From positions 62,001 to 126,000 of the forward strand of contig JACQWY010000019.1 in the NCBI GenBank assembly GCA_016209015.1: a stretch of 64,000 bases of DNA, read 5' to 3'. This document shows positions 1 through 64,000 of this stretch, one piece after another. Within the stretch, counting starts at the first letter, position 1. Every line of letters begins with the position of its first letter. A program made the translations under genes and the position numbers. The stretch is from Gammaproteobacteria bacterium. Its GTDB lineage: Bacteria; Pseudomonadota; Gammaproteobacteria; Ga0077536. The notes under the pieces were generated by a model. That model was given only the letters and a program-made list of their open reading frames with translations. It did no database searches and was not told the DNA's origin.

Positions 1-342
1 ACCCGTCAGATCGCGGTTGCCCGCCTTGATCAGGAGCCGGCGGACTTCCGTCAGATTCTCCGGAATCACCTCGCCCGCGGCGCGGGCGCGGGTCGCGCTG
101 ACGGTTTCCTCTTCGGCGATTTCGCCGAGCAGCGGGACACCGGGCCCCTGCGCAGTCGGCGCGAGCTCGAAGCGCCAGATTTCGCCGGGCCAGAACTGGC
201 CGAGGCCACGCGCGGCAATGAGCAGCAGCAGACCGAAGACCATCACGAGCGAGAGGCTCACGGAGCCCGCGGCGAGCCAGACCCAGGGGCTGCCGCTGTT
301 CGCCCAGCCCTTCAGCGTCGAGCCGGTGCTAGAGGTTGCCAT
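1..342 (-). CDS. pstA: Phosphate ABC transporter permease PstA (N-terminal part)
   Basis: Only the first 114 codons are in the window; the gene continues past the left edge. PstA is the second inner-membrane permease of the PstSCAB phosphate importer. I place the start at ATG 342, 14 bases inside the end of pstC, an overlap typical of translational coupling. A hydrophobic helix lies at about residues 22-45 (ending GLLLLIAARGLG), followed by a soluble segment from about residue 50. This resembles the long PstA of Pseudomonas-like gammaproteobacteria rather than the short E. coli form. Identity rests mainly on position after pstS and pstC. No permease core motif is inside the window. Confidence 0.85.
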   Translation of the reverse strand, partial: MATSSTGSTLKGWANSGSPWVWLAAGSVSLSLVMVFGLLLLIAARGLGQFWPGEIWRFELAPTAQGPGVPLLGEIAEEETVSATRARAAGEVIPENLTEVRRLLIKAGNRDLTG

Positions 343-2578
343 AGCGGACCCTGAGGCGCTGGCGCACGATTTCGGCGACGGTGTTGAACGCGAAGGTGAT
401 CATGAACAGCACGAGCGCGGCGAGGAACAGGACGCGGTAGTGCGTGCTGCCGACCGCGGATTCCGGCATCTCGACGGCGATATTCGCCGATAGCGCGCGA
501 AAGCCCTTGAAGATGCTGAAGTCCATGACCGGCGTGTTGCCCGTCGACATGAGCACGATCATCGTCTCGCCGACGGCGCGGCCGAGGCCGATCATCACCG
601 CCGAGAAGATGCCGGGGCTCGCGGTCAGGAGCACGACGCGCGTCACCGTCTGCCAGGGCGTCGCGCCGAGCGCGAGCGAGCCGTTCGTCAGATGCTGCGG
701 CACGCTGAACACCGCGTCCTCGCTGATCGAGTAGATGTTCGGAATGACCGCGAAGCCCATCGCGACGCCGACGACGAGCGAGTTGCGCTGATCGTAGGTC
801 CACCCGAAATGGGAGTTCAGCCACATCGGCAGATTGCCGCCGAACCACGCGGTTTCCATCGGCGCGGAGAGATTCATCGACGCCCAGATGACGAAACCGA
901 CGACCGGCAGGAGCATCATGGCCTCCGTTCCGGCCGGCACGCGATGGCGCAGCGCCGAGGGCAGATAGTTCCAGATCAGCGAGGCGGCGATCATCGATAC
1001 CGGCAGGCAGAAGATGGCGAGAAAGATGCCGGCGAGGTGCAGCTCGACGAGCGGCGCGAGCCAGAGTCCGGCGAGGAAGCCCAGGATGACGGTCGGCAGG
1101 GCGGCCATGATCTCGATCGAGGGCTTGATCACCGTGCGCAGGCGCGGCGACATGAAATACGCGGTGTAGACCGCGCCGAAGATCGCGATCGGCACGGCGA
1201 AGAAGCAGGCGTAGAACGCCGCCTTGATCGTGCCGAAAACGAGCGGGGTCAAGCTGAACTTCGGTTCGAAGTCGCTCGCGGCCGACGACGACTGCCAGAT
1301 GAACTCCGGCTGATTGCGGCTCTCGTACCAGACCTGTCCCCACAGTGCGCGCCACGACACCTCGGGATGATCGTTCTTCACGGCGAGCCGCCCGAGACGG
1401 CGCTCCGCGCCAATGACGCCGAGGCCGTCGGCGCGCGGCGTGTAAGCGAGGAGCCGCGCCCCGGGCACACCGGACGCGCGATCGACGAGCATGCGTTCCG
1501 AGGTCGTGTGGTAAATCGCGAGCCGGCCGGAGGCATCGAGCGCGGCGAAGCCCTTGCGGGCGTACTCGGGCTCGATGGCGACGACGGGTGCGCTGAAGTC
1601 GGAGAACGAGCGGATGCGCTTGAAGCGGAGATTGTTCTCGCGATCGCGTACCTGGAACCACTGCGAGATGCGGCCGCCCGAATCGCCGACGAGGAAGGAC
1701 ACACCGCCGGCGAGCGGCTCGACGGCCGTAATGCGCTTGCCGGCCTCGGTCGCGAGGATGCGCTCGACGAGCGCCGGCTTCGCCTTGTCGCGGATGTCGT
1801 AATAGCTCACGTGGCCGTTCGCGGCTGCCGCGAGCAGCATCGTCTGCTCGGAATTCAGGCTCAGGAACACGAGATCCTTGTCCTGGATCGGCACCTCGAC
1901 GGCGGACTTCTCGAGCGTTTTCTCGTCCTCGAGCATGTTCACCGTCACGCTCAGATGCGTGAGCACGAGGCGGCCGGCCGCCGACCAGGCGACGACGGTC
2001 GTCTGCTCGTCGGCTGTCTCCGCAGCGAGAAGCTGCACCGCGCTGCCATCGCCGGTCGCCGGGATCGGCGCCTCGCCGACCGGGAAGTTCATGGCCGGGG
2101 CGATCTTGCGCCGGTCGTCCGGAAAGCTGACGACATAGCCCGGTTTCGCGACGACAACACTGCCATCCGCGAGGCCCACGGCGAGTGTGCGCCCGATGCG
2201 GCCGCCGGCACGCACCGTCGTCGCCCTGGCGCCGGCGGGCACGAGGGCGCCCCCGGCGATCGCGGCGCCGTCGGCGGTCGCAAAGAAGCTGTAGGTGCCG
2301 TCTCCCCCCACCGCGAGGCCGACCTCGCCGTATTCCTCGAACGCGACGAAGGCAGGATCGGCAGCGAGGGGAATCGTGTTCGTCTCGAGCGTCGCGACGC
2401 GGGCCGGGACGAACAGTGGGAAGACGACGTAGAGGAGGTAGAGAAAGATCAGCAGCAGCGTCCCGATGACGGCCACACCGCCCACGCCCATGGACACACC
2501 GAACAGGCGGTCCTTGAGCATGCGCAGGCGCCGACGGCTCTCCGCGCGGCTCAGTTCACCTGCCAGAATTTCGTCCAC
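329..2578 (-). CDS. pstC: Phosphate ABC transporter permease PstC, long form
   Basis: Inner-membrane permease of the high-affinity phosphate importer, 749 residues against about 320 in E. coli. After a short cytoplasmic N-terminus (about 1-35) comes one membrane helix (about 36-58). A soluble region of about 370 residues follows, with beta-propeller-like repeats (for example VVAWSAAGRLVLTHL, HVSYYDIRDKAK) that probably lies in the periplasm. The classical six-helix permease domain occupies about 440-749, with the typical segments FGTIKAAFYACFF and GRAVGETMIVLMSTG. The same architecture is known from Pseudomonas PstC. It lies between pstS upstream and pstA downstream, which it overlaps by 14 bases, and is probably co-transcribed from the Pho-type promoter before pstS. 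Confidence 0.95.
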   Translation of the reverse strand: MDEILAGELSRAESRRRLRMLKDRLFGVSMGVGGVAVIGTLLLIFLYLLYVVFPLFVPARVATLETNTIPLAADPAFVAFEEYGEVGLAVGGDGTYSFFATADGAAIAGGALVPAGARATTVRAGGRIGRTLAVGLADGSVVVAKPGYVVSFPDDRRKIAPAMNFPVGEAPIPATGDGSAVQLLAAETADEQTTVVAWSAAGRLVLTHLSVTVNMLEDEKTLEKSAVEVPIQDKDLVFLSLNSEQTMLLAAAANGHVSYYDIRDKAKPALVERILATEAGKRITAVEPLAGGVSFLVGDSGGRISQWFQVRDRENNLRFKRIRSFSDFSAPVVAIEPEYARKGFAALDASGRLAIYHTTSERMLVDRASGVPGARLLAYTPRADGLGVIGAERRLGRLAVKNDHPEVSWRALWGQVWYESRNQPEFIWQSSSAASDFEPKFSLTPLVFGTIKAAFYACFFAVPIAIFGAVYTAYFMSPRLRTVIKPSIEIMAALPTVILGFLAGLWLAPLVELHLAGIFLAIFCLPVSMIAASLIWNYLPSALRHRVPAGTEAMMLLPVVGFVIWASMNLSAPMETAWFGGNLPMWLNSHFGWTYDQRNSLVVGVAMGFAVIPNIYSISEDAVFSVPQHLTNGSLALGATPWQTVTRVVLLTASPGIFSAVMIGLGRAVGETMIVLMSTGNTPVMDFSIFKGFRALSANIAVEMPESAVGSTHYRVLFLAALVLFMITFAFNTVAEIVRQRLRVRYGNL

Positions 2579-2641
2579 GCCCGCTCCTCGCCGGAATCAT
2601 CGTCGCATTATGGGAATATCCGGGTCGGCAGCGAAAGCCCG

Positions 2642-2666
2642 CCCCGCGCGCCGCGGCGGCGGGGAC
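2642..2666. promoter_or_regulatory. GC hairpin between pstS and pstC
   Basis: CCCCG and CGGGG arms flank a GC-rich core (CGCGCCGCGGCGG) in the 105-base gap between the pstS stop and the pstC start. No T-tract follows. It could act as a partial attenuator or mRNA stabiliser that lets the binding protein be made in excess over the permeases, a usual arrangement in ABC importer operons. This is inference from position and symmetry only. Confidence 0.3.
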
Positions 2667-2683
2667 ACCGTTTGGCAGGCGCC

Positions 2684-3658
2684 TTACTGTGCGCCGAGCA
2701 CAGCCTCGAGCTGCTTCTTCACCACGGTCGCCGGCAGCGGGATGTAGCCATCTTTTACCACGACCGTTTGACCGGTCTGCGACAAGATCATGCGCACGAA
2801 CTCTGCTTCCAGCGGCGGCAGCGGCTTGTTCGGGCTCTTGTTCACGTAGACGTAGAGATAACGCGACAGCGGGTATTTGCCGGACAGCGCGTTCTCGGTC
2901 GTCGCCTCGACGAACTCCCCACTCTTGCCGGCGAGCGGCACCAGGCGCACGCCGGAGGTCCGATAGCCCTCACCGGAGTAGCCGATGCTGTTCAGCGATT
3001 TCGTCACCCCCTGCACGACGGAGGCCGAGCCCGGCTGCTCCGCGACGGAATTCTTGAAGTCACCCTTGCAGAGCGCGTGCTCCTTGAAGTAACCGTAAGT
3101 GCCGGACACGGAGTTGCGGCCGTAGAGCTGGATGTTCTGGCTCGCGAGCTCTCCGGTCATCCCCAGATCGCCCCAGGTCGTGACGTCCTTCTCGGCGCCG
3201 CACTTGCGGGTCGCGGAGAAGATGGCGTCGACCTGCTGCATCGTCAGGCCCTTGATCGGATTGTCCTTGTGGACGTACACCGCGAGGGCGTCGACCGCGA
3301 CCGGGATGGCGGTCGGCTTGTAGCCGTATTTCGCCTCGAACGCGTTCAGCTCCTCGTCCTTCATCTTGCGGCTCATCGGACCGAGGTTCGAGGTGCCCTC
3401 CGTGAGCGCTGGCGGCGCGGTGCTCGAGCCCGCGGCCTGGATCTGGATGTTCACGTTCGGGTAGAGACGTTTGAACTCCTCGCCCCAGAGCGTCATGACG
3501 TTCGCGAGCGTGTCGGAGCCGACGCTCGAGATGTTGCCGGAGACGCCGCTCGCCTTGTTGTAGGCGGGGATCGCCGGGTCCACCGTCGTGTCGGCCCGCG
3601 CCGAGAGCGCCGCTAGGAGCGGGAGGGTGCAGAGGGTCAGTCTTTTCAAGCTTTTCAC
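2684..3658 (-). CDS. pstS: Periplasmic phosphate-binding protein PstS
   Basis: Substrate-binding protein that delivers phosphate to PstCA. I choose GTG 3658 because GGAG lies 8-9 bases upstream and it puts a clean signal peptide at the N-terminus ([21 protein letters not shown], cleavage near ARA-DTT). The mature protein shows the PstS hallmarks [10 protein letters not shown], the phosphate-contacting [12 protein letters not shown] and [14 protein letters not shown]. Product is 324 residues, normal for the family. An in-frame ATG at 3721 would add 21 arginine-rich residues and spoil the signal peptide, so I reject it. It leads the pst operon and has a Pho-box-like site just upstream at 3715-3743. 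Confidence 0.95.
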
Positions 3659-3714
3659 ACCGGATCTCCGTCTGATGAATCGGCGGATCTCCGCAGAGAC
3701 CCGCCGGGCATTCA

Positions 3715-3743
3715 ATGACAAGTTTATTACCGGGTGATGACAG
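3715..3743 (-). promoter_or_regulatory. Pho-box-like site, three 11-bp repeats
   Basis: On the minus strand the order is CTGTCAT, four bases, CGGTAAT, four bases, TTGTCAT. Two units match the known PhoB half-site CTGTCAT at 7/7 and 6/7, the middle one 5/7, all at the 11-bp spacing PhoB needs. The site is 57 bases upstream of the pstS start and just past the stop of the neighbouring methyltransferase. It strongly suggests phosphate-starvation control of pstSCA by PhoB. Confidence 0.8.
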
Positions 3744-3749
3744 GCCCGC

Positions 3750-4580
3750 TCACTTCACGGCGGCGATGTAGGAGATCCAGCCCGGGTCCGGATCGGCCGT
3801 CTCGACGGCGGTGAAATTGCCGTCCCCGTCGCCCGTCTCCTCGTCCCAGCCCTGCCAGTAGACGACGGTCTTCCTGAAGCCGGCATCGGCCAGACAATCG
3901 CGGAGCTCCGGCATCGTCCACAACCGCCAGTCGTAGGAGAAGGCCTTGTCCAGGCGCGAGCCGTCCTTGAACTTGAAATGGATGTTGCAGCACATGTGGC
4001 CGTCCACGGGATTGTAGCTCGCCTGTTCCCAGATGTAGGTGTAGTCGTCGAAGTACTTGCGCTCCTTCAGGACCTTGAAGGAATCGTGGCCGCCGTAGCA
4101 GTCGAGGACGAACACGCCGTCGTCGGCGAGCGCGCGGCGCACCCGCGAGAAGTAGTTGATGAGCGTGCGCCGCTCCTTGAATATCCAGTAGCTGAAATTC
4201 ATCGCGATGACGAGGTCCTGCGGGTCCGTCGTGACCTTCGTGACGTCGCCGTTGACGAGCGTCAGCCGGCCCCGTTCGCCCTTGCCGAGCTTCGCGACGT
4301 GATGCTCGCGGCCCCACTCAAGGACGTCCGGGTCGAGGTCGACACCAATGGCATGATTGCGGGGCCGCCTGCGCACCCATTCGCAGGCGGCGGCGGCCGT
4401 ACCGCAGAAATCTTCGCGCAGACGGGTTGCCTTGCGGCCGCGCAGCTCCTGGAATGCCTCGTCCAGAAAATCGATTTCCGCCTCGACGCATTGCACCGAG
4501 TTTTCGTACAGAACGTGACGGTCGGATCGTTCGGCCATCGTGGCCTGACGGCGGACCGGAGAAGACTTCTTCTTTGCCAT
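3750..4580 (-). CDS. Class I SAM-dependent methyltransferase
   Basis: A 276-residue soluble protein with the Rossmann-type methyltransferase fold. The SAM-binding motif I region is [15 protein letters not shown] (about residue 57-71), followed by the acidic strand end [14 protein letters not shown] and, later, LVNGDVTKV and [13 protein letters not shown] charged lysine-rich start (MAKKKSS) precedes the domain. Substrate is not evident; the C-terminal [20 protein letters not shown] is the usual segment closing the fold. I chose ATG 4580, since upstream codons in the same frame run antisense through ppk1 and are not plausible protein. It lies between pstS and ppk1, divergent from ppk1 and upstream of pstS in the same direction. 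Confidence 0.85.
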
Positions 4581-4697
4581 GTCGGTCGAGTGCTCTTTTG
4601 ATATGGTTGAAAGGTCAATCAAAAAAACGCGATGGTAACACCGCCGCCGAACCACCGCAGAGCCGGCACCCGCTCCCGCCAGGAGGTCGAGCACCCC

Positions 4698-6776
4698 ATG
4701 GACGCCAAGACGATCGATGTGAACGATCCCTCGCTCTACATCAACCGCGAGCTCTCGCTGCTGGAGTTCAACCGGCGCGTGCTCGAACAGGCCAAGGATC
4801 CGAGCAATCCGCTGCTCGAGCGCCTGCGCTTCCTGTGCATCGCGAGCAGCAATCTGGACGAGTTCTTCGAAATCCGGGTCTCGGGCCTGAAGGAGCAGGC
4901 CGCGTTCCAGGCCGGCCAGCTCGGCCCCGATCAGTTCTCCCCGGCCGAGACCCTGAAGCGCATCAGCGAGACGACTCACGGCATCGTCGCCGAGCAGTAC
5001 CGGGTGCTGAACGAGGAGCTCACGCCGCTGCTCGCCCAGGAGGGCATCCGGTTCCTGAAGCGTGCGGAGTGGAACGGCCGGCAGGCGAGCTGGGTGAAGC
5101 GCCATTTCTATCGCGAGCTCCTGCCCGTCCTGAGCCCGATCGGCCTCGACCCCTCGCATCCCTTTCCGCGGATCCTGAACAAGAGCTTGAACTTCCTGGT
5201 CTCGCTCGAAGGCACGGACGCGTTCGGCCGCAACAGCGCGATCGCGATCCTCCAGGCGCCGCGCGCGCTGCCGCGCGTGATCAACATCCCGGAGAGCTTT
5301 GCGAACGGCCCGCACGAGTTCGTGTTCCTGTCCTCGATCATCCACGCCCACGTCGACGACATCTTCCCCGGCATGCGCGTCACGGGCTGCTACCAGTTCC
5401 GCGTCACCCGCAACAGTGATCTCTTCGTCGACGACGAAGAAGTGAAGGACCTCCTGCACGCGCTCGAAGGCGAGCTGCACCAGCGGCGCTTCGGCGACGC
5501 CGTGCGCCTCGAGGTCGCCGACGAATGTCCGCAGGAGATGGTGAGCCTGCTGCAACACGAGTTCTCGATCGAGGATCAGGACATCTACGCCTGCAAGGGT
5601 CCCGTGAACCTCGCGCGCCTGATGGCCGTCCCCGACATGATCGACCGGCAGGATCTGAAATTCCCGCCCCTCTCCCCGAGCCGGCCGCGCCGCATCACCA
5701 CGAGCCCGGATCTGTTCGCGGCCATTCGCCGCGGGGATCTGCTGCTGCACCATCCGTACGAATCCTTCGTGCCAGTCGTGGAATTCCTGCGCCAGGCGGC
5801 TTCCGACCCGGACGTGCTCGTCATCAAGCAGACGCTCTACCGGACCGGCCTCGACTCCCCGATCGCCAAGACCCTCATCGACGCCGCGCGCGCCGGCAAG
5901 GAAGTCACCGTCGTCGTCGAGCTCAAGGCACGCTTCGACGAGGAGGCGAACATCGAGCTCGCGACCCAGTTGCAGGAGGCGGGTGCGCACGTCGTCTACG
6001 GCGTCGTCGGCCACAAGACGCACGCGAAAATGGTTCTCGTCGTGCGCCGCGAGGGCAAGCAGCTCCGCCGCTACGTGCACCTCGCGACCGGCAACTACCA
6101 CCTGCGCACCGCGCGCATGTATACGGATTTCGGGCTTTTCACCTGCGACAACACGATCGGCGTCGACGTCCAGAAGATCTTCCACCAGCTCACCGCGCCG
6201 GGCCGTGCGGGCAAGCTGAAGAAGCTCCTGCAGTCGCCGTTCACGCTGCATCCGACGATGCTGGAGCTGATCCGCCGCGAGGCGAAGCATGCGATCGCCG
6301 GCAAGCCCGCCCGCATCATCGCGAAGATGAATGCGCTCGTCGAACCGAAGATCATCCGCGCGCTCTACGAGGCCTCGCAGGCCGGTGTGAAGATCGATCT
6401 CGTCGTGCGCGGCATTTGTGCGCTGCGCCCGGGCATCGAAGGTGTGTCGGACAACATCCGCGTGCGCTCGATCATCGGCCGCTTCCTCGAGCACTCGCGC
6501 ATCTTCTACTTCGAGAACGAGGGCACGCCCCAGGTCTACCTCTCGAGCGCGGACTGGATGGGCCGGAATTTCTTCAACCGCGTCGAGACCTGCTTCCCGA
6601 TCGAGGACAAGCGGCTGCGCGATCGCGTCGTGAAGGAGGGACTCGAGCTCTATCTCGCGGACAACACGCGCGCCTGGCTGCTCGGCAGCGACGGGCTCTA
6701 CCAGCGCGCGAAGCCCGCGGCGAACGCGAAGCCGCGCGACGCGCAATTCCAGCTCGTCGAGCAGCTCTGCGACTGA
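4698..6776 (+). CDS. ppk1: Polyphosphate kinase 1
   Basis: Makes inorganic polyphosphate reversibly from the gamma phosphate of ATP. 692 residues, normal for PPK1. The N-terminal domain begins YINRELSLLEFNRRVLEQA, the family signature. The two phospholipase-D-like halves carry the catalytic histidines: H442 in GHKTHAKMV (phosphohistidine equivalent to E. coli H435) and H599 in EHSRIFYF (equivalent to H592). Start ATG 4698 is supported by AGGAGGT at 4681-4687. An in-frame ATG at 4632 lacks a comparable site. It converges with ppx, with only six bases between the stops, so synthesis and degradation of polyphosphate face each other beside the phosphate importer. Confidence 0.97.
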   Translation: MDAKTIDVNDPSLYINRELSLLEFNRRVLEQAKDPSNPLLERLRFLCIASSNLDEFFEIRVSGLKEQAAFQAGQLGPDQFSPAETLKRISETTHGIVAEQYRVLNEELTPLLAQEGIRFLKRAEWNGRQASWVKRHFYRELLPVLSPIGLDPSHPFPRILNKSLNFLVSLEGTDAFGRNSAIAILQAPRALPRVINIPESFANGPHEFVFLSSIIHAHVDDIFPGMRVTGCYQFRVTRNSDLFVDDEEVKDLLHALEGELHQRRFGDAVRLEVADECPQEMVSLLQHEFSIEDQDIYACKGPVNLARLMAVPDMIDRQDLKFPPLSPSRPRRITTSPDLFAAIRRGDLLLHHPYESFVPVVEFLRQAASDPDVLVIKQTLYRTGLDSPIAKTLIDAARAGKEVTVVVELKARFDEEANIELATQLQEAGAHVVYGVVGHKTHAKMVLVVRREGKQLRRYVHLATGNYHLRTARMYTDFGLFTCDNTIGVDVQKIFHQLTAPGRAGKLKKLLQSPFTLHPTMLELIRREAKHAIAGKPARIIAKMNALVEPKIIRALYEASQAGVKIDLVVRGICALRPGIEGVSDNIRVRSIIGRFLEHSRIFYFENEGTPQVYLSSADWMGRNFFNRVETCFPIEDKRLRDRVVKEGLELYLADNTRAWLLGSDGLYQRAKPAANAKPRDAQFQLVEQLCD

Positions 6777-6782
6777 GGCGGG

Positions 6783-8279
6783 CTATTTCAGCCGGAGCTT
6801 GAAGCCGGCGGGCCGCAGATAAGCGGCCTCCTGCTCGAGATCGGCGCTCGTCAGCGGATGAGCGTCGAGCCAGCCTTTCGGAAAGGCGAGACGAATGCTC
6901 TCGCCGTCTGCTTTCACCGTGAATTCAGGCAGGGCATCGGCGCTGCGCCGCCGATGCAGCACGACCGCGAGCCGGAGGATCACGCACAGCCGCACGAGCT
7001 CGCTCGCCGCCGCTTCGGACGCCGTCGTGAATTCCGGGAGCGGCACCTTGCGGCGATGGCCGCGCACGAGCGTCGCGAGCCTTATCTGCTCGCCGCGCGC
7101 GAAGCCCGGCATGTCGAGATAGCGCAGCAGGTAGGCGCCGTGCTTGTGGTACTGGCTGTGCGAAATCGCCTGGCCGATCTCGTGCAGCGCCGCGGCCCAG
7201 GCGAGGAGCTGGGCGAGCCCGGGCCTGTCGAGGTCCCAGGCCGGCGCGACCTTCGCGAACAAGTCCTGGGCGGTGGCGTTGACCCGCGCGGCCTGCGCGC
7301 GGTCGACGTGGTGGCGCTCGCAGAGATGCTCGATCGTGCGATCGCGGACGTCCTCGTCGTGGATGCGGCCGAGGAGGTCGTAGAGCAGGCCTTCGCGCAG
7401 CGCGCTGTCCGCGACGCGCATCTGCTCGATGCCGATTTCCTCGAACGCGCCGAGCAGGATCGCGAGCCCGCCCGGAAACACCGGGCGGCGCTCCGCCGCG
7501 ACGCCGAGCTCGGCGAGCGCGTCGACGTGCTTCGCGGCGACGACGGCCGCGCGCAGCTTCTCGAGCCCCTCGCGCGTGATCGCATCGTCCGACCAGCCCT
7601 GGCCGACGAGCACGCTGCGGATCGCGAGGATCGTGCCCGAGGTGCCGATCGCGGACTGCCAGGCGGCGCCGCGGAACTCGGCCTCGACGGGCTCGAATTC
7701 CTGACGGGCGACGATTTCCGCGTGCCGCATGCGCTTCGCGTCGATCGTACCGTCGCCGAAATAGCCGTCCGACATCGTCACGCAGCCGGTGTGCAGACTT
7801 TCCATGTACAGGGGCTCGAAGCGTCGGCCGAGGATGACCTCGGTGCTGCCGCCGCCGATGTCGATCACGAGCCGGACGTCGCCGTCGTCGGCGAGGCCGT
7901 GCGAGACGCCGAGGAATATGAGGCGGGCCTCCTCGTGGCCGGAGATGACGTCGACGGAATGGCCGAGCGCGGCCTCGGCCTGGCGCAGGAAGTCCTGGGC
8001 GTTGCGGGCCTTGCGCAGCGTGTTCGTCCCGACGACGCGCACGGCGCCGTGCGGCAGGTGGCGGACGCGCTCGCCGAAGCGTTCCAGGCAGCGCAGCGCC
8101 CGTTCCGCGACGTCGGGCACGAGGCGGTTCGCGGCGTCGAGCCCGGAGCCGAGGCGCACCATCTCGCGCAGGCGGTCGACGACCTTGAGATGGCCGTTCA
8201 CGGTGTCGGCGACGACGAGGTGGAAGCTGCTCGAGCCGAGGTCCACGGCCGCAATCGATGCGGGAAGCTGCTGTTTCAT
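6783..8279 (-). CDS. ppx: Exopolyphosphatase (Ppx/GppA family)
   Basis: Releases phosphate from polyphosphate chain ends, or hydrolyses pppGpp in GppA relatives. 498 residues. The ASKHA-fold phosphate loops are visible: AAVDLGSSSFHLVV at about 10-23 and VIDIGGGSTEVILG at about 140-153. A C-terminal HD-like helical domain is suggested by LAWAAALHEIGQAISHSQYHKHGAYLL, as in E. coli Ppx. Start ATG 8279 leaves the usual short N-terminus. It converges on ppk1. A -10-like TATAAT lies on the minus strand at 8330-8335, about 50 bases upstream. Ppx and GppA cannot be told apart by eye; the neighbour ppk1 favours Ppx. Confidence 0.93.
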   Translation of the reverse strand: MKQQLPASIAAVDLGSSSFHLVVADTVNGHLKVVDRLREMVRLGSGLDAANRLVPDVAERALRCLERFGERVRHLPHGAVRVVGTNTLRKARNAQDFLRQAEAALGHSVDVISGHEEARLIFLGVSHGLADDGDVRLVIDIGGGSTEVILGRRFEPLYMESLHTGCVTMSDGYFGDGTIDAKRMRHAEIVARQEFEPVEAEFRGAAWQSAIGTSGTILAIRSVLVGQGWSDDAITREGLEKLRAAVVAAKHVDALAELGVAAERRPVFPGGLAILLGAFEEIGIEQMRVADSALREGLLYDLLGRIHDEDVRDRTIEHLCERHHVDRAQAARVNATAQDLFAKVAPAWDLDRPGLAQLLAWAAALHEIGQAISHSQYHKHGAYLLRYLDMPGFARGEQIRLATLVRGHRRKVPLPEFTTASEAAASELVRLCVILRLAVVLHRRRSADALPEFTVKADGESIRLAFPKGWLDAHPLTSADLEQEAAYLRPAGFKLRLK

Positions 8280-8329
8280 GGTCCTCGCTCGCTCGGGGCT
8301 GCACCCGGCCGGGCGCATTGGTGCACCGC

Positions 8330-8335
8330 ATTATA
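8330..8335 (-). promoter_or_regulatory. Probable -10 box of ppx
   Basis: Exact TATAAT on the minus strand, 51 bases upstream of the ppx start. The candidate -35 (TGCCTG at 17-bp spacing) is weak. Confidence 0.4.
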
Positions 8336-8370
8336 CTGAAACGCCCGCTGCTCAGGCAGGGCGCGGGAAT

Positions 8371-8685
8371 TCACTCCCGGCCCGTCCGGAGAGCCCCGCA
8401 CCGCCAGCACAAGCCGAACGCGCCCTCGCAGATCTCGCCGCACTCCGCGCAGGTCCAGTCGCCCCCGGTGCCCGGCGCGAGCGCATCCGCGATGAGCTCG
8501 CCGGCGAGCCATTCCTCCCGGTCCTCGAGCACCCAGAGCTCGGGCCAGCACTCGTTCACCGGCAGCTCGCCGGCCGCGCCGCGCAGGAACTCGTTCTTCA
8601 CGAAACAGGCGATCCGGTGCCCTTCGAGGACGGATTTGAGGTACCCGACGAGAACGGGATCCGCTGCCGAATAGACGCGTTTCAT
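8371..8685 (-). CDS. DUF2007-like protein with C-terminal zinc ribbon
   Basis: A 104-residue protein. The N-terminal part ([20 protein letters not shown], then [18 protein letters not shown] and [17 protein letters not shown]) fits the DUF2007 'putative signal transducing protein' family, a small alpha/beta fold that often precedes other domains. The C-terminus adds two CxxC pairs (CAECGEIC and CWRCG), a likely zinc ribbon. Function is unknown. It is transcribed towards ppx with a 91-base gap and is divergent from typA, sharing the 8686-8764 promoter region. Confidence 0.75.
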
Positions 8686-8728
8686 GGGCAGATAATCGTG
8701 AAACCCCGGAATTTTGCTGCGCCGCGCG

Positions 8729-8734
8729 TATAAT
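8729..8734 (+). promoter_or_regulatory. Probable -10 box of typA
   Basis: Exact TATAAT, 30 bases before the proposed TTG start of typA. No strong -35 at 17 bp, so the call rests on the -10 and the divergent gene layout. Confidence 0.5.
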
Positions 8735-8764
8735 GGCGCCCCTTTCGCTCCCAGGGCCAGGCCA

Positions 8765-10588
<1,824 letters not shown>

Positions 10589-10601
10589 GCTCCTCGCGGC
10601 C

Positions 10602-11039
10602 GTGATCGCCCTCATCCAGCGCGTCTCGTCCGCGAGCGTGACCGTGGCGGGGGAGATCACGGGCGGGATCGATCGCGGCATCCTCGCGCTCGTCGGCGTC
10701 CAACCCGCCGACGACGAGTCGAAAGCGGCGCGCCTCCTCGAGCGCGTGCTCGGCTACCGCATCTTCCCCGACGCCGAAGGGCGCATGAATCTCTCGCTCC
10801 GCGACATCGGCGGCGGCCTCCTGCTCGTGCCCCAGTTCACGCTCGCCGCCGACACGAAAAAGGGCACGCGCGCGAGCTTCACGAGCGCGGCAGCGCCCGG
10901 GCTCGGGCGGCGGTTGTTCGACCTGTTCGTGACGCAGGCCCGCGCCGCGCATCCGCTCGTCGCGACCGGGCGCTTCGGTGCGGACATGCAGGTGGCACTC
11001 GTCAACGACGGGCCCGTGACGTTCTGGCTGGAGGTGTGA
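10602..11039 (+). CDS. dtd: D-aminoacyl-tRNA deacylase
   Basis: Removes D-amino acids mischarged on tRNA. 145 residues, full length. Conserved segments: [15 protein letters not shown] at the start, [17 protein letters not shown] in the middle, and the C-terminal [11 protein letters not shown], the family's Gly-Pro signature that sits in the partner's active site in the dimer. The other signature, usually SQFTL, reads PQFTL here. It starts with GTG 10602, 13 bases after typA, and is probably co-transcribed with it. Confidence 0.93.
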
Positions 11040-11052
11040 GTCGCGCCGTCTC

Positions 11053-11090
11053 GTACGATGTGCCGGCGCAGGACGCGCATCGATCGCGGT
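11053..11090 (-). repeat. Single copy of the dispersed CGATCGATGCGCC motif
   Basis: Reverse-complement copy of the motif that also occurs at 21033, 21290, 49505, 50594, 50880 and 58144. It lies just after dtd. The remaining 11091-11196 has no gene I can support. Confidence 0.6.
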
Positions 11091-11196
11091 CCTCGTCGGC
11101 CGTCGTGAAGATCCCTGCGTTCCGGCGCGGAGTCAGGCCCGCGTGAATGACTCGCGGAGCGGGTTACCCACACGGGTATGACCCCACCCCCTGTCC

Positions 11197-11631
11197 CTAC
11201 TCCGGCAACACCTCGCCCGAGCCGCCCATCTCCGCGGGCACGTCCTTCATCTTCGGCAGGCCGTCCTTGATGCGGAGTTTCGTCTCGCCGTAGAAGACGT
11301 GCAGCGCGGGCTTGAAGTCGAGCGTCGGCAGCACGGCGGCATAGACGTCGATGAGCCCCATCTGGGGATGATCCGTGAACACGTGACCGCCGCAGGTCTT
11401 GCACCACTTGCGCTGGCTGCCGGGCGTCTTCGCGTAATTCGCGACGTTGTCCGCGCCCTTCGTGATCTGGAAATTCGACGGCGGCCACAGCGAGAACGCG
11501 TTGACCGGTCCCGCCGACCAGTGGCGGCAGGAATCGCAATGGCAGTAACCCATCGCGACGGGCTCGCCGGTGACGGCGAACTGGACGGCGCCGCAGAAGC
11601 AGCTGCCGGAATGGCTCTTGGCATCACTCAT
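11197..11631 (-). CDS. GFA-family zinc protein (formaldehyde-activating-like)
   Basis: 144 residues of the CENP-V/GFA fold. Zinc-binding cysteines are placed as in the family: SCFCGAVQF near the N-terminus, YCHCDSCRHWS and WCKTCGGHVFTDHP. Members have been proposed to bind glutathione and formaldehyde, but most have no proven activity. I chose ATG 11631 because GAGG lies nine bases upstream. An ATG six codons earlier would bury that site. It stands alone between dtd and a HAD phosphatase, all with separate control regions. Confidence 0.85.
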   Translation of the reverse strand: MSDAKSHSGSCFCGAVQFAVTGEPVAMGYCHCDSCRHWSAGPVNAFSLWPPSNFQITKGADNVANYAKTPGSQRKWCKTCGGHVFTDHPQMGLIDVYAAVLPTLDFKPALHVFYGETKLRIKDGLPKMKDVPAEMGGSGEVLPE

Positions 11632-11764
11632 GGGATTTGACCTCGACATGCTTGAAATCGTTATGGGGGACTCGGCTGCGCCGCGCAGCACCGCGGCCTG
11701 ACGCCCGTGCCGCGCCAGTGGCCGCACTATAGCAGGCGCGCCGAAGCGCGGCCCGCCGGCACCG

Positions 11765-12358
11765 TCACAGCGGCAGAATGCCGAGCGCGGTCAGCGTCTG
11801 CTCGAGCTCACCGAAACCTACGGTCTGGTGGGCCTGGAAGCCGAACGCGTTCGCGGCGGTCACGTTCGCGGTCGAATCGTCGAAGTAGAGCACCTGCGCC
11901 GGGACGAGGCCCTGGAGCTCGGTCACGCGCGCGAACGCCGCGCGATCGGGCTTGATGACGCCCGTCTTGTGCGAGGAATAGGAGAAGTCGAACGAGCTCT
12001 CGTACTCGGGGATCCAGTGCAGCGCGTTCGAATTGCTCAGACAACCCACACGATAATGACGCCGCAATGCACCGAGCAAGGCGATCGCGCCCGGATAGAA
12101 ACCCTTCACCCAGCCCTGGAATGCCGGGATGAAAGCCGCGGGCGTCATAGGCAGATCGAGCTCCGCCACGAGCGCCGTCGCGAATGCCTCGTCGGTCATG
12201 CCGCCGGTCTCGTAGCACCGCACGGCCGGCGAGGCGAGCCAGCGCGCCTTCAACTCCGCTTCGGGCAGCGTCCCGGACAGCATCGCGCCGAGCGCCGCGA
12301 ACAGCTCGTTCTCGACGAGCACACCGCCGAGATCGAACAACAGAACCGTATCCTTCAT
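11765..12358 (-). CDS. HAD-superfamily phosphatase, YihX-like subgroup
   Basis: 197 residues. Motif I is LLFDLGGVLVEN, where the general-acid Asp of the usual DxD is replaced by Gly, a pattern shared by the YihX/epoxide-hydrolase N-terminal subgroup (FDLGxV). Motif II is GCLSNSNA, motif III lysine is in HKTGVIKPD, and motif IV is VLYFDDSTANV. E. coli YihX dephosphorylates glucose-1-phosphate; the substrate here is unknown. Start ATG 12358. It is transcribed in the same direction as the upstream secreted protein, with a gap of about 108 bases. Confidence 0.85.
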   Translation of the reverse strand: MKDTVLLFDLGGVLVENELFAALGAMLSGTLPEAELKARWLASPAVRCYETGGMTDEAFATALVAELDLPMTPAAFIPAFQGWVKGFYPGAIALLGALRRHYRVGCLSNSNALHWIPEYESSFDFSYSSHKTGVIKPDRAAFARVTELQGLVPAQVLYFDDSTANVTAANAFGFQAHQTVGFGELEQTLTALGILPL

Positions 12359-12466
12359 GCCCGCCCTTTCCTGGCGGTGCGTGACCAGCCGCACCGCCTT
12401 CGTCTCGGGAGCGATTGTCGGTTGCCGCGCGCGCGGACTCAATCCTCCGGGGCGGGGTCGCTTCGT

Positions 12467-13036
12467 TCAGACACGCGTTCGGCGGCGGTACAGGATCCAG
12501 GCCGCCGCAGCGAACGGGCCGAGCGCGGCCGGCAAGGGCGTAACGGTCACACCGCCCTGCGGCACGTCGATGATCTGCGAAGGGGTCTCCGGATCGAGCA
12601 GATTCGGATCGTAGAGGACGCTGCCGCCGTTGAACTGATCGCCGGTGACGCCGTCCAGCAGATTCAGATCGTTGACCGCGTTGACGCCGAAATTTCCAGT
12701 CAGATCGAGCTCCATCTGCCCCGCCTGTCCCATCACGATGAACGTGGTGGAGCCGGTGCTGGTGAGGGCGGTGGTGAGATCGTTGCCGGACATCGTTTGG
12801 GTCGTGCCGTCCGCGAACGTCAGCGTGATCGTCGCGGCGCCCGGGAACGATCCGATGTCGGGCGCGGTGTTCGTGTCGCCGATAGAGGTGTCGATGGTGA
12901 GCGTAATGAGATCGCCGGCAGCGGGAACGTCGGGATAGTTCACGGTCATGGCGAGTGCCGGGCCGACGCACGTGCTGAAGATGCCCAGCACGAGAAAGCG
13001 ACAGAGCGTATCGAAGCGCGTGGCGATGGGTTTCAT
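12467..13036 (-). CDS. Secreted protein with VPLPA-CTERM-like sorting tail
   Basis: 189 residues, no enzyme motif. The N-terminus is a signal peptide (FLVLGIFSTCVGPALA). The middle is rich in Thr, Asp and Gly and looks like a beta-sandwich exoprotein. The C-terminus reads TPLPAALGPFAAAAWILYRRRTRV in pieces: a PLPAA motif, a hydrophobic helix and a terminal Arg cluster, which is the layout of VPLPA-CTERM proteins handled by exosortase. This predicts export and processing in an exopolysaccharide-linked pathway. Start ATG 13036 has GGGAGG eight bases upstream. No exosortase gene is in the window. Confidence 0.75.
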   Translation of the reverse strand: MKPIATRFDTLCRFLVLGIFSTCVGPALAMTVNYPDVPAAGDLITLTIDTSIGDTNTAPDIGSFPGAATITLTFADGTTQTMSGNDLTTALTSTGSTTFIVMGQAGQMELDLTGNFGVNAVNDLNLLDGVTGDQFNGGSVLYDPNLLDPETPSQIIDVPQGGVTVTPLPAALGPFAAAAWILYRRRTRV

Positions 13037-13154
13037 AGCAACCTCCCTGGAGCGTACGGGAACCCTACATGGCTGTGGTCCACGCTACGCGCCGAGGCGC
13101 CCAAAAAGCTTGACCCGCCTCAACCAGCGACAGCAATTATCCACAGGGGTCTAT

Positions 13155-13287
13155 CCACAGGGGTCGGAGGGGCTTTTGGCAGCGCGGCAGAAAGTCCCTC
13201 CGACCCCGGTGCATAAGTGCTCAGTTGTCCACAGGGGTCGGAGGGGCTTTCCCTGCTCGAGCGAAAAGTCCCTCCGACCCCTGTGGA
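13155..13287. repeat. Two related hairpin repeats, GGGGTCGGAGGG family
   Basis: Hairpin A (13155-13207) and hairpin B (13228-13287) each have CAGGGGTCGGAGGG on the left and CCCTCCGACCCC on the right. B has 18-bp perfect outer arms starting TCCACAGGGG. Short direct copies of TCCACAGGGGTC also precede A. They fill the gap between the secreted-protein gene and the SDR stop. The form is REP-like; B may also end SDR transcripts. Confidence 0.8.
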
Positions 13288-13291
13288 TGGA

Positions 13292-14038
13292 TTACCGGCC
13301 GCCGGCGACGTCGAGGAAGCTGCCGGTCGTGTACGACGATTCGTTCGACAGCAGCCAGAGGATCGCGCGGGCGACTTCCTCTGCCGAACCCTCGCGGCGC
13401 ATCGGGACGCTGTCCTTCAGGCGGGCGACGCGTCCCGGCTCACCGGATGCGGCGTGGATGTCGGTGTCGATGAGGCCCGGGCGCACGGCGTTCACGCGGA
13501 TGCCGTCGGCCGCGACTTCTTTCGCGAGCCCGATCGTGAACGTGTCGATCGCGCCCTTCGAGGCGGCGTAGTCCACGAACTCGCCGGGCGAGCCGAGCAC
13601 GGAGGCTTTCGAAGAGACGTTGACGATGGCGCCGCCCGCGCCGCCGCGACGCGTCGACATGCGCCGCACGGCTTCGCGCGCGCAGAGCATCGAGCCGACG
13701 ACGTTCGCGCGCAGCACGCGCTCGAGGCGTGCTGCGTCGAAGTCCTCGAGGCGACCCTGACGCGCCACGATGCCGGCGCTGTTGACGAGCGCGCTCAACG
13801 GCCCGAACGTCTCGTCACACGCCCGGAACAACGCGACGACGTCCGCTTCCACACCGACGTCCGCGCGACGCGCGAGCGCCCGGCCGCCGGCGCTCGCGAT
13901 ATCCGCCACCACGCGCTCCGCGGCGGCCGCATTCTCGACGTACGAGAGACACACCGCGTATCCGGCGTCCGCCGCGAGCCGCGCCGTCGCAGCACCGATA
14001 CCGCCACTGCCGCCCGTCACCATCACCACCTTCGTCAT
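13292..14038 (-). CDS. Short-chain dehydrogenase/reductase
   Basis: Classical SDR, 248 residues, NAD(P)-dependent oxidoreductase. Cofactor motif VTGGSGGIGAATA at residues 7-19, NSAG at about 88-91, catalytic Ser in IVNVSSKAS, catalytic Tyr and Lys in YAASKGA, then RVNAVRPGLIDTDIHA. The C-terminal SSYTTGSFLDVAGGR is typical of sugar- or 3-oxoacyl-type SDRs. ATG 14038 starts directly at the beta-strand MTKVVMVTGG; upstream codons lack protein character. No operon partner. Substrate unknown. Confidence 0.92.
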   Translation of the reverse strand: MTKVVMVTGGSGGIGAATARLAADAGYAVCLSYVENAAAAERVVADIASAGGRALARRADVGVEADVVALFRACDETFGPLSALVNSAGIVARQGRLEDFDAARLERVLRANVVGSMLCAREAVRRMSTRRGGAGGAIVNVSSKASVLGSPGEFVDYAASKGAIDTFTIGLAKEVAADGIRVNAVRPGLIDTDIHAASGEPGRVARLKDSVPMRREGSAEEVARAILWLLSNESSYTTGSFLDVAGGR

Positions 14039-14282
14039 GCGCCGCACCTCGCTCGCTGCTGGCCGCCCAGCATACGCGCTCTTGAAGTGCGAGCGCCTCG
14101 CCCTGGCGCATCGTGCTCGCGAGCGCCGGGCGACGCCGCCTGTCGGATCGCCGGTCCGAGGGTGATCGAAGGAGCCGTCGCGCCATGATTGAATCCCGGT
14201 CACGGCCTGCGCCGGTACGGCGCCGGGGAAGGCCTCTCCGCTGCCCCGAGTCATGCGGGCCCGGGATCCGGCGAACGGGCGC

Positions 14283-16892
14283 TTACTGCGCGAACGCCGC
14301 AGCCCATTCACGCAGTGCGTCGATCGGCAGCGGCGGGCTGAAGTAATAGCCTTGGATTTCGTCACAGCCGAGCAGCGTCAGCGCATCGAGCTGCGCGCGC
14401 GTCTCGACGCCCTCCGCCACGGTCCGTATGCCGAGCGCGCGGGCGAGCGAAATCATGGCGGTGACGACCGCATGCGTGCGCGGCGTTTCCAGCATGCCGA
14501 CGACGAAGGAGCGATCGATCTTCAGCGTCGAGATCGGCAACATCGCGACATAGGCGAGCGACGAGTAGCCGGTGCCGAAATCGTCTATCGACACGGGCAC
14601 GCCCTCGCGATCGAGCTCGGTCAGGATCCCGCGCGTAATCGCCGGATCCTCCATGATCGCCGTCTCGGTGATTTCGAGCTCGAGCTGTCCCGGCAGGATG
14701 TCGGCGTCGCGGATCAGCGCGCGAACGCGCGTCAGGAACTCGGGATCGCGGAAATTGCGCGCCGAGACATTCACCGCGACCGGCGCCGTGAAACCCGCCT
14801 CGCGCGCCCGGCGCGCCTCGGCGACGGCGAGCTCGAGCACACGATAAGTCAGCGGCTTGATGAGGCCCGTCTGCTCGGCGATGCCGATGAACTGCCCGGG
14901 CGGCACGAGCCCGCGCGTCGGATGCGGCCAGCGCACGAGCGCCTCCATGCCCGCGACGCGCTTCGTCTCGATGTCGATTTTAGGCTGATAGTGCAGCACG
15001 AGCTGGCCCGTCTCGATCGCGGCGCGCAGCTCCGAGACGAGCGCGAGGTGCCGCGGATTCTCCGCATCCGTCGAGCCGCCGTAGATCGCATACGACACGC
15101 CGGCGAGCTTCGCCTGGCGCGCGGCGATGCCGCTGCGCAGGATCAGCGCCGCGGGATCCGTGCCGTGGTCGGGTGCGACCGCGACGCCCATGTTCATCTG
15201 CACGCTGAGCGGAATCCCGGCCTGCTGGATCGGCGCGGCGAGACAGCGCTGCACGCGCGCAGCGAACTCGGTACCGCGCGCTTCGTCGTAGCCGCGCAGG
15301 ATCACCGCGAACACGTCGCCGCCGAGGAGCGCGAGCTGCTCGCCCGGGCCCAGCACCTCCTGCAGCCGGATCGCGAGCTTCTTCAGCACGTCGTCTGCCT
15401 GACGCACGCCGATGCCGGTCTGGATGTCGCGGAAGCCGTCGACGTTCAGCGTGACGAGGCCGAACGTCGCGGCCTGGCCGCGGATCCCGGCGATCGCCGC
15501 GTCCAGGAACTGGAAGAGCTGCGTGCGATTCGGGAGCGCGGTGAGCGTATCGAAGTAAGCGAGACGCTTGACCATCGCCTCGGTGCGCCGGTGCTCGGCA
15601 CGCGCGCGCAGTGTCACGATGCCGAACGCGAGATCGCCGGCGAGCTCGGAGAGCAGCCGCTCCTCTTCGGCGTCGAAGGCGTCGGGTTCCGCCGCGTAGA
15701 GCGTAAGCGCGCCGAAGCAGCGCTCCGCGTCGAAGAGCGGCAGGGCGACCGAGGCCTGGTAGCCGCGCTTCGCCGCCTCGGCGCGCCAGGGCCCCATGCG
15801 CGGATCGACGAGGAAGTTCTGGTTGACCTGGGGTTCGCCGGTGCGGATCGTCGTACCGGTCGGTCCGCGGCCGCGCTCGTCGTCCGCCCAGGTGATGTTC
15901 GCCGTTTCGAGATAGCCCTGTTCGAATCCCGCCTGCGCGACCGGGATCACGCTACGCCGCCGGTCCTGCTGCGCGAATCCCACCCAGACCATGCGATAAC
16001 CGCCGTATTCCACGATCACCCGGCACACCGCTTCGAGCAGCTGCTTCTCCTCGAGCCCGTGCACGAGCTCGGAGTTCACGGCGCTCAGCACGCGGAGCGC
16101 GCGGTTCACGCGGCGCAGCGCGCGGTCGGCGAGACGTCGCTCGGTGATGTCGTAGAGCGTGGAACGGCTCATGATGAAACGCCCCTCGGCGTCGCGGTGC
16201 GCCGTCGCGCTCTGCAGCACGGGCAGCAGCGTGCCGTCGCGGCGCACGAGGTCGAGCTCGACGTCGTGCACCTCGCCGCCGGCGAGCAGCACCGGGAACC
16301 AGCGGTCGAAAATCTGCTGTGCGGCCGGCGTGAGCAGCTCGCGGACCGAGCGCCTGCCGACGAGCTCTTCGCGGGTGTAGCCGAGCCAACGCAGCTCGGT
16401 GTCGTTGATGCGCACGAAGACGCCGGAGGCGTCGACCGAATGGTAGCCGCAAGGCGCCTGGTCGTAGAGATCCGCAGCCTCGGCGAGCGCGTCGCGCAGC
16501 GCGCGTTCGGCGGCGGCATGTGAGCTCACGTCGCGCGTGCTGACGAGGACGCCGCCGAGCGTGGGCTCGGTGAGGAAATTGCGCGCGAGGGCCTCGACGA
16601 TGCGCATTCCGCCGTCGCGGTGACGGAAGCGGACAGTGGCGTTGACGACGGCGTCGCTTGCGAGCACCTGCGCGAAGTAAGCCGCGCCCGCGGCGCGATC
16701 GTCGGGCAGCAGCAATTCGGTGAAAGGGCGGCCGACGACTTCAGACGGTGTCCAGCCGAGCACGCGCGCCACGGCCGCGCTCACGTAACGGATACGGCCA
16801 TCGGCATCGAGCAGACCGACGAAGTCCGGGGCGAGCTCGGTCAGTGCGCGGAAAGCGATGCCCGTGTCGGACTCGGTGGCGATTGGCGTCAT
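14283..16892 (-). CDS. PAS-PAS-GAF-GGDEF-EAL c-di-GMP signalling protein
   Basis: 869 residues, no membrane helix. Order: PAS (about 8-125), PAS (about 135-255, GYHSVDASGVFVRINDTEL), GAF (about 285-430, QVNQNFLVDPRMGPWRAEA), GGDEF (about 445-600) and EAL (about 620-865). The GGDEF signature is degenerate (LALLGGDVF), so cyclase activity is doubtful. The EAL half keeps MEALVRWPHP, IDDFGTGYSSL and AEGVETRAQ, the residues expected of an active c-di-GMP phosphodiesterase. I start at ATG 16892, directly before the first PAS, since upstream in-frame codons are Arg-rich and implausible. It is divergent from the MarR operon. Confidence 0.9.
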   Translation of the reverse strand: MTPIATESDTGIAFRALTELAPDFVGLLDADGRIRYVSAAVARVLGWTPSEVVGRPFTELLLPDDRAAGAAYFAQVLASDAVVNATVRFRHRDGGMRIVEALARNFLTEPTLGGVLVSTRDVSSHAAAERALRDALAEAADLYDQAPCGYHSVDASGVFVRINDTELRWLGYTREELVGRRSVRELLTPAAQQIFDRWFPVLLAGGEVHDVELDLVRRDGTLLPVLQSATAHRDAEGRFIMSRSTLYDITERRLADRALRRVNRALRVLSAVNSELVHGLEEKQLLEAVCRVIVEYGGYRMVWVGFAQQDRRRSVIPVAQAGFEQGYLETANITWADDERGRGPTGTTIRTGEPQVNQNFLVDPRMGPWRAEAAKRGYQASVALPLFDAERCFGALTLYAAEPDAFDAEEERLLSELAGDLAFGIVTLRARAEHRRTEAMVKRLAYFDTLTALPNRTQLFQFLDAAIAGIRGQAATFGLVTLNVDGFRDIQTGIGVRQADDVLKKLAIRLQEVLGPGEQLALLGGDVFAVILRGYDEARGTEFAARVQRCLAAPIQQAGIPLSVQMNMGVAVAPDHGTDPAALILRSGIAARQAKLAGVSYAIYGGSTDAENPRHLALVSELRAAIETGQLVLHYQPKIDIETKRVAGMEALVRWPHPTRGLVPPGQFIGIAEQTGLIKPLTYRVLELAVAEARRAREAGFTAPVAVNVSARNFRDPEFLTRVRALIRDADILPGQLELEITETAIMEDPAITRGILTELDREGVPVSIDDFGTGYSSLAYVAMLPISTLKIDRSFVVGMLETPRTHAVVTAMISLARALGIRTVAEGVETRAQLDALTLLGCDEIQGYYFSPPLPIDALREWAAAFAQ

Positions 16893-17197
16893 GGTCGAGC
16901 GTGGATCAGCGGCGCGCTCCGGGGCATCCCTTCGTCGGGACGACGTGCCGTGATTCGTAGCCTCATGCTGCGCATCCTCTGCGGCGGTTGGACGGTGCCG
17001 TGACCGCATCGTCCCGGGGCATTTCTCAGCAAAATACCGCAGGGTTGCACGGCGACTCAAGCGCCCAGGGCGCGAATTTGCCCCGGCAGAAGTACCGCCC
17101 ATGCGCCGCATGGTGCGCCGCGTAATGACTTCCCCGCCGCCAGCTCGTAAGGTACCGAACGACATGCCGGCAGCCCAGCCGGAACCGGAGCCCAGTC
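16893..17197. other. Divergent intergenic region, no recognised element
   Basis: About 305 bases between the EAL protein and the MarR gene. It must hold both promoters, but I see no strong -10/-35 pair and no repeat from the window's families. Confidence 0.4.
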
Positions 17198-17695
17198 GTG
17201 AAGAGCCGCGCCCATCGAGCCGTCGACGCCGAATCCGCAGCCGAGCGGCGCGCGCTGAAGCTCGGCTTCCTGATCCACGACACCGCCCGCCTGCGCCGCC
17301 TCGCTTTCGACGCCGCGCTGCGCCCGCTCGGCTACACGAGCGCGCAGGCCTCGGTGCTGCGCCACCTCTCGAGCGAGCACGGCCTCACGCAGTCGGAGCT
17401 CGCCGCGCGGCTCGACCTCGGCAAGGTGGCGCTCGGCGAGACCGTCGCGCGCCTCGAAGCGGCGGGACTCCTCGAGCGGCGCGGCGATGAGGGCGATCGG
17501 CGCTTGAAGCGCCTGCATCTGACGACCGCCGGCCGCCGTGCGATCGCGAAGCTGCGCACGCTCGCGGTCGCCTTGAACGAGGGCATTCTCGCCGGCGTGG
17601 ACGCCGCGGACGTCGACACCGCATTCCGAATACTCGCGGCCATCAAGGCGAATCTGCTCGCCGTGAGCCGCGCCCAGGACCGATCAGGAACGTGA
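17198..17695 (+). CDS. MarR-family transcriptional regulator
   Basis: 165 residues, winged helix-turn-helix. Core: RLAFDAALRPLGYTSAQASVLRHLS (helix 1-2), LTQSELAARLDLGKVALGETVARLEAAGLL (HTH) and the wing ERRGDEGDRRLKRLHLT. Dimerisation helices flank the core. It starts with GTG 17198 after GGAG. It is first in an apparent operon with a flavin monooxygenase, an alpha/beta hydrolase and a CoA-transferase, so it probably responds to the compound they degrade and represses them. Confidence 0.88.
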   Translation: MKSRAHRAVDAESAAERRALKLGFLIHDTARLRRLAFDAALRPLGYTSAQASVLRHLSSEHGLTQSELAARLDLGKVALGETVARLEAAGLLERRGDEGDRRLKRLHLTTAGRRAIAKLRTLAVALNEGILAGVDAADVDTAFRILAAIKANLLAVSRAQDRSGT

Positions 17696-17715
17696 ACAGA
17701 CCAGAGGTAGACCCC

Positions 17716-18813
17716 ATGGAAATCGGCATCGCGCAACTCATGGCGAGCTTCGCCTATGAAGGACTCTCGGACCATCAGCTCTATCAGGACGAGCTCGCCA
17801 TCGCGGTCGCTGCGGAGGAGCACGGCTACGACCACGTGTGGGCCGTCGAGCACCACTTCGAGGACTACTCGCTCTGCCCCGACAACTGCGTGTACCTCGC
17901 GAACGTCGCTGCGCGCACGAGCCGCATCAAGCTCGCGACCGGCGCGGTGATCCTGCCCTGGAACGCGCAGCCGCTGCGCGTCGCGGAGAAGCTCGCGCTG
18001 CTCGATCAGCTCTCCGGCGGCCGCGCGATTCTGGGCCTCGGCCGCGGTCTCGCGCGCCGCGAGTTCGATCAGTTCGGCATTCCGATGAGCGAATCGCGCG
18101 AGCGCTACGACGAGGCCGCGCCGCTCGTGCTCGAAGCGCTCGAGACGGGCTGGTTCCCCGAGCATCACGGCCGGTACTACGACCAGCCGCGGGCGCCGCT
18201 GCGCCCCGGACCGTATTCCAAGGAATGGCGGCAGACCCGCTTCACGCAGGTCGCGATGAGCCCGGATTCCGCAGAGCAGGCGGCGAAGCTCGGCGCGCAG
18301 ATGATGGCGTTCAACTACAAGCCGCCGGCGCAGCAGAAGCAGGAATACGAAGACTACAAGGCCGCGTTCCGCCGCTATCACGGCCGCGAGCCGCGTCCGA
18401 TGATCCTCACCGAGATGATGATCTGCGATTCCAACGCCGCGCGCGCCCGCGAGAACGCCGAGAAGTACATCGCGAACTACGGCATCTCGGTGCTCGATCA
18501 CTACGAGATGCTCGGCGAACAGTTCAAGGCCTCGGGGGGTTATCCCACGTATGCCGCGGCGGCGGAAGCCATGCGCAACGTCGGCAAGGAGAACGTCATC
18601 AAAGGCTACGTGGAACAGCAGGTGTGGGGCACGCCCGACCAGATCCTCCGCAAATTCGAGGATCGCTTCGCGTTCATGGGCCGGTACGGCGTGCTCTGCG
18701 TGTTCCGCTACGGCGGCGCGCCGCAGGACGTCGCGCTCCGCAGCCTCGAGCTGTTCGCGAAAGAGGTCATGCCCGTGCTGCGCACCTGGGGCGAGCGGAA
18801 AGCCGCAGCCTGA
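17716..18813 (+). CDS. Luciferase-like flavin-dependent monooxygenase
   Basis: 365 residues of the bacterial luciferase (LLM) TIM-barrel family, which oxidises substrates with reduced FMN and O2. Signatures: GYDHVWAVEHHFEDYSLCPDN near residues 36-56, TGAVILPWNAQPLRVAEK and LDQLSGGRAILGLGRGLARREF. ATG 17716 has AGAGG upstream; an earlier ATG at 17692 overlaps the marR stop and adds eight non-conserved residues. It sits 20 bases after marR and 32 before the hydrolase. Substrate unknown; neighbours suggest degradation of a ring or terpenoid-like acid. Confidence 0.88.
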   Translation: MEIGIAQLMASFAYEGLSDHQLYQDELAIAVAAEEHGYDHVWAVEHHFEDYSLCPDNCVYLANVAARTSRIKLATGAVILPWNAQPLRVAEKLALLDQLSGGRAILGLGRGLARREFDQFGIPMSESRERYDEAAPLVLEALETGWFPEHHGRYYDQPRAPLRPGPYSKEWRQTRFTQVAMSPDSAEQAAKLGAQMMAFNYKPPAQQKQEYEDYKAAFRRYHGREPRPMILTEMMICDSNAARARENAEKYIANYGISVLDHYEMLGEQFKASGGYPTYAAAAEAMRNVGKENVIKGYVEQQVWGTPDQILRKFEDRFAFMGRYGVLCVFRYGGAPQDVALRSLELFAKEVMPVLRTWGERKAAA

Positions 18814-18845
18814 GCACTATCGTCAATCAATTACGGAGACCACCC

Positions 18846-19754
18846 ATGGCAAGCCCGCAATCCGACGCCCTGAACAGACTCTACGATCACTTCCTCGCCG
18901 AAATCGGCGCGCGCCCCGAGATGTCGATCGAGGAACTGCGCGATCTGCTCGACGAGTGCGCGCACGTCGCGCGCGAGCCGGGCGGCGTCGATTATCTCGA
19001 AGTCGACGCTGCCGGCACGCCCTGCCTCTGGGCCGTGCCGAAGGGCGCGGCGACGGACCGCGTGCTGTTCTGCACGCACGGCGGCGGCTGTGTGACCGGC
19101 TCGCGCTTCAGCCACCGCAAGCTCTACGCGCATCTCGCGAAGGCCGTCGGCTGCCGTGCGCTGATCCTCGATTACCGGCGCGCGCCGGAGCATACGCATC
19201 CCGCGCAGGTGAACGAGTGCGTGGCGGTCTATCGCTGGCTGCTCGCGCAGGGCATCAAGCCCGAGCACGTCGCGACGACGGGCGACTCCGCGGGCGGTCA
19301 GCTCTGCACGACCGTCGTGCTCGGCGCGCGCGATGCCGGGCTGCCGCTGCCCGCGGCCGTGATGCCGCTCTCGCCCTGGTACGACATGGAAGCGACGGGC
19401 GAATCAATCGAGCGCAATGCCGCGGTCGATCGCCTCATCAAGCGTCCGCTCATCGAGAACATGGCCGGGCTGTTCCTCGGCGGACACTCGCCGAAGGATC
19501 CGCTCTGCAATCCGCTCTACGCGGATCTCGCGGGCTTCCCGCCGATCTACCTCCAGGTCGGCGGCTACGAGGCGCTCCTCGACGACTCGACGCGCTTCGC
19601 GGCGCGTGCGCAAGCCGCAGGTGTGAATGCGACTTGCGAGGTGTGGCCCGAGATGCAGCACGTCTTCCAGTTCATGGCGGGCAATGCGCCGGAAGCGGAT
19701 CAGGCGATCGCGAAGCTCGCGGCCTGGGTGCAGCCGAAGCTCGGACTCGCGTGA
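18846..19754 (+). CDS. Alpha/beta hydrolase, hormone-sensitive-lipase type
   Basis: 302 residues. Oxyanion-hole motif HGGGCVTGS at about residue 77, catalytic Ser in TGDSAGGQL, the DYRRAPEH segment typical of the HSL/acetyl-hydrolase family, and likely catalytic Asp and His in YEALLDDS and EMQHVFQF. Predicted cytoplasmic carboxylesterase or lactonase. It lies 32 bases after the luciferase-like monooxygenase and 13 before the CoA-transferase, so the three enzymes are probably translated from one transcript. Confidence 0.9.
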   Translation: MASPQSDALNRLYDHFLAEIGARPEMSIEELRDLLDECAHVAREPGGVDYLEVDAAGTPCLWAVPKGAATDRVLFCTHGGGCVTGSRFSHRKLYAHLAKAVGCRALILDYRRAPEHTHPAQVNECVAVYRWLLAQGIKPEHVATTGDSAGGQLCTTVVLGARDAGLPLPAAVMPLSPWYDMEATGESIERNAAVDRLIKRPLIENMAGLFLGGHSPKDPLCNPLYADLAGFPPIYLQVGGYEALLDDSTRFAARAQAAGVNATCEVWPEMQHVFQFMAGNAPEADQAIAKLAAWVQPKLGLA

Positions 19755-19767
19755 GGGTAGGCCTGCC

Positions 19768-20985
19768 ATGATTCAGCAGCATCTCCTCACCGGCATCCGC
19801 GTGCTCGATTTCACGCGCGTGCTCGCCGGCCCCACCTGCACGCGCATGTTCGCGGAATGCGGTGCGGAAGTGATCAAAGTCGAATCCGGCCCCGACGGCG
19901 ACATGGTGCGCAAGATCTCGAAATTCCGCGGCAACGATCGCAGTCTCTATCTCATCCAGCAGAACCTGAACAAGAAGAGCGTCTGTCTCGACTTCCGCAA
20001 GCCCGAGAGCATCGCGCTGCTGCGCGAGCTCGTGGCGCAGTGCGACGTCGTCGTCGAGAACTTCCGTCCGGGCGTGATGGCAAAGCTCGGTCTCGCCTAC
20101 GCGGACTGCAAGGCGATCAAGGAGGACATCGTCTACTGCTCGATCTCCGCCCTCGGCCAGAGCGGCGAGCTCGCCGCGAAGCCCGGCTACGATTTCATCG
20201 CGCAGGCGTACTCCGGCGTCACCTCGCTCATCGGCGAGCGCGACGAACCGCCTTATCTGCCGCTGCTCGGGCTGGGCGACGTGAGCACCGGCGTGCACGC
20301 CGCGTTCGGCATCGCCGCCGCGCTCCTGCACCGCGCGCGCACCGGCCTCGGCCAGTACCTCGACATCGCGCTGCTCGATTGCTACTACCACTACCACGAA
20401 GCGGCCGTGCACACCTGCAGTGGCACGCGAGGCGCGGTGAAGCCGACGCGCTCCGGGCGCCACTTCAGCTATGTCTGCCCGGCGGGCGTCTTCCGTGCGA
20501 ATGGCGGCAGCATCGTGCTCATCGGCTTCCTGCACCACTGGGCGGATCTCTGCGCCGCTCTCGGCCGGCCCGAGCTCGTCGCGGACCCCGGCTGGGCGAC
20601 GGATCAGGTGCGGCTCGCGAAAGTCGACGAGGTCGTCGGCATGATCGAGGCCTGGCTCATGAAGTTCCCGGACATCGACTCGGCAATCGCGACGCTCGAC
20701 GGCCACGGCGTACCCTGCGCGCCGATCCTGAGCGTCGAGCAGACGCTCACGCATCCGCATTTCATCGAGCGGGGCACCGTGCGCACCGTGCACGATCGCC
20801 TCGCGGGCGACATCCAGATCCCCGGCATGCCGATCAAGGGCTCGACGTATCCCGCGAACAACGACTACGTGGCCCCGCTGCTCGGCGAGCACAACGCGGA
20901 AGTGCTGTCGGGTCTCCTCGGCAAGAGCGAAGGGGAGATCGCCGCGCTCACCGCGAGCGGCGTATTGATGTCCGCGGCGAGTTGA
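19768..20985 (+). CDS. Class III (CaiB/BaiF) CoA-transferase
   Basis: 405 residues. Transfers CoA between acyl-CoA and a free acid, activating carboxylates for degradation. Family markers: GIRVLDFTRVLAGPTCTRMFAECGAEVIKVE in the first 40 residues, LNKKSVCLDFRKPE, DVVVENFRPGVMAKLGL, and the catalytic Asp in LLGLGDVSTG. Start ATG 19768. Last gene of the marR-led operon; a CoA-transferase after a monooxygenase and an esterase fits a peripheral catabolic route ending in CoA-thioesters. Which acid is used cannot be read from the sequence. Confidence 0.92.
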   Translation: MIQQHLLTGIRVLDFTRVLAGPTCTRMFAECGAEVIKVESGPDGDMVRKISKFRGNDRSLYLIQQNLNKKSVCLDFRKPESIALLRELVAQCDVVVENFRPGVMAKLGLAYADCKAIKEDIVYCSISALGQSGELAAKPGYDFIAQAYSGVTSLIGERDEPPYLPLLGLGDVSTGVHAAFGIAAALLHRARTGLGQYLDIALLDCYYHYHEAAVHTCSGTRGAVKPTRSGRHFSYVCPAGVFRANGGSIVLIGFLHHWADLCAALGRPELVADPGWATDQVRLAKVDEVVGMIEAWLMKFPDIDSAIATLDGHGVPCAPILSVEQTLTHPHFIERGTVRTVHDRLAGDIQIPGMPIKGSTYPANNDYVAPLLGEHNAEVLSGLLGKSEGEIAALTASGVLMSAAS

Positions 20986-21032
20986 GAGAGCAAGGAAGGG
21001 GTCCTGATCGTCGGCTCGAAATCCTCGATCAC

Positions 21033-21325
21033 GCGATCGATGCGCCTCCTGCGTCGGTACATCCTTCTATCGGTCTCCGCCGTCGCCCCGCGCAGGCGGG
21101 GGCCCCGTCGTTCAGCCTCGACAACAGTGTCGAACCACGGGTCGGGGATGGCACTTCGGCGCCGGCGTGATCAGGCCCCCCACCCGCGCTTCGCTGCATG
21201 CGCCGCGGGTCACCGACCGGGTCACCGACTGCGCGGGGACGACGCCGAGGGCGAAGCTCCTGCAGGTGTGCCGAGGCGCTGCGTCGTTGCGCGATCGATG
21301 CGCCTCCTGCGTCGGTACCTCTCAT
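21033..21325. repeat. Dispersed repeat element, copy flanked by two motifs
   Basis: Bounded by two copies of CGATCGATGCGCCTCCTGCG plus TCGGTAC (21033-21064 and 21290-21322). The interior has CGCCCCGCGCAGGCGGGGGCC on the left and GCGCGGGGACGACGCCG on the right, forming partly complementary arms, and a CACGGGTCGGGGATG segment. The organisation matches the element at 50594-50915. No coding potential is convincing here. Confidence 0.75.
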
Positions 21326-21347
21326 CAGGGAGCCGCGAGCACGCCCC

Positions 21348-21641
21348 TCAGCCGGCCGGCACCAACTCCGTCGGCGCCGAGAACACGAGCTTCCACGGCT
21401 TGATGTCGCAGTGCTCGAACACGCCGGCCTGCGCGAACGGATCCGCCGCGACGAGCGCACGCGCGGCCTCCAGCGTCTCCGCCTCGTAGACGAACAGCGC
21501 GCCGCTGTCGTCGGTGAACGGCCCGGCGAGCAGCAACTGTCCCGACGCCAGCAAGGTCCCGAGATAGTCGCGATGCGCGGGCCGCGTGGCGGCGATCTTC
21601 CCGGCGTCGGCAGCGTAGCGCGCGTGATTGACGAACTTCAT
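21348..21641 (-). CDS. YciI-like protein
   Basis: 97 residues with the YCII-related ferredoxin-like fold: KFVNHARYAADAGKIAATRPAHRDYL with the conserved His, then GQLLLAGPFTDDSGALFVYEAETLEAARALVAADPF. Members include dehalogenase- or isomerase-like enzymes and unknown proteins. Excellent ribosome site GGAGG eight bases before ATG 21641. Its start overlaps the stop of the upstream membrane-protein gene (ATGA, 21638-21641), so the two are translationally coupled. Confidence 0.85.
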   Translation of the reverse strand: MKFVNHARYAADAGKIAATRPAHRDYLGTLLASGQLLLAGPFTDDSGALFVYEAETLEAARALVAADPFAQAGVFEHCDIKPWKLVFSAPTELVPAG

Positions 21642-21943
21642 GCGGCAGGTCCTCCTTTCGCGCCGCGCGGCGCGTCGAAGCGTTTTGCGATCCGCACCCA
21701 GAGTATCCAGGCGACGACGGCGTAGGGCAGCACGGTCAACATCACGCGCGGCCAGGACAGATGCGAGAACACCGTCGTCATCGTGCCGTCCGCCATGCGG
21801 CAGCCGTAGCCCGCGTCGAAGAGCTTGCCGCCGTGCTTCGCGCAGAGCTCCTCGGCGATCGAGAGCAGCGAGAGGCCGCACAGCAGCACGAAGCCGAAGA
21901 CGAGCGCTCCGCCGGCGGCGCGTTTCGAGAAGGGGGCTGTCAT
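21638..21943 (-). CDS. Small two-helix membrane protein
   Basis: 101 residues, family not recognised. Helix 1 at about 11-32 (GGALVFGFVLLCGLSLLSIAEE), a loop with two cysteines (ELCAKHGG and GYGCRMADG), helix 2 at about 66-84 (RVMLTVLPYAVVAWILWV). The loop resembles the Cys-containing periplasmic loops of small inner-membrane proteins. It overlaps the following YciI-like gene by four bases. Confidence 0.65.
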   Translation of the reverse strand: MTAPFSKRAAGGALVFGFVLLCGLSLLSIAEELCAKHGGKLFDAGYGCRMADGTMTTVFSHLSWPRVMLTVLPYAVVAWILWVRIAKRFDAPRGAKGGPAA

Positions 21944-22000
21944 GGGCGGACCTCCGTTCGTCGGTGAAACACGGAAGCGCTGAACGCGTTCAGCGCAGCA

Positions 22001-22198
22001 TCAGGCGGTCTCGAGCTTGCGGCCGTCCGGCGTATCCTCCACGGGCCAGCCGACGTACGCACCGTGCGCGGGGAAGTCGCGCAGCCACCCGGCCCGGTCG
22101 TCGCGCGCGAGCGGAAAGGGACCCGCGTCGCCGGGCTCGCGCGCCGCCCACACCGGCCAGTGCGGATTCGCACGATAGGGGCACCCGCTACGAGGCAA
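22001..22198 (-). CDS. Possible 65-residue protein or 3' remnant
   Basis: An open frame with protein-like composition (NPHWPVWAAREPGD, RAGWLRDFPAHGAYVGW) and a TTG at 22198. It is in the same frame as the upstream SnoaL-like gene, beginning right after that gene's TGA at 22214-22216. It may be a separate short gene, or the tail of an older, longer protein. I see no ribosome site. Low confidence. Confidence 0.25.
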   Translation of the reverse strand: MPRSGCPYRANPHWPVWAAREPGDAGPFPLARDDRAGWLRDFPAHGAYVGWPVEDTPDGRKLETA

Positions 22199-22213
22199 GC
22201 GCCCTCGTATCCC

Positions 22214-22654
22214 TCACGCGCGGCCGAGTCCGCCCGGGCTCACGTGCGGCGCGGCTTCCGCGATCCCCGGCCAGCGCTCGGGTTCGAGATAGGTGTGGTC
22301 GCTGACGATCTTGCCGTCGCGGACCGAGAGGATCGCGCAGAACGGCGAGAGGAAATCGGGCCGCGCGCGATCGAGCACGACGGCTTCTACGATCGCAACG
22401 TCGTCGCCCGCGAAGAGCACGCGATCGACGCGCATGTAACGGCCCGGGCAGCCGCGCAGCACGGCCTGCTCGACGCGCATGAACTGCTCATGGCCCCGCG
22501 CCTCGCCGCCGGTGAAGCGGACGTGGGCGTCGGGGGCGTAGCAGTCGTGGATCATGCGCGCGACGTCCTCGTTGTAGGTCTGCTGCCAGTTCCCGACGAG
22601 CGCAAGAAGTGCGCGTTGGGCCTCGTTCGTCGGCTTGGCTCGGATGTCGCTCAT
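22214..22654 (-). CDS. SnoaL/NTF2-like protein
   Basis: 146 residues with the cone-shaped NTF2-like pattern: LVGNWQQTYNEDVARMIHDCYAPDAHVRF, ARGHEQFMRVEQAVL, VAIVEAVVLDR and ILSVRDGKIVSDHTYLE. Members act as isomerases, hydrolases or carrier-binding proteins; substrate unknown. GGAGGAG lies seven bases before ATG 22654. Confidence 0.8.
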   Translation of the reverse strand: MSDIRAKPTNEAQRALLALVGNWQQTYNEDVARMIHDCYAPDAHVRFTGGEARGHEQFMRVEQAVLRGCPGRYMRVDRVLFAGDDVAIVEAVVLDRARPDFLSPFCAILSVRDGKIVSDHTYLEPERWPGIAEAAPHVSPGGLGRA

Positions 22655-22679
22655 GACTCGTCTCCTCCAGGCAGGGGTT

Positions 22680-22959
22680 TCAGGGATTGTTCGCGGCCGG
22701 CGCCGCGGACCCGGCGCGGATCGCCGCGTCGAGGTCGAGGAAGCTCTGCTGGCTCACCGTCACGAGACCACGCCTCAGCCAATCGACATCGAGGACGACG
22801 TAGACCAGCACCACGATCGATGTGACTCTTGAACGCCTCGTTCGCGGTCGCAATCTGCCGGACGCCGAGACGGTAACCGGCCTCGATGACGACGACGAGC
22901 GAGACGAAGAGGAGGAGCGCGATCCAGCCGCCGGCGATGTCGTAGGTGAGCTCGTGCAT
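22680..22959 (-). pseudogene. DUF4239 (bestrophin-like) gene with internal deletion
   Basis: The first 48 codons read MHELTYDIAGGWIALLLFV, VVVIEAGYRLGVRQ and ATANEAFKSHID, the N-terminus of DUF4239-type membrane proteins (first helix plus cytoplasmic segment). From about 22815 the reading continues in another frame as IVVLVYVVLDVDWLRRG and TVSQQSFLDLDAAIRAG, the C-terminal helix and tail of the same family. The central part, about 150 residues in intact members, is missing and the two ends are out of frame. The gene cannot make a working product. Confidence 0.75.
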
Positions 22960-23113
22960 GGGTCCTGCCGCGTGAACGCTCTGGTCACGGGAATATACGC
23001 GAGTCCCGACCTGCGGCGCAGCCCTGCGCCGGCAGGCGACGAACGGCGCGGCCCGGTCGGCCGCGCCGTAGAGATGGAGATCGTCGTTGCCGTTCGCGGA
23101 ATTCCGCGCGCTC

Positions 23114-23455
23114 TCAGGCCGGATCGCGCCCGTCGCGCAACAGCTCGAGCCCGCGCAGGGCCGCGGCGAGCAATGCGAGATTCACGAGGATTGCACAGAA
23201 CGGCACGAGGATCCCGATCGGATAGAGTGCGACGGTCAGCCTGCGCCAGAGGAGCCCGCCCGCGATGCGCCACAGGGCGTAGAGCTGCACACCGACGTAC
23301 ACCGCGTAGCAGCCGAGCGAGATCGGTTGCGGCAGATCGAGCGCGACCTTCGCGAAGCTGACGAGCAGGAACACGGCGAGAACGAGCAGGTTGCGGCCGA
23401 CGACGACGTCGTAGTCGTGGTCAGTGGAGTCGGCGATTTCGGAGACGCGGGTCAT
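23114..23455 (-). CDS. Small integral membrane protein, unknown
   Basis: 113 residues, family not recognised. Three likely membrane helices: about 22-42 (RNLLVLAVFLLVSFAKVAL), about 46-66 (ISLGCYAVYVGVQLYALW) and about 74-100 (LTVALYPIGILVPFCAILVNLALLAAAL). Short charged ends. Next to the DUF4239 remnant but in its own unit. Confidence 0.6.
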   Translation of the reverse strand: MTRVSEIADSTDHDYDVVVGRNLLVLAVFLLVSFAKVALDLPQPISLGCYAVYVGVQLYALWRIAGGLLWRRLTVALYPIGILVPFCAILVNLALLAAALRGLELLRDGRDPA

Positions 23456-23524
23456 GGCTCGGATGAAACGGTCGGGCGCCGCATGATCGAAGCGCGCGCG
23501 GCGTGTCTCCAGTGTCTTCCTTCT

Positions 23525-23692
23525 CGTCGCCCTCGCGCAGGCGAGGGCCCGGTCATACTGCCCCGGCGCTGGGGCCGAACCGCGGGGCCTGCGCAGAATG
23601 TCTGCTCATCCTGGAATGGGGAATTCGGCCGCCCGGGGTTCACTGCTCGTGCCGCAGGTCACCGACTGGGCCCTCGCCTGCGCGAGGGCGAC
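23525..23692. repeat. Inverted-repeat element with CCTCGCGCAGGCGAGGGCCC ends
   Basis: Left arm 23525-23555 (CGTCGCCCTCGCGCAGGCGA then GGGCCCGGTCA) is inverted on the right at 23662-23692 (TGGGCCCTCGCCTGCGCGAG then GGCGAC). The 106-base interior has no convincing gene. The arms resemble the internal arms of the 21033 and 50594 elements, so it is probably a related non-coding repeat. It fills the gap 23456-23798. Confidence 0.7.
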
Positions 23693-23798
23693 AGGTATCA
23701 GCCAGGGCGCGGCTTCGACGGCGCAGCGTGGGCGCGTTCGCCGCTGCCTGCGGAATGCCGGACCGCGAATCGGGAGCGGCCTGGCGATCGACGTCGCT

Positions 23799-24209
23799 TC
23801 ATTGCAGTCGCCGCGCGCTCTCCCGCAATTTCCGCACGAGCTCGGCCGGCAGCTCCACGCCGAGCTCGGAATCCGGATTGAGCGCGACGCCGACGCCGTC
23901 CCTGAGATTGCTCACGAGCCAGCGGAACGCGACGCGCAGCCCGTGGCGGTACTCGCCCGCGCGTTCCGGCCAGCCGACGGTGCGTTCGGGCGCGGTGAAC
24001 ACGCCGACCGCGGGCTGACCCGAGGGTCCATTCAGGATCATGAGCGTCGTGGTCTCGCGCCAGCGGCCTTCCGGCGCGAGATCCTCGTTGACGAAGACGT
24101 AGACCTCCGCGGCGTACAACGCCTCGAAGAGCTGCGAGGGCGGCTGACGGCCGGCCTGGACTTCGGCGAGCACCTGCTCGAGCGAGTCGTGGCGTGCCGG
24201 ATCCGACAT
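23799..24209 (-). CDS. SseB-like protein
   Basis: 136 residues. ALYAAEVYVFVNEDLAPEGRW, TTLMILNGPSGQPAVGVFT and HGLRVAFRWLVSNLRDGVGVALNPDSELGVEL follow the SseB N-terminal domain pattern, ending in the usual 'gvvlNP' strand. Function of stand-alone members is unknown (some accompany type III or VII secretion). Start ATG 24209. It lies 22 bases downstream of an NTF2-like gene and is probably co-transcribed. Confidence 0.75.
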   Translation of the reverse strand: MSDPARHDSLEQVLAEVQAGRQPPSQLFEALYAAEVYVFVNEDLAPEGRWRETTTLMILNGPSGQPAVGVFTAPERTVGWPERAGEYRHGLRVAFRWLVSNLRDGVGVALNPDSELGVELPAELVRKLRESARRLQ

Positions 24210-24231
24210 GCTCAGCCCGCCGCCCGCATGA

Positions 24232-24666
24232 TCAACGATCCTCGACGCGGCGCATCTTCACGCGCAGGTGCTGGTATTTCCACTCGCCGTCGACCTTCAC
24301 GTAGTCGTCGTCGTAGCGCAGCCAGAACCACTTCTTCTCGCCCGTCTCCGTGTAGTCCCACGGTCCACCGATGTACCAGGTGCCGGTCGCGCGATTGCCG
24401 TTCACCTCGATCAGCGGGTTCATCATGTTGTGCTGGGAGAAGTCGAACATCTTCTGGAAATTCCGGAACAGCTCGCGGATCTCCGCGTGGCCTTTCGCCT
24501 GGCCGAAGTCCGGACTCTCCCAGATGCCGTCCTCGACGAACACGGAGCAGATGGTGTCCGGGTTGTGCATGTCGTCGCAGATGTGGGAGTAGCGGACCTT
24601 CAGTTGCTTGATCGCCTCGATGTCCTCGAGCCGGGTGATGCGCTTCGCGAGCTCAGCCATGTCCAT
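24232..24666 (-). CDS. NTF2/SnoaL-like protein
   Basis: 144 residues: an N-terminal helix (ELAKRITRLEDIEAIKQLKVRYSHICDD), FVEDGIWESPDFGQAKGHAEIRELF, then the sheet RATGTWYIGGPWDY, KKWFWLRYDDDYVKVDGEWKYQHL. This is the SnoaL_4 group that often dehydrates or isomerises cyclic substrates; the helix IKQLKVRY with a downstream Asp pair is characteristic. First of two ATGs (24666) chosen; the second is two codons later. Substrate not determinable. Confidence 0.82.
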   Translation of the reverse strand: MDMAELAKRITRLEDIEAIKQLKVRYSHICDDMHNPDTICSVFVEDGIWESPDFGQAKGHAEIRELFRNFQKMFDFSQHNMMNPLIEVNGNRATGTWYIGGPWDYTETGEKKWFWLRYDDDYVKVDGEWKYQHLRVKMRRVEDR

Positions 24667-24812
24667 CGTGATTTCCCTCGGATTGAGCCGGCCGAGGCAA
24701 CGCCGCAGAGCGCGCGGAGGACGGCGGCATGACGTGGTTGTCGTGGTCCCCGAAGCCGGGGTCCGGTCATTTGAGCGCAGACGCGCGAGTGATTCAAGGC
24801 ACGGCGGGCCCG

Positions 24813-25142
24813 TCAGGGCGACGGCTTGCCGGCGCCCTTCGGGGTGTAGCGGTAGAGCCTGCGAAGCTCTTCCTTCGCCTGTTCGAGCACCGCCCGCTGC
24901 GGGTCGTCGAGCTGGGTGCCGGCGCGGTTGATGTAGAACGTGAGTATGGACATTGCGGAACGGAACGGCGTCGTGCGGCGGCGCCGGCTCTTCTCCGCGG
25001 AGGCCTGGAGCGAGCGCGCGATCGCGAGCGGATCGTCCCAGGTGAAGACGTCGGGCTCGAGCTCGAGCGCGCTGCTCGCCCGGCTGACGCGTTGCGACCA
25101 ACGCTCGCCGATGCGGTCACGATGCTGGCGGTGGGGCGCCAT
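24813..25142 (-). CDS. DUF3175-like protein
   Basis: 109 residues, strongly basic. The pattern WSQRVSRASSALELEPDVFTWDDPLAIARSL, QASAEKSRRRRTTPFRSAMSMLT-like and TFYINRAGTQLD matches my memory of the DUF3175 family. Function unknown. ATG 25142 (MAPHRQH) preferred over the in-frame codon at 25160. Stands alone. Confidence 0.75.
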   Translation of the reverse strand: MAPHRQHRDRIGERWSQRVSRASSALELEPDVFTWDDPLAIARSLQASAEKSRRRRTTPFRSAMSILTFYINRAGTQLDDPQRAVLEQAKEELRRLYRYTPKGAGKPSP

Positions 25143-25658
25143 CGTCACGCCCCGCGGCACCGCGCGCGCCGCAGCCCGCTCCTGCGGAAAAATCTCACCT
25201 CTCTCCGATCGCTGTCGCGCACCACCGCACCTGCCCGTTCGATCGACATATCCATGAGAATCGCCGGCGGAGCAGCGGGTTCCCCACCGCGATGGAATAG
25301 ACGTTTTGCCGTGTTCTCCCGACGTGCCCGGCGCGCGGCACTGCAGGTCGGGTCATTCGGACGGCACGCGCGGCCCGGGTCCGCCCCCGTTTTGATCGCT
25401 GTCAACAAGTCGTCCTTCGCCGACGCAGATCATGAAGATCCGTCAAGGACTCGATTCAGCCTGCCGCTGTCGGAATCGACACCCGATTGAATCGGCGAGG
25501 CCGGGAGGACCGCGGGAATCGCTCCGCGATACCCCGGGGGCGCCGCCCACCTGACAGGCCCCACCCGCGCGTACGGCGAGAGTGATCGAGAACGACATGC
25601 CCAGCCCCACAGCCAGTTCCCCCCCCACATTCCGCGCAGTTCCCGCGAGGGCCGTACC
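25143..25658. other. 516-base gap, no gene recognised
   Basis: I see no convincing reading frame on either strand and no member of the window's repeat families. It presumably contains the promoter of the signalling operon that starts at 25659. Confidence 0.4.
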
Positions 25659-28600
25659 GTGAGCACGCCGCACGACGCCGGTACGGCACTCGAACGCGAG
25701 ATCGAGCATCTGCGCGTGCGCAACCGCAAGCTCGCCGAGGACAAGTCCTACTACATCCTGATCCTGCGCCTCATGGAGCAGTTGAGCCCGCTGCCCGTGC
25801 TCGAGGACATGCTCCGCGCGATGCTCGCGAGCATCGTGGATTGCATCGGCGGGACGAACATCCGGGTCTATTACTGGATCGAAGGCGAGCTGCACTGCTG
25901 CGGCTTCAAGGAGAACGACCGGTCCCTCGCGGCGATCGACCATCCGGTCGTCGAGAAGGTCGTCGCGACGCGCGAGTACGTCGAGGAGCACGGCGACGCG
26001 GAGGACGGGCTGCTGCGCGACGGCATGCTGCGCCAGACGTTCACGTGGACGTTCCCGCTCATGGTCGGGCCGGATCTCGTCGGCGTCATCCGCCTCGAGA
26101 ACCTGCACATACACGGCGCTGCGCTCGGCCGTTATCTGCCGACGTTCTGCCGTCATGCGGCGCTCATCCTCGCGAACGGCGTGCGCAACCGGGTCCATCA
26201 GCGCGCCGAGCTCGCGCTCGAGGCGGCGACCGACCGCCTGCGCCTCGCGACCGAAGCCGGCCTCATCGGGATCTGGGACTGGGACATCGCCCGCGACGTC
26301 CTGAGCTGGGACACCTCGATGTACCGGCTCTACGGCCGCACGGCCGAGACGTTTGCCGGCACGTATGCGGCCTGGCTCGAAATCGTACACCCTGAAGATC
26401 GGGCCTATGTCGACGCCGAGGCGCGCGCCGCGCTTCGCGGCGAGCGGGAATACGCGCCCGAGTTCCGCGTCGTCTGGCCCGACGGCTCGATCCGCTACAT
26501 CAAAGCCGCCGCGCAGGCCATCCGTGACGCGGACGGGAAGCCGCTGCGCGGCGTCGGGATCAATTACGATCTCACCGAGCGCAAGCAAGCCGAGGAGGCG
26601 CAGCGCCGCCTCAACCGCGAGTTGCGCGCAATCAGCGACTGCAATCAGGCGCTCATGCGCGCCACCGACGAGCACGCGCTGCTCGGCGACATCTGCCGCA
26701 TCATCTGCGAGGAAGCGGGCTATGTGATGGCGTGGGTCGGTTATGCGGAGCACGACGCCGCGCATACCGTGCAGCCGGTGGCGTCCGCGGGCCGGGACGA
26801 GGGCTATCTCGAGCATGCCCGCGTGAGCTGGGCGGACGATGTCTGGGGTCGCGGGCCGAGCGGCTCGTCGATCCGCACCGGCGAGAGCGTCCGCATCCAG
26901 GACTTCACGACCGACGAGCGCGCCGCGCCGTGGCGCGCGGCGGCGCTCGCGCGCGGCTACCGTTCCTGCGTCGGCCTCGCGCTGAAGGACACGAACGCGC
27001 GCACGTTCGGATCGCTCGTGATCTATTCCACGGAGCCCGCGGCCTTCGACGCGGCGGAGGTGCGGCTCCTCGAGGAGCTCGCGGCGGATCTCTCCTTCGG
27101 CATCACGGTGCTGCGCGGACGCAGCGAGCTCGCGGCCGCCGAAGCGGAGAACCGCACGCACCTGCGCTTCCTCGCCGGCATGGACCGCGTCAATCGCGCG
27201 ATCCAGGGCTCGCAGGACATCGAGCACCTGCTCGGCGACGTGCTCGAGGCGACCCTCGCGATCTTCGAATGCGATCGCGTGGGCCTCGCCTATCCCTGCG
27301 ATCCGGGCGCGAAATTCTGGCAGATCATGACCGAGCGCGCGAAGCCCGGCTTCGGCACGGACTACCACGGGCCGATCCCGATGTCGCCGGACCGCGCCTG
27401 GTCGATGCGGATGATCGCCGCCTCCAGCGGACCGATACGCTTCGGTCCGGGCGGCGATCACCCGCTGACGCCGGCCGCGACCGAAATCTTCGGGATCCGC
27501 GCCTACATGTCGACGGCCGTCTACCCGCGGCCGGGTGAAGTATGGGAGTTCGCGCTTGCGAGCTGTGCCGCGCCCCGCGAATGGTCGACGCAGGAGCTGA
27601 TGCTGTTCAAGGAGATCAGCCGGCGCCTGGGCGATGCCCTGTCGCGCCTGCTCGTCTATCGCGAGCTGCGCGAGAACGAGAGCAAGCTCGCCGCGGCCGA
27701 GCGCATGGCCGAGCTCGGCTACATCGATCGCGACCTCGTCCGCGGCACGGTGAGCCTGTCCGAGGAGACCTACAGGATCTGCGGTTTCCCGCCCGAGCCG
27801 CCGATCACCGCGCTCGCGGAATGGAACGCGCGCTGGCTCGGGATCGTGCATCCCGACGATCGCCCGCAGGTCGAGCAGCGCTACGCCGATGCCCTGGGCG
27901 GCGTCGCGAGCTACGACATCGAATACCGCATCGTCCACCCCGACGGCACGTTCAGGTACGTGCACGGCCGCGCCGCACTGACCTGCAACGACGCCGGTCA
28001 GCCGGTGCGCATGCTCGGCACCCTCCAGGACATCACGGCGCGGCACCTCGCCGAGGACCGGCTGCGCGCCCGCGAACGCGAGTTCCGCACGCTCGCCGAG
28101 AACTCGCCGGACGTCATCGTACGCTACGACCGAGAGTGCCGCCGTACCTACGTCAATCCCGAATTCGTACGCGTCAACGGCCTCACGCCCAGGCAGGTGA
28201 TCGGCAAGTCGCCGGAAGAGCTCTCGACGTATCTCGCGCCGCTCGCCTCCTCGTTCACCGATCGTCTGCGCAGTGTCATGCAGCGCGGCGAGCCCGAAGA
28301 AATCGACTACGACCTCGTGCGCGACGGTGAGCCGGAGTACTGGTACATACGCGCCGTGCCGGAATTCGATGCCCAGGGCCAGGTCAGCAGCGTGCTGACG
28401 ATCTGGAGCAACATCACCGCGCGCAAAGTCGCCGAACAGCGCGTCCGCACGCTCAACGCCGAGCTCTCCGCGACACTGCAGGCAATCCCCGATCTGCTGT
28501 TCGACCTCGACGGCGACGGCCGTTACCTGAGTGCGTGGGCGAAGAACCCTGCGCTGCTCGCGGCGGATCGCGAGGCGCTGATCGGCCACACCGTCCAGGA

Positions 28601-30272
28601 GATGCTCCCGCCGCCGGCCGCGGCGACCGTGCTCGGGGCGATCCGCGAGGCCGACGCGAGCGGCACGTCCTACGGCCGCATCATCCGCCTCGGTCTGGAC
28701 GGCGGCGAGCGCTGGTTCGAGCTCTCGGTCTCGCGCAAGGCCGACACCGGGGAGGCCGTGGGCCGTTTCATCGTGCTGTCGCGCGACATCACCGAACGCA
28801 AGCTCGCCGAAGCGGAGCTCGAGCGGCACCGGCTGCACCTCGAAGAGCTCGTCGAGACCCGCACGCGCGAGCTCGCCGAGGCCCGCGACGCGGCGGAATC
28901 CGCGAACCGCATGAAATCCGTCTTCCTCGCGAACATGAGCCACGAGCTGCGCACGCCGCTGAACGCGATTCTCGGCTTCGCGCAGGTAATGGCGCGCGAT
29001 CCGCGCATCCCCGACGATCAGCGCAGCAATCTCGGGGCGATCAACCGCGGCGGCCGCCATCTCCTCACGCTCATCAACGACGTGCTCGAGATCTCGCGCA
29101 TCGAGGCCGGCCGCTCGACGCTGCAGCCGACGTCCTTCGATCTGCACGAGATGCTGCGTTCGCTCGGCGAGTTCGTGGAGCTGCGCGCGCGCCAGAAGCA
29201 TCTCGGGCTCGTCACGAGCTTCGCGCCCGAGGTGCCGCGCTTCGTGCGCACCGACGCCGGCAAGCTGCGCCAGGTGCTGCTCAACCTGCTGACGAACGCG
29301 GTGAAGTACTCCGAGCACGGCGAGGTCGTGCTGTCGGCGAACGCGCGGCCCGACGGTGCGCGCGTGGTCCTCGAATTCGCGGTGCGCGACACCGGCGTGG
29401 GACTCTCGGAGCCCGAGCTCAAAGCGATCTTCCAGCCGTTCTACCAGACCGAATACGGCGCGGCGCTCGGCGAGGGCACGGGGCTCGGGCTGTCGATCAG
29501 CCGCGAATACGCGCAGCTCCTCGGCGGCGAGCTGACCGCGGAGAGCACCGAGCAGCAGGGCTCGACGTTCCGCCTCGCCGTGCCGGTCGAGGCGATCGAG
29601 CTCGCCTCCACGGCCGCGGTGCTGCGCGGCACGGTAGCGGGACTCGCGCCGGGACAGGACGAGGTCCGCGTCCTCGTGGTCGACGACGACGAGGACAGCC
29701 GGCGGCTCCTCGAAGCGCTGCTCAGCCGCGTCGGCATGTCGGTGCGCACCGCCTGCGACGGTGCGGCGGCGGTCGACGTCTTCACGCGCTGGCGGCCGGG
29801 CTTCATCTGGATGGACATGCGCATGCCCGTGGTGGACGGCTACGAGGCGACGCGGCGCATCCGCGCGCTGCCCGAGGGCGGCAGCGTGCGCATCGCGGCG
29901 CTGACGGCGAGCGCGTTCAAGGAGGATCAGGAGGCGATCCGCGCCGTCGGCTGCGACGACGTGCTCGCGAAGCCGCTCGACGAGGCGCAGCTCTTCGCAA
30001 CCATGGAGCGCCTGCTCGGCGTGCGCTATCGCTACGAGGAGCCGCCGCAGTCCGCGCCCGAACGCGAGCCGGATCTCGGCGCATTGTCCGAGGAGCAGCG
30101 CGCGGAGCTCGCGCACGCCGCGGATCTCCTCGACATGGAACAGACCGAACGCGTCATCGGCCGCATCGCGGCGACGGACGTCGCGCTCGCCGAGCGCCTC
30201 ACCGCGCTCGCCCGCGCTTATCGCTACGATCGGATCGTGGCGCTGTGTGAATCAGCCCGGAGGTCGACATGA
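25659..30272 (+). CDS. Large soluble hybrid sensor histidine kinase
   Basis: 1537 residues, no membrane helix. Order: N-terminal coiled coil and GAF-like domain (1-180), PAS (about 190-320, GIWDWDIARDVLSWDTSMYR), GAF (about 327-487), GAF (about 500-667), three PAS domains (about 680-797, 803-927, 930-1047), HisKA with phospho-acceptor H1095 in MSHELRTPLNA, HATPase (about 1200-1314, GTGLGLSISREYAQL) and a receiver with D1386 in WMDMRMPVVDG. A tail of about 70 residues ends RAYRYDRIVALCESARR and recurs in the second kinase of this operon. Starts with GTG 25659. The next gene starts inside its stop codon (ATGA). Confidence 0.93.
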   Translation: MSTPHDAGTALEREIEHLRVRNRKLAEDKSYYILILRLMEQLSPLPVLEDMLRAMLASIVDCIGGTNIRVYYWIEGELHCCGFKENDRSLAAIDHPVVEKVVATREYVEEHGDAEDGLLRDGMLRQTFTWTFPLMVGPDLVGVIRLENLHIHGAALGRYLPTFCRHAALILANGVRNRVHQRAELALEAATDRLRLATEAGLIGIWDWDIARDVLSWDTSMYRLYGRTAETFAGTYAAWLEIVHPEDRAYVDAEARAALRGEREYAPEFRVVWPDGSIRYIKAAAQAIRDADGKPLRGVGINYDLTERKQAEEAQRRLNRELRAISDCNQALMRATDEHALLGDICRIICEEAGYVMAWVGYAEHDAAHTVQPVASAGRDEGYLEHARVSWADDVWGRGPSGSSIRTGESVRIQDFTTDERAAPWRAAALARGYRSCVGLALKDTNARTFGSLVIYSTEPAAFDAAEVRLLEELAADLSFGITVLRGRSELAAAEAENRTHLRFLAGMDRVNRAIQGSQDIEHLLGDVLEATLAIFECDRVGLAYPCDPGAKFWQIMTERAKPGFGTDYHGPIPMSPDRAWSMRMIAASSGPIRFGPGGDHPLTPAATEIFGIRAYMSTAVYPRPGEVWEFALASCAAPREWSTQELMLFKEISRRLGDALSRLLVYRELRENESKLAAAERMAELGYIDRDLVRGTVSLSEETYRICGFPPEPPITALAEWNARWLGIVHPDDRPQVEQRYADALGGVASYDIEYRIVHPDGTFRYVHGRAALTCNDAGQPVRMLGTLQDITARHLAEDRLRAREREFRTLAENSPDVIVRYDRECRRTYVNPEFVRVNGLTPRQVIGKSPEELSTYLAPLASSFTDRLRSVMQRGEPEEIDYDLVRDGEPEYWYIRAVPEFDAQGQVSSVLTIWSNITARKVAEQRVRTLNAELSATLQAIPDLLFDLDGDGRYLSAWAKNPALLAADREALIGHTVQEMLPPPAAATVLGAIREADASGTSYGRIIRLGLDGGERWFELSVSRKADTGEAVGRFIVLSRDITERKLAEAELERHRLHLEELVETRTRELAEARDAAESANRMKSVFLANMSHELRTPLNAILGFAQVMARDPRIPDDQRSNLGAINRGGRHLLTLINDVLEISRIEAGRSTLQPTSFDLHEMLRSLGEFVELRARQKHLGLVTSFAPEVPRFVRTDAGKLRQVLLNLLTNAVKYSEHGEVVLSANARPDGARVVLEFAVRDTGVGLSEPELKAIFQPFYQTEYGAALGEGTGLGLSISREYAQLLGGELTAESTEQQGSTFRLAVPVEAIELASTAAVLRGTVAGLAPGQDEVRVLVVDDDEDSRRLLEALLSRVGMSVRTACDGAAAVDVFTRWRPGFIWMDMRMPVVDGYEATRRIRALPEGGSVRIAALTASAFKEDQEAIRAVGCDDVLAKPLDEAQLFATMERLLGVRYRYEEPPQSAPEREPDLGALSEEQRAELAHAADLLDMEQTERVIGRIAATDVALAERLTALARAYRYDRIVALCESARRST

Positions 30273-31333
30273 ACGACATGGACCGCGGCAGCATCGTCAT
30301 CGTCGACGACAACGCCAACAACCTGCAGGTCCTGAGCAGCATGCTGCAGCAGGAAGGCTATAAAGTGCGGCCCGCGCTGAGCGGCGAACAGGCGCTGCGC
30401 GCGATCACCGCGAGTCCGCCGGATCTCGTGCTGCTCGACATCCGCATGCCCGGCATGGACGGCTACGAGACCTGTCGGCGTCTCAAGGCCACGCCCGCGA
30501 CCGCCGGCATTCCGGTCATCTTCATCAGCGCGCTCGCCGAGAGCGAGGACAAGCTCGCGGCGTTCGCGATCGGCGGCGTCGACTACGTCTCGAAGCCGTT
30601 CCAGGCCGAGGAAGTGCTGGCCCGCGTGCGCGCGCACCTGCAGCTCCATCGCATGCAGCAGAGCCTCGAAGGACTCGTCGAGGAACGCACCGCGGCGCTG
30701 TGCGTGAGCGTGGCCTCGCTCGAGGAGAGCCGCGCCGCCTACCGGCGCATGCTCGATCAGACGATCGCGGCGATCGCGATGACGATCGAGAAGCGCGATC
30801 CCTACACCGCCGGTCACCAGGTGCGCGTCGCGCATCTCGCGGTCGCGATGGCGCGCAAGCTCGGGCTCGAACCGGAACGCATCGAGGGCCTGCGTCTCGG
30901 TGCGACGATCCACGACATCGGGAAGATCTACCTGCCGGCGGAAATCCTGAGCCGGCCGGGCCGCCTCAGCGAGACCGAGCTCGCGCTCGTCCGCACGCAT
31001 GCCGAGGTCGGACTCGAAATCGTCCGCGACGTCGAGTTCCCGTGGCCGATCGGCATGATGATCCATCAGCACCACGAGCGCTGCGACGGCAGCGGCTATC
31101 CCCGCGGAATCGTCGGCGACGAAATCCTGCTCGAGGCGCGCATTCTCTGCGTCGCGGACGTCGTCGAAGCGATGGCTGCGCACCGCCCGTATCGCGCCGC
31201 GCTCGGCATCGACAAGGCGCTCGCCGAAGTCCGCGCCGGCCGCGGCACGCTCTACGATGGGCCCGTCGTCGATGCCTGCCTCGCGCTCTTCGAGCAGGAC
31301 CACTACCAGCTTCCGCCCTCGCTCGCCGGGTGA
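30269..31333 (+). CDS. Response regulator with HD-GYP phosphodiesterase domain
   Basis: 354 residues. N-terminal receiver: VIVDDNANNLQVL, phospho-acceptor D57 in LLDIRMPGMDGYETCRR, and Lys in VDYVSKPFQ. A coiled linker (about 130-170) leads to an HD-GYP domain: HD pair at 215-216 in ATIHDIGKIYLPAEIL, then MIHQHHERCDGSGYPRG, the GYP signature. Such proteins hydrolyse c-di-GMP to GMP on phosphorylation. Its ATG overlaps the stop of the upstream kinase by four bases, which makes that kinase the likely phosphate donor. Its own stop is followed within 15 bases by the binding-protein gene. Confidence 0.95.
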   Translation: MNDMDRGSIVIVDDNANNLQVLSSMLQQEGYKVRPALSGEQALRAITASPPDLVLLDIRMPGMDGYETCRRLKATPATAGIPVIFISALAESEDKLAAFAIGGVDYVSKPFQAEEVLARVRAHLQLHRMQQSLEGLVEERTAALCVSVASLEESRAAYRRMLDQTIAAIAMTIEKRDPYTAGHQVRVAHLAVAMARKLGLEPERIEGLRLGATIHDIGKIYLPAEILSRPGRLSETELALVRTHAEVGLEIVRDVEFPWPIGMMIHQHHERCDGSGYPRGIVGDEILLEARILCVADVVEAMAAHRPYRAALGIDKALAEVRAGRGTLYDGPVVDACLALFEQDHYQLPPSLAG

Positions 31334-31347
31334 CGCTGTCCGCCGCC

Positions 31348-32252
31348 ATGCCGATGTCGCGGCGCCGGGTGCTGCTCCTCGCCGCGCTCGCGTTGTGCGC
31401 GGCCTGCGGCCGCGAAGCGCCGCCTGCCGCCGGTCCGCGCTATGGCGACGCGCCGGCCGCGGAGGCGCCGCCGCTGCTCCGCTTCGCGATCCATCCGTTG
31501 CACAATCCGGCGAAGCTCCATGCCGTCTATCAGCCGCTCGTCGACGACTTGAACCGCGAACTCGGCGGACGCGTGCGCCTGCAGCTCGAGGCGTCGCTCG
31601 ACTACGGCGACTTCGAACGCAAGTATCGCGCCCGCGAGCCGGCGCTGCTGCTGCCGAACCCCTGGCAGACGCTCGATGCCGCCGGCGCCGGTTATCACGT
31701 CGTCGGCGTGACCGGCGAGGACGCCGACTTCCGGGGCGTCATCCTCGTGCGCCGCGACGGCGGCATCCACGTGCCCGCGGATCTGCGCGGCCGCGTCGTG
31801 AGCTATCCCGCGCCGACCGCGCTCGCGGCCTGCGTGATGCCGCAGTTCTTCCTGCACCGTCACGGTGTGGCGCTCGGCGAAGTGACGAACCACTACGTCG
31901 GCTCGCAGGAATCCTCGATCATGCACGTCGTGCTCGGCACGGCAGCCGCGGGCGCGACCTGGCCACCACCGTGGCGGCAGTTCCAGCGCGATCACCCGCA
32001 CGAGGCTGCGACGCTGCGGATCGCGTGGGAAACGGAAGCGCTGATCGGCAACTCGGTGATGGTGCGTGACGATCTCCCGCCGGAGGTCGTCCAGGCGCTC
32101 GTGGCGCGGCTGGTCGCGCTCGACGGCATGTTGCTGCCGGCGGCGGGCGAAGCGTTCCGGTTCCGCCGCGCCGGCGACGCCGATTACGCCCCGGTGCGCG
32201 ACTTCGTTGCCACGTTCGAACGCGAAGTGCGCCCCGTCGCGCGGGCTGAACC

Positions 32253-32256
<4 letters not shown>
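31348..32256 (+). CDS. PhnD-like periplasmic binding protein, probable lipoprotein
   Basis: 302 residues. Signal sequence RRRVLLLAALALCAACGREAPP with a lipobox-like AAC, then LLRFAIHPLHNPAKLHAVYQPLVDDLNREL, the start of the phosphate/phosphite/phosphonate binding-protein fold, and PALLLPNPWQTLDAAGAGYHVV, LRGRVVSYPAPTALAACVMPQFFL, HYVGSQESSIMHVVLGTAAAGATW. No ABC transporter genes are near; it sits between REC-HD-GYP and a membrane histidine kinase, so it is more likely the ligand-sensing partner of that kinase than a transport protein. ATG 31348 used; an in-frame GTG at 31330 would overlap the upstream stop. Its stop overlaps the next start (GTGA). Confidence 0.85.
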
Positions 32257-34836
<2,580 letters not shown>

Positions 34837-34856
<20 letters not shown>

Positions 34857-35298
34857 GCTCCGTCTCCCACAGCGCAGGATCGCCGCCGCTTTCCGGCCCG
34901 CGCAGATAACGCTCCCAGAGCATCGGCGCGGGCGCGAGACGCTCCGCCGCCATCCACGCGATGAGCCCGCCCCATGCAGCGGCGAGACCCTCGTAGTCGC
35001 CGCGATGGATTGCGCGGGCGACGCGCGCCGCGGGCAGCCGGCTCGTCTTCACGCGGCCGGACGGCGCGATCGCACACGCGACCGGAAAGCCCACTTCCAA
35101 ATCGAAGTGATCGTCGGGCGGTGCGGCGTGGAAGGAAATCAGAGGCCCCGCGGGGGCGACGCCGGCGGCGGCCAGCACGGCGAGGACTTCGTGGATCGCG
35201 GGTGTCATCGCTTCGTGGATCCGTGCGCGCGGCACGCGGAGGTGGACGACGGCAGTGAGCTGTTCCTCGCTCGCGGCGAGGTGCGGTTCGTCGATCAT
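34837..35298 (-). CDS. GyrI-like / AraC effector-binding-domain protein
   Basis: 153 residues of the SRPBCC-like GyrI fold: QLTAVVHLRVPRARIHEAMTPAIHEVLAVLAAAGVAPAGPLISF, DDHFDLEVGFPVACAI, SRLPAARVARAIHRGDYEGLAAAWGGLIAWM. Stand-alone members bind small hydrophobic ligands or inhibit gyrase. Start ATG 35298. The final C-terminal codons overlap the end of the convergent kinase gene. Confidence 0.8.
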
Positions 35299-35336
35299 GC
35301 GGCGGTCCTCGCCCGCGGCATGCGGGCAGGCGCATG

Positions 35337-35576
35337 TTACGCCGCCTCGTTCTCCCGCGCGAAAGCGATCGCCGCTTCGACGGCCGCGCGTGCCTGCGGA
35401 CTGTTGCGCCAGCACGTCGTGCCGGTCAGCGTCGAGGCGGCGCACACCACATCGCCGGCATCCGCCGCGCGCAATTTCGCGAGCGAGCCGAGACCGAGTT
35501 GTTCGAGCCGGGAGATGACTTTCGGGCCGACGCCTTTGATGGCGAGCAGCCCGAGGCGTTCTTGGGGAGTGAACAT
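35337..35576 (-). CDS. Small helix-hairpin-helix protein
   Basis: 79 residues. One clear helix-hairpin-helix: RLGLLAIKGVGPKVISRLEQLGLGSLAKLR, as in DNA-repair and RNA-polymerase-alpha-like modules. The rest (CAASTLTGTTCWRNSPQARAAVEAAI) is helical with two cysteines. Probably binds DNA non-specifically; no partner is evident. Start ATG 35576. Confidence 0.65.
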   Translation of the reverse strand: MFTPQERLGLLAIKGVGPKVISRLEQLGLGSLAKLRAADAGDVVCAASTLTGTTCWRNSPQARAAVEAAIAFARENEAA

Positions 35577-35763
35577 GCGGGCTTCCTTTTCCTCGGAGGA
35601 TCTTCCTGCGCGCCGTCGGGCCGGCGCGCCGCCATAGTGCCGCGCAGGCACGGCACCTGACAAGCCCCGACGTCGACCATCTACGCCGCGAGGGTCATGC
35701 GATGTCGCGTCGAGGGGCGTGCCGGAGCACAGCAGCTTCCGGGCGATTGCGCGAACGGCGGCC

Positions 35764-36120
35764 TCACGCGCCGGGGATTGCGAGGCACTCCGTGATCTCG
35801 ACGGAATCGCCCGGGAAGATCGTGAAGTGCGGGTGATCGACGAAGAGCCGGGCCGCGGCGTCATGCGATTCCGCTTCGACGACCGTGTAGGTGGCGAGCG
35901 CGTTGCGCGTATCCGCGATACCGGTGGGTGAGGCGGATTTCGTGCGGCCGAGCGGCGCGCCGGTATCGACGATCGAGGCGCGGTGCGTCGCGACCCAACG
36001 CCCCCAGGCCGCGACACCCTCCGCGCGGCGCGCATTGCGTTCGGCATCCGAGAGCGCATTCCAGCCGCTGCGGGCGAGTGCTGCTTCGGAACCGAGATAG
36101 ACGGCGAGAAAGCGTTTCAT
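35764..36120 (-). CDS. YCII-related protein
   Basis: 118 residues: KRFLAVYLGSEAALARSGWNAL, RRAEGVAAWGRWVATHRASIVDTGAPLGRTK and LATYTVVEAESHDAAARLFVDHPHFTIFPGDSVEITECL. Matches the YCII fold with the HPHF motif common in these proteins. GGAGG lies 10-14 bases before ATG 36120. Function unknown. Confidence 0.8.
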   Translation of the reverse strand: MKRFLAVYLGSEAALARSGWNALSDAERNARRAEGVAAWGRWVATHRASIVDTGAPLGRTKSASPTGIADTRNALATYTVVEAESHDAAARLFVDHPHFTIFPGDSVEITECLAIPGA

Positions 36121-36422
36121 CGGGGCGGTCCTCCGCGACGTGGGCGACGGCTCACAGTCTAGCGCGGCACGGCTCGCGACCCGGCGAGAAACGTGCGACG
36201 CGGCTTGCCGATTCGGCATTCTTCGATGCGGATCGCGTGCTCGCCGGTTTGCAGCGTGCGGGGTTCACGGATATCCGACGCTCTCGCGCAGCCTCGGAGC
36301 CTGGACGCGTGGCCCCCGCGGGTCGGGGCGATTGTTCATGGCGAGACGCGCGCGGCCGGACTGCCCGGGCCGGCAGCATGCGGATCCGGGTCCCGCGATA
36401 CGGCGCGGGACGGCGTGGCCGG
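36121..36422. other. 302-base gap with a possible gene remnant
   Basis: On the plus strand 36205-36300 reads RLADSAFFDADRVLAGLQ then RAGFTDIRRSR, which looks like the end of a methyltransferase-like domain, but has no start or stable frame. Otherwise empty. Confidence 0.25.
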
Positions 36423-36881
36423 CTACTTGCAGTTCTGCGCGACGTAGCGCTCGGTATTGGCAATCTCGGCGGGGCGCGCATCGTCGTCGATGTAGTGACG
36501 CTCGCCCTTGTCGTCCGAGCGGTAGACGCGCCGCTCGAGCTTCAGCGCATCGAGATTCTCGCGGGCATGGTCACAGCGCGCGGCCCGATTCCGGGCCTCG
36601 ACGATCGCGTTGCGGACCACGAGGTTCGCCTCGAGGCGCTGGCGCTCCGCGACGAGATGATCGTTCGAGGACTGCGGCAGCAGCGCGGGCGCGGCGGGCG
36701 TCGGCGCAGTCTGCTGCGGCAGGGGCTGCGTTTGCAAATCGAACGTCGTGTGCACGGCTCCGGCCTGGCAGGGATGGTCCTGGAACGCGACCTTGCCGTT
36801 CGGCAGCGCGCACTTGTAACCCTGCGCGAAAGCGCCGCTGGACTGCAGGAGGATCAGGACGGCGAGGACCGCGGATTTCAT
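36423..36881 (-). CDS. DUF4124-domain periplasmic protein
   Basis: 152 residues. Signal peptide KSAVLAVLILLQSSGAFAQ, then the short DUF4124 module YKCALPNGKVAFQDHPCQAG with two cysteines that may bond. A Pro/Gln linker (PLPQQTAPTPAAPALLPQ) leads to a charged helical C-terminus with two more cysteines (RAARCDHAREN, RYVAQNCK). Such proteins are common and uncharacterised in beta/gammaproteobacteria. Start ATG 36881. Confidence 0.85.
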   Translation of the reverse strand: MKSAVLAVLILLQSSGAFAQGYKCALPNGKVAFQDHPCQAGAVHTTFDLQTQPLPQQTAPTPAAPALLPQSSNDHLVAERQRLEANLVVRNAIVEARNRAARCDHARENLDALKLERRVYRSDDKGERHYIDDDARPAEIANTERYVAQNCK

Positions 36882-37075
36882 TTTGGCAATACCTGTTCTC
36901 GATGCCTCCTTATCGGCCTGCGGCCGGCCTCGATTCAGAGCGAGACGGTGACAGAGTCGGCAGGCTCGAGAGGCGAGCGCTGCGGCAGGCGCCGCGCGAT
37001 CCGCGGCGTATCGGGTCCTGGGCCGGAGGTGCCGGGTTTGCCGCGCAGCGTGATGTCGGAAATGGCGCTTCCGGC

Positions 37076-37480
37076 TCAGCGCGTGCGGTGCACGACGAAG
37101 GCGCGATCGCAGAGTTCGAAGCCGGCCTTCGAATAGAAGCCGACGGCATCCGGTGCGGCGACGAGCACGACGGACACCGCCTCGCCCACGGCTTCGCGCG
37201 TCAGGCGGACGAGCTCGCGCCCGATGCCGCGGTCCTGATAGGCACGATCGACGGCGAGGTCCGAGAGGTAGCAGCAGTACACGTCATCCGTGAGCGCGCG
37301 ACTCACGCCGACGAGCCTGCCGTTCGCGCGTGCCGACACCACGAGACAGTGCGCGGCGAACATCTTCGCGATGCGCTCGGGCTCGCCGGTCGGCCGGCGG
37401 ATGCCCGAGGCGTCGAAGAGCGCGATGACTTCGCGGGTGTCGGGCTTTTCGCCGACGTGGTAATCGATGTTCGATGGCAT
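37076..37480 (-). CDS. GNAT-family N-acetyltransferase
   Basis: 134 residues. Acetyl-CoA binding motif A is YLSDLAVDRAYQDRGIGRELVRLTREA (Q/RxxGxG/A as DRGIGRE), motif B is VVLVAAPDAVGFYSKAGFELCDRAFV. N-terminus: IDYHVGEKPDTREVIALFDASGIRRP, an arrangement frequent in small GNATs. Substrate unknown. Start ATG 37480. Confidence 0.88.
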   Translation of the reverse strand: MPSNIDYHVGEKPDTREVIALFDASGIRRPTGEPERIAKMFAAHCLVVSARANGRLVGVSRALTDDVYCCYLSDLAVDRAYQDRGIGRELVRLTREAVGEAVSVVLVAAPDAVGFYSKAGFELCDRAFVVHRTR

Positions 37481-37598
37481 GCGGGGCGGAGTCTATGCCT
37501 GCGCTTTCCGTCTCGACAAGTTCATCCGAGTGGTCCGGGTCACTCATTGCGGTAGAGTGATTCGCGAACGGGTGGCAATGAAGTCGAGGACGTACACG

Positions 37599-37997
37599 AT
37601 GAAGCTCGTGATTGGCCCGGACGTGGCGATGTGGCTCGCCGAACAACGCGCCAAGATACCCGCCCGGCACACGCTCCTTGCGCCGACGTTACTGCGCTCG
37701 CAGGTACTTGCTTGGTGCTACCGCGATGTGCAAACCGGCCGGGTGACGCGCAAGGAAGCGGATGCCCGGTTGAACTATCTGAGGGCGTTGAAGATCCGGT
37801 TGTTGGGAGATCGGGTTCTGCAACAGACCGCGTGGTCGTTTGCCCAGGAGCTGGGCTGGGCCGACACCTTCATGGCGGAGTACCTCGGCCTGACGAAGCT
37901 GCAGGCCGAGGCCTTGGTCACGCGCGACGAAGAAGTGGCGGAAGCCGCCAAGCGCCTGGCACTCGTCGTGGTGCCGCCAGAAGCGCTGCTGGAGTGA
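37599..37997 (+). CDS. Solitary PIN-domain protein with altered first acidic residue
   Basis: 132 residues resembling VapC-type PIN proteins: KLVIGPDVAMWLAEQRAKIPARHTLLAPTLLRSQVLAW, RKEADARLNYLRALKIRLLGDRVLQQTAW, WADTFMAEYLGLTKLQAEALVTRDEEVAEAAK. The first catalytic Asp, usually in VIDxSV, appears as Gly (VIGPDV). The later acidic residues (WADTF, TRDEE) are present. GAGGA lies eight bases before ATG 37599. No antitoxin gene is adjacent, so it may be an orphan or inactive. Confidence 0.7.
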   Translation: MKLVIGPDVAMWLAEQRAKIPARHTLLAPTLLRSQVLAWCYRDVQTGRVTRKEADARLNYLRALKIRLLGDRVLQQTAWSFAQELGWADTFMAEYLGLTKLQAEALVTRDEEVAEAAKRLALVVVPPEALLE

Positions 37998-38081
37998 CGC
38001 TGGGGGATGCACCTGTGCCGGCTAGAACGTCTGAAATTCGATGGATTCGGGCGCACGTGCTGCGCCATTTCCATGCTGCGC

Positions 38082-38423
38082 TCAGGACCGCGGATCGAGC
38101 CCGAACACACGTAGCTCTTGATTACAGCGACAGGCCTTCGCGATGCGCGCGGCCCACGCGACGGCTTCTCCACGCGTAGGGAGTTCAAGCACGGTGAAGC
38201 CGCCGTCGAGCGCGGGTGCCCATGGGTAACCGCCCTCGGCGACTGAGCCGTCGGCGGCCACGAGCACCGGCGGCACGCCTTCGTCGATACCGCCGGCGAA
38301 GACGTAGACGCCGGCTGCTTTCGCTTCCTCGATCACGGCGTGCGCGTCGCACCCCACCGCCTCCCACGCGTCTTCGGGCACGACCATCGCAGCAGCGGGA
38401 AAGGAGATCAGGTACTTGGCCAT
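38082..38423 (-). CDS. YCII/DGPF-domain protein
   Basis: 113 residues: AKYLISFPAAAMVVPEDAWEAVGCDAHAVIEEAKAAGVYVFAGGIDEG, VAADGSVAEGGYPWAPALDGGFTVLELPTRGEAVAWAARIAKAC, the DGPF/YCII arrangement with the 'GG(F/Y)xv(l/i)elp' strand. Often linked to ECF sigma factors, none here. It lies just left of the last attC of the integron; no attC on its own far side, so I treat it as chromosomal. Confidence 0.82.
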   Translation of the reverse strand: MAKYLISFPAAAMVVPEDAWEAVGCDAHAVIEEAKAAGVYVFAGGIDEGVPPVLVAADGSVAEGGYPWAPALDGGFTVLELPTRGEAVAWAARIAKACRCNQELRVFGLDPRS

Positions 38424-38471
38424 GGTGCTGTCTCCGTTGGAAATTGATGTCTGTCGGAAAGCGAGTGTGCG

Positions 38472-38537
38472 GCCCAACGTTCAAGGTGAGCGGCCGGCGG
38501 AGGCCGAAGGCCGCAGCGCAGGCTTGGGCGTCATGTG
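38472..38537 (-). other. attC site, distal end of array
   Basis: GCCCAAC at 38472-38478 followed by GTTC, central palindrome GGCCGGCGGAGGCCGAAGGCC, and a degenerate right core TCATGTG at the DUF6714 stop. Confidence 0.65.
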
Positions 38538-39001
38538 GCGACTACCCGATAAAGAGCATTTGGCACCCACCACTCGTCCAGAACCTGGCACGCGAGATCT
38601 TGATGAGCGGACGACTCCCCGAAGGCGAGAGCTTCCAGGAACCGGGTAATCAGTGACTCCTGCCGCTGGGAGAGAGAGGCGAGGCGTGGGGGATCGCGGT
38701 CCGGCGGACGAAGAGCGCTCAGCAGCGCGTCAACGACGAGGCTGTTGTCGTGCCTGTGGCGGAGAGCGTACTCGATCAAATGGGGCAAGTAATGGCGCCA
38801 CGAAGCTGCATCCAGGTGCGCGATACCCCAGGAGTAGCTCTCGAGGTAAGCGTCACATATCGAGTCGGCCGCTGGATCAAATTGAGAGGGCTGTTCGTAG
38901 TCATCGAGGTCGTTGCCAGCGCGCAGAGTCACCGATGGCGCAGCCGCCACCTCGGGCGCAAAGGCGGAAAACAATTCGGCAACTAGCGAAGACTGGCCCA
39001 T
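38531..39001 (-). CDS. DUF6714-family cassette protein
   Basis: 156 residues, apparently the DUF6714 family: FDPAADSICDAYLESYSWGIAHLDAASWRHYLPHLIEYALRH, SALRPPDRDPPRLASLSQRQESLITRFLEALAFGE, QDLACQVLDEWWVPNALYR. Function unknown. Start ATG 39001 rather than six codons upstream, leaving 10 bases to the neighbouring attC. Last cassette of the array. Confidence 0.8.
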   Translation of the reverse strand: MGQSSLVAELFSAFAPEVAAAPSVTLRAGNDLDDYEQPSQFDPAADSICDAYLESYSWGIAHLDAASWRHYLPHLIEYALRHRHDNSLVVDALLSALRPPDRDPPRLASLSQRQESLITRFLEALAFGESSAHQDLACQVLDEWWVPNALYRVVAT

Positions 39002-39011
39002 AGGACTATGA

Positions 39012-39079
39012 CGCCCCACGTGTCGTCGAGCGGCCGCGAAGCGCGCAGCGCGAAGGCGTCCGCTCCAACGGCTGATTAT
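39012..39079 (-). other. attC site (degenerate cores)
   Basis: Left core GCCCCAC, right core ATTATGT, with a central arm pair around AGCGGCCGCGAAGCGCGCAG and the family-specific GCGTCCGCTCCAACGGCTG. The core bases depart from consensus, so it may recombine poorly. Confidence 0.6.
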
Positions 39080-39150
39080 GTGGCAGCCCCGGCTCGAACA
39101 TGAGGTGTAAGCTCATTTGGATTCCTACACACGGCCGACTGCCATGTTGC
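39079..39150. repeat. Fossil copy of the vapBC cassette 5' region
   Basis: TGTGGCAGCCCC, GCTC, CATGAGGTGTAAGCTCATTTG and CTACACACGGC parallel the stretch 44630-44700 that precedes vapB. The vapB coding part is missing here. Confidence 0.65.
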
Positions 39151-39223
39151 TCTGCGCAGAGGCGGGGTTCGTGGCGAGGAACCAGATCGCCACGAGTGCG
39201 GCTAAGAGCGGGACTTTCAGCAT
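39125..39223 (-). CDS. Putative 32-residue secreted peptide
   Basis: Short frame MLKVPLLAALVAIWFLATNPASAQ followed by SNMAVGRV and TAG (split here). It has a perfect AAGGAG nine bases before ATG 39223 and a textbook signal peptide with AxA cleavage, leaving a nine-residue mature peptide. It may be a real microprotein, or the 5' end of a longer cassette gene cut off where the vapBC-like fossil was joined. The second reading seems more likely. Confidence 0.4.
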   Translation of the reverse strand: MLKVPLLAALVAIWFLATNPASAQSNMAVGRV

Positions 39224-39270
39224 GAGAGTGAATCTCCTTGGTAGTACTGACGTTTGAGCTGAGCGAAGGC

Positions 39271-39663
39271 TCAGGCCGCACTCTCTGCAGATGGACCGGC
39301 GGCTGCCCCCTCCTGGAGGTGAGAGAGGATGTTTACGAGGCGACCGAATGGATCGCGGACAAAGAAGCGCCGCACGCCCCAGGGCTCGTTCGTTGGACCG
39401 TACTCGACGGAGAAGCCAGCCTTCTTGAATGCATGGAGGGCGCCGTCTACGTCATCCACCTCGATGGACAGATCGGGCACCGCTGTTCCTGAACCGCCCT
39501 CGCTCATGAAGCTGACCTGAACCGTCATTCTGGTCTTGCTGCCGTAGGTGCGGATCCAGTTCATGTCCATCAACACTTTCATGCCGAGGATTCGTCCGTA
39601 GAACTCGTCAGCCAGGGCAGGATTTGCGGCGGCGACGTTGGCGACAACACGTTGGACCTTCAA
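39271..39663 (-). CDS. Glyoxalase/bleomycin-resistance-fold cassette protein
   Basis: 130 residues of the VOC superfamily: VQRVVANVAAANPALADEFYGRILGMKVLMDMNWIRTYG, PDLSIEVDDVDGALHAFKKAGFSVEYGPTNEPWGVRRFFVRDPFGRLVNIL. This beta-alpha-beta-beta-beta pattern with the terminal DPFGRLVNIL is typical; members bind metals or antibiotics. Starts with TTG 39663 after AGGAG. Next to it on the right is the truncated attC hit by an IS. Confidence 0.85.
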   Translation of the reverse strand: MKVQRVVANVAAANPALADEFYGRILGMKVLMDMNWIRTYGSKTRMTVQVSFMSEGGSGTAVPDLSIEVDDVDGALHAFKKAGFSVEYGPTNEPWGVRRFFVRDPFGRLVNILSHLQEGAAAGPSAESAA

Positions 39664-39723
39664 GGCACTGCTCCTGCTCGGTTGCGGAAGTCCCCGAGAG
39701 CGGCAGGCGTGTGCCTGCGCGGC

Positions 39724-39768
39724 TTATCGCGCCGTTGAGCGGCGCCGCGGCGCGCAGCGCGGAGGCGG
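39724..39768 (-). other. Truncated attC site
   Basis: TTATCGCGCCGTTGAGCGGC and CGCGCAGCGCGGAGGCG match the left two thirds of the attC at 45284-45351. The expected continuation TCCGCTCC...GTTAGG is missing: IS3-related sequence begins at about 39769. Confidence 0.65.
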
Positions 39769-40045
39769 AGAGTTCCATCGAAAAAGTGGACACCCATTCC
39801 TTGGGTACATAGCGCCTCGAACTCCACTGGCGTCGGGTAATCGAGTGACGAGTGTAGACGCCGGGTGGTGTAGAAATCTACGGTGCCGTCCACGGCCCGT
39901 CGCAGCGAGCCGTTGCGTGAAGCGGCGGCGATGATACATGTCCGACTTCATCGTCTTGAATCACGATTCCGTGTGGGCGCTGTCGTTCATCCGCCGAGGC
40001 CGGTTCACGCTCTGCACGAGGCCGAGCTCAGTGCGGGCGTCCTGG
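39769..40045 (-). pseudogene. IS3-family transposase 3' fossil
   Basis: On the minus strand: TELGLVQSVNRPRRMNDSAHTES, a TGA where Trp is usual, FKTMKSDMYHRRRFTQRLA, then after a frame change AVDGTVDFYTTRRLHSSLDYPTPVEFEALCTQ. This is the C-terminal third of an IS3-type DDE transposase, with the catalytic Glu in HTES. The 5' part is missing, and a nonsense codon (near 39968) and a frameshift (near 39905) kill it. Confidence 0.75.
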
Positions 40046-40059
40046 TGCGCGTTCCGGCC

Positions 40060-40166
40060 CAAGACGGACACGATTCGTTTCGATGGCGGACACCTTTACG
40101 GGCGATGGCGGACAGTGTTCCGGCGTGAAGGCGGACAGTGGGCCGGGGGCAGCGTAAACGGTGTCC
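40060..40166. repeat. GGCGGACA repeats, possible IS end remnant
   Basis: GATGGCGGACAC, GATGGCGGACAG, AAGGCGGACAG on the plus strand and GTGTCCGCCAT inverted, in 80 bases. Multiple short terminal repeats of this kind occur at ends of IS21-like elements, but no transposase remains here. Confidence 0.35.
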
Positions 40167-40193
40167 GCCATGCGCCCGGAACGCTCTCAATCA

Positions 40194-40237
40194 AGCAAAC
40201 GCTCGGCCGCGCTCGAGCGGATGCCCGTTCATGGGCA
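40194..40237 (-). other. Possible degenerate attC site
   Basis: AGCAAACGCTCGGCCGCGCT through CGGATGCCCGTTCATG has inverted CGCTCGGCCGCGCTCGAGCG arms and weak cores. It is where an attC is expected after the small membrane-protein gene. Confidence 0.3.
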
Positions 40238-40259
40238 TTCGCTGCGCAGAAAGTGCAAT

Positions 40260-40463
40260 TCATTTGTGTCGCGGCCAGAACTTCTTTGTTTGAGACAACG
40301 CCAAGCCCAGCAATGCGCCGGAACAACCAGCGATAGCTGCTCGCACCCAAAGTTGCTCAAACTCGCTCCGGATGGCCATGAACACTCCAAAGGCAAGGAC
40401 GCATGCGACAAACAAAATGAGCGCGCCTCTGGGGCTACGCGGGCTATCCGCATTGGTTGTCAT
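40260..40463 (-). CDS. Small two-helix membrane protein (cassette)
   Basis: 67 residues: short polar start, helix at about 14-31 (GALILFVACVLAFGVFMAI), charged turn, helix at about 41-58 (RAAIAGCSGALLGLALSQ) and a basic tail KKFWPRHK. Family unknown. Fits as the only gene of its cassette, reading away from intI. Start ATG 40463, 27 bases from the neighbouring attC core. Confidence 0.6.
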   Translation of the reverse strand: MTTNADSPRSPRGALILFVACVLAFGVFMAIRSEFEQLWVRAAIAGCSGALLGLALSQTKKFWPRHK

Positions 40464-40489
40464 GGTGATGGAGACTCCTCTGGACGGAG

Positions 40490-40543
40490 GCCTGACGACT
40501 GAAATCAGCCGCGGGCCATGTCAGCTCGAACGGCGGGTTAGAT
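40490..40543 (-). other. attC site
   Basis: GCCTGAC at 40490-40496 and GTTAGAT at 40537-40543, with the shared GACTGAAATCAG segment and a GCCGCGGGCC core. Confidence 0.7.
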
Positions 40544-40703
40544 CGGTGCAGTCGGATATGCCCGCAGGTCTACTTGCTCTGAGCGTGTTTGCTGGTTGCT
40601 CGCTCTTTCAGTGTTGTCCGAGCCCGAGCAGTAATGCCATGGGACTTACCGTAGCATCACTCGTTGCGGCCATTCGAGGTTCTCCGGGCATTGATTCCAA
40701 GGA
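40544..40703. other. Cassette without a recognisable gene
   Basis: No plausible frame. Its right part (40633-40703) is a near copy of the 5' region of the antitoxin cassette at 44507-44577, including the ATG, after which the frame runs only ten codons to a stop. Confidence 0.6.
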
Positions 40704-40769
40704 GCCAAATGTGGAGTTGCGGCGCCTGCGCGGCTTCTCGCGCAGGTCGCTGCGAACGCAGGGTTAGGC
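40704..40769 (-). other. attC site
   Basis: Left core GCCAAAT (degenerate), right core GTTAGGC at 40763-40769, central GCGCCTGCGCGGCTTCTCGC with GCGCAGG arms. Confidence 0.7.
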
Positions 40770-40781
40770 CGCAGATTTACT

Positions 40782-41207
40782 TCAAGCACCCGTGACCTCA
40801 ACTTCGTGTTCCGAGCACCACTGCAGCAGTGCACTCTTTGTTGCCTCTGCTTCAGACTCATACCAGCGTTCAAGAGCGCCTCGCGATTCCAGCAAGCCTT
40901 TGTACCGCGCGTATGCGCCTTTGTGGCGGAAGATTTCCTGTGTCTGTGAAAGCAACGCGGGCGCCTGTTCTTCCACGAAGCGCAAGGCAAGGCGTTTCCC
41001 CAAACCAAGTTCGCTCTTTCCCGGAACAAGAAGATAACGATCTGACGTTTCGAGATCGTCCGGTAATTCTTCCTCGGTGTCGATGTAGCTCGAGACGTAG
41101 TGAAACGTGCCCGTGTCCAGAGCAAGATATGCAGAACTCTCCTCGCCACCACCAGCGGCGCTGAACTCATAGGCGGCGGACAGTTCGGAATATGCGACGG
41201 TGACCAT
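40782..41207 (-). CDS. UPF0158-family cassette protein
   Basis: 141 residues resembling UPF0158: YSELSAAYEFSAAGGGEESSAYLALDTGTFHYVS, ETSDRYLLVPGKSELGLGKRLALRFVEEQAP, GALERWYESEAEATKSALLQWCSEHEVEV. The ending 'RWYExExxxTxxALxxWCxE' is the family's strongest feature. Function unknown. ATG 41207 is 17 bases from the neighbouring attC core. Confidence 0.78.
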   Translation of the reverse strand: MVTVAYSELSAAYEFSAAGGGEESSAYLALDTGTFHYVSSYIDTEEELPDDLETSDRYLLVPGKSELGLGKRLALRFVEEQAPALLSQTQEIFRHKGAYARYKGLLESRGALERWYESEAEATKSALLQWCSEHEVEVTGA

Positions 41208-41223
41208 GGCGCTGAATTATGCG

Positions 41224-41290
41224 GCCTAACGACCGAGTTCAGGGGGACGCCGCCGACAGGCCGTGCGTCCCCTGCGACGCAGGGTCAACC
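41224..41290 (-). other. attC site
   Basis: GCCTAAC at 41224-41230 with GACCGAGTTCAG following, inverted GGGGACGC/GCGTCCCC arms, and a poor right core GTCAACC. Confidence 0.65.
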
Positions 41291-41361
41291 CGCAGATTGG
41301 CAACCCGCTCTCGAGGCTATATGCTGGAACCGTTATGGTTCCATTATGGTTGGAGAAAGTC

Positions 41362-41607
41362 ATGCCCACTACGCTGACGTTGAAGAATGTCCCTGACGAC
41401 GTGTACGAGCGCCTGAAGGCCGCGGCGGAGATGCATCGTCGCAGTCTAAACAGCGAGGCCATCGTTTGCCTCGAAACCGTACTCGCACCAGTCAAGCTTG
41501 CCCCCAGCGACCGGCTGGCTCGGGCACGCCAGCTCCGGGCCGCTCTCGGAACTCGAAAGTTTCGCGCCCGCGATATTGACCTTGCGAAGCGTCAGGGACG
41601 TCGATGA
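41362..41607 (+). CDS. Ribbon-helix-helix antitoxin, FitA type
   Basis: 81 residues: TTLTLKNVPDDVYERLKAAAEMHRRSLNSEAIVCLETVL is the Arc/MetJ-like DNA-binding half; the C-terminal RLARARQLRAALGTRKFRARDIDLAKRQGRR would wrap the toxin. Binds its PIN toxin and represses the pair. Antitoxin and toxin overlap by four bases (ATGA at 41604). It lies against the cassette direction, so it must use its own promoter upstream of 41362. Confidence 0.88.
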   Translation: MPTTLTLKNVPDDVYERLKAAAEMHRRSLNSEAIVCLETVLAPVKLAPSDRLARARQLRAALGTRKFRARDIDLAKRQGRR

Positions 41608-41999
41608 TCGTAGTGGACTCGAATGTCCTGGCGTATCTGTATCTTCCGAGCGAATACACAGACGCTGCGGAGGCCCTCCTCGAGAGCGATCCGAACTGGG
41701 TAGCACCCGTGCTTTGGCGAAGCGAGTTTCGAAACATTCTCGCCGGATACCTTCGGCGTGGCTCGTTGACCTTCCTGCAGGCATACGAACTCCAGCGCGA
41801 AGCAGAAGACATGATGAGGGAAGCCGAGTACGAAGTCGCTTCTCTCGCCGTGCTCGAACTCGTTCGCGACAGCGAGTGTTCCGCATACGACTGCGAATTC
41901 GTCGCTCTGGCGCAGCAACTCGGCACGAAGCTCATCACCATGGACGCTAAGGTTCTACGTTCGTTCCCTGGCATCGCGGCCGCGCTCTCTGTGGGCTGA
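41604..41999 (+). CDS. VapC-family PIN-domain toxin
   Basis: 131 residues with the PIN acidic set: D5 in IVVDSNVLAYLYLPSE, Glu in LWRSEFRNIL, Asp in CSAYDCEFVALAQQL and Asp in LITMDAKVLRSFPG. Predicted Mg-dependent ribonuclease that cleaves tRNA or rRNA unless held by the upstream antitoxin. All catalytic residues are intact. Complete two-gene cassette, reversed relative to most of the array. Confidence 0.9.
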   Translation: MIVVDSNVLAYLYLPSEYTDAAEALLESDPNWVAPVLWRSEFRNILAGYLRRGSLTFLQAYELQREAEDMMREAEYEVASLAVLELVRDSECSAYDCEFVALAQQLGTKLITMDAKVLRSFPGIAAALSVG

Positions 42000-42000
42000 C

Positions 42001-42059
42001 GTGTAAGGGAGCGGCCCGCGCGGCTTCTCGCGCAGGTCCGCTCGACTGAAAGGTTATGC
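42001..42059 (-). other. attC site
   Basis: Left core GTGTAAG (degenerate), inverted GCGCGGCTTCTCGCGC centre and right core GTTATGC at 42053-42059, which includes the marR stop. Confidence 0.65.
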
Positions 42060-42515
42060 GTCATAGCTTTCAAGCTTCGTGCGAACCGCAACGATGACGC
42101 TGCGGGTCGTTTCGATGTCCTTGGCCCGAAGCCCCTTCGCAAGCTCGTTGAACCAAGGTGCTTGCAAGCGCATGGCAGCCTCGAATGCCTTCTTGCCAGT
42201 GTCCGTCAGCAGGACGAGCGATGCCCTTCGGTGATGCGGGTTGGGTGCAAAGACAACAAGCCCGTCATTGGCCAGATCATTGACGATGCGCTGAACGTTC
42301 TGACGATTAGCCCCCATGTTGCGTGCGAGCCAGGCGACAGGCTGAGGTTGCTCCGCCGCCACAATGGTACCGAGCACCTGCCAGCGTGCGCTCGTCAAGC
42401 CAATGTCTGCGACTAGTCTGTCGCCTGCCGCGAGCATGCGGTTATTCAATCTGAACAGGTCGAGAGCGAGGTCAGTCAAGGCGGCTCCAGCTGGTGTTCG
42501 TTTAGTTGCGCGCAT
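42054..42515 (-). CDS. MarR-family regulator (cassette)
   Basis: 153 residues: LALDLFRLNNRMLAAGDRLVADIGLTSARWQVLGTIVAAEQPQPVAWLARNMGANRQNVQRIVNDLANDGLVVFAPNPHHRRASLVLLTDTG contains the winged helix and wing of MarR. Divergent from the membrane-protein gene at 42635 across 119 bases, so it probably controls that gene and itself. A whole regulator-target unit in one cassette is unusual. Confidence 0.88.
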   Translation of the reverse strand: MRATKRTPAGAALTDLALDLFRLNNRMLAAGDRLVADIGLTSARWQVLGTIVAAEQPQPVAWLARNMGANRQNVQRIVNDLANDGLVVFAPNPHHRRASLVLLTDTGKKAFEAAMRLQAPWFNELAKGLRAKDIETTRSVIVAVRTKLESYDA

Positions 42516-42634
42516 TTCGTACTATGCCTTGATGAAAGCACTATGGTTTCGCATTGACACCATGGTGTCAAGCTCGTACATTTTCGTCACCCAAGATGGC
42601 GTTGCCTTGGCGGGGTATCTTAAGGAGAACGGTC

Positions 42635-43102
42635 ATGGTCAGAATTATTCATCCAGTCGCTGGCGCGTTAGCAATCCTTTCAATTGCCAGCTTCTGGCTC
42701 TCAACGGCACTATCGGAACTGTTTGGATCCCAAGCGACAGTTATCGCAGTCAAGACTGCCATACCGTGGGGTTTCTTCGTGCTAATTCCCGCGCTGGCGG
42801 CGGCCGGAGGCTCGGGTATTGCGTTGGCCCGAGGAGGAAGGGGTGGACTGGTTGGCATTAAATTCAAGCGCATGCGGCTAATTGCCGCAAACGGCATCCT
42901 GGTCTTGATTCCTTCCGCTTTGTTCCTTGCGTCCAAGGCGGGCGCCACCGAGTTCGATGCGACCTTCTATGCGGTGCAGGCACTTGAACTCGTTGCCGGC
43001 GCAACGAACATCACGCTTCTTGGCTTGAACATGCGCGACGGCCTCAAGATGAAAGGCCGGTTCCGCCGGCGGTCTGCATTACTGCCCAACGGCCGCATAT
43101 GA
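42635..43102 (+). CDS. Four-helix membrane protein (cassette)
   Basis: 155 residues, function unknown. Likely helices at about 6-26 (HPVAGALAILSIASFWLSTAL), 36-60 (VIAVKTAIPWGFFVLIPALAAAG), 84-104 (RLIAANGILVLIPSALFLA) and 116-137 (FYAVQALELVAGATNITLLGL). AAGGAG lies seven bases before ATG 42635. Divergent partner of the MarR gene. The stop (43100-43102) abuts the next attC. Confidence 0.75.
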   Translation: MVRIIHPVAGALAILSIASFWLSTALSELFGSQATVIAVKTAIPWGFFVLIPALAAAGGSGIALARGGRGGLVGIKFKRMRLIAANGILVLIPSALFLASKAGATEFDATFYAVQALELVAGATNITLLGLNMRDGLKMKGRFRRRSALLPNGRI

Positions 43103-43103
43103 C

Positions 43104-43145
43104 GCATTACGATCGAAATCAGTCCGCTCCAACGGCTCGTTAGAT
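43104..43145 (-). other. attC site (short)
   Basis: GCATTAC left core, shared GATCGAAATCAGTCCGCTCC segment and right core GTTAGAT at 43139-43145. Confidence 0.65.
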
Positions 43146-43146
43146 T

Positions 43147-43437
43147 TCACTTCGCCCTCGGCACTGGTGTTTTGGCCAAGCGCTCTGCCATCCGGGTCTG
43201 CCACCCTGGTCCGGTTGCCTTCCAGCGGGCGATGACTTCAGGGGGCCACCGCAGGCTGATAAGTTGCCGGGGATTGGCTGAACGAGGACGACCGCCCTTT
43301 TTGACAGTAGCGCGCTCAAGCATTTCTTCCGTAAGCTCGGGGAGCTCTTCGTATTCCGATGCCTTGATGGTATGGGCGTCCGACTTCGCCAAGTCAGACC
43401 TTGAAGTACGGCGCGAGGCGGGCTTTTTCACGGCCAT
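43147..43437 (-). CDS. brnA: BrnA-type antitoxin
   Basis: 96 residues. Basic N-terminus, then LPELTEEMLERATVKKGGRPRS and the ribbon-helix-helix ISLRWPPEVIARWKATGPGWQTRMAERLAK, the BrnA signature. Neutralises BrnT and represses the operon. Start ATG 43437 lies 44 bases inside the end of the toxin gene, which precedes it, the usual BrnTA order. Confidence 0.88.
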   Translation of the reverse strand: MAVKKPASRRTSRSDLAKSDAHTIKASEYEELPELTEEMLERATVKKGGRPRSANPRQLISLRWPPEVIARWKATGPGWQTRMAERLAKTPVPRAK

Positions 43438-43726
43438 TGGCTTTTCTCATGCTGAATATGTGACGACTGGAACCTCGTGGGGCGTAGCCGACAACGACCA
43501 AACGTCCCTGGAGCATGCCAAGGCAGATAACTCGGCGCTCTCCATAATCCTTGCGCAGGTCGTCGACTTCGAGGGTGAGTCCTCGGAAAACCTCGGGTGC
43601 GTCTTCGAAGTCCAGGCCGCGGTCCTGCAGGGACCGCTCCCGCTTGGCTGCCGTGAAAGAGCGGCGGCGCCGGCGGGAAATGGGGTCAGGTTCGAATTCG
43701 CGGGCGAGCGCCCGGGTACGCGCCAT
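43394..43726 (-). CDS. brnT: BrnT-type toxin with altered N-terminus
   Basis: 110 residues. The BrnT (DUF497) core is present: AAKRERSLQDRGLDFEDAPEVFRG, DDLRKDYGERRVICLGMLQGRLVVVGYAPRG, RHIFSMRKANGREK. Predicted ribonuclease. The normal short first strand (like ITFDPAKR) is replaced by about 28 residues, MARTRALAREFEPDPISRRR onwards, encoded by an inverted-repeat hairpin (43682-43756). The start is therefore ATG 43726 within repeat DNA, or there is a non-canonical start nearer the core. Confidence 0.78.
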   Translation of the reverse strand: MARTRALAREFEPDPISRRRRRSFTAAKRERSLQDRGLDFEDAPEVFRGLTLEVDDLRKDYGERRVICLGMLQGRLVVVGYAPRGSSRHIFSMRKANGREKARLAPYFKV

Positions 43727-43756
43727 AACGTTCGCCGCGAAATCGAACCTGACCCC
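43682..43756. repeat. GGGGTCAGGTTCGA hairpin repeat
   Basis: GGGGTCAGGTTCGAATTCGC (43682-) and its inverted partner ending TCGAACCTGACCCC (43743-43756) enclose about 30 bases. This GGGGTCAG...CTGACCCC form is typical of REP-like hairpins in proteobacteria. It supplies the 5' end of brnT. Confidence 0.75.
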
Positions 43757-43919
43757 AATTCCCTCTACGCGTCTTTCATGATTGCGGGCGCTGCACGAAC
43801 TTCATGACCGCTGGGTCGTAGGTTATGCGCACAAGATTAGTGTAGATACATTAACCCAGGCCGACAAGCAGGGCGCAAATGGCTCCGTTGGAAGCGCCGC
43901 CGCGGCGCTCGGCTGTGAA
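43757..43919. other. Upstream region of the BrnTA cassette
   Basis: 163 bases between the hairpin and the next attC, AT-richer than the surroundings (TTAGTGTAGATACATTAACC). No gene seen; it may hold the pre-hairpin promoter. Confidence 0.35.
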
Positions 43920-43975
43920 ATCTAACGACCGAAATCAGTGGCCCGCCGTCGGCGGGTCGCATTGATTGGTTAGGC
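43920..43975 (-). other. attC site
   Basis: ATCTAAC at 43920-43926, GACCGAAATCAGTGGCCCGC, inverted CCGCCGTCGGCGGG core and GTTAGGC at 43969-43975. Canonical cores on both sides. Confidence 0.85.
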
Positions 43976-43995
43976 ATGTTTGCGGCTGCCAGCGA

Positions 43996-44298
43996 CTAGC
44001 TGAGCAGCTTCGATGCGATGTAGTCGGGATCCTGGGCGGCAAGTAGTACCGCGAGAATGTGGACCGCTTCGTCCGTGTGGGCGAAAAAAACCAGATGTGG
44101 ATATGTGTGAGTCACGGCCCTTCGAAAATCGGGCATGACTTCCTGATACGAGGCGGGGTTTTCGGAAACTCGGAGAAAGGTATTTTCCAGCTCTTGTATG
44201 AAGCGCGCACCCAGACCGGATTGCTTTTCCTCGTATCATCCGTAGCCGTCCTCTATGTCCGATTGCGCGCCCAGTTCGACAAGCAAGTGTCGAGTCAT
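43996..44298 (-). pseudogene. RelE/ParE-type toxin gene with in-frame TGA
   Basis: Starting at ATG 44298, which overlaps the antitoxin stop, it reads ELGAQSDIEDGYG, TGA at 44236-44238, then YEEKQSGLGARFIQELENTF, RVSENPASYQEVMPDFRRA, THTYPHLVFFAH, VLLAAQDPDYI. The RelE/ParE pattern (D-I-x-x-G-x-x-W-Y-E-x-x-x-x-G-L-G) has Trp at the TGA position, so a TGG-to-TGA change truncated the toxin after 20 residues. Everything downstream still looks intact, so the change is recent. Confidence 0.8.
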
Positions 44299-44510
44299 CC
44301 CGTGAGAATCCGCTTCCGTACCTCTGCCCAGGGTACGCCGGCGGGTCCATCGTTCCGATGTGCCGCCAAACGCATAGCCAAGAGCTCTTTCGTTTCAGTC
44401 GTCAATTGTATTGCTTCGGGCGTTTCAGCAATGCTCTCCCAGATTTCTGCGACCAGACGAAGGCGGTCGGAAACCGGGAGTTCGAGCGCGTCGAGAACTG
44501 AAATTGCCAT
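44295..44510 (-). CDS. Addiction-module antitoxin (TIGR02574-like)
   Basis: 71 residues: ISVLDALELPVSDRLRLVAEIWESIAETPEAIQLTTETKELLAMRLAAHRNDGPAGVPWAEVRKRIL. The 'LpxxDRlxLvaelWeSI' start and 'PaGvpWaEVrxxil' end match the family that pairs with RelE/ParE toxins. ATGA overlap with the toxin pseudogene. Now apparently an orphan antitoxin. Its 5' region is duplicated at 40633-40703. Confidence 0.85.
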   Translation of the reverse strand: MAISVLDALELPVSDRLRLVAEIWESIAETPEAIQLTTETKELLAMRLAAHRNDGPAGVPWAEVRKRILTG

Positions 44511-44573
44511 GGGACTTACCGTAGCATCACGCGTTGCGGCCGTTCAAGGTTCTCCAGGCATTGATTCTTAGGA

Positions 44574-44633
44574 GCCTAACGACCGAATTCAGTGGCCTGC
44601 CGTCGGCGGGTCTGCTGCATTGACTGGTTATGT
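44574..44633 (-). other. attC site
   Basis: GCCTAAC at 44574-44580, GACCGAATTCAGTGGCCTGC, CCGTCGGCGGG core and GTTATGT at 44627-44633. Confidence 0.82.
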
Positions 44634-44695
44634 GGCAGCCCCTGCTCTATCATGATGTGTACATTCATTTGATACGCTACACACGGCGGAGAACT

Positions 44696-44890
44696 ATGCG
44701 AACCAACATCGTTATAGACGACAAGCTGATTGCTGAGGCAATCAAAGTTACCGGTGCTTCCACGAAGAAGGAAGCGGTCGAACTCGGTCTCAAGGCGCTT
44801 ATTCAGCTTAAGCGCCAGGAGCAGATCCGGGGCCTCCGGGGAAAGCTCAAGTGGAAGGATGATCTGGACCGGATGCGACTCGACGCATGA
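44696..44890 (+). CDS. vapB: VapB-type antitoxin
   Basis: 64 residues: RTNIVIDDKLIAEAIKVTGASTKKEAVELGLKALIQL is the ribbon-helix-helix of the VapB (DUF2191) group; the tail GLRGKLKWKDDLDRMRLDA is the toxin-binding part. GGAG lies about seven bases before ATG 44696. Coupled to vapC by ATGA at 44887. Reads against the array, so it carries its own promoter between 44634 and 44695. Confidence 0.9.
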   Translation: MRTNIVIDDKLIAEAIKVTGASTKKEAVELGLKALIQLKRQEQIRGLRGKLKWKDDLDRMRLDA

Positions 44891-45288
44891 TTCTGGTCGA
44901 TTCGAGCGTCTGGGTGGATTATTTCAATGGGATCCGCTCGACAGAGACGGACTTCCTCGATGCGACTCTCGGGATTGAGCCTGTCGCTATTGGTGACCTA
45001 ATCCTGGCCGAAGTGCTTCAGGGATTTCGCTCGGAATCGGATTACCAGGCGGCAAAATCGCTGCTCTTGGGCCTAACTGTTTTCGAGTTACTAGGTCAGG
45101 ACCTAGCGGTTAGGACCGCAGACAATTACAGAATGCTTCGGCGCCGAGGCGTAACGGTCCGGAAGACCGTGGACTGCATTATCGCAACTTACTGTATCGA
45201 GAGAGGCCTCCCGCTACTCTACTCCGACCGTGACTTCGACCCGTTCGTGAAGAGCCTCGGCTTAGTATCCGCGCTACCTGCCACATAA
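44887..45288 (+). CDS. vapC: VapC-family PIN-domain toxin
   Basis: 133 residues. Acidic set intact: D5 in ILVDSSVWVDYFNG, Glu in LILAEVLQGF, Asp in VRKTVDCIIATYC and Asp in LLYSDRDFDPF. Predicted ribonuclease toxin controlled by the VapB upstream. The stop is followed at once by the attC (ACATAACG). Confidence 0.92.
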   Translation: MILVDSSVWVDYFNGIRSTETDFLDATLGIEPVAIGDLILAEVLQGFRSESDYQAAKSLLLGLTVFELLGQDLAVRTADNYRMLRRRGVTVRKTVDCIIATYCIERGLPLLYSDRDFDPFVKSLGLVSALPAT

Positions 45289-45351
45289 CGCGCCGATGAG
45301 CGGCGCCGAAGCGCGCAGCGCGGAGGCGTCCGCTCCATTGGCTGGTTAGGT
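45284..45351 (-). other. attC site
   Basis: Left core ACATAAC, arms GCGCCGATGAGCGGCGCC and AGCGCGCAGCGC, then TCCGCTCCATTGGCTG and right core GTTAGGT at 45345-45351. Template for the truncated site at 39724. Confidence 0.78.
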
Positions 45352-45355
45352 GACT

Positions 45356-45724
45356 TCACCTGAAGATATGCTCGATCAGCCATGCATCATATTCGTCTGC
45401 ATTCTTTGGCTTAAGTCCCAGTTTCTCTGCGTCGGCTCTGGCCCTCTGGATGGCGTAATACGCTTGGTCCAGTTGATTGAGAGTGAGGCTATCTTCGTCT
45501 CGACTGTCATGGTGCTTGAGTCTGTTATGAAACCAGTTCCATTCTCGGTAAGCGTCCTTTTCTTCCCTATCTCCTGCGATGCTAAAGCCCGTTTTTGCTC
45601 TTACCTCCTCGATTGCCTTCCAAGTCGCCTCGGCGCTTGGGCTCTTGCCTTGCTGAGTGAGAAGCCCAGCCAGGATTCCATCCGCCGCTGCTGCGAGGGT
45701 AATGGACGAAAGCCAATGCTCCAA
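45356..45724 (-). CDS. Hypothetical cassette protein, second gene
   Basis: 122 residues, family not recognised. Helical throughout: EHWLSSITLAAAADGILAGLLTQQGKSPSAEATWKAIEEVR, REEKDAYREWNWFHNRLKHHDSRDEDSLTLNQLDQAYYAIQRARADAEKLG. The HHD segment and helix pair resemble HEPN-like helical proteins, an impression only. It lies 21 bases downstream of another cassette gene with no attC between, so the two share a cassette. Confidence 0.65.
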   Translation of the reverse strand: MEHWLSSITLAAAADGILAGLLTQQGKSPSAEATWKAIEEVRAKTGFSIAGDREEKDAYREWNWFHNRLKHHDSRDEDSLTLNQLDQAYYAIQRARADAEKLGLKPKNADEYDAWLIEHIFR

Positions 45725-45745
45725 TAGAAAGAGGCTTATCGCGTC

Positions 45746-46129
45746 TTAAAGCTGGATGAGCGCTATTTGCGATTTTTCGATCGTCTCGGTCGCTGTATAT
45801 CCTAGGGACGGAAATGCGGGTCGCGTTGCCGGGGTTACGTCGTGCGATTCCTCTACGCGAACGTCTAGCCACGGGAAGCAGTCTGTTATGTCCTTAACAA
45901 GCTCTTCTACGGTACGCGGGCTCGATTCGTCATAGAACGTAATCCCATCCCCTTCCGGAAAGAGGCTCGCCCAGTATCCACGAAGTCTCAGTTGTGTCAG
46001 AGACTCTCGAATCAGGACGTCGAATCCAGTCGTTTCGAATGGGCTCCACAGCAGGTTTCCGGTGTAGGGCGCATTCGGCGGCTTCAATCGGGAAATAACT
46101 TTCTGCACGGCGTTACCCAAGTCACCCAA
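45746..46129 (-). CDS. Hypothetical cassette protein, first gene
   Basis: 127 residues if started at TTG 46129; TTG 46120 or GTG 46108 are equally possible. Features: KVISRLKPPNAPYTGNLLWSPFETTGFDVLIRESLTQLRLRGYWASLFPEGDGITFYDE, RTVEELVKDITDCFPWLDVRVEE. Mixed alpha/beta, soluble, family not recognised. The start region overlaps the attC core, a common arrangement for the first gene of a cassette. Confidence 0.6.
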   Translation of the reverse strand: MGDLGNAVQKVISRLKPPNAPYTGNLLWSPFETTGFDVLIRESLTQLRLRGYWASLFPEGDGITFYDESSPRTVEELVKDITDCFPWLDVRVEESHDVTPATRPAFPSLGYTATETIEKSQIALIQL

Positions 46130-46183
46130 CGTACGAAATCAGCGGGCCGCCGTAGGCGGGTCCGCTGCATTGACAGGTTAGGC
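46124..46183 (-). other. attC site
   Basis: ACCCAAC at 46124-46130, ACGAAATCAGCGGGCCGCC, GTAGGCGGGTCCGCTGCATT and GTTAGGC at 46177-46183. Confidence 0.85.
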
Positions 46184-46200
46184 TTGACGGAAGCTAGCAT

Positions 46201-46572
46201 TCAAAATGCTTTGTCTGCGTTCGGCTCAAGGCCCAACGAGAGCACCCAGTCTTTGAGCCGTCCATAGTCATATATCAAGCCTTCTAGTTCGCTGTCTGCA
46301 ACTCTAATTCTCTGCGGGGAGCATTGTTCGGAAAGGCAGCCCGCTTCGGCGCAGCTGTGATATTTCGCGCTCTCTGCAGATATCTCTTCGGCAAAGTAAT
46401 GATCAGGATCCTCGAAGTAATGGTAGTGCTCAGTATCGTCCGCGTCTTCGGGATAGATGTTGGTTCCGATGTATATGAGTGTCTCAATTACAGGGATCGG
46501 CAGCTTGCGTAGATAGTAGGCGCAAGAAAAATATGCTCGGCCGACGATGAGATTTGGCTTTGTCGGTACCAT
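46201..46572 (-). CDS. Hypothetical cassette protein
   Basis: 123 residues, acidic, no known family. KPNLIVGRAYFSCAYYLRKLPIPVIETLIYIGTNIYPEDADDTEHYHYFEDPDHYFAEEISAESAKYHSCAEAGCLSEQC and a C-terminal LEGLIYDYGRLKDWVLSLG. Four cysteines and several histidines could bind metal. Start ATG 46572 lies eight bases after the attC core, ideal for expression from a cassette promoter. Confidence 0.7.
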   Translation of the reverse strand: MVPTKPNLIVGRAYFSCAYYLRKLPIPVIETLIYIGTNIYPEDADDTEHYHYFEDPDHYFAEEISAESAKYHSCAEAGCLSEQCSPQRIRVADSELEGLIYDYGRLKDWVLSLGLEPNADKAF

Positions 46573-46580
46573 CTCTTCAA

Positions 46581-46709
46581 GCCTAACGTTCGAGTTAACC
46601 GGACCGCTACGGCAAGCGTTGTAAGCCCGGACTGAGATGATGCACCATGTGCCTCAGGCCGGGCTTACAACGCTTGCCGTAGCGGGTCCGGTTGAACGAG
46701 TGGTTAGGC
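46581..46709 (-). other. Long attC site, first in the array
   Basis: 129 bases. GCCTAAC (46581) and GTTAGGC (46703) cores, inner GAGTTAACC/GGTTGAACG boxes, and arms of about 33 bases (46597-46630 and 46659-46693) complementary except for one unpaired base in GGGTCCGG. Loop of about 28 bases. Confidence 0.92.
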
Positions 46710-46710
46710 G

Positions 46711-47268
46711 TCACTGTTTGCGTGCCCTTGCTTTGGACTCTTCGATCTTGCGTACTTCCGAGATCACGGAGTGACCCGCGTAGAAGAGTTCAGACATTCT
46801 GTCTTTGCCTTCGCCAAGTAGTTGCTCTTCGGCTGAGTAGGTCAAGATTCCGCCGACCGTGAGTAGATAGAAACAAACCTTCCCTGCGGAAGGCAAGGGC
46901 GTGGCCGAAGTAGGACTGGCTAGACGTTGGAGGCGCGCGGCAACGATCAACATCTTCTCAGCTTCAGTGCGCACGGCATCGTGTTGGCCGCCACCGATGA
47001 CGCCACCACCGCTCGAGAAATACAAGCTGGTACTTCCATCAGCGAGCGCGACGAGACTGTAGGTAGTCCCATCCTCCAGCCCTGTTTCCATCAATACGCC
47101 CCAGGGGCGGTCGGCATAGACTGCTGAGGACAACCCCAAGTCAATCGGCTTCACGGCCAGCGCCTTGGTCCTCAGTTCGGTCATCAAGGACGCAGGAGGT
47201 GCCTTCGGCGCCTGTGCCGTCGCACCGAACCCGATGGCAGCGAGCATTGTTGCGAGGATGCGCTTCAT
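46711..47268 (-). CDS. Secreted hypothetical protein, first cassette
   Basis: 185 residues. Signal peptide MKRILATMLAAIGFGATAQA, then a soluble alpha/beta protein: LMTELRTKALAVKPIDLGLS, WGVLMETGLEDGTTYSLVALADGSTSLYFSSGGGVIGGGQHDAVRTEAEKMLIVAARL, GKVCFYLLTVGGILTYSAEEQLLGEGKDRMSELFYAGHSVISEVRKIEE. Family not recognised. Nearest gene to attI, hence the most recently acquired cassette and the one best placed for expression. Confidence 0.75.
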   Translation of the reverse strand: MKRILATMLAAIGFGATAQAPKAPPASLMTELRTKALAVKPIDLGLSSAVYADRPWGVLMETGLEDGTTYSLVALADGSTSLYFSSGGGVIGGGQHDAVRTEAEKMLIVAARLQRLASPTSATPLPSAGKVCFYLLTVGGILTYSAEEQLLGEGKDRMSELFYAGHSVISEVRKIEESKARARKQ

Positions 47269-47282
47269 GTGCGTGTGGTGAC

Positions 47283-47350
47283 GCCTAACCTTTAATGGTC
47301 TTCCTAAAACCGCTCTCAGGAATTTTCCTAAGAGACGAAATCCTTTTGGG
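47283..47350 (-). other. attI recombination site
   Basis: GCCTAAC at 47283-47289 (GTTAGGC on the array strand) marks the junction between the first cassette and the intI leader. AT-rich leader with TTCCTAA repeated (47311, 47335) may be integrase-binding sites. The right limit is a guess. Confidence 0.6.
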
Positions 47351-47452
47351 CTTTTAGGATAGGATATTCGGGCAACTCCCGAAGCGTCAAAAGGTTACAT
47401 GGATGGTAACCGGCTTTCGGGCCCTTCTTCACCGGGCATGGAGGCTCGCTTC

Positions 47453-48433
47453 ATGAATCAAACTCGTCTGCTCGATCGCGTGCGTGAGGCGCTGCGGGTG
47501 CGTCATTACTCCTTGCGGACGGAGGAGACGTATCTGCAGTGGATCAGGCGCTTCATACTTTTCAACGACAAGCGGCATCCTGATGAGATGGGGGAAGAGG
47601 AGGTTCGGAATTTTCTGAGTCACCTGGCGGTGGTCGGCAAGGTCGCGGCGTCGACTCAGAATCAGGCACTGTCGGCACTGCTCTTCCTCTACGGCAAGGT
47701 CCTCGATCGCGAGCTCGATTGGCTGCAGGGCATGACTCGGGCGAAGCAGCCGAAGCGGCTGCCGGTGGTGTTGACGCGCGAGGAGGTCGCACGCTTGTTC
47801 GCGGAGATGAGCGGGACGAATGCGCTCGTCGCGTCGCTGCTCTACGGCACCGGAATGCGCGTGATGGAGGGTGTGCGGCTGCGGGTGAAGGACGTCGACT
47901 TCGCGTACCGGGTCATCACCGTACGCGAGGGCAAGGGCAACAAGGATCGCAGCGTGCCGTTGCCGGAGGCCATCGTCGCGCCCTTGCAGGCGCAGCTCGC
48001 GCGGGTGCGTGCGCTTCACAACGCGGATTTGGAGCTCGGCTTCGGCTCCGTCTATCTGCCGCACGCCCTCGAGCGGAAGTATCCGAGCGCGAATCGCGAA
48101 TGGGGCTGGCAGTACGTGTTTCCCGCGACGAAGCGCAGCGTCGATCCGCTCACGGACGTCGTGCAGCGCCATCATTGGAGCGAGCAGCGCGTGCAGCGTG
48201 CATTGCGGCGCGCCGCGCAACTCTCCTTCATCACGAAGCGGATCAGCCTGCACGTGTTGCGTCACAGCTTCGCGACGCACCTGCTCGAAGCGGGCTACGA
48301 CATCCGCACGATCCAGGAGCTGCTCGGCCACAGCGACGTCACGACGACGATGATTTACACGCACGTTGCGGGGCGCGGCGCGGCCGGCGTGCGCAGCCCG
48401 CTCGATGGTCTGGCGGGCACACGAAAGGACTAG
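47453..48433 (+). CDS. intI: Integron integrase IntI
   Basis: 326-residue tyrosine recombinase. N-terminal SAM-like domain from LRVRHYSLRTEETYLQWIRRFI. Catalytic set: Arg in YGTGMRVMEGVRLRVKDVDF, Lys in REGKGNKDRSVPLP, HxxR in LHVLRHSFATHLLEAGYD, His in LLGHSDVTTT and the nucleophile Tyr in MIYTHV. The IntI-specific insertion between the Lys and HxxR boxes is present (ALERKYPSANREWGWQYVF), separating it from XerC/D. Start ATG 47453 has GGAGG eight bases upstream. All catalytic residues are intact, so the integron may be active. Confidence 0.95.
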   Translation: MNQTRLLDRVREALRVRHYSLRTEETYLQWIRRFILFNDKRHPDEMGEEEVRNFLSHLAVVGKVAASTQNQALSALLFLYGKVLDRELDWLQGMTRAKQPKRLPVVLTREEVARLFAEMSGTNALVASLLYGTGMRVMEGVRLRVKDVDFAYRVITVREGKGNKDRSVPLPEAIVAPLQAQLARVRALHNADLELGFGSVYLPHALERKYPSANREWGWQYVFPATKRSVDPLTDVVQRHHWSEQRVQRALRRAAQLSFITKRISLHVLRHSFATHLLEAGYDIRTIQELLGHSDVTTTMIYTHVAGRGAAGVRSPLDGLAGTRKD

Positions 48434-48515
48434 CGGGCGCTTCCTCCGACCAGCGCACGGCGGGGCTGGCCGCTCACGGCCGCGTCTTCCATCGCGGTTG
48501 GCCGTGACCGCATGA

Positions 48516-48545
48516 CAGCCCGCGCCCGTCGCCGGGCGTGGGCTG
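48516..48545 (+). terminator. Hairpin after intI
   Basis: CAGCCCGCGCCCG / CGGGCGTGGGCTG with a four-base loop, followed by CCGTGCTTTCTC. Stable stem but a poor T-tract; possible terminator between intI and the convergent DUF4253 gene. Confidence 0.4.
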
Positions 48546-48605
48546 CCGTGCTTTCTCACGCGATGCCGGCGCGGGCATCACGCCGCATGCCTCAGGCCCG
48601 CGCGC

Positions 48606-49343
48606 TCAATACCACCAGAAATACCAGGAGCGCGCATTCAGCAGCGCCACCGCGAGATTCTCTTCGTTGCCGGCCCATTCGTGAACGACGTCGGGGCAGT
48701 AGGCGAGCTGCTCGTGCGCGAGCTCGAGCGCGGCCTCGAGCGTCGTCGGCGGGCACGCCACGGAGAACTCGAGCGCGTCGACTGTAACGGCCGTCGCCAC
48801 CGCGCCGTAGCGCTCGTACCAGTGCTTCGCGAAGGCGACGTGCACTTCCGGCGTCGGCGTCTCGTCGCAGCCGCCGGGCCAGACGCGGGCCAGCACCTCC
48901 CAGGGCACCCCGATCGGCACGAGGCCGATCACCACTTCGGGCTTCGGGATGCGGCTGCGCGGTTCGCAGGCGAGGCTCAAGGGCTCGGGTACGTGCGGGA
49001 CGTCTCCGTCGCGGTGGGAGATCTCGAAACATTCCGGCGCTTCGTGCTCGCGTCGAAGCACCCACTCGGCGACCTGCGTCGCGAGGCCGCGGCGCCGGCA
49101 TTCGGCGTAGTCGAGGTCCGCGGCCGCGATACATTCCAGCGTCGCGGCGAGCTCGTCCCGGTCGCCGAAGACGACGGGCACGATGTCGCGGCGGCGTGCG
49201 CGCAGCGCGCGCAGGGTCTCGAACGCGTCGGCGCCGGGGAGCGTCAGGATTTCGAACGGCGCGTCGGCGGTGTCGCGCGTGCGCTGCTCGTTCACGGGAT
49301 GATGGGGCCTGCCGTCCGGCAGGAACTTCGATGGATTGACCAT
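48606..49343 (-). CDS. DUF4253-family protein
   Basis: 245 residues: VPVVFGDRDELAATLECIAAADLDYAECRRRG, WEVLARVWPGGCDETPTPEVHVAFAKHWYERYGAVATAVTVDALEFSVACPPTTLEAALELAHEQLAYCPDVV, ending NARSWYFWWY. The 'HWYexYGA' and terminal 'WYFWW' are DUF4253 hallmarks. Function unknown. Very strong GGAGGAG before ATG 49343. Confidence 0.85.
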   Translation of the reverse strand: MVNPSKFLPDGRPHHPVNEQRTRDTADAPFEILTLPGADAFETLRALRARRRDIVPVVFGDRDELAATLECIAAADLDYAECRRRGLATQVAEWVLRREHEAPECFEISHRDGDVPHVPEPLSLACEPRSRIPKPEVVIGLVPIGVPWEVLARVWPGGCDETPTPEVHVAFAKHWYERYGAVATAVTVDALEFSVACPPTTLEAALELAHEQLAYCPDVVHEWAGNEENLAVALLNARSWYFWWY

Positions 49344-49504
49344 GGTTCTCCTCCTTGAGAATCGCCGCGTGCGCGGCCGGGGTCGTCATGTGCGAGACAC
49401 GGATCCGCCGTCCTGGCTCACCGTGCGTGGCGATCTTCGCGCCTCGCGCCCGCCGGCGCAATACCGGCCGGCATGCGCTCCGCTGATCCGGCGTTTCGGG
49501 AAGA

Positions 49505-49537
49505 CGCGATCGATGCGCCTCCAGCGTCGGCACATCC
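49505..49537 (+). repeat. Single copy of the dispersed CGATCGATGCGCC motif
   Basis: GCGATCGATGCGCCTCCAGC then GTCGGCACATCCC. Lone copy without the internal hairpin region, between the DUF4253 gene and the alpha/beta hydrolase. Confidence 0.75.
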
Positions 49538-49615
49538 CACAGGGCCGCGCCCACGGGAAGGGGCGAGCGGAAATGCGCCGCGAGCGCAGTGGCCGCGGCG
49601 CCGTCCGTCAAGCCG

Positions 49616-50503
49616 TCACAAGCCCGCGATGAATGCGTCGATCTCCTTCGCAACCTGCAGGCGCCCGCTGCCCGTCATGATCGAATAGTGGTTCGTGTCC
49701 GGGATGTCGATGTGGCGGAGGTTCGCGAGCTTCGCGCATTTCCCGGCGACGGCGGCGGGCGGCATCAGCGGTTGCGGCTGGTTCAGGATGCCGCGCGGCG
49801 CGGTGAGCAGGATCATCGGGAGATCGACGCCGTCGATCAGCGTGACGATCTCGGGTTCCTGCAGATCGGAGGCGTCGGCGGCGACGGCCTCGGCGTTCAC
49901 GCGCGACCGCATGTGCGGTGCTTCGCCGACGAGATCGTAGGCGACGTAGGACTCGACGTAGGTGTTCCAGGCGCCCTCGTCCTGGAACGCGGGATGCTTG
50001 CGCCAGAAGTCGGCATAGGCTTCGGCGCTCTCGAAGCGCATCTCGAGGCGCGCGAGCGCGGGGCCGAGCACGCCTTTGATCACCTGCTCCTTGCTCACGC
50101 CTTCGCGCGGCGGCAGCGCGATGCCGCCGTCGACGAGGACGAGGCCGCGCAGCCGGCCCGGTGCGAGCAGCGCGAGCTCGAGCGCGATGTAAGCGCCGAG
50201 CGAATGGCCGGCGCAGACGCACTGTTCGATACCGTAGTGATCGAGCACGGCGAGGAGATCCGCGGCGTGCACTTTCAAACCGTAGGGCGGCGGCAGGCCG
50301 TTGCTCGCGCCGCGGCCGCGCAGGTCGGGCGCGAGGACGGTGTAGCCGCCCTCGAGATTGTCGACGACCGGCGGCCAGGCGCAATGCGAGGCGGTGATGC
50401 CGTGGACGGCGAGGATCGCGTTCCTGTCGTCACCGGGCCAGCGGGCGAGCGTGTAGTCGCCGCCCGGAACGGGGACGGTCTCGATGAGTTGCGGTTTCTT
50501 CAT
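49616..50503 (-). CDS. Alpha/beta hydrolase
   Basis: 295 residues, classical alpha/beta fold. Oxyanion region AVHGITASHCAW, nucleophile elbow CAGHSLGAYIALELALLAPGR with Ser at about 99, LVLVDGGIALP, catalytic Asp probably in VDLPMILLTAPRG and His in IPDTNHYSIMTGSGR. Resembles epoxide-hydrolase/haloperoxidase-like members, substrate unknown. Start ATG 50503. Confidence 0.9.
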   Translation of the reverse strand: MKKPQLIETVPVPGGDYTLARWPGDDRNAILAVHGITASHCAWPPVVDNLEGGYTVLAPDLRGRGASNGLPPPYGLKVHAADLLAVLDHYGIEQCVCAGHSLGAYIALELALLAPGRLRGLVLVDGGIALPPREGVSKEQVIKGVLGPALARLEMRFESAEAYADFWRKHPAFQDEGAWNTYVESYVAYDLVGEAPHMRSRVNAEAVAADASDLQEPEIVTLIDGVDLPMILLTAPRGILNQPQPLMPPAAVAGKCAKLANLRHIDIPDTNHYSIMTGSGRLQVAKEIDAFIAGL

Positions 50504-50593
50504 GGCGGTTCCGTGGGGCGTTTGGGGTGGAGGAATTTTAACTCAGAAGGATGTTGGACGTTGGAGCGCGGTGGGGGCTGGTCGGTTGTATTT

Positions 50594-50915
50594 CGCGAAC
50601 GATGCGCGTCCTGCGTCGGCACATCCTAAGGCCGCTACTTCGCCGTCGTCCCGGCGCAGGATCCCTCCCGGCGAAGGCCGGGACCGGGACCCAGGCATTG
50701 CGCCACGGCAGTTGCGATCAACCTCGCGTCCTTGCTTCTGAAGCAACCGATGGGGCGGGTGTTCGCTGCGTCGATTCGCGAGGTTCGACGGCTGCGCCGA
50801 GGGTCGGCGACAGGGTCCCGGCCTGCGCCGGGACGACGACGTGGAGGATGCTTCTGCGCATGGGCCGAGGCTCAGCATTGCGCGATCGATGCGCCTCCAG
50901 CGTCGGCACATCTCA
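50594..50915. repeat. Dispersed repeat element, complete copy
   Basis: Flanked by two direct copies of the motif (50594-50628 and 50880-50913). Between them CCGTCGTCCCGGCGCAGG and GGTCCCGGCCTGCGCCGGGA then CGACGACG form long inverted arms. Interior blocks GCAACCGATG, CGATTCGCGAGGTTCGACGG and CGCCGAGGGTCGGCGAC recur in the copy at 57915. No protein-coding character. Confidence 0.85.
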
Positions 50916-50960
50916 TACGGCCCTCGACGGGCAGAAAGCCGGGGGGACGACTCCGTCGAA

Positions 50961-51431
50961 TCAGAACACTCCGGCTTCGAGCCCCGCCGCGAGTGTCGTG
51001 CCGAGCGCTTCGCAGGCCTCGAAGTGCCAGGGCTGCAGCTCGCCGGCGGCGATCACCGGCTCGCAGACGAGCTTCCAGCGCAGGCCGGCGACGATGCGTT
51101 CGACGCTCAGCAGCGCGCCACGTCCGTCGTTGCCGGCGCGGATGAACAAACCATACGGCAGGCCCTGCGTGTGTTCGAGGCAGGGGTAATAGACGTGATC
51201 GAAGAAGTATTTCATCGCGCCCGACATGTAGCCGAAGTTCTCGGGCGTGCCGAGCAGGATGCCTTGCGATGCGAGCACATCCTCCGGTGTCGCGAGCAGC
51301 GCGCTCTTCGTCACGACGTCGAGATGGCTGATGGCGGGATCGCGCGCGCCGCGCTCGACGGCTTCGAGCAGACGCTGCGTATTGCCGGTCTGCGTGTGAT
51401 AGACGATGAGCAGACGTTTCGGTGATGCCAT
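50961..51431 (-). CDS. Flavodoxin-family protein
   Basis: 156 residues. FMN phosphate-binding loop is LLIVYHTQTGNTQRLLEAVERGA at the N-terminus. The second flavin loop is ILLGTPENFGYMSGAMKYFFDHVYYPCLEHTQGLPYGLFIRAGNDGRGALLSVERIVAGL, as in NADPH-dependent FMN reductase/WrbA-like small flavodoxins. Probably an electron carrier or quinone reductase. Start ATG 51431. Confidence 0.88.
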   Translation of the reverse strand: MASPKRLLIVYHTQTGNTQRLLEAVERGARDPAISHLDVVTKSALLATPEDVLASQGILLGTPENFGYMSGAMKYFFDHVYYPCLEHTQGLPYGLFIRAGNDGRGALLSVERIVAGLRWKLVCEPVIAAGELQPWHFEACEALGTTLAAGLEAGVF

Positions 51432-51518
51432 GGGCTCCAGTCTACGCGCTCGGCGGCGCGGACGGGACTGGATCGGGCCCCCTCGCCCGGTGCGCAGCGC
51501 GCGCCGGGGCGGGGTCGA

Positions 51519-51881
51519 TCAGCCGGCGAGCGTCTCGTCCGTGGCGCGCAGGCTGCGGGCGACGGTGCGGACGAGCATCAGCGCGAAGGCCGGTGCGTGC
51601 TGCACTATCGCGCTGAATTTCTTCTCGTCGACGGGCGCGACGCGGCTCACGGCTTTCGCCACCGCGTTCGAATTGCGCGGGCGGCCGTCGACGAGCGCCA
51701 TCTCGCCGAAGATCTCGCCCGGCGCGACGCGCCAGAACTCGATGCCGCGCGAATCGAGGCGGACCTCGCCGTCGAGCAGCACGTAGAGACAATCGGCCGG
51801 CGCGCCCTCGGCGAAGATCACTTCACCGGGCTGGTAGGTCTTGACGTCGGCAGCATGGGGAAAGAGGTAATTGAGGTTCAT
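51519..51881 (-). CDS. Small cyclic-nucleotide-binding-domain protein
   Basis: 120 residues, essentially one cNMP-binding domain: VKTYQPGEVIFAEGAPADCLYVLLDGEVRLDSRG, FWRVAPGEIFGEMALVDGRPRNSNAVAKAVSRVAPVDEKKFSAIVQ. The phosphate-binding cassette FGEMALVDGRPRNSNAVA has Arg and Asn in place. No output domain, so it may be a ligand sink or a subunit. Start ATG 51881, where the fold begins; an upstream in-frame codon adds a basic extension. Confidence 0.85.
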   Translation of the reverse strand: MNLNYLFPHAADVKTYQPGEVIFAEGAPADCLYVLLDGEVRLDSRGIEFWRVAPGEIFGEMALVDGRPRNSNAVAKAVSRVAPVDEKKFSAIVQHAPAFALMLVRTVARSLRATDETLAG

Positions 51882-52051
51882 GGGCTCGGTCTCGCGTGGT
51901 CGTCGAGGCCGTTTAGCGGGCACGGCGCGGGCTTCCTTTAGGCCATACCCGACAAGGCCGGGGCCTCGTCACGGCGCCGTCAGCGAACGTTCCCGGGCCT
52001 GTCATGCCGGCCGCGCAGAATCGCCGGCAACGAAACCTCGAGAGGTGTGCC

Positions 52052-52267
52052 ATGACTCATCCCGACGCCCGCGATCCCGGTGCGCTGCTGAGCCGCGAAG
52101 CGAATGCGCTGTGCGGCATCTTCCAGTTCGCGCGCGAACGTCAGTATCCGGAAACCGTGCTCCGCCAGATCAGGACGCTCCTCGATCAGCGCCTGCTCGC
52201 GCTCGCGAGCGAAGCGCGCGTGGCTCAGCGCCGGGCGGTCGCGGACAGGACGTCGAGCGCGGCGTAG
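52052..52267 (+). CDS. Small hypothetical protein
   Basis: 71 residues, helical: REANALCGIFQFARERQYPETVLRQIRTLLDQRLLALASEARVAQRRA. AGAGG lies about nine bases before ATG 52052. Convergent with the kinase gene, overlapping its 3' end by 43 bases. No family recognised; coding is plausible because of the ribosome site and codon pattern. Confidence 0.5.
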   Translation: MTHPDARDPGALLSREANALCGIFQFARERQYPETVLRQIRTLLDQRLLALASEARVAQRRAVADRTSSAA

Positions 52268-52824
52268 ACCGTCGCCGTGAGCGCGGCCCGCGCGTAAGGG
52301 GAATCCTCGAGCGCACCGGTGTCGAGCGCGAGGAGCCGCGCCTGCATCGCGAGCGGCTCCTGCCGCGCGTTCGCATGCAGCTCGCGCTGTTCGGCGAGGA
52401 GCGCCGCGTCGTCATGGCCGGGATGGCGAACGCCCTCGGCCATGCGCCGCTCGAAGCGTGCGTGCAGGATCGCGGGCTCGGCGCGGCAGTGGACCTGCAG
52501 CGCGTGCGCGCCGGTCGCGGCAATGAGCTCGTCGAGCGTGGTCGCGGCCCCGGCGTCGAAGTTGCCTTCGAGCACGACGGAGATCCCGGCCCCGAGATGG
52601 CGGCGCGCGAGCGCGAACATCACGGCATACGCGGCGCCGCTCAGCGCCTTCGACCAGGCGCGGTCGCGCACCCCGAGCGTCGCGAACAGCGGCTCCTTGA
52701 TCTCGTCCTTCGCGAGCAGCGGCCACGCCCGGCGCGTCGCGACGGCGCGCGCGAGCGTCGACTTGCCGGCGCCCGACCAGCCGGTGAAGACGATGAGCAG
52801 CGGCGGCTCAGTGGGGGAGCTCAT
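52225..52824 (-). CDS. P-loop kinase (zeta-toxin/AAA_33-like)
   Basis: 199 residues. Walker A is VFTGWSGAGKSTLARAVA, near the N-terminus, followed by WPLLAKDEIKEPLF. The segment ISVVLEGNFDAG and the Arg-rich HARFERRMAEGVRHPGHDD fit the lid of small-molecule or zeta-toxin-like kinases. Substrate unknown, no antitoxin present, so a metabolic kinase is more likely than a toxin. Start ATG 52824 is 17 bases inside the upstream gene. Confidence 0.8.
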   Translation of the reverse strand: MSSPTEPPLLIVFTGWSGAGKSTLARAVATRRAWPLLAKDEIKEPLFATLGVRDRAWSKALSGAAYAVMFALARRHLGAGISVVLEGNFDAGAATTLDELIAATGAHALQVHCRAEPAILHARFERRMAEGVRHPGHDDAALLAEQRELHANARQEPLAMQARLLALDTGALEDSPYARAALTATVYAALDVLSATARR

Positions 52825-53170
52825 CGATCCGCGCGCTGATGAAGTCGTAGAGCGCGGACGGCAATTCCGCGCGCACGCCGAAGACGAGCGCCGCGATCGC
52901 CGCCCGGTTCGCCGCGCCGTCCGGCACGAGCAGCGGCGAACGGTTGCGCGCCGGATCGCTCTCGCCGCCGTCGACGGCGTGATGCGTGAAGCCTTCCGTC
53001 TCGCTCCAGTCGAGCGCGCATTCGACGCCGAGCTCGTAGCAGAGCTGGAAGCGCCGCACGCGCCCCGCGGCGTCCTGCCAGACGTAGATGTCGAGATGCG
53101 GCGCCGCGAACCAGCGCCGCACGAGGCCGTCGCCGGTGTCCCGCCCTTCGCCGATTTCGTGGAGGCTCAC
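52808..53170 (-). CDS. Hypothetical protein upstream of the P-loop kinase
   Basis: 120 residues, GTG start 53170: VRRWFAAPHLDIYVWQDAAGRVRRFQLCYELGVECALDWSETEGFTHHAVDGGESDPARNRSPLLVPDGAANRAAIAALVFGVRAELPSALYDFISARIDEL. Beta-rich N-terminal half, helical end. Family not recognised. Its 17-base overlap with the kinase suggests a functional pair. Confidence 0.7.
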   Translation of the reverse strand: MSLHEIGEGRDTGDGLVRRWFAAPHLDIYVWQDAAGRVRRFQLCYELGVECALDWSETEGFTHHAVDGGESDPARNRSPLLVPDGAANRAAIAALVFGVRAELPSALYDFISARIDELPH

Positions 53171-53272
53171 GGTGATCGTCCCTGGTGCGGAGAGGCGGAG
53201 GTGCGTGTCGTGGGGCCGTGTTCGCTCATCTCAGCATTACCTTTCGTAGGTCCGGCAGGCCCGGTAGGTCCG

Positions 53273-53416
53273 GTAGGTCCGATTAGCCGCAGGCGTAATC
53301 GGACGTTCGCTCCCCGGCCCACCACCGCTCCGTGCAGTGGAGGCATGCCCCGGTGATACGTCACGCCCGGCTCGCGGCGGCGAGCGTCCGATTACGCTAT
53401 CGCTAATCGGACCTAC
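53273..53416. repeat. 144-bp inverted-end element, copy 1
   Basis: Perfect 15-bp ends GTAGGTCCGATTAGC / GCTAATCGGACCTAC, with a second inverted pair CGTAATCGGACG / CGTCCGATTACG just inside. Near-identical to copy 2, 27 bases away. No reading frame. Confidence 0.9.
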
Positions 53417-53443
53417 GAAGACCCGCGCGCCTGCCTGCCATTC

Positions 53444-53587
53444 GTAGGTCCGATTAGCCGCAGGCGTAATCGGACGTTCACTCCCCGGGCCACCACCGCT
53501 ACGTGCAGTGGAGGCCTGCCGCGGTGACACGTCACGCCCGGCTCGCAGCGACGAGCGTCCGATTACGCTATCGCTAATCGGACCTAC
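53444..53587. repeat. 144-bp inverted-end element, copy 2
   Basis: Same length and same 15-bp ends as copy 1, with a few substitutions (for example TTCACTCC for TTCGCTCC). Both copies are followed by GAAGACCCGCGCGCCT, so the duplication includes flanking DNA. Confidence 0.9.
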
Positions 53588-53602
53588 GAAGACCCGCGCG
53601 CC

Positions 53603-54298
53603 TCACTCCAGATCGAACAGCAGCACCTCGGATTCGTGTCCGGCCTTGATCGAGATCTTCGCTTCTTCGGAGACCGCGAGACCATCGCCCGCGCTCATCA
53701 GCGTGCCATTCACCATCACGCCGCCGCGCGCCAGCTGCAACCAGGCGTGCCGGCCGGGCGCAATCGGATATTCGAGCGTCGTTCCGGAATCGAGGCGCGC
53801 AACGTACATCGAGGTGTTCTGATGGAGCTGCACGGCGGCCTGCGTGCCCTCGGGCGCGGCAAGGCAGTGCCAGCAGTTGATGCGGTCGAGATCGACCGCC
53901 GTCTGCTTGTAGGCAGGCGCGAGGCCGCGGCGTTCCGGCATCAGCCAGATCTGCAGCAGATGCAGCGGGGCATAGTTCGAATCGTTGTACTCGCTGTGCG
54001 CGACACCCGTGCCGGCGCAGAGATACTGGATCTCACCGGCGCGCAGCTCCGCCGTGAAGCCCAGGCTGTCGTGATGACGCAGCGTGCCCTCGAGCACCCA
54101 GGTCAGGATCTCCATGTCCTGATGCGGATGCGTGGGGAAACCGCTGCCCGGTGCGACGACGTCTTCGTTGATGACGCGTAGCGCACGGAAGTTCATGTGC
54201 GCCGGATCGTTGTAGTAGGCGAAGGAGAACGTGTGACGGCTGTCGAGCCAGTCGAGCTGCATGTGGCCGCGTTCGTCGGCGGGGCGGAGCTTCAGCAT
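53603..54298 (-). CDS. Pirin-family protein (YhhW-like bicupin)
   Basis: 231 residues. Start of the first cupin: HTFSFAYYNDPAHMNFRALRVINEDVV. Metal ligands in GFPTHPHQDMEILTWVLEG and TGVAHSEYN (His, His, His, Glu). IQIW-like LLQIWLMPERRGLAPAYKQ precedes the second cupin. E. coli YhhW cleaves quercetin in vitro; in vivo role of pirins is open. Start ATG 54298, 7 bases from the next stop. Confidence 0.93.
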   Translation of the reverse strand: MLKLRPADERGHMQLDWLDSRHTFSFAYYNDPAHMNFRALRVINEDVVAPGSGFPTHPHQDMEILTWVLEGTLRHHDSLGFTAELRAGEIQYLCAGTGVAHSEYNDSNYAPLHLLQIWLMPERRGLAPAYKQTAVDLDRINCWHCLAAPEGTQAAVQLHQNTSMYVARLDSGTTLEYPIAPGRHAWLQLARGGVMVNGTLMSAGDGLAVSEEAKISIKAGHESEVLLFDLE

Positions 54299-54305
54299 GG
54301 CGCGC

Positions 54306-54749
54306 TCACAACTTTTCCCAGACCAGAACCTGGACGAGCTTCCTGCCGTCGCGGCCGCGGATCGGCGGCGTCTTCAGGGTGAGACGGCGGCCGTCGAGCG
54401 CGAAATAGCGGAGCTGCTCCGAGCCCGGCCAGCTCGGTGCGTTCGCGCCGGTGACGGTGTGCGTCACCGTGCCCGCCGCGCGATCGATGCGGTACGTGCC
54501 CCAGTAGCTCGTGAAGCTCAGGAACGCGTCCTTGAACTCCGCGGCGGGCGTCTCTTCCGGACTCCTCGAGGAGAAGCGCGGACGATCCGCCGCCATCAAC
54601 TGCGCCGACATATTGCCCGCGTCGTCGTACATGATCTGGCCCAGCACCTTCGCGCCGAGCGGCGACGGCAGCCGGCCGCCGTCTTCGGTGAGCGCGCAGC
54701 AGTCGACGAGCTGCCAGGTGCCGACGAAAGGATTCTGTTCTGCGGTCAT
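54306..54749 (-). CDS. Lipocalin-like domain protein
   Basis: 147 residues: NPFVGTWQLVDCCALTEDGG, GQIMYDDAGNMSAQLMAADRP, SFTSYWGTYRIDRAAGTVTHTVTGA, LRYFALDGRRLTLKTPPI. The GTWxLV start and 'GqimYd..G.msaqlm' strand fit the lipocalin-like family PF13924, often encoded beside catabolic genes. GGAG lies before ATG 54749. Ends seven bases before the pirin gene, probably co-transcribed. Confidence 0.85.
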   Translation of the reverse strand: MTAEQNPFVGTWQLVDCCALTEDGGRLPSPLGAKVLGQIMYDDAGNMSAQLMAADRPRFSSRSPEETPAAEFKDAFLSFTSYWGTYRIDRAAGTVTHTVTGANAPSWPGSEQLRYFALDGRRLTLKTPPIRGRDGRKLVQVLVWEKL

Positions 54750-54835
54750 GAGATCTCCGTTCGTGTTTTCGTGTTGCGTCGGCCCGCGAAATCCAGGCCC
54801 GCGCGTGGCGCGGGAGTGACCTCGTCCCGCGGGAT

Positions 54836-55495
54836 CTAGATCAGGAACTTCAGCGCGCTCGGCCGGCCGGCGGCGAGCGCATCGCGATGCTCTTCGTAGT
54901 TGATCATTCCGAGCAGGCTCTCTCCCGCCTGCATGCGGGCGATCGCCGCACGCTCGCGCGCCTCGATGGCCTCGGCCGCGGGCAGCAGCGCTTCGAGCTC
55001 GGCCAGGGTCGAGACGAGGAGCCCGTCGTCGTCGCCGAAAAGAATGTCGCCGGGATGCACCACGACGCCGCCGATCGTCACCGGCACCTGCGTCGCGCCG
55101 AGCTGGCCGACGGTGCCCGCGACGGGATTCGAGCCGCGCGCGTAGACCGGGAAATCGAGCGTGCGGATCGTGATCGTGTCGCGGACCGGACCGTCGACGA
55201 CGAGACCCGCGAGGCCGCGACGCGCCGCTTCGATCGAGAACAGCTCGCCCGCGACGGCCTTGCGGCTGCCGCGCGTGTCGACGACGAGCACCTCGCCGGG
55301 CTCTGACTCCGCGAGCGCGACGATCACCGCCATGAAATCTTCGTGACACGACACCGTGCGCGCGCGCCCGATGAGCTTCCTGCCGAGACTGAGCGGCCGG
55401 ATCCCCGCATCGCAACTGCGGATCGCCTTGTTCGTGTCGGCGAGATGCGTCGTCTCGATGCGCGCGAGGCGCTGCTTCAGATCGGCGAAATCCAT
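54836..55495 (-). CDS. RraA-like aldolase/decarboxylase family protein
   Basis: 219 residues of the RraA/HMG-aldolase fold: HLADTNKAIRSCDAGIRPL, GRARTVSCHEDFMAVIVALAESEPGEVLVVDTRGSRKAVAGELFSIEAARRGLAGLVVDGPVRDT, FPVYARGSNPVAG, VVVHPGDILFGDDDGLLV. The GDxxxxDxDG-like GDILFGDDDG binds the metal in the HMG/CHA aldolase branch, as does the Arg in VDGPVRD. Activity therefore more likely aldolase than RNase E inhibition. Start ATG 55495. Confidence 0.88.
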   Translation of the reverse strand: MDFADLKQRLARIETTHLADTNKAIRSCDAGIRPLSLGRKLIGRARTVSCHEDFMAVIVALAESEPGEVLVVDTRGSRKAVAGELFSIEAARRGLAGLVVDGPVRDTITIRTLDFPVYARGSNPVAGTVGQLGATQVPVTIGGVVVHPGDILFGDDDGLLVSTLAELEALLPAAEAIEARERAAIARMQAGESLLGMINYEEHRDALAAGRPSALKFLI

Positions 55496-55647
55496 GTGGG
55501 GTCCTCGTGGGGTTCTGGGCGCATGATGCCCAAAGGCGCAGCGCTATGTAAGCCCCGTTCAGGCGTTGGCTCCGGATGTGTGCACCACGCCGATGATCGT
55601 GACGCGCCGACCTATGCACTGACTCTGACATTCCACCCGCGTCGCCC

Positions 55648-56613
<966 letters not shown>

Positions 56614-56655
56614 CTAAAGTAGCGCGACTTGCCACGCAATCCCATAGTGACCGCC

Positions 56656-57249
56656 ATGACGAGCCGCCGCGCGGCAGTGAGCCGCGACACCAAGGAGACG
56701 CAGATCGCCGTCACGGTCGATCTCGACGGCTCCGGCAAATCCTCCTTCGATACGGGCCTGCCGTTCCTCGAGCACATGCTCGATCAAGTGGCGCGGCACG
56801 GCATCGTCGATCTCGACGTGAAGGCGAAAGGCGATCTCGAAATCGATGCGCACCACACGGTCGAGGACATCGGCATCACGCTCGGTCAGGCCGTGAAGGC
56901 CGCGCTCGGCGACAAGAAGGGCATTCGCCGCTACGGCCACGCCTACGTGCCGCTCGACGAGGCGCTCTCGCGCGTGGTGATCGATCTCTCCGGCCGGCCC
57001 GGGCTCGAATTCCACGTCGAATTCCCGCGCGGCAAGCTCGGCGATTTCGACACCGAGCTCTTCTACGAATTCTTCCAGGGCTTCGTCAATCACGCGCTCG
57101 TGACGCTGCACGTCGACTGCCTGCGCGGCCGCAACGCGCACCACATCGTGGAGACGGTGTTCAAGGCCTTCGGCCGCGCGCTGCGCATGGCCTGCGAACG
57201 CGATCCGCGCGTCGGCGACGCGCTGCCGTCCACCAAGGGCGCGCTCTGA
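56656..57249 (+). CDS. hisB: Imidazoleglycerol-phosphate dehydratase
   Basis: Sixth step of histidine synthesis. 197 residues, monofunctional (no histidinol-phosphatase domain). Metal-binding repeats: [33 protein letters not shown] and [27 protein letters not shown]. Start ATG 56656 rather than 27 bases earlier. Followed by hisH after ten bases. hisA/hisF do not follow; purD lies beyond a repeat region. Confidence 0.97.
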
Positions 57250-57259
57250 GGAAACGGCG

Positions 57260-57907
57260 ATGTCGCGAGTGGCGGTGATCGACTACGGAGGCAGCAATCT
57301 GCGCTCGGTGGCCAAGGCCATCGAGTTCGCGGCGCGCGGCGCGCATCAGGTGATCATCACGGACGTCGCCGCGGAGATCCTCGCCGCCGATCGCGTGGTC
57401 TTTCCCGGCCAGGGCGCGATCGGCGACTGCATGGCGCGGCTGAATGCGCTCGCGCTCGTGCCGGTGCTGCGCGAGTGCATCCGCACGCGGCCCTTCCTCG
57501 GCATCTGCCTCGGGCTGCAATCCCTGATGGAATTCAGCGACGAGAACGGCGGCACGCCGTGTCTGTCCATCTACCCCGGCCGCGTACGACGCTTCCGCGA
57601 CGACGCCGGTCCTGCCGCCGACGGCACGCCGCGGAAGATCCCGCACATGGGCTGGAACGAAGTGCACTGGGCGAAGGATCATCCGCTCGTCGCGGGGATC
57701 CCGAGCGGCGCGCGCTTCTATTTCGTGCACAGCTACTACGTCGTGCCGGAGAACGAGCGCATCGTCATGGGCCGCACGAACTACATCGACACCTTCGTCT
57801 CAGCGCTCGCCGACGGCCACGTCTTCGCGACGCAGTTCCATCCGGAGAAGAGCGCGCAGGCGGGGCTGAAGCTGCTCGAGAATTTCCTGGGCTGGGACGG
57901 GAAGTAG
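57260..57907 (+). CDS. hisH: Imidazole glycerol phosphate synthase, glutaminase subunit
   Basis: 215 residues. Class I glutamine amidotransferase supplying NH3 to HisF. Cys nucleophile in FLGICLGLQSLME, oxyanion strand PGQGAIGDCM, and catalytic His-Glu in ATQFHPEKSAQAG. GAGG lies before ATG 57260. Forms a unit with hisB; partners hisF and hisA must lie elsewhere on the chromosome. Confidence 0.96.
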   Translation: MSRVAVIDYGGSNLRSVAKAIEFAARGAHQVIITDVAAEILAADRVVFPGQGAIGDCMARLNALALVPVLRECIRTRPFLGICLGLQSLMEFSDENGGTPCLSIYPGRVRRFRDDAGPAADGTPRKIPHMGWNEVHWAKDHPLVAGIPSGARFYFVHSYYVVPENERIVMGRTNYIDTFVSALADGHVFATQFHPEKSAQAGLKLLENFLGWDGK

Positions 57908-57914
57908 CCGCGCA

Positions 57915-58179
57915 GCTCGGCTGCTTCGCCGTCGTCCCGGCGAAGGCCGGGACCCAGTCATTGCACCACGGCGAATGCGATCATCCTCGCGTCCTTGCTT
58001 CGGATGCGGGCGATGGTGCTGGTGTTTTCTCCGGCGATTCGCGCGGTTCGACGGCTCTGCCGAGGGTCGGCGACTGGGTCCCGGCCTCCGCCGGGACGAC
58101 GACGTGGGGAAGGCTCGAGCGCAGGTTCCGAAGAGCGGCATCGACGCGATCGATGCGCCTCCTGCGTCGGCACATCCTA
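57915..58179. repeat. Dispersed repeat element, copy with one flanking motif
   Basis: CCGTCGTCCCGGCGAAGGCC through GGTCCCGGCCTCCGCCGGGA then CGACGACG inverted arms, interior CGATTCGCGCGGTTCGACGG and GCCGAGGGTCGGCGACTGGG shared with 50594-50915, and the 31-base motif at 58144-58179. The left motif is absent (lost at the hisH end). Confidence 0.85.
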
Positions 58180-58180
58180 A

Positions 58181-58332
58181 GGAAGCTCTGAATAAGTCCA
58201 TCCTGGACTTTTCAGAGCACGGTCGGCAAGAAGCGTGGTTCTTGCCGACCTTACGTGCACAATGGCTTACGCCACTGTTCACGGCGGCACATCCCTGTGC
58301 CGCCGGAAGCTCTGAACTTGTTCAGAGCTTCC
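58181..58332. repeat. Composite hairpin element with 12-bp inverted ends
   Basis: GGAAGCTCTGAA (58181) and TTCAGAGCTTCC (58321) at the ends; inside, CGGTCGGCAAGAA/TTCTTGCCGACC, GGCGGCAC/GTGCCGCC and a third GGAAGCTCTGAA at 58305. 152 bases, MITE-like, eight bases from the purD stop. Confidence 0.8.
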
Positions 58333-58340
58333 CTAAGAGT

Positions 58341-59633
58341 TCAGGCCCGACCCCTCTCCCGGGCGATCGCCCGATAACCGATGTCGCGGCGGCAGTACAT
58401 GTCGGTCCACGAAATCTGATCGATGCGCGCGTAAGCCCGCGACTGGGCTTCGGCGACCGTCGGGCCTAGACCGACGACGCACAAGACGCGCCCGCCGTTC
58501 GTCGCGACCGCGCCGTTCTGCAGCGCCGTGCCGGCATGGAACACTTTCACGTTCGGTCCGTCGCCGGACTCGAGCCCGCTGATCACCGCGCCGCGCGCGT
58601 AATCGTCCGGATAGCCGCCGGCAGCGAGCACGACGCCGACCGCGGCATCGTCCGTGAAGTCCAGCGCGAGCGTTTCACCCTGCCCGTCCATCAGCGCGAG
58701 CAGCGACTCCACGAGATCCGAGCGCAGCCGCATCATGATCGGCTGCGTCTCCGGATCGCCGAAACGGCAGTTGAACTCGAGGACCTTCGGCTCGCCGTCC
58801 GGCTGCACCATGAGGCCGGCGTAGAGGAAGCCGCGATACGGCCGCCCTTCCGCCGCCATGCCGGCGAGCGTCGGTGCGATCACTTCCTCGATCGCCCGGC
58901 GATGCACGTTCGCATCGACGACGGGCGCCGGCGAATACGCGCCCATGCCGCCCGTGTTCGGTCCGCGATCGCCGTCGTCGCGCGCCTTGTGATCCTGCGA
59001 GGACGCGAACGGCACGATGTGCGTGCCGTCCGTCATGACGATGAAGCTCGCCTCCTCGCCGACGAGGAATTCCTCGACGACGATGCGCCGGCCCGCGGCG
59101 CCGAAGGCCGTGCCGGCGAGCATGCCGCGCGCGGCCTCGAGCGCCTCCTCGTGCGTCTGCGCGATGACGACACCCTTGCCGGCCGCGAGACCGTCGGCCT
59201 TCACGACGAGCGGCAGCGGATGATTGCGGATGTACGCGGCCGCGGGCCCGAACTCCGTGAAGTTCCCGTAGCGCGCGGTCGGAATCGCGTGGCGGGCGAG
59301 AAAATCCTTCGTGAACGCCTTCGAGGATTCGAGCACGGCCGCGTTCCGGCGCGGCCCGAAGCAGCGCAGGCCCGCCGCCTCGAAGGCATCGACCACACCC
59401 GCCGCGAGCGGCGCTTCGGGGCCGATGATCGTGAGCGCGATGCCTTCACGCTGCGCGAAATCGCGAAGCGTCGCGACGTCGTCCGCGGCGATCGCGAGAT
59501 TCTGCACTTTCGGCTCGCGCGACGTGCCGGCGTTGCCGGGCGCGCAGTAGACCTGCGAGACGCGCGGCGATTGCGCGGCTTTCCAGGCCAGCGCATGTTC
59601 GCGGCCGCCGCCGCCGACGATGAGTATTTTCAT
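58341..59633 (-). CDS. purD: Phosphoribosylamine-glycine ligase
   Basis: 430 residues; forms GAR in purine synthesis, ATP-grasp fold. N-terminal [20 protein letters not shown], hinge [22 protein letters not shown]-grasp [51 protein letters not shown], and [19 protein letters not shown]. Start ATG 59633 lies 6 bases after the purH stop, an operon junction. Confidence 0.97.
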
Positions 59634-59639
59634 GGGTGA

Positions 59640-61202
59640 TCAATGCCTGAAGTGGCGCATGCCGGTGAAGACCATCGCCATGCCGTGCTCGTCCGCCGCG
59701 GCGATCGTCTCGTCGTCGCGCTTCGAGCCGCCGGGCTGGATGACGGCCGTGATGCCGACCTCGGCGGCGGCGTCGATGCCGTCGCGGAACGGGAAGAACG
59801 CGTCCGACGCCATCACCGAGCCCTCGACGACGAGGTTCTCGTCGGCCGCTTTGATGGCCGCGATGCGCGCGCTGTAGACGCGGCTCATCTGGCCCGCGCC
59901 GACGCCGATCGTGCGGCTGTCGCGGGCGTAGACGATCGCGTTCGACTTCACGCACTTCGCGACGCGCCACGCGAACATCAGATCGCGGATCTCGGCGTCA
60001 GTGGGCGCGCGCTTCGTCACGACCTGCACGTCCTTCGGCCCGATCGCGCAGCGTATCGCGTCGCGGTCCTGCACGAGGAGACCGCCCGTGACGCGCTTGT
60101 AGTCGCGGCCCGCGCCGCTGTCGGCGAATTCGCCGACGGTGAGGAGACGCAGATCTTTGCGCGCCTGACAGACCGTGAGCGCGGCGGGTTCGACGGCGGG
60201 GGCCACGATCACTTCGACGAACTGGCGCGCGACGATCGCTTCCGCGGTCTTCGCGTCGAGCGGCCGGTTGAACGCGATGATGCCGCCGAATGCAGACGTC
60301 GGATCGGTGGCATAGGCCAGTTCGTAAGCCGTGAGCAGATCTTTCGCCTCGGCGACGCCGCAGGGATTCGCGTGCTTGACGATGCAGCACGCCGGACCGT
60401 CGAAGGACCACACGCACATCAGCGCGGCGTCGGTATCCGCGATGTTGTTGTAGGAGAGCTCCTTGCCGTGGAGCTGGGTCGCGCGCGCGATGCTGCCGCA
60501 CGGCGCATTCGCCTCGGCGTAGAACGCGGCCTGCTGATGCGGATTCTCGCCGTAGCGCAGCGCCTGCAGCTTCGTAAAGCGCAGGTCGACCGCGGCCGGA
60601 AACGCATCGTCTTCCGGCGCGTCGACCGCGGCGAGATAGTTCGCGATCGCGTGATCGTAATGCGCGGTGTGCGAGAACGCTTTCGTCGCGAGCCGTAAGC
60701 GTGTGGGCTTCGTCACTTCGCCATGCGCGGCGAGCTCGGCGACGACGGCGTCGTAGTCGTCCGGATCGACGACGACCGCGACGTGCGCGTGATTCTTCGC
60801 CGCGGCGCGCACCATGGTCGGGCCGCCGATGTCGATGTTCTCGATCGCCTCCTCCAGCGTGCAGTCCGCGGCGGCCACGGTCCTCTCGAACGGATAGAGA
60901 TTCACGACGACGAGATCGATCGGCGCGATGTGCTGCGCGTGCATGACCGCATCGTCCTGCCCCCGGCGCGCGAGGATGCCGCCGTGGATCTTCGGATGCA
61001 GCGTCTTCACGCGGCCGTCCATGATTTCGGGAAAGCCGGTGTGCTCGGAGACCTCGGTGACCGGAATCTCCGCCTTGCGCAGCAGCGCGGCGGTGCCGCC
61101 GGTCGAGAGGATCTGAATGCCCTGCGCCGCGAGCGCGCGCGCGAATGCCTCGACCCCGCGTTTGTCGGAAACGCTGAGGAGGGCCCGGGTGAACTTAGCC
61201 AT
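59640..61202 (-). CDS. purH: Bifunctional AICAR transformylase / IMP cyclohydrolase
   Basis: 520 residues; the last two steps of IMP synthesis. N-terminal MGS-like cyclohydrolase: [59 protein letters not shown]-terminal transformylase: [28 protein letters not shown] and [33 protein letters not shown]. Start ATG 61202. Upstream of purD and downstream of fis in the same direction, with a 159-base gap holding a strong GGGGCGAC hairpin (61332-61350). Confidence 0.98.
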
Positions 61203-61331
61203 GATTGAACCTTGACGATGGATGCGGCGGGCGCGCCGCCTGATGAGCCTTCTGTACGTGTGTTCCGGCCATGGGCCGTGCCGGCGCGGGACTGGCCTGT
61301 GAACGACGCTCGCATCGGCCCGCGGCGCGCG

Positions 61332-61350
61332 GGGCGACGGTCGCCCCGTC
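61332..61350 (-). terminator. Hairpin between fis and purH
   Basis: CGGGGCGAC and GTCGCCCCG are perfect inverted repeats around one base, just after the fis stop. No T-tract. Possible processing or termination site. Confidence 0.3.
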
Positions 61351-61361
61351 CGGCCGGTCCG

Positions 61362-61661
61362 TCAGGTCGCGATCTTATATTTTTCGAGCTTCTTGCGCAG
61401 CGTCGCGCGATTGAGGCCGAGGTACTGGGCGGCCTTGGAGAGATTGCCGCGCGTGTAATGCATGACGACCTCGAGCAGCGGACGCTCGATTTCGCAGAGC
61501 ACGAGCTCGTAGAGCTCGTGCGGCGGCTGGCCGTCGAGCTCGGCGAAATAGCGCTCGAGCGCCTGCTTGACATGGAATGCGAGCGGCTGCGGTTCCGCCG
61601 ACTTCTCGGGATTGATCTTCGTCACGGTGGCGGTGGCCACGTTCGATTTCGCAATCATCAT
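61362..61661 (-). CDS. fis: DNA-binding protein Fis
   Basis: 99 residues; nucleoid protein and transcription factor. C-terminal helix-turn-helix: ALERYFAELDGQPPHELYELVLCEIERPLLEVVMHYTRGNLSKAAQYLGLNRATLRKKLEKYKI, the Fis family end. The beta-hairpin arm region (about 10-26) is shorter than in E. coli. Start ATG 61661 overlaps the dusB stop (ATGA), the known dusB-fis operon of gammaproteobacteria. Confidence 0.96.
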   Translation of the reverse strand: MMIAKSNVATATVTKINPEKSAEPQPLAFHVKQALERYFAELDGQPPHELYELVLCEIERPLLEVVMHYTRGNLSKAAQYLGLNRATLRKKLEKYKIAT

Positions 61662-62638
61662 GCTGCAAGAGCTCCCTGTTGGATGCTGCGATGCCTGTCC
61701 AGGTAATCGAGTTGCAGGCCCGGCTCCGACAGTGCGTTGAATACCGCCCGAAAACGTGCGCCTTCTGCCAGCCAGCGGCTGTACCAGCCGACGTGCTTGC
61801 GGGCGACGCGCATTCCAATCTCCGGTCCATAGAACTCGTGCAGGGCGGCGACGTGCACCGCCATCATGTCGAGTACCGTGCCGCGATCCGGCGGCGGCAG
61901 TACGCGACCCTGATCCAGGTAGGCGCGGACCCGTCCGAACAGCCAGGGGTCACCCTGGGCCGCGCGGCCGATCATCACGCCGTCGGCGCCCGTGTGCTTC
62001 AGCACGGACGCCGCTCGTTCGGGAGTCGTGATGTCGCCGTTCGCGATCACGGGGATCGCGACGGCGCGCTTCACTTCGGCAATCGTGTCGTATTCGGCCT
62101 CGCCCGCGAAGGCGCAGGCACGCGTGCGGCCGTGCACGGCGAGCGCGACGATGCCGCACGCTTCGGCGAGCTTCGCGATCGCGACCGCATTGCGATGCGC
62201 GCGATCCCAGCCGGTGCGAATCTTTAGCGTGACGGGCACGTCGACGGCGGCGACGACGGCTTCGAGGATGCGGGCGACGAGCGGCTCGTCGCGCAGCAGC
62301 GCCGAGCCCGCGGCCTTGTTGCAGACCTTCTTCGCGGGACAGCCCATGTTGATGTCGACCAGCTCCGCGCCGAGCTCGACGGAGTGGCGCGCGGCGGCGG
62401 CGAGTGCCGCGGGCTCGGCGCCTGCGATCTGCACGATGCGCGGCGAAGCTTCGCCCTCGAAGTCGAGACGGCGACGCGTCTTGCCGGTCGAGCGCAGGCG
62501 TTCGTTCGCGGTGGTCATCTCGGAAGCGGCGAACGCCGCGCCTTCGCGGCGGCAGATCGCGCGGAACACGCGATCGCTCACGCCGGCCATAGGCGCAAGG
62601 ATCACGGGACGATCGTGATGGTGTGGGCCCAGCTGCAT
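61658..62638 (-). CDS. dusB: tRNA-dihydrouridine synthase B
   Basis: 326 residues; FMN enzyme that reduces uridine (mainly U17 in E. coli) in tRNA. VILAPMAGVSDRVFRAICRREGAAFAASEMTTANERL, catalytic Cys in DINMGCPAKKVCNKAAGSALL, KIRTGWDRAH, VHGRTRACAFAGEAEY, VIANGDITTPE and GVMIGRAAQGDPWLF. Start ATG 62638. First gene of dusB-fis. A 244-base gap upstream holds the likely promoter (ACGAACAAACCGGAAATCGC). Confidence 0.97.
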   Translation of the reverse strand: MQLGPHHHDRPVILAPMAGVSDRVFRAICRREGAAFAASEMTTANERLRSTGKTRRRLDFEGEASPRIVQIAGAEPAALAAAARHSVELGAELVDINMGCPAKKVCNKAAGSALLRDEPLVARILEAVVAAVDVPVTLKIRTGWDRAHRNAVAIAKLAEACGIVALAVHGRTRACAFAGEAEYDTIAEVKRAVAIPVIANGDITTPERAASVLKHTGADGVMIGRAAQGDPWLFGRVRAYLDQGRVLPPPDRGTVLDMMAVHVAALHEFYGPEIGMRVARKHVGWYSRWLAEGARFRAVFNALSEPGLQLDYLDRHRSIQQGALAA

Positions 62639-62882
62639 CTCTTCTAGTTTTTCTCGAACCGTCGTTTACGAACAAACCGGAAATCGCACCGCGCCCGGTG
62701 TCACACCCGGACGATTGCACCTGACGCTCGCGCGGAAAATCCGATTTGACTACTCGCCGCTCTACATGGCGGCGTGGGGCTCGGGGCGACTCCTGGACGG
62801 CAGTGAAGGCCCCGTGTGGGCGAGGATGATAGCCACATTCAACGAGCGGTGAAAGCGCTCCGCATGACGCCCCACAGGGGGG

Positions 62883-63908
62883 TCACAGAAACGTGAATTC
62901 GAAGCTGTCGGCGGCGTTACCGGCGCCGGCGATTTCGAGGACGACATACACCGAGCCACCGGCCGGCAGCCCCGACGCGATGTCGATGCTCTGGTCGAGA
63001 TATTCCTTCGGCGCGAAGCGGCGAATGCCGACGACACTGCCCGTGCGGTCGTAAATACCGAGTTGGATCACCGGGTAAGCCGCAGGTCTTGAACCGTTGT
63101 TGTGCAAGGTCGCGTTGACGAGCAACGTGCCCGCGTACTGCGGATGATCGCGCACGTCGCGCGCGAGCAACTCGATCGTACCGGTCGCGAGCGGCACGCG
63201 CAGATCACAACCGAGATGCGCACACAACCGCTCCGCCCAGGGTTGGAGCGCGGGCCAGCGTTCGAACAGCGGCGCGCGATACGTGTAGCCGACCTTCGCC
63301 GCGAGCGCGAGCAGCAAGGCGAGTGCCAACGACGCCCATAACCAGCGCGCGCGTGACCGACCTTGTCCGGACAACGCGGCGATTTCCTCGCGCAGGATCT
63401 CGGGCACGGCTTCGTCGTCGTCGCTGCGTCCGACGATCGGTGACGCGACGAGGGGTGCCTCTTCGACGACCGCTGCGACGGGCGCGTCGAACAGGATCGC
63501 GTGCTCGCTCTCGGGCATCAGCGGCGCATTCGCCGCGGCGATCTCGGCCTGCACTTCGCGGAACAGCGGCGGCATGTCGATCGCGACGGCTTCGAGCGCG
63601 GCTTCGCTGCCGAGTTGCGGCCCGGGCGCGGGCGGCGGTTCGTCGAAGACGTCGGGCACGGTCGTCGCGGCCGCGATCTCGATGTCGTGTGCGGGCAGTT
63701 CGACGACGACGGGAGCCGCGACTTCAGGTTTGGGGGATGTCGCGATCGCCGCTTCGACGTTCGCTTGCGGTGCAGGCTCGTCGACGAGCCGCTGCAGCAC
63801 GTTGAACACGTAATCGCATGCACCGCAGGCGACGAAGCCGCGGGCCGCGCGCAGGTGTTCGGCTTTCAAGCGGAACACCGCCGCACATTGGGGACATTGA
63901 GTCAGCAC
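62883..63908 (-). CDS. MJ0042 zinc-ribbon / DUF3426 membrane protein
   Basis: 341 residues. N-terminal zinc ribbon: LTQCPQCAAVFRLKAEHL and GFVACGACDYVFNVL (two CxxC pairs). Long acidic, proline-rich linker (about 50-185). Helix at about 190-207 (RWLWASLALALLLALAAKV). C-terminal DUF3426: LLARDVRDHPQYAGTLLVNATLHNNGSRPAAYPVIQLGIYDRTGSVVGIRRFAPKEYLD. GTG start 63908. Usual neighbour of prmA and dusB in gammaproteobacteria; function unknown. Confidence 0.9.
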   Translation of the reverse strand: MLTQCPQCAAVFRLKAEHLRAARGFVACGACDYVFNVLQRLVDEPAPQANVEAAIATSPKPEVAAPVVVELPAHDIEIAAATTVPDVFDEPPPAPGPQLGSEAALEAVAIDMPPLFREVQAEIAAANAPLMPESEHAILFDAPVAAVVEEAPLVASPIVGRSDDDEAVPEILREEIAALSGQGRSRARWLWASLALALLLALAAKVGYTYRAPLFERWPALQPWAERLCAHLGCDLRVPLATGTIELLARDVRDHPQYAGTLLVNATLHNNGSRPAAYPVIQLGIYDRTGSVVGIRRFAPKEYLDQSIDIASGLPAGGSVYVVLEIAGAGNAADSFEFTFL

Positions 63909-63917
63909 GGGGTGGCG

Positions 63918-64000
63918 TCACCCGGCCAGATGGCCGGCGATGAACGCCCATCCTCCTCGGGTTTGCGTCGAGTCCATGGTAAACGGCGCAGTGTAGGCGG
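63918..64000 (-). CDS. prmA: Probable 3' end of prmA
   Basis: About 26 codons read to TGA 63918-63920: APFTMDSTQTRGGWAFIAGHLAG. A Trp followed by hydrophobic residues and a Gly near the end fits the last strand of ribosomal protein L11 methyltransferase, and prmA usually precedes the DUF3426 gene. The piece is too short to be sure. Confidence 0.4.
   Translation of the reverse strand, partial: AYTAPFTMDSTQTRGGWAFIAGHLAG

What the first reader, a model, noticed from the sequence alone, without database searches (positions are those of the whole stretch)
43996..44298. RelE/ParE toxin killed by a TGG-to-TGA codon, antitoxin kept
The toxin reads well through its whole length except TGA at 44236-44238 where family members have Trp before Tyr-Glu. 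The antitoxin is intact and coupled. This is a snapshot of TA decay, where loss of the toxin leaves an orphan antitoxin that could still neutralise relatives.
Basis: partly seen in the sequence, partly recalled or inferred. Interest (0 to 1): 0.6.

Follow-up and report, generated by a model that had tools for sequence, protein, structure and literature searches.

The report
Broken toxin gene in integron cassette
A bacterial integron carries a small toxin-antitoxin cassette whose toxin gene has a stop codon about a fifth of the way in while the antitoxin gene is intact, which is an ordinary case of toxin-antitoxin decay.

Summary
On the minus strand, 44298-43996 encodes a ParE/RelE-superfamily toxin (PF05016, 31.3 bits, above cut-off) interrupted by one in-frame TGA at codon 21 (44238-44236). 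The antitoxin (44510-44295; PF09720/TIGR02574) is intact and overlaps the toxin start by ATGA. The "TGG-to-TGA" history is not shown: in 60 homologues the site is Trp 25, Tyr 23, Phe 7, and the closest intact relative (53% identity) has Ser. Codon-position conservation after the stop equals that in the antitoxin, and there are no indels, so the break is recent or a sequencing/assembly error, which cannot be excluded without reads. Several homologous toxins carry in-frame stops beside intact antitoxins, and orphan antitoxins are well documented. Best reading: a recently inactivated type II toxin-antitoxin cassette, with the 20-residue toxin fragment inactive and the antitoxin now free-standing. 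Whether that antitoxin still neutralises anything is untested; the only other pair of its antitoxin family found in this genome shows no detectable sequence similarity. Ordinary; low interest.

The parts
43996..44298 (-). ParE/RelE-superfamily toxin gene, 101 codons including stop, disabled by an in-frame TGA at codon 21
   Evidence: PF05016 match over residues 11-90 at 31.3 bits; stop found independently; 53% identity to an intact relative
44236..44238 (-). premature TGA; the equivalent site is usually aromatic (W 25, Y 23, F 7 of 60) and Ser in the closest relative
44295..44510 (-). intact antitoxin of the TIGR02574 / Unstab_antitox family, 71 aa, overlapping the toxin start by ATGA
   Evidence: PF09720 48.1 bits, TIGR02574 60.8 bits
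43926..44579 (-). the integron gene cassette (654 bp) holding antitoxin, broken toxin and attC
   Evidence: bounded by two GTT^ recombination points; DNA shared with a second cassette begins at the upstream boundary
43920..43975 (-). attC site of this cassette (GCCTAAC ... GTTAGAT)
44574..44634 (-). attC site of the neighbouring cassette on the attI side (ACATAAC ... GTTAGGC)
44505..44579 (-). cassette leader up to the antitoxin start codon; 91% identical over 75 bp to 40635-40709 in the same window
47399..48433 (+). integron integrase IntI, divergent from the cassette array
   Evidence: TIGR02249 479.6 bits against a cut-off of 265

Best explanation
This is a type II toxin-antitoxin gene cassette of a chromosomal integron whose ParE/RelE-superfamily toxin was recently inactivated by a nonsense mutation. 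Shown: translation from the toxin start must end after 20 residues, before nearly all of the toxin domain, while the antitoxin is intact. Inferred: the 20-residue product is inactive, so the cassette no longer kills cells that lose it and no longer helps hold the array together, and the antitoxin persists as a bystander that has not yet decayed.
For: Domain match and TGA at codon 21. Intact antitoxin above both curated cut-offs. IntI plus flanking attC sites. Codon-position identity to the closest intact relative is 0.66/0.72/0.39 after the stop and 0.61/0.73/0.41 in the antitoxin, so most of the divergence happened under protein-level constraint. Query-specific changes at otherwise conserved toxin positions fit early relaxation. 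Nonsense toxins beside an open antitoxin frame recur in L028, L048, L054, L074 and L093. Integron toxin-antitoxin cassettes and orphan antitoxins are both documented (PMC11023631; PMC7192599; PMC7354431).
Against: No raw reads, so a base-calling error is not excluded. No conspecific genome was available. Only one codon separates the frame from an open one, so loss of function rests on the absence of read-through or useful re-initiation, which was not tested.
Confidence: 0.85

Rival explanations
1. The stop is a sequencing or assembly error and the cassette holds an intact, working toxin-antitoxin pair.
For: A single isolated stop with no indels, and codon-position constraint after it as strong as in the antitoxin.
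Against: The genome scores 100% complete with 0.11 contamination; isolated substitution errors are rare in short-read assemblies (general knowledge). Extra departures at conserved toxin positions hint at relaxed constraint.
Confidence: 0.08
2. The orphan antitoxin is kept because it is useful: it neutralises related toxins from incoming elements or other cassettes (anti-addiction), so losing the toxin was adaptive.
For: Intact antitoxin frame. Anti-addiction by chromosomal antitoxins is documented for CcdA (PMC7354431). A second cassette front with the same leader lacks the pair, so a related cassette may once have been in the array.
Against: Antitoxin conservation is no higher than that of the dead toxin frame. 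The only other PF09720 pair found in the genome shows no similarity by BLASTP. No close relative was found in plasmids (best about 35%) or viral contigs.
Confidence: 0.06
3. A shorter product is made from an internal start, such as the ATG at toxin codon 55 preceded by AGGA, or by read-through of the TGA, and has a function.
For: AGGA lies a few bases before the in-frame ATG at 44136.
Against: The SD-like bases encode the 'YQEV' stretch shared with L011 and so are explained by coding. The 46-residue fragment lacks the first half of the fold and the conserved His is replaced. No recoding signal was looked for or seen, and stop codons in related broken toxins vary (TAA, TGA, TAG).
Confidence: 0.02

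Closest known systems
ParE/RelE-superfamily toxins (PF05016) with TIGR02574 / PF09720 antitoxins
   Same: Gene order antitoxin then toxin with ATGA overlap, domain matches, conserved Y-E-x(4)-G-L-G-x(2)-F segment; nearest solved structure is toxin ParE2, 8c26
   Different: Premature TGA at codon 21; the 'AVxH' His and the 'FP' Phe are replaced
Toxin-antitoxin cassettes of sedentary chromosomal integrons (for example the Vibrio cholerae superintegron, PMC11023631)
   Same: Whole module carried in one attC cassette of a chromosomal array
   Different: Toxin is broken; array of at least several kilobases rather than well over a hundred cassettes; no consensus sigma-70 promoter found in the cassette
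Orphan antitoxins left by degraded toxin-antitoxin pairs (PMC7192599, PMC7354431)
   Same: Antitoxin intact, toxin disabled by a premature stop
   Different: Here the toxin is still full length at the DNA level, so the loss looks recent

Membership tests
ParE_toxin PF05016 | Profile match above the curated cut-off | tested here: met
   31.3 bits against 23, read through the stop
ParE_toxin PF05016 | Complete open reading frame | tested here: not met
   TGA at codon 21
ParE_toxin PF05016 | Toxicity and its target (gyrase or ribosome-bound mRNA) | not testable with these tools
   needs an expression assay
TIGR02574 / PF09720 antitoxin | Profile match above cut-off and intact frame | tested here: met
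   60.8 and 48.1 bits, no stop
Type II toxin-antitoxin operon | Antitoxin upstream and translationally coupled to toxin | tested here: met
   ATGA overlap at 44298-44295; same order and overlap in most homologous loci, L011 included
Type II toxin-antitoxin operon | Own promoter | tested here: inconclusive
   no sigma-70 consensus match in 43900-44650; leader conserved with a second cassette
Integron gene cassette | attC with imperfect palindrome and GTT core next to the genes | tested here: met
Chromosomal integron | Integron integrase next to the array | tested here: met
   TIGR02249 479.6 bits; the window lies in a 271,691-base contig of a 5.7-Mb genome

The most novel reading that the evidence does not exclude
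A chromosomal integron keeps a toxin-dead, antitoxin-live cassette as a 'vaccine' that lets related toxin-antitoxin cassettes be gained or lost without killing the cell.
Probability: 0.06. Interest if true: 0.5.

Novelty: new member of a known kind. Interest (0 to 1): 0.15.

Why it matters
Toxin-antitoxin cassettes are thought to stabilise integron arrays by killing cells that lose them. A cassette with a dead toxin is the state in which that hold should be lost, so it is a usable natural example for testing cassette loss, but it is one example of a well-known decay route.

Tried and rejected
Alternative genetic code: the stop is the only one in this frame and related broken toxins use TAA, TAG and TGA, so no code change is implied. 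An intact second copy in the genome: none found. Very close relatives: none in 58 related genomes by DNA, in viral contigs or in plasmids; the genome collection gave only one at about 53%. A claim that toxins break more often than antitoxins: stops appear in roughly 5 of about 155 listed PF05016 matches and 4 of about 157 listed PF09720 matches, which differ in length and score, so no such claim is made. Rfam had no match in 38000-50000. Structure prediction was not run because the stop removes nearly all of the domain.

Full report
Observation. The stretch 43996-44298 read on the minus strand starts with ATG, meets TGA at codon 21 (44238-44236) and otherwise stays open to a TAG at the end. 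Read through with an unknown residue at the stop, it matches ParE_toxin PF05016 over residues 11-90 at 31.3 bits, above the cut-off of 23, and its nearest solved relative is toxin ParE2, 8c26. A genome-wide search found this single copy and counted the same internal TGA. The upstream gene, 44510-44295, is an intact 71-residue antitoxin matching PF09720 and TIGR02574; its stop overlaps the toxin start as ATGA.

Was it Trp? The site is Trp in 25, Tyr in 23, Phe in 7, His in 3, Ser in 1 and Arg in 1 of 60 homologous sequences. The one closer relative, L011 (the same contig as L040, Gammaproteobacteria MAG FW602_bin.35; 52-53% amino-acid identity), has Ser there, codon TCC. TGA is one step from codons for Trp, Cys, Ser, Leu, Arg and Gly. 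Trp is a reasonable guess but the ancestral codon is undetermined.

How old? Against L011 the toxin frame after the stop is identical at codon positions 1, 2 and 3 in 66, 72 and 39% of codons, the antitoxin in 61, 73 and 41%; toxin and relative align without indels. Both genes therefore diverged under protein-level constraint for most of their history. Relative to the family the toxin also has Tyr for the near-invariant Phe of the FP motif, Leu for the His of AVxH and Lys for a C-terminal Arg, none of them shared with L011; two more departures are shared with it and look like subfamily features. This fits a recent loss with slight relaxation. A sequencing error cannot be excluded.

Context. 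The gene at 47399-48433 is an integron integrase (TIGR02249, 479.6 bits), divergent from the array. Sites with paired GTT cores bound the toxin-antitoxin pair at 43920-43975 and 44574-44634, and related sites lie at 46124-46183 and, less complete, near 41227 and 40500. The pair is thus one 654-bp cassette (44579-43926), read in the same direction as its attC. Neighbouring modules include an inverted VapBC pair (44630-45288), BrnTA (43726-43147) and a second antitoxin/PIN pair (41263-41999), so four toxin-antitoxin modules lie in a short stretch and only this one was seen to carry a broken toxin. DNA around the closest relative L011 has attC-like motifs by eye; this was not tested.

A second cassette front. 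The 75 bp from the cassette boundary to the antitoxin start codon recur at 40635-40709 with 91% identity, and similarity ends at ATGGCA. Either a sister cassette lost its genes or the leader is shared by unrelated cassettes; the evidence does not decide. The leader was not found in 58 related genomes.

How unusual? Homologous toxins with a single in-frame stop beside an open antitoxin frame were seen in L028, L048, L054, L074 and L093. Orphan antitoxins, many from degraded pairs, are abundant in Klebsiella (PMC7192599), and a review discusses their possible anti-addiction use as not yet shown to be common (PMC7354431). Toxin-antitoxin cassettes in chromosomal integrons are known to counter-select cassette loss (PMC11023631).

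Neutralising relatives. In this genome the only other PF09720 match is an antitoxin on contig C26 followed by an intact ParE-like frame (L062); neither protein of that pair aligns with the present one by BLASTP. Cross-neutralisation inside this genome is therefore unlikely by sequence, though untested.

Verdict. A confirmed, ordinary instance of toxin-antitoxin decay in an integron cassette.

Noticed in passing
43680-43770: REP-like inverted repeat (GGGGTCAGGTTCGA ... TCGAACCTGACCCC) with dozens of related copies in the genome; it overlaps the 5' end of the BrnT frame (43726-43394), whose predicted N-terminus is partly made of repeat sequence.
   Followed up: partly
40635-40709: 75-bp copy (91%) of the toxin-antitoxin cassette leader, running from the cassette boundary to ATGGCA, with no toxin-antitoxin genes after it.
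   Followed up: partly
46581-46709: Very strong 129-base inverted repeat with GCCTAAC/GTTAGGC ends, an unusually long attC-like site after the first cassette.
   Followed up: no
L044, about 89-379: Planctomycetota relative of the toxin whose frame also shows TGA directly before the YEEKQEGLG motif, near a contig end; possibly a frameshift rather than the same event.
   Followed up: no
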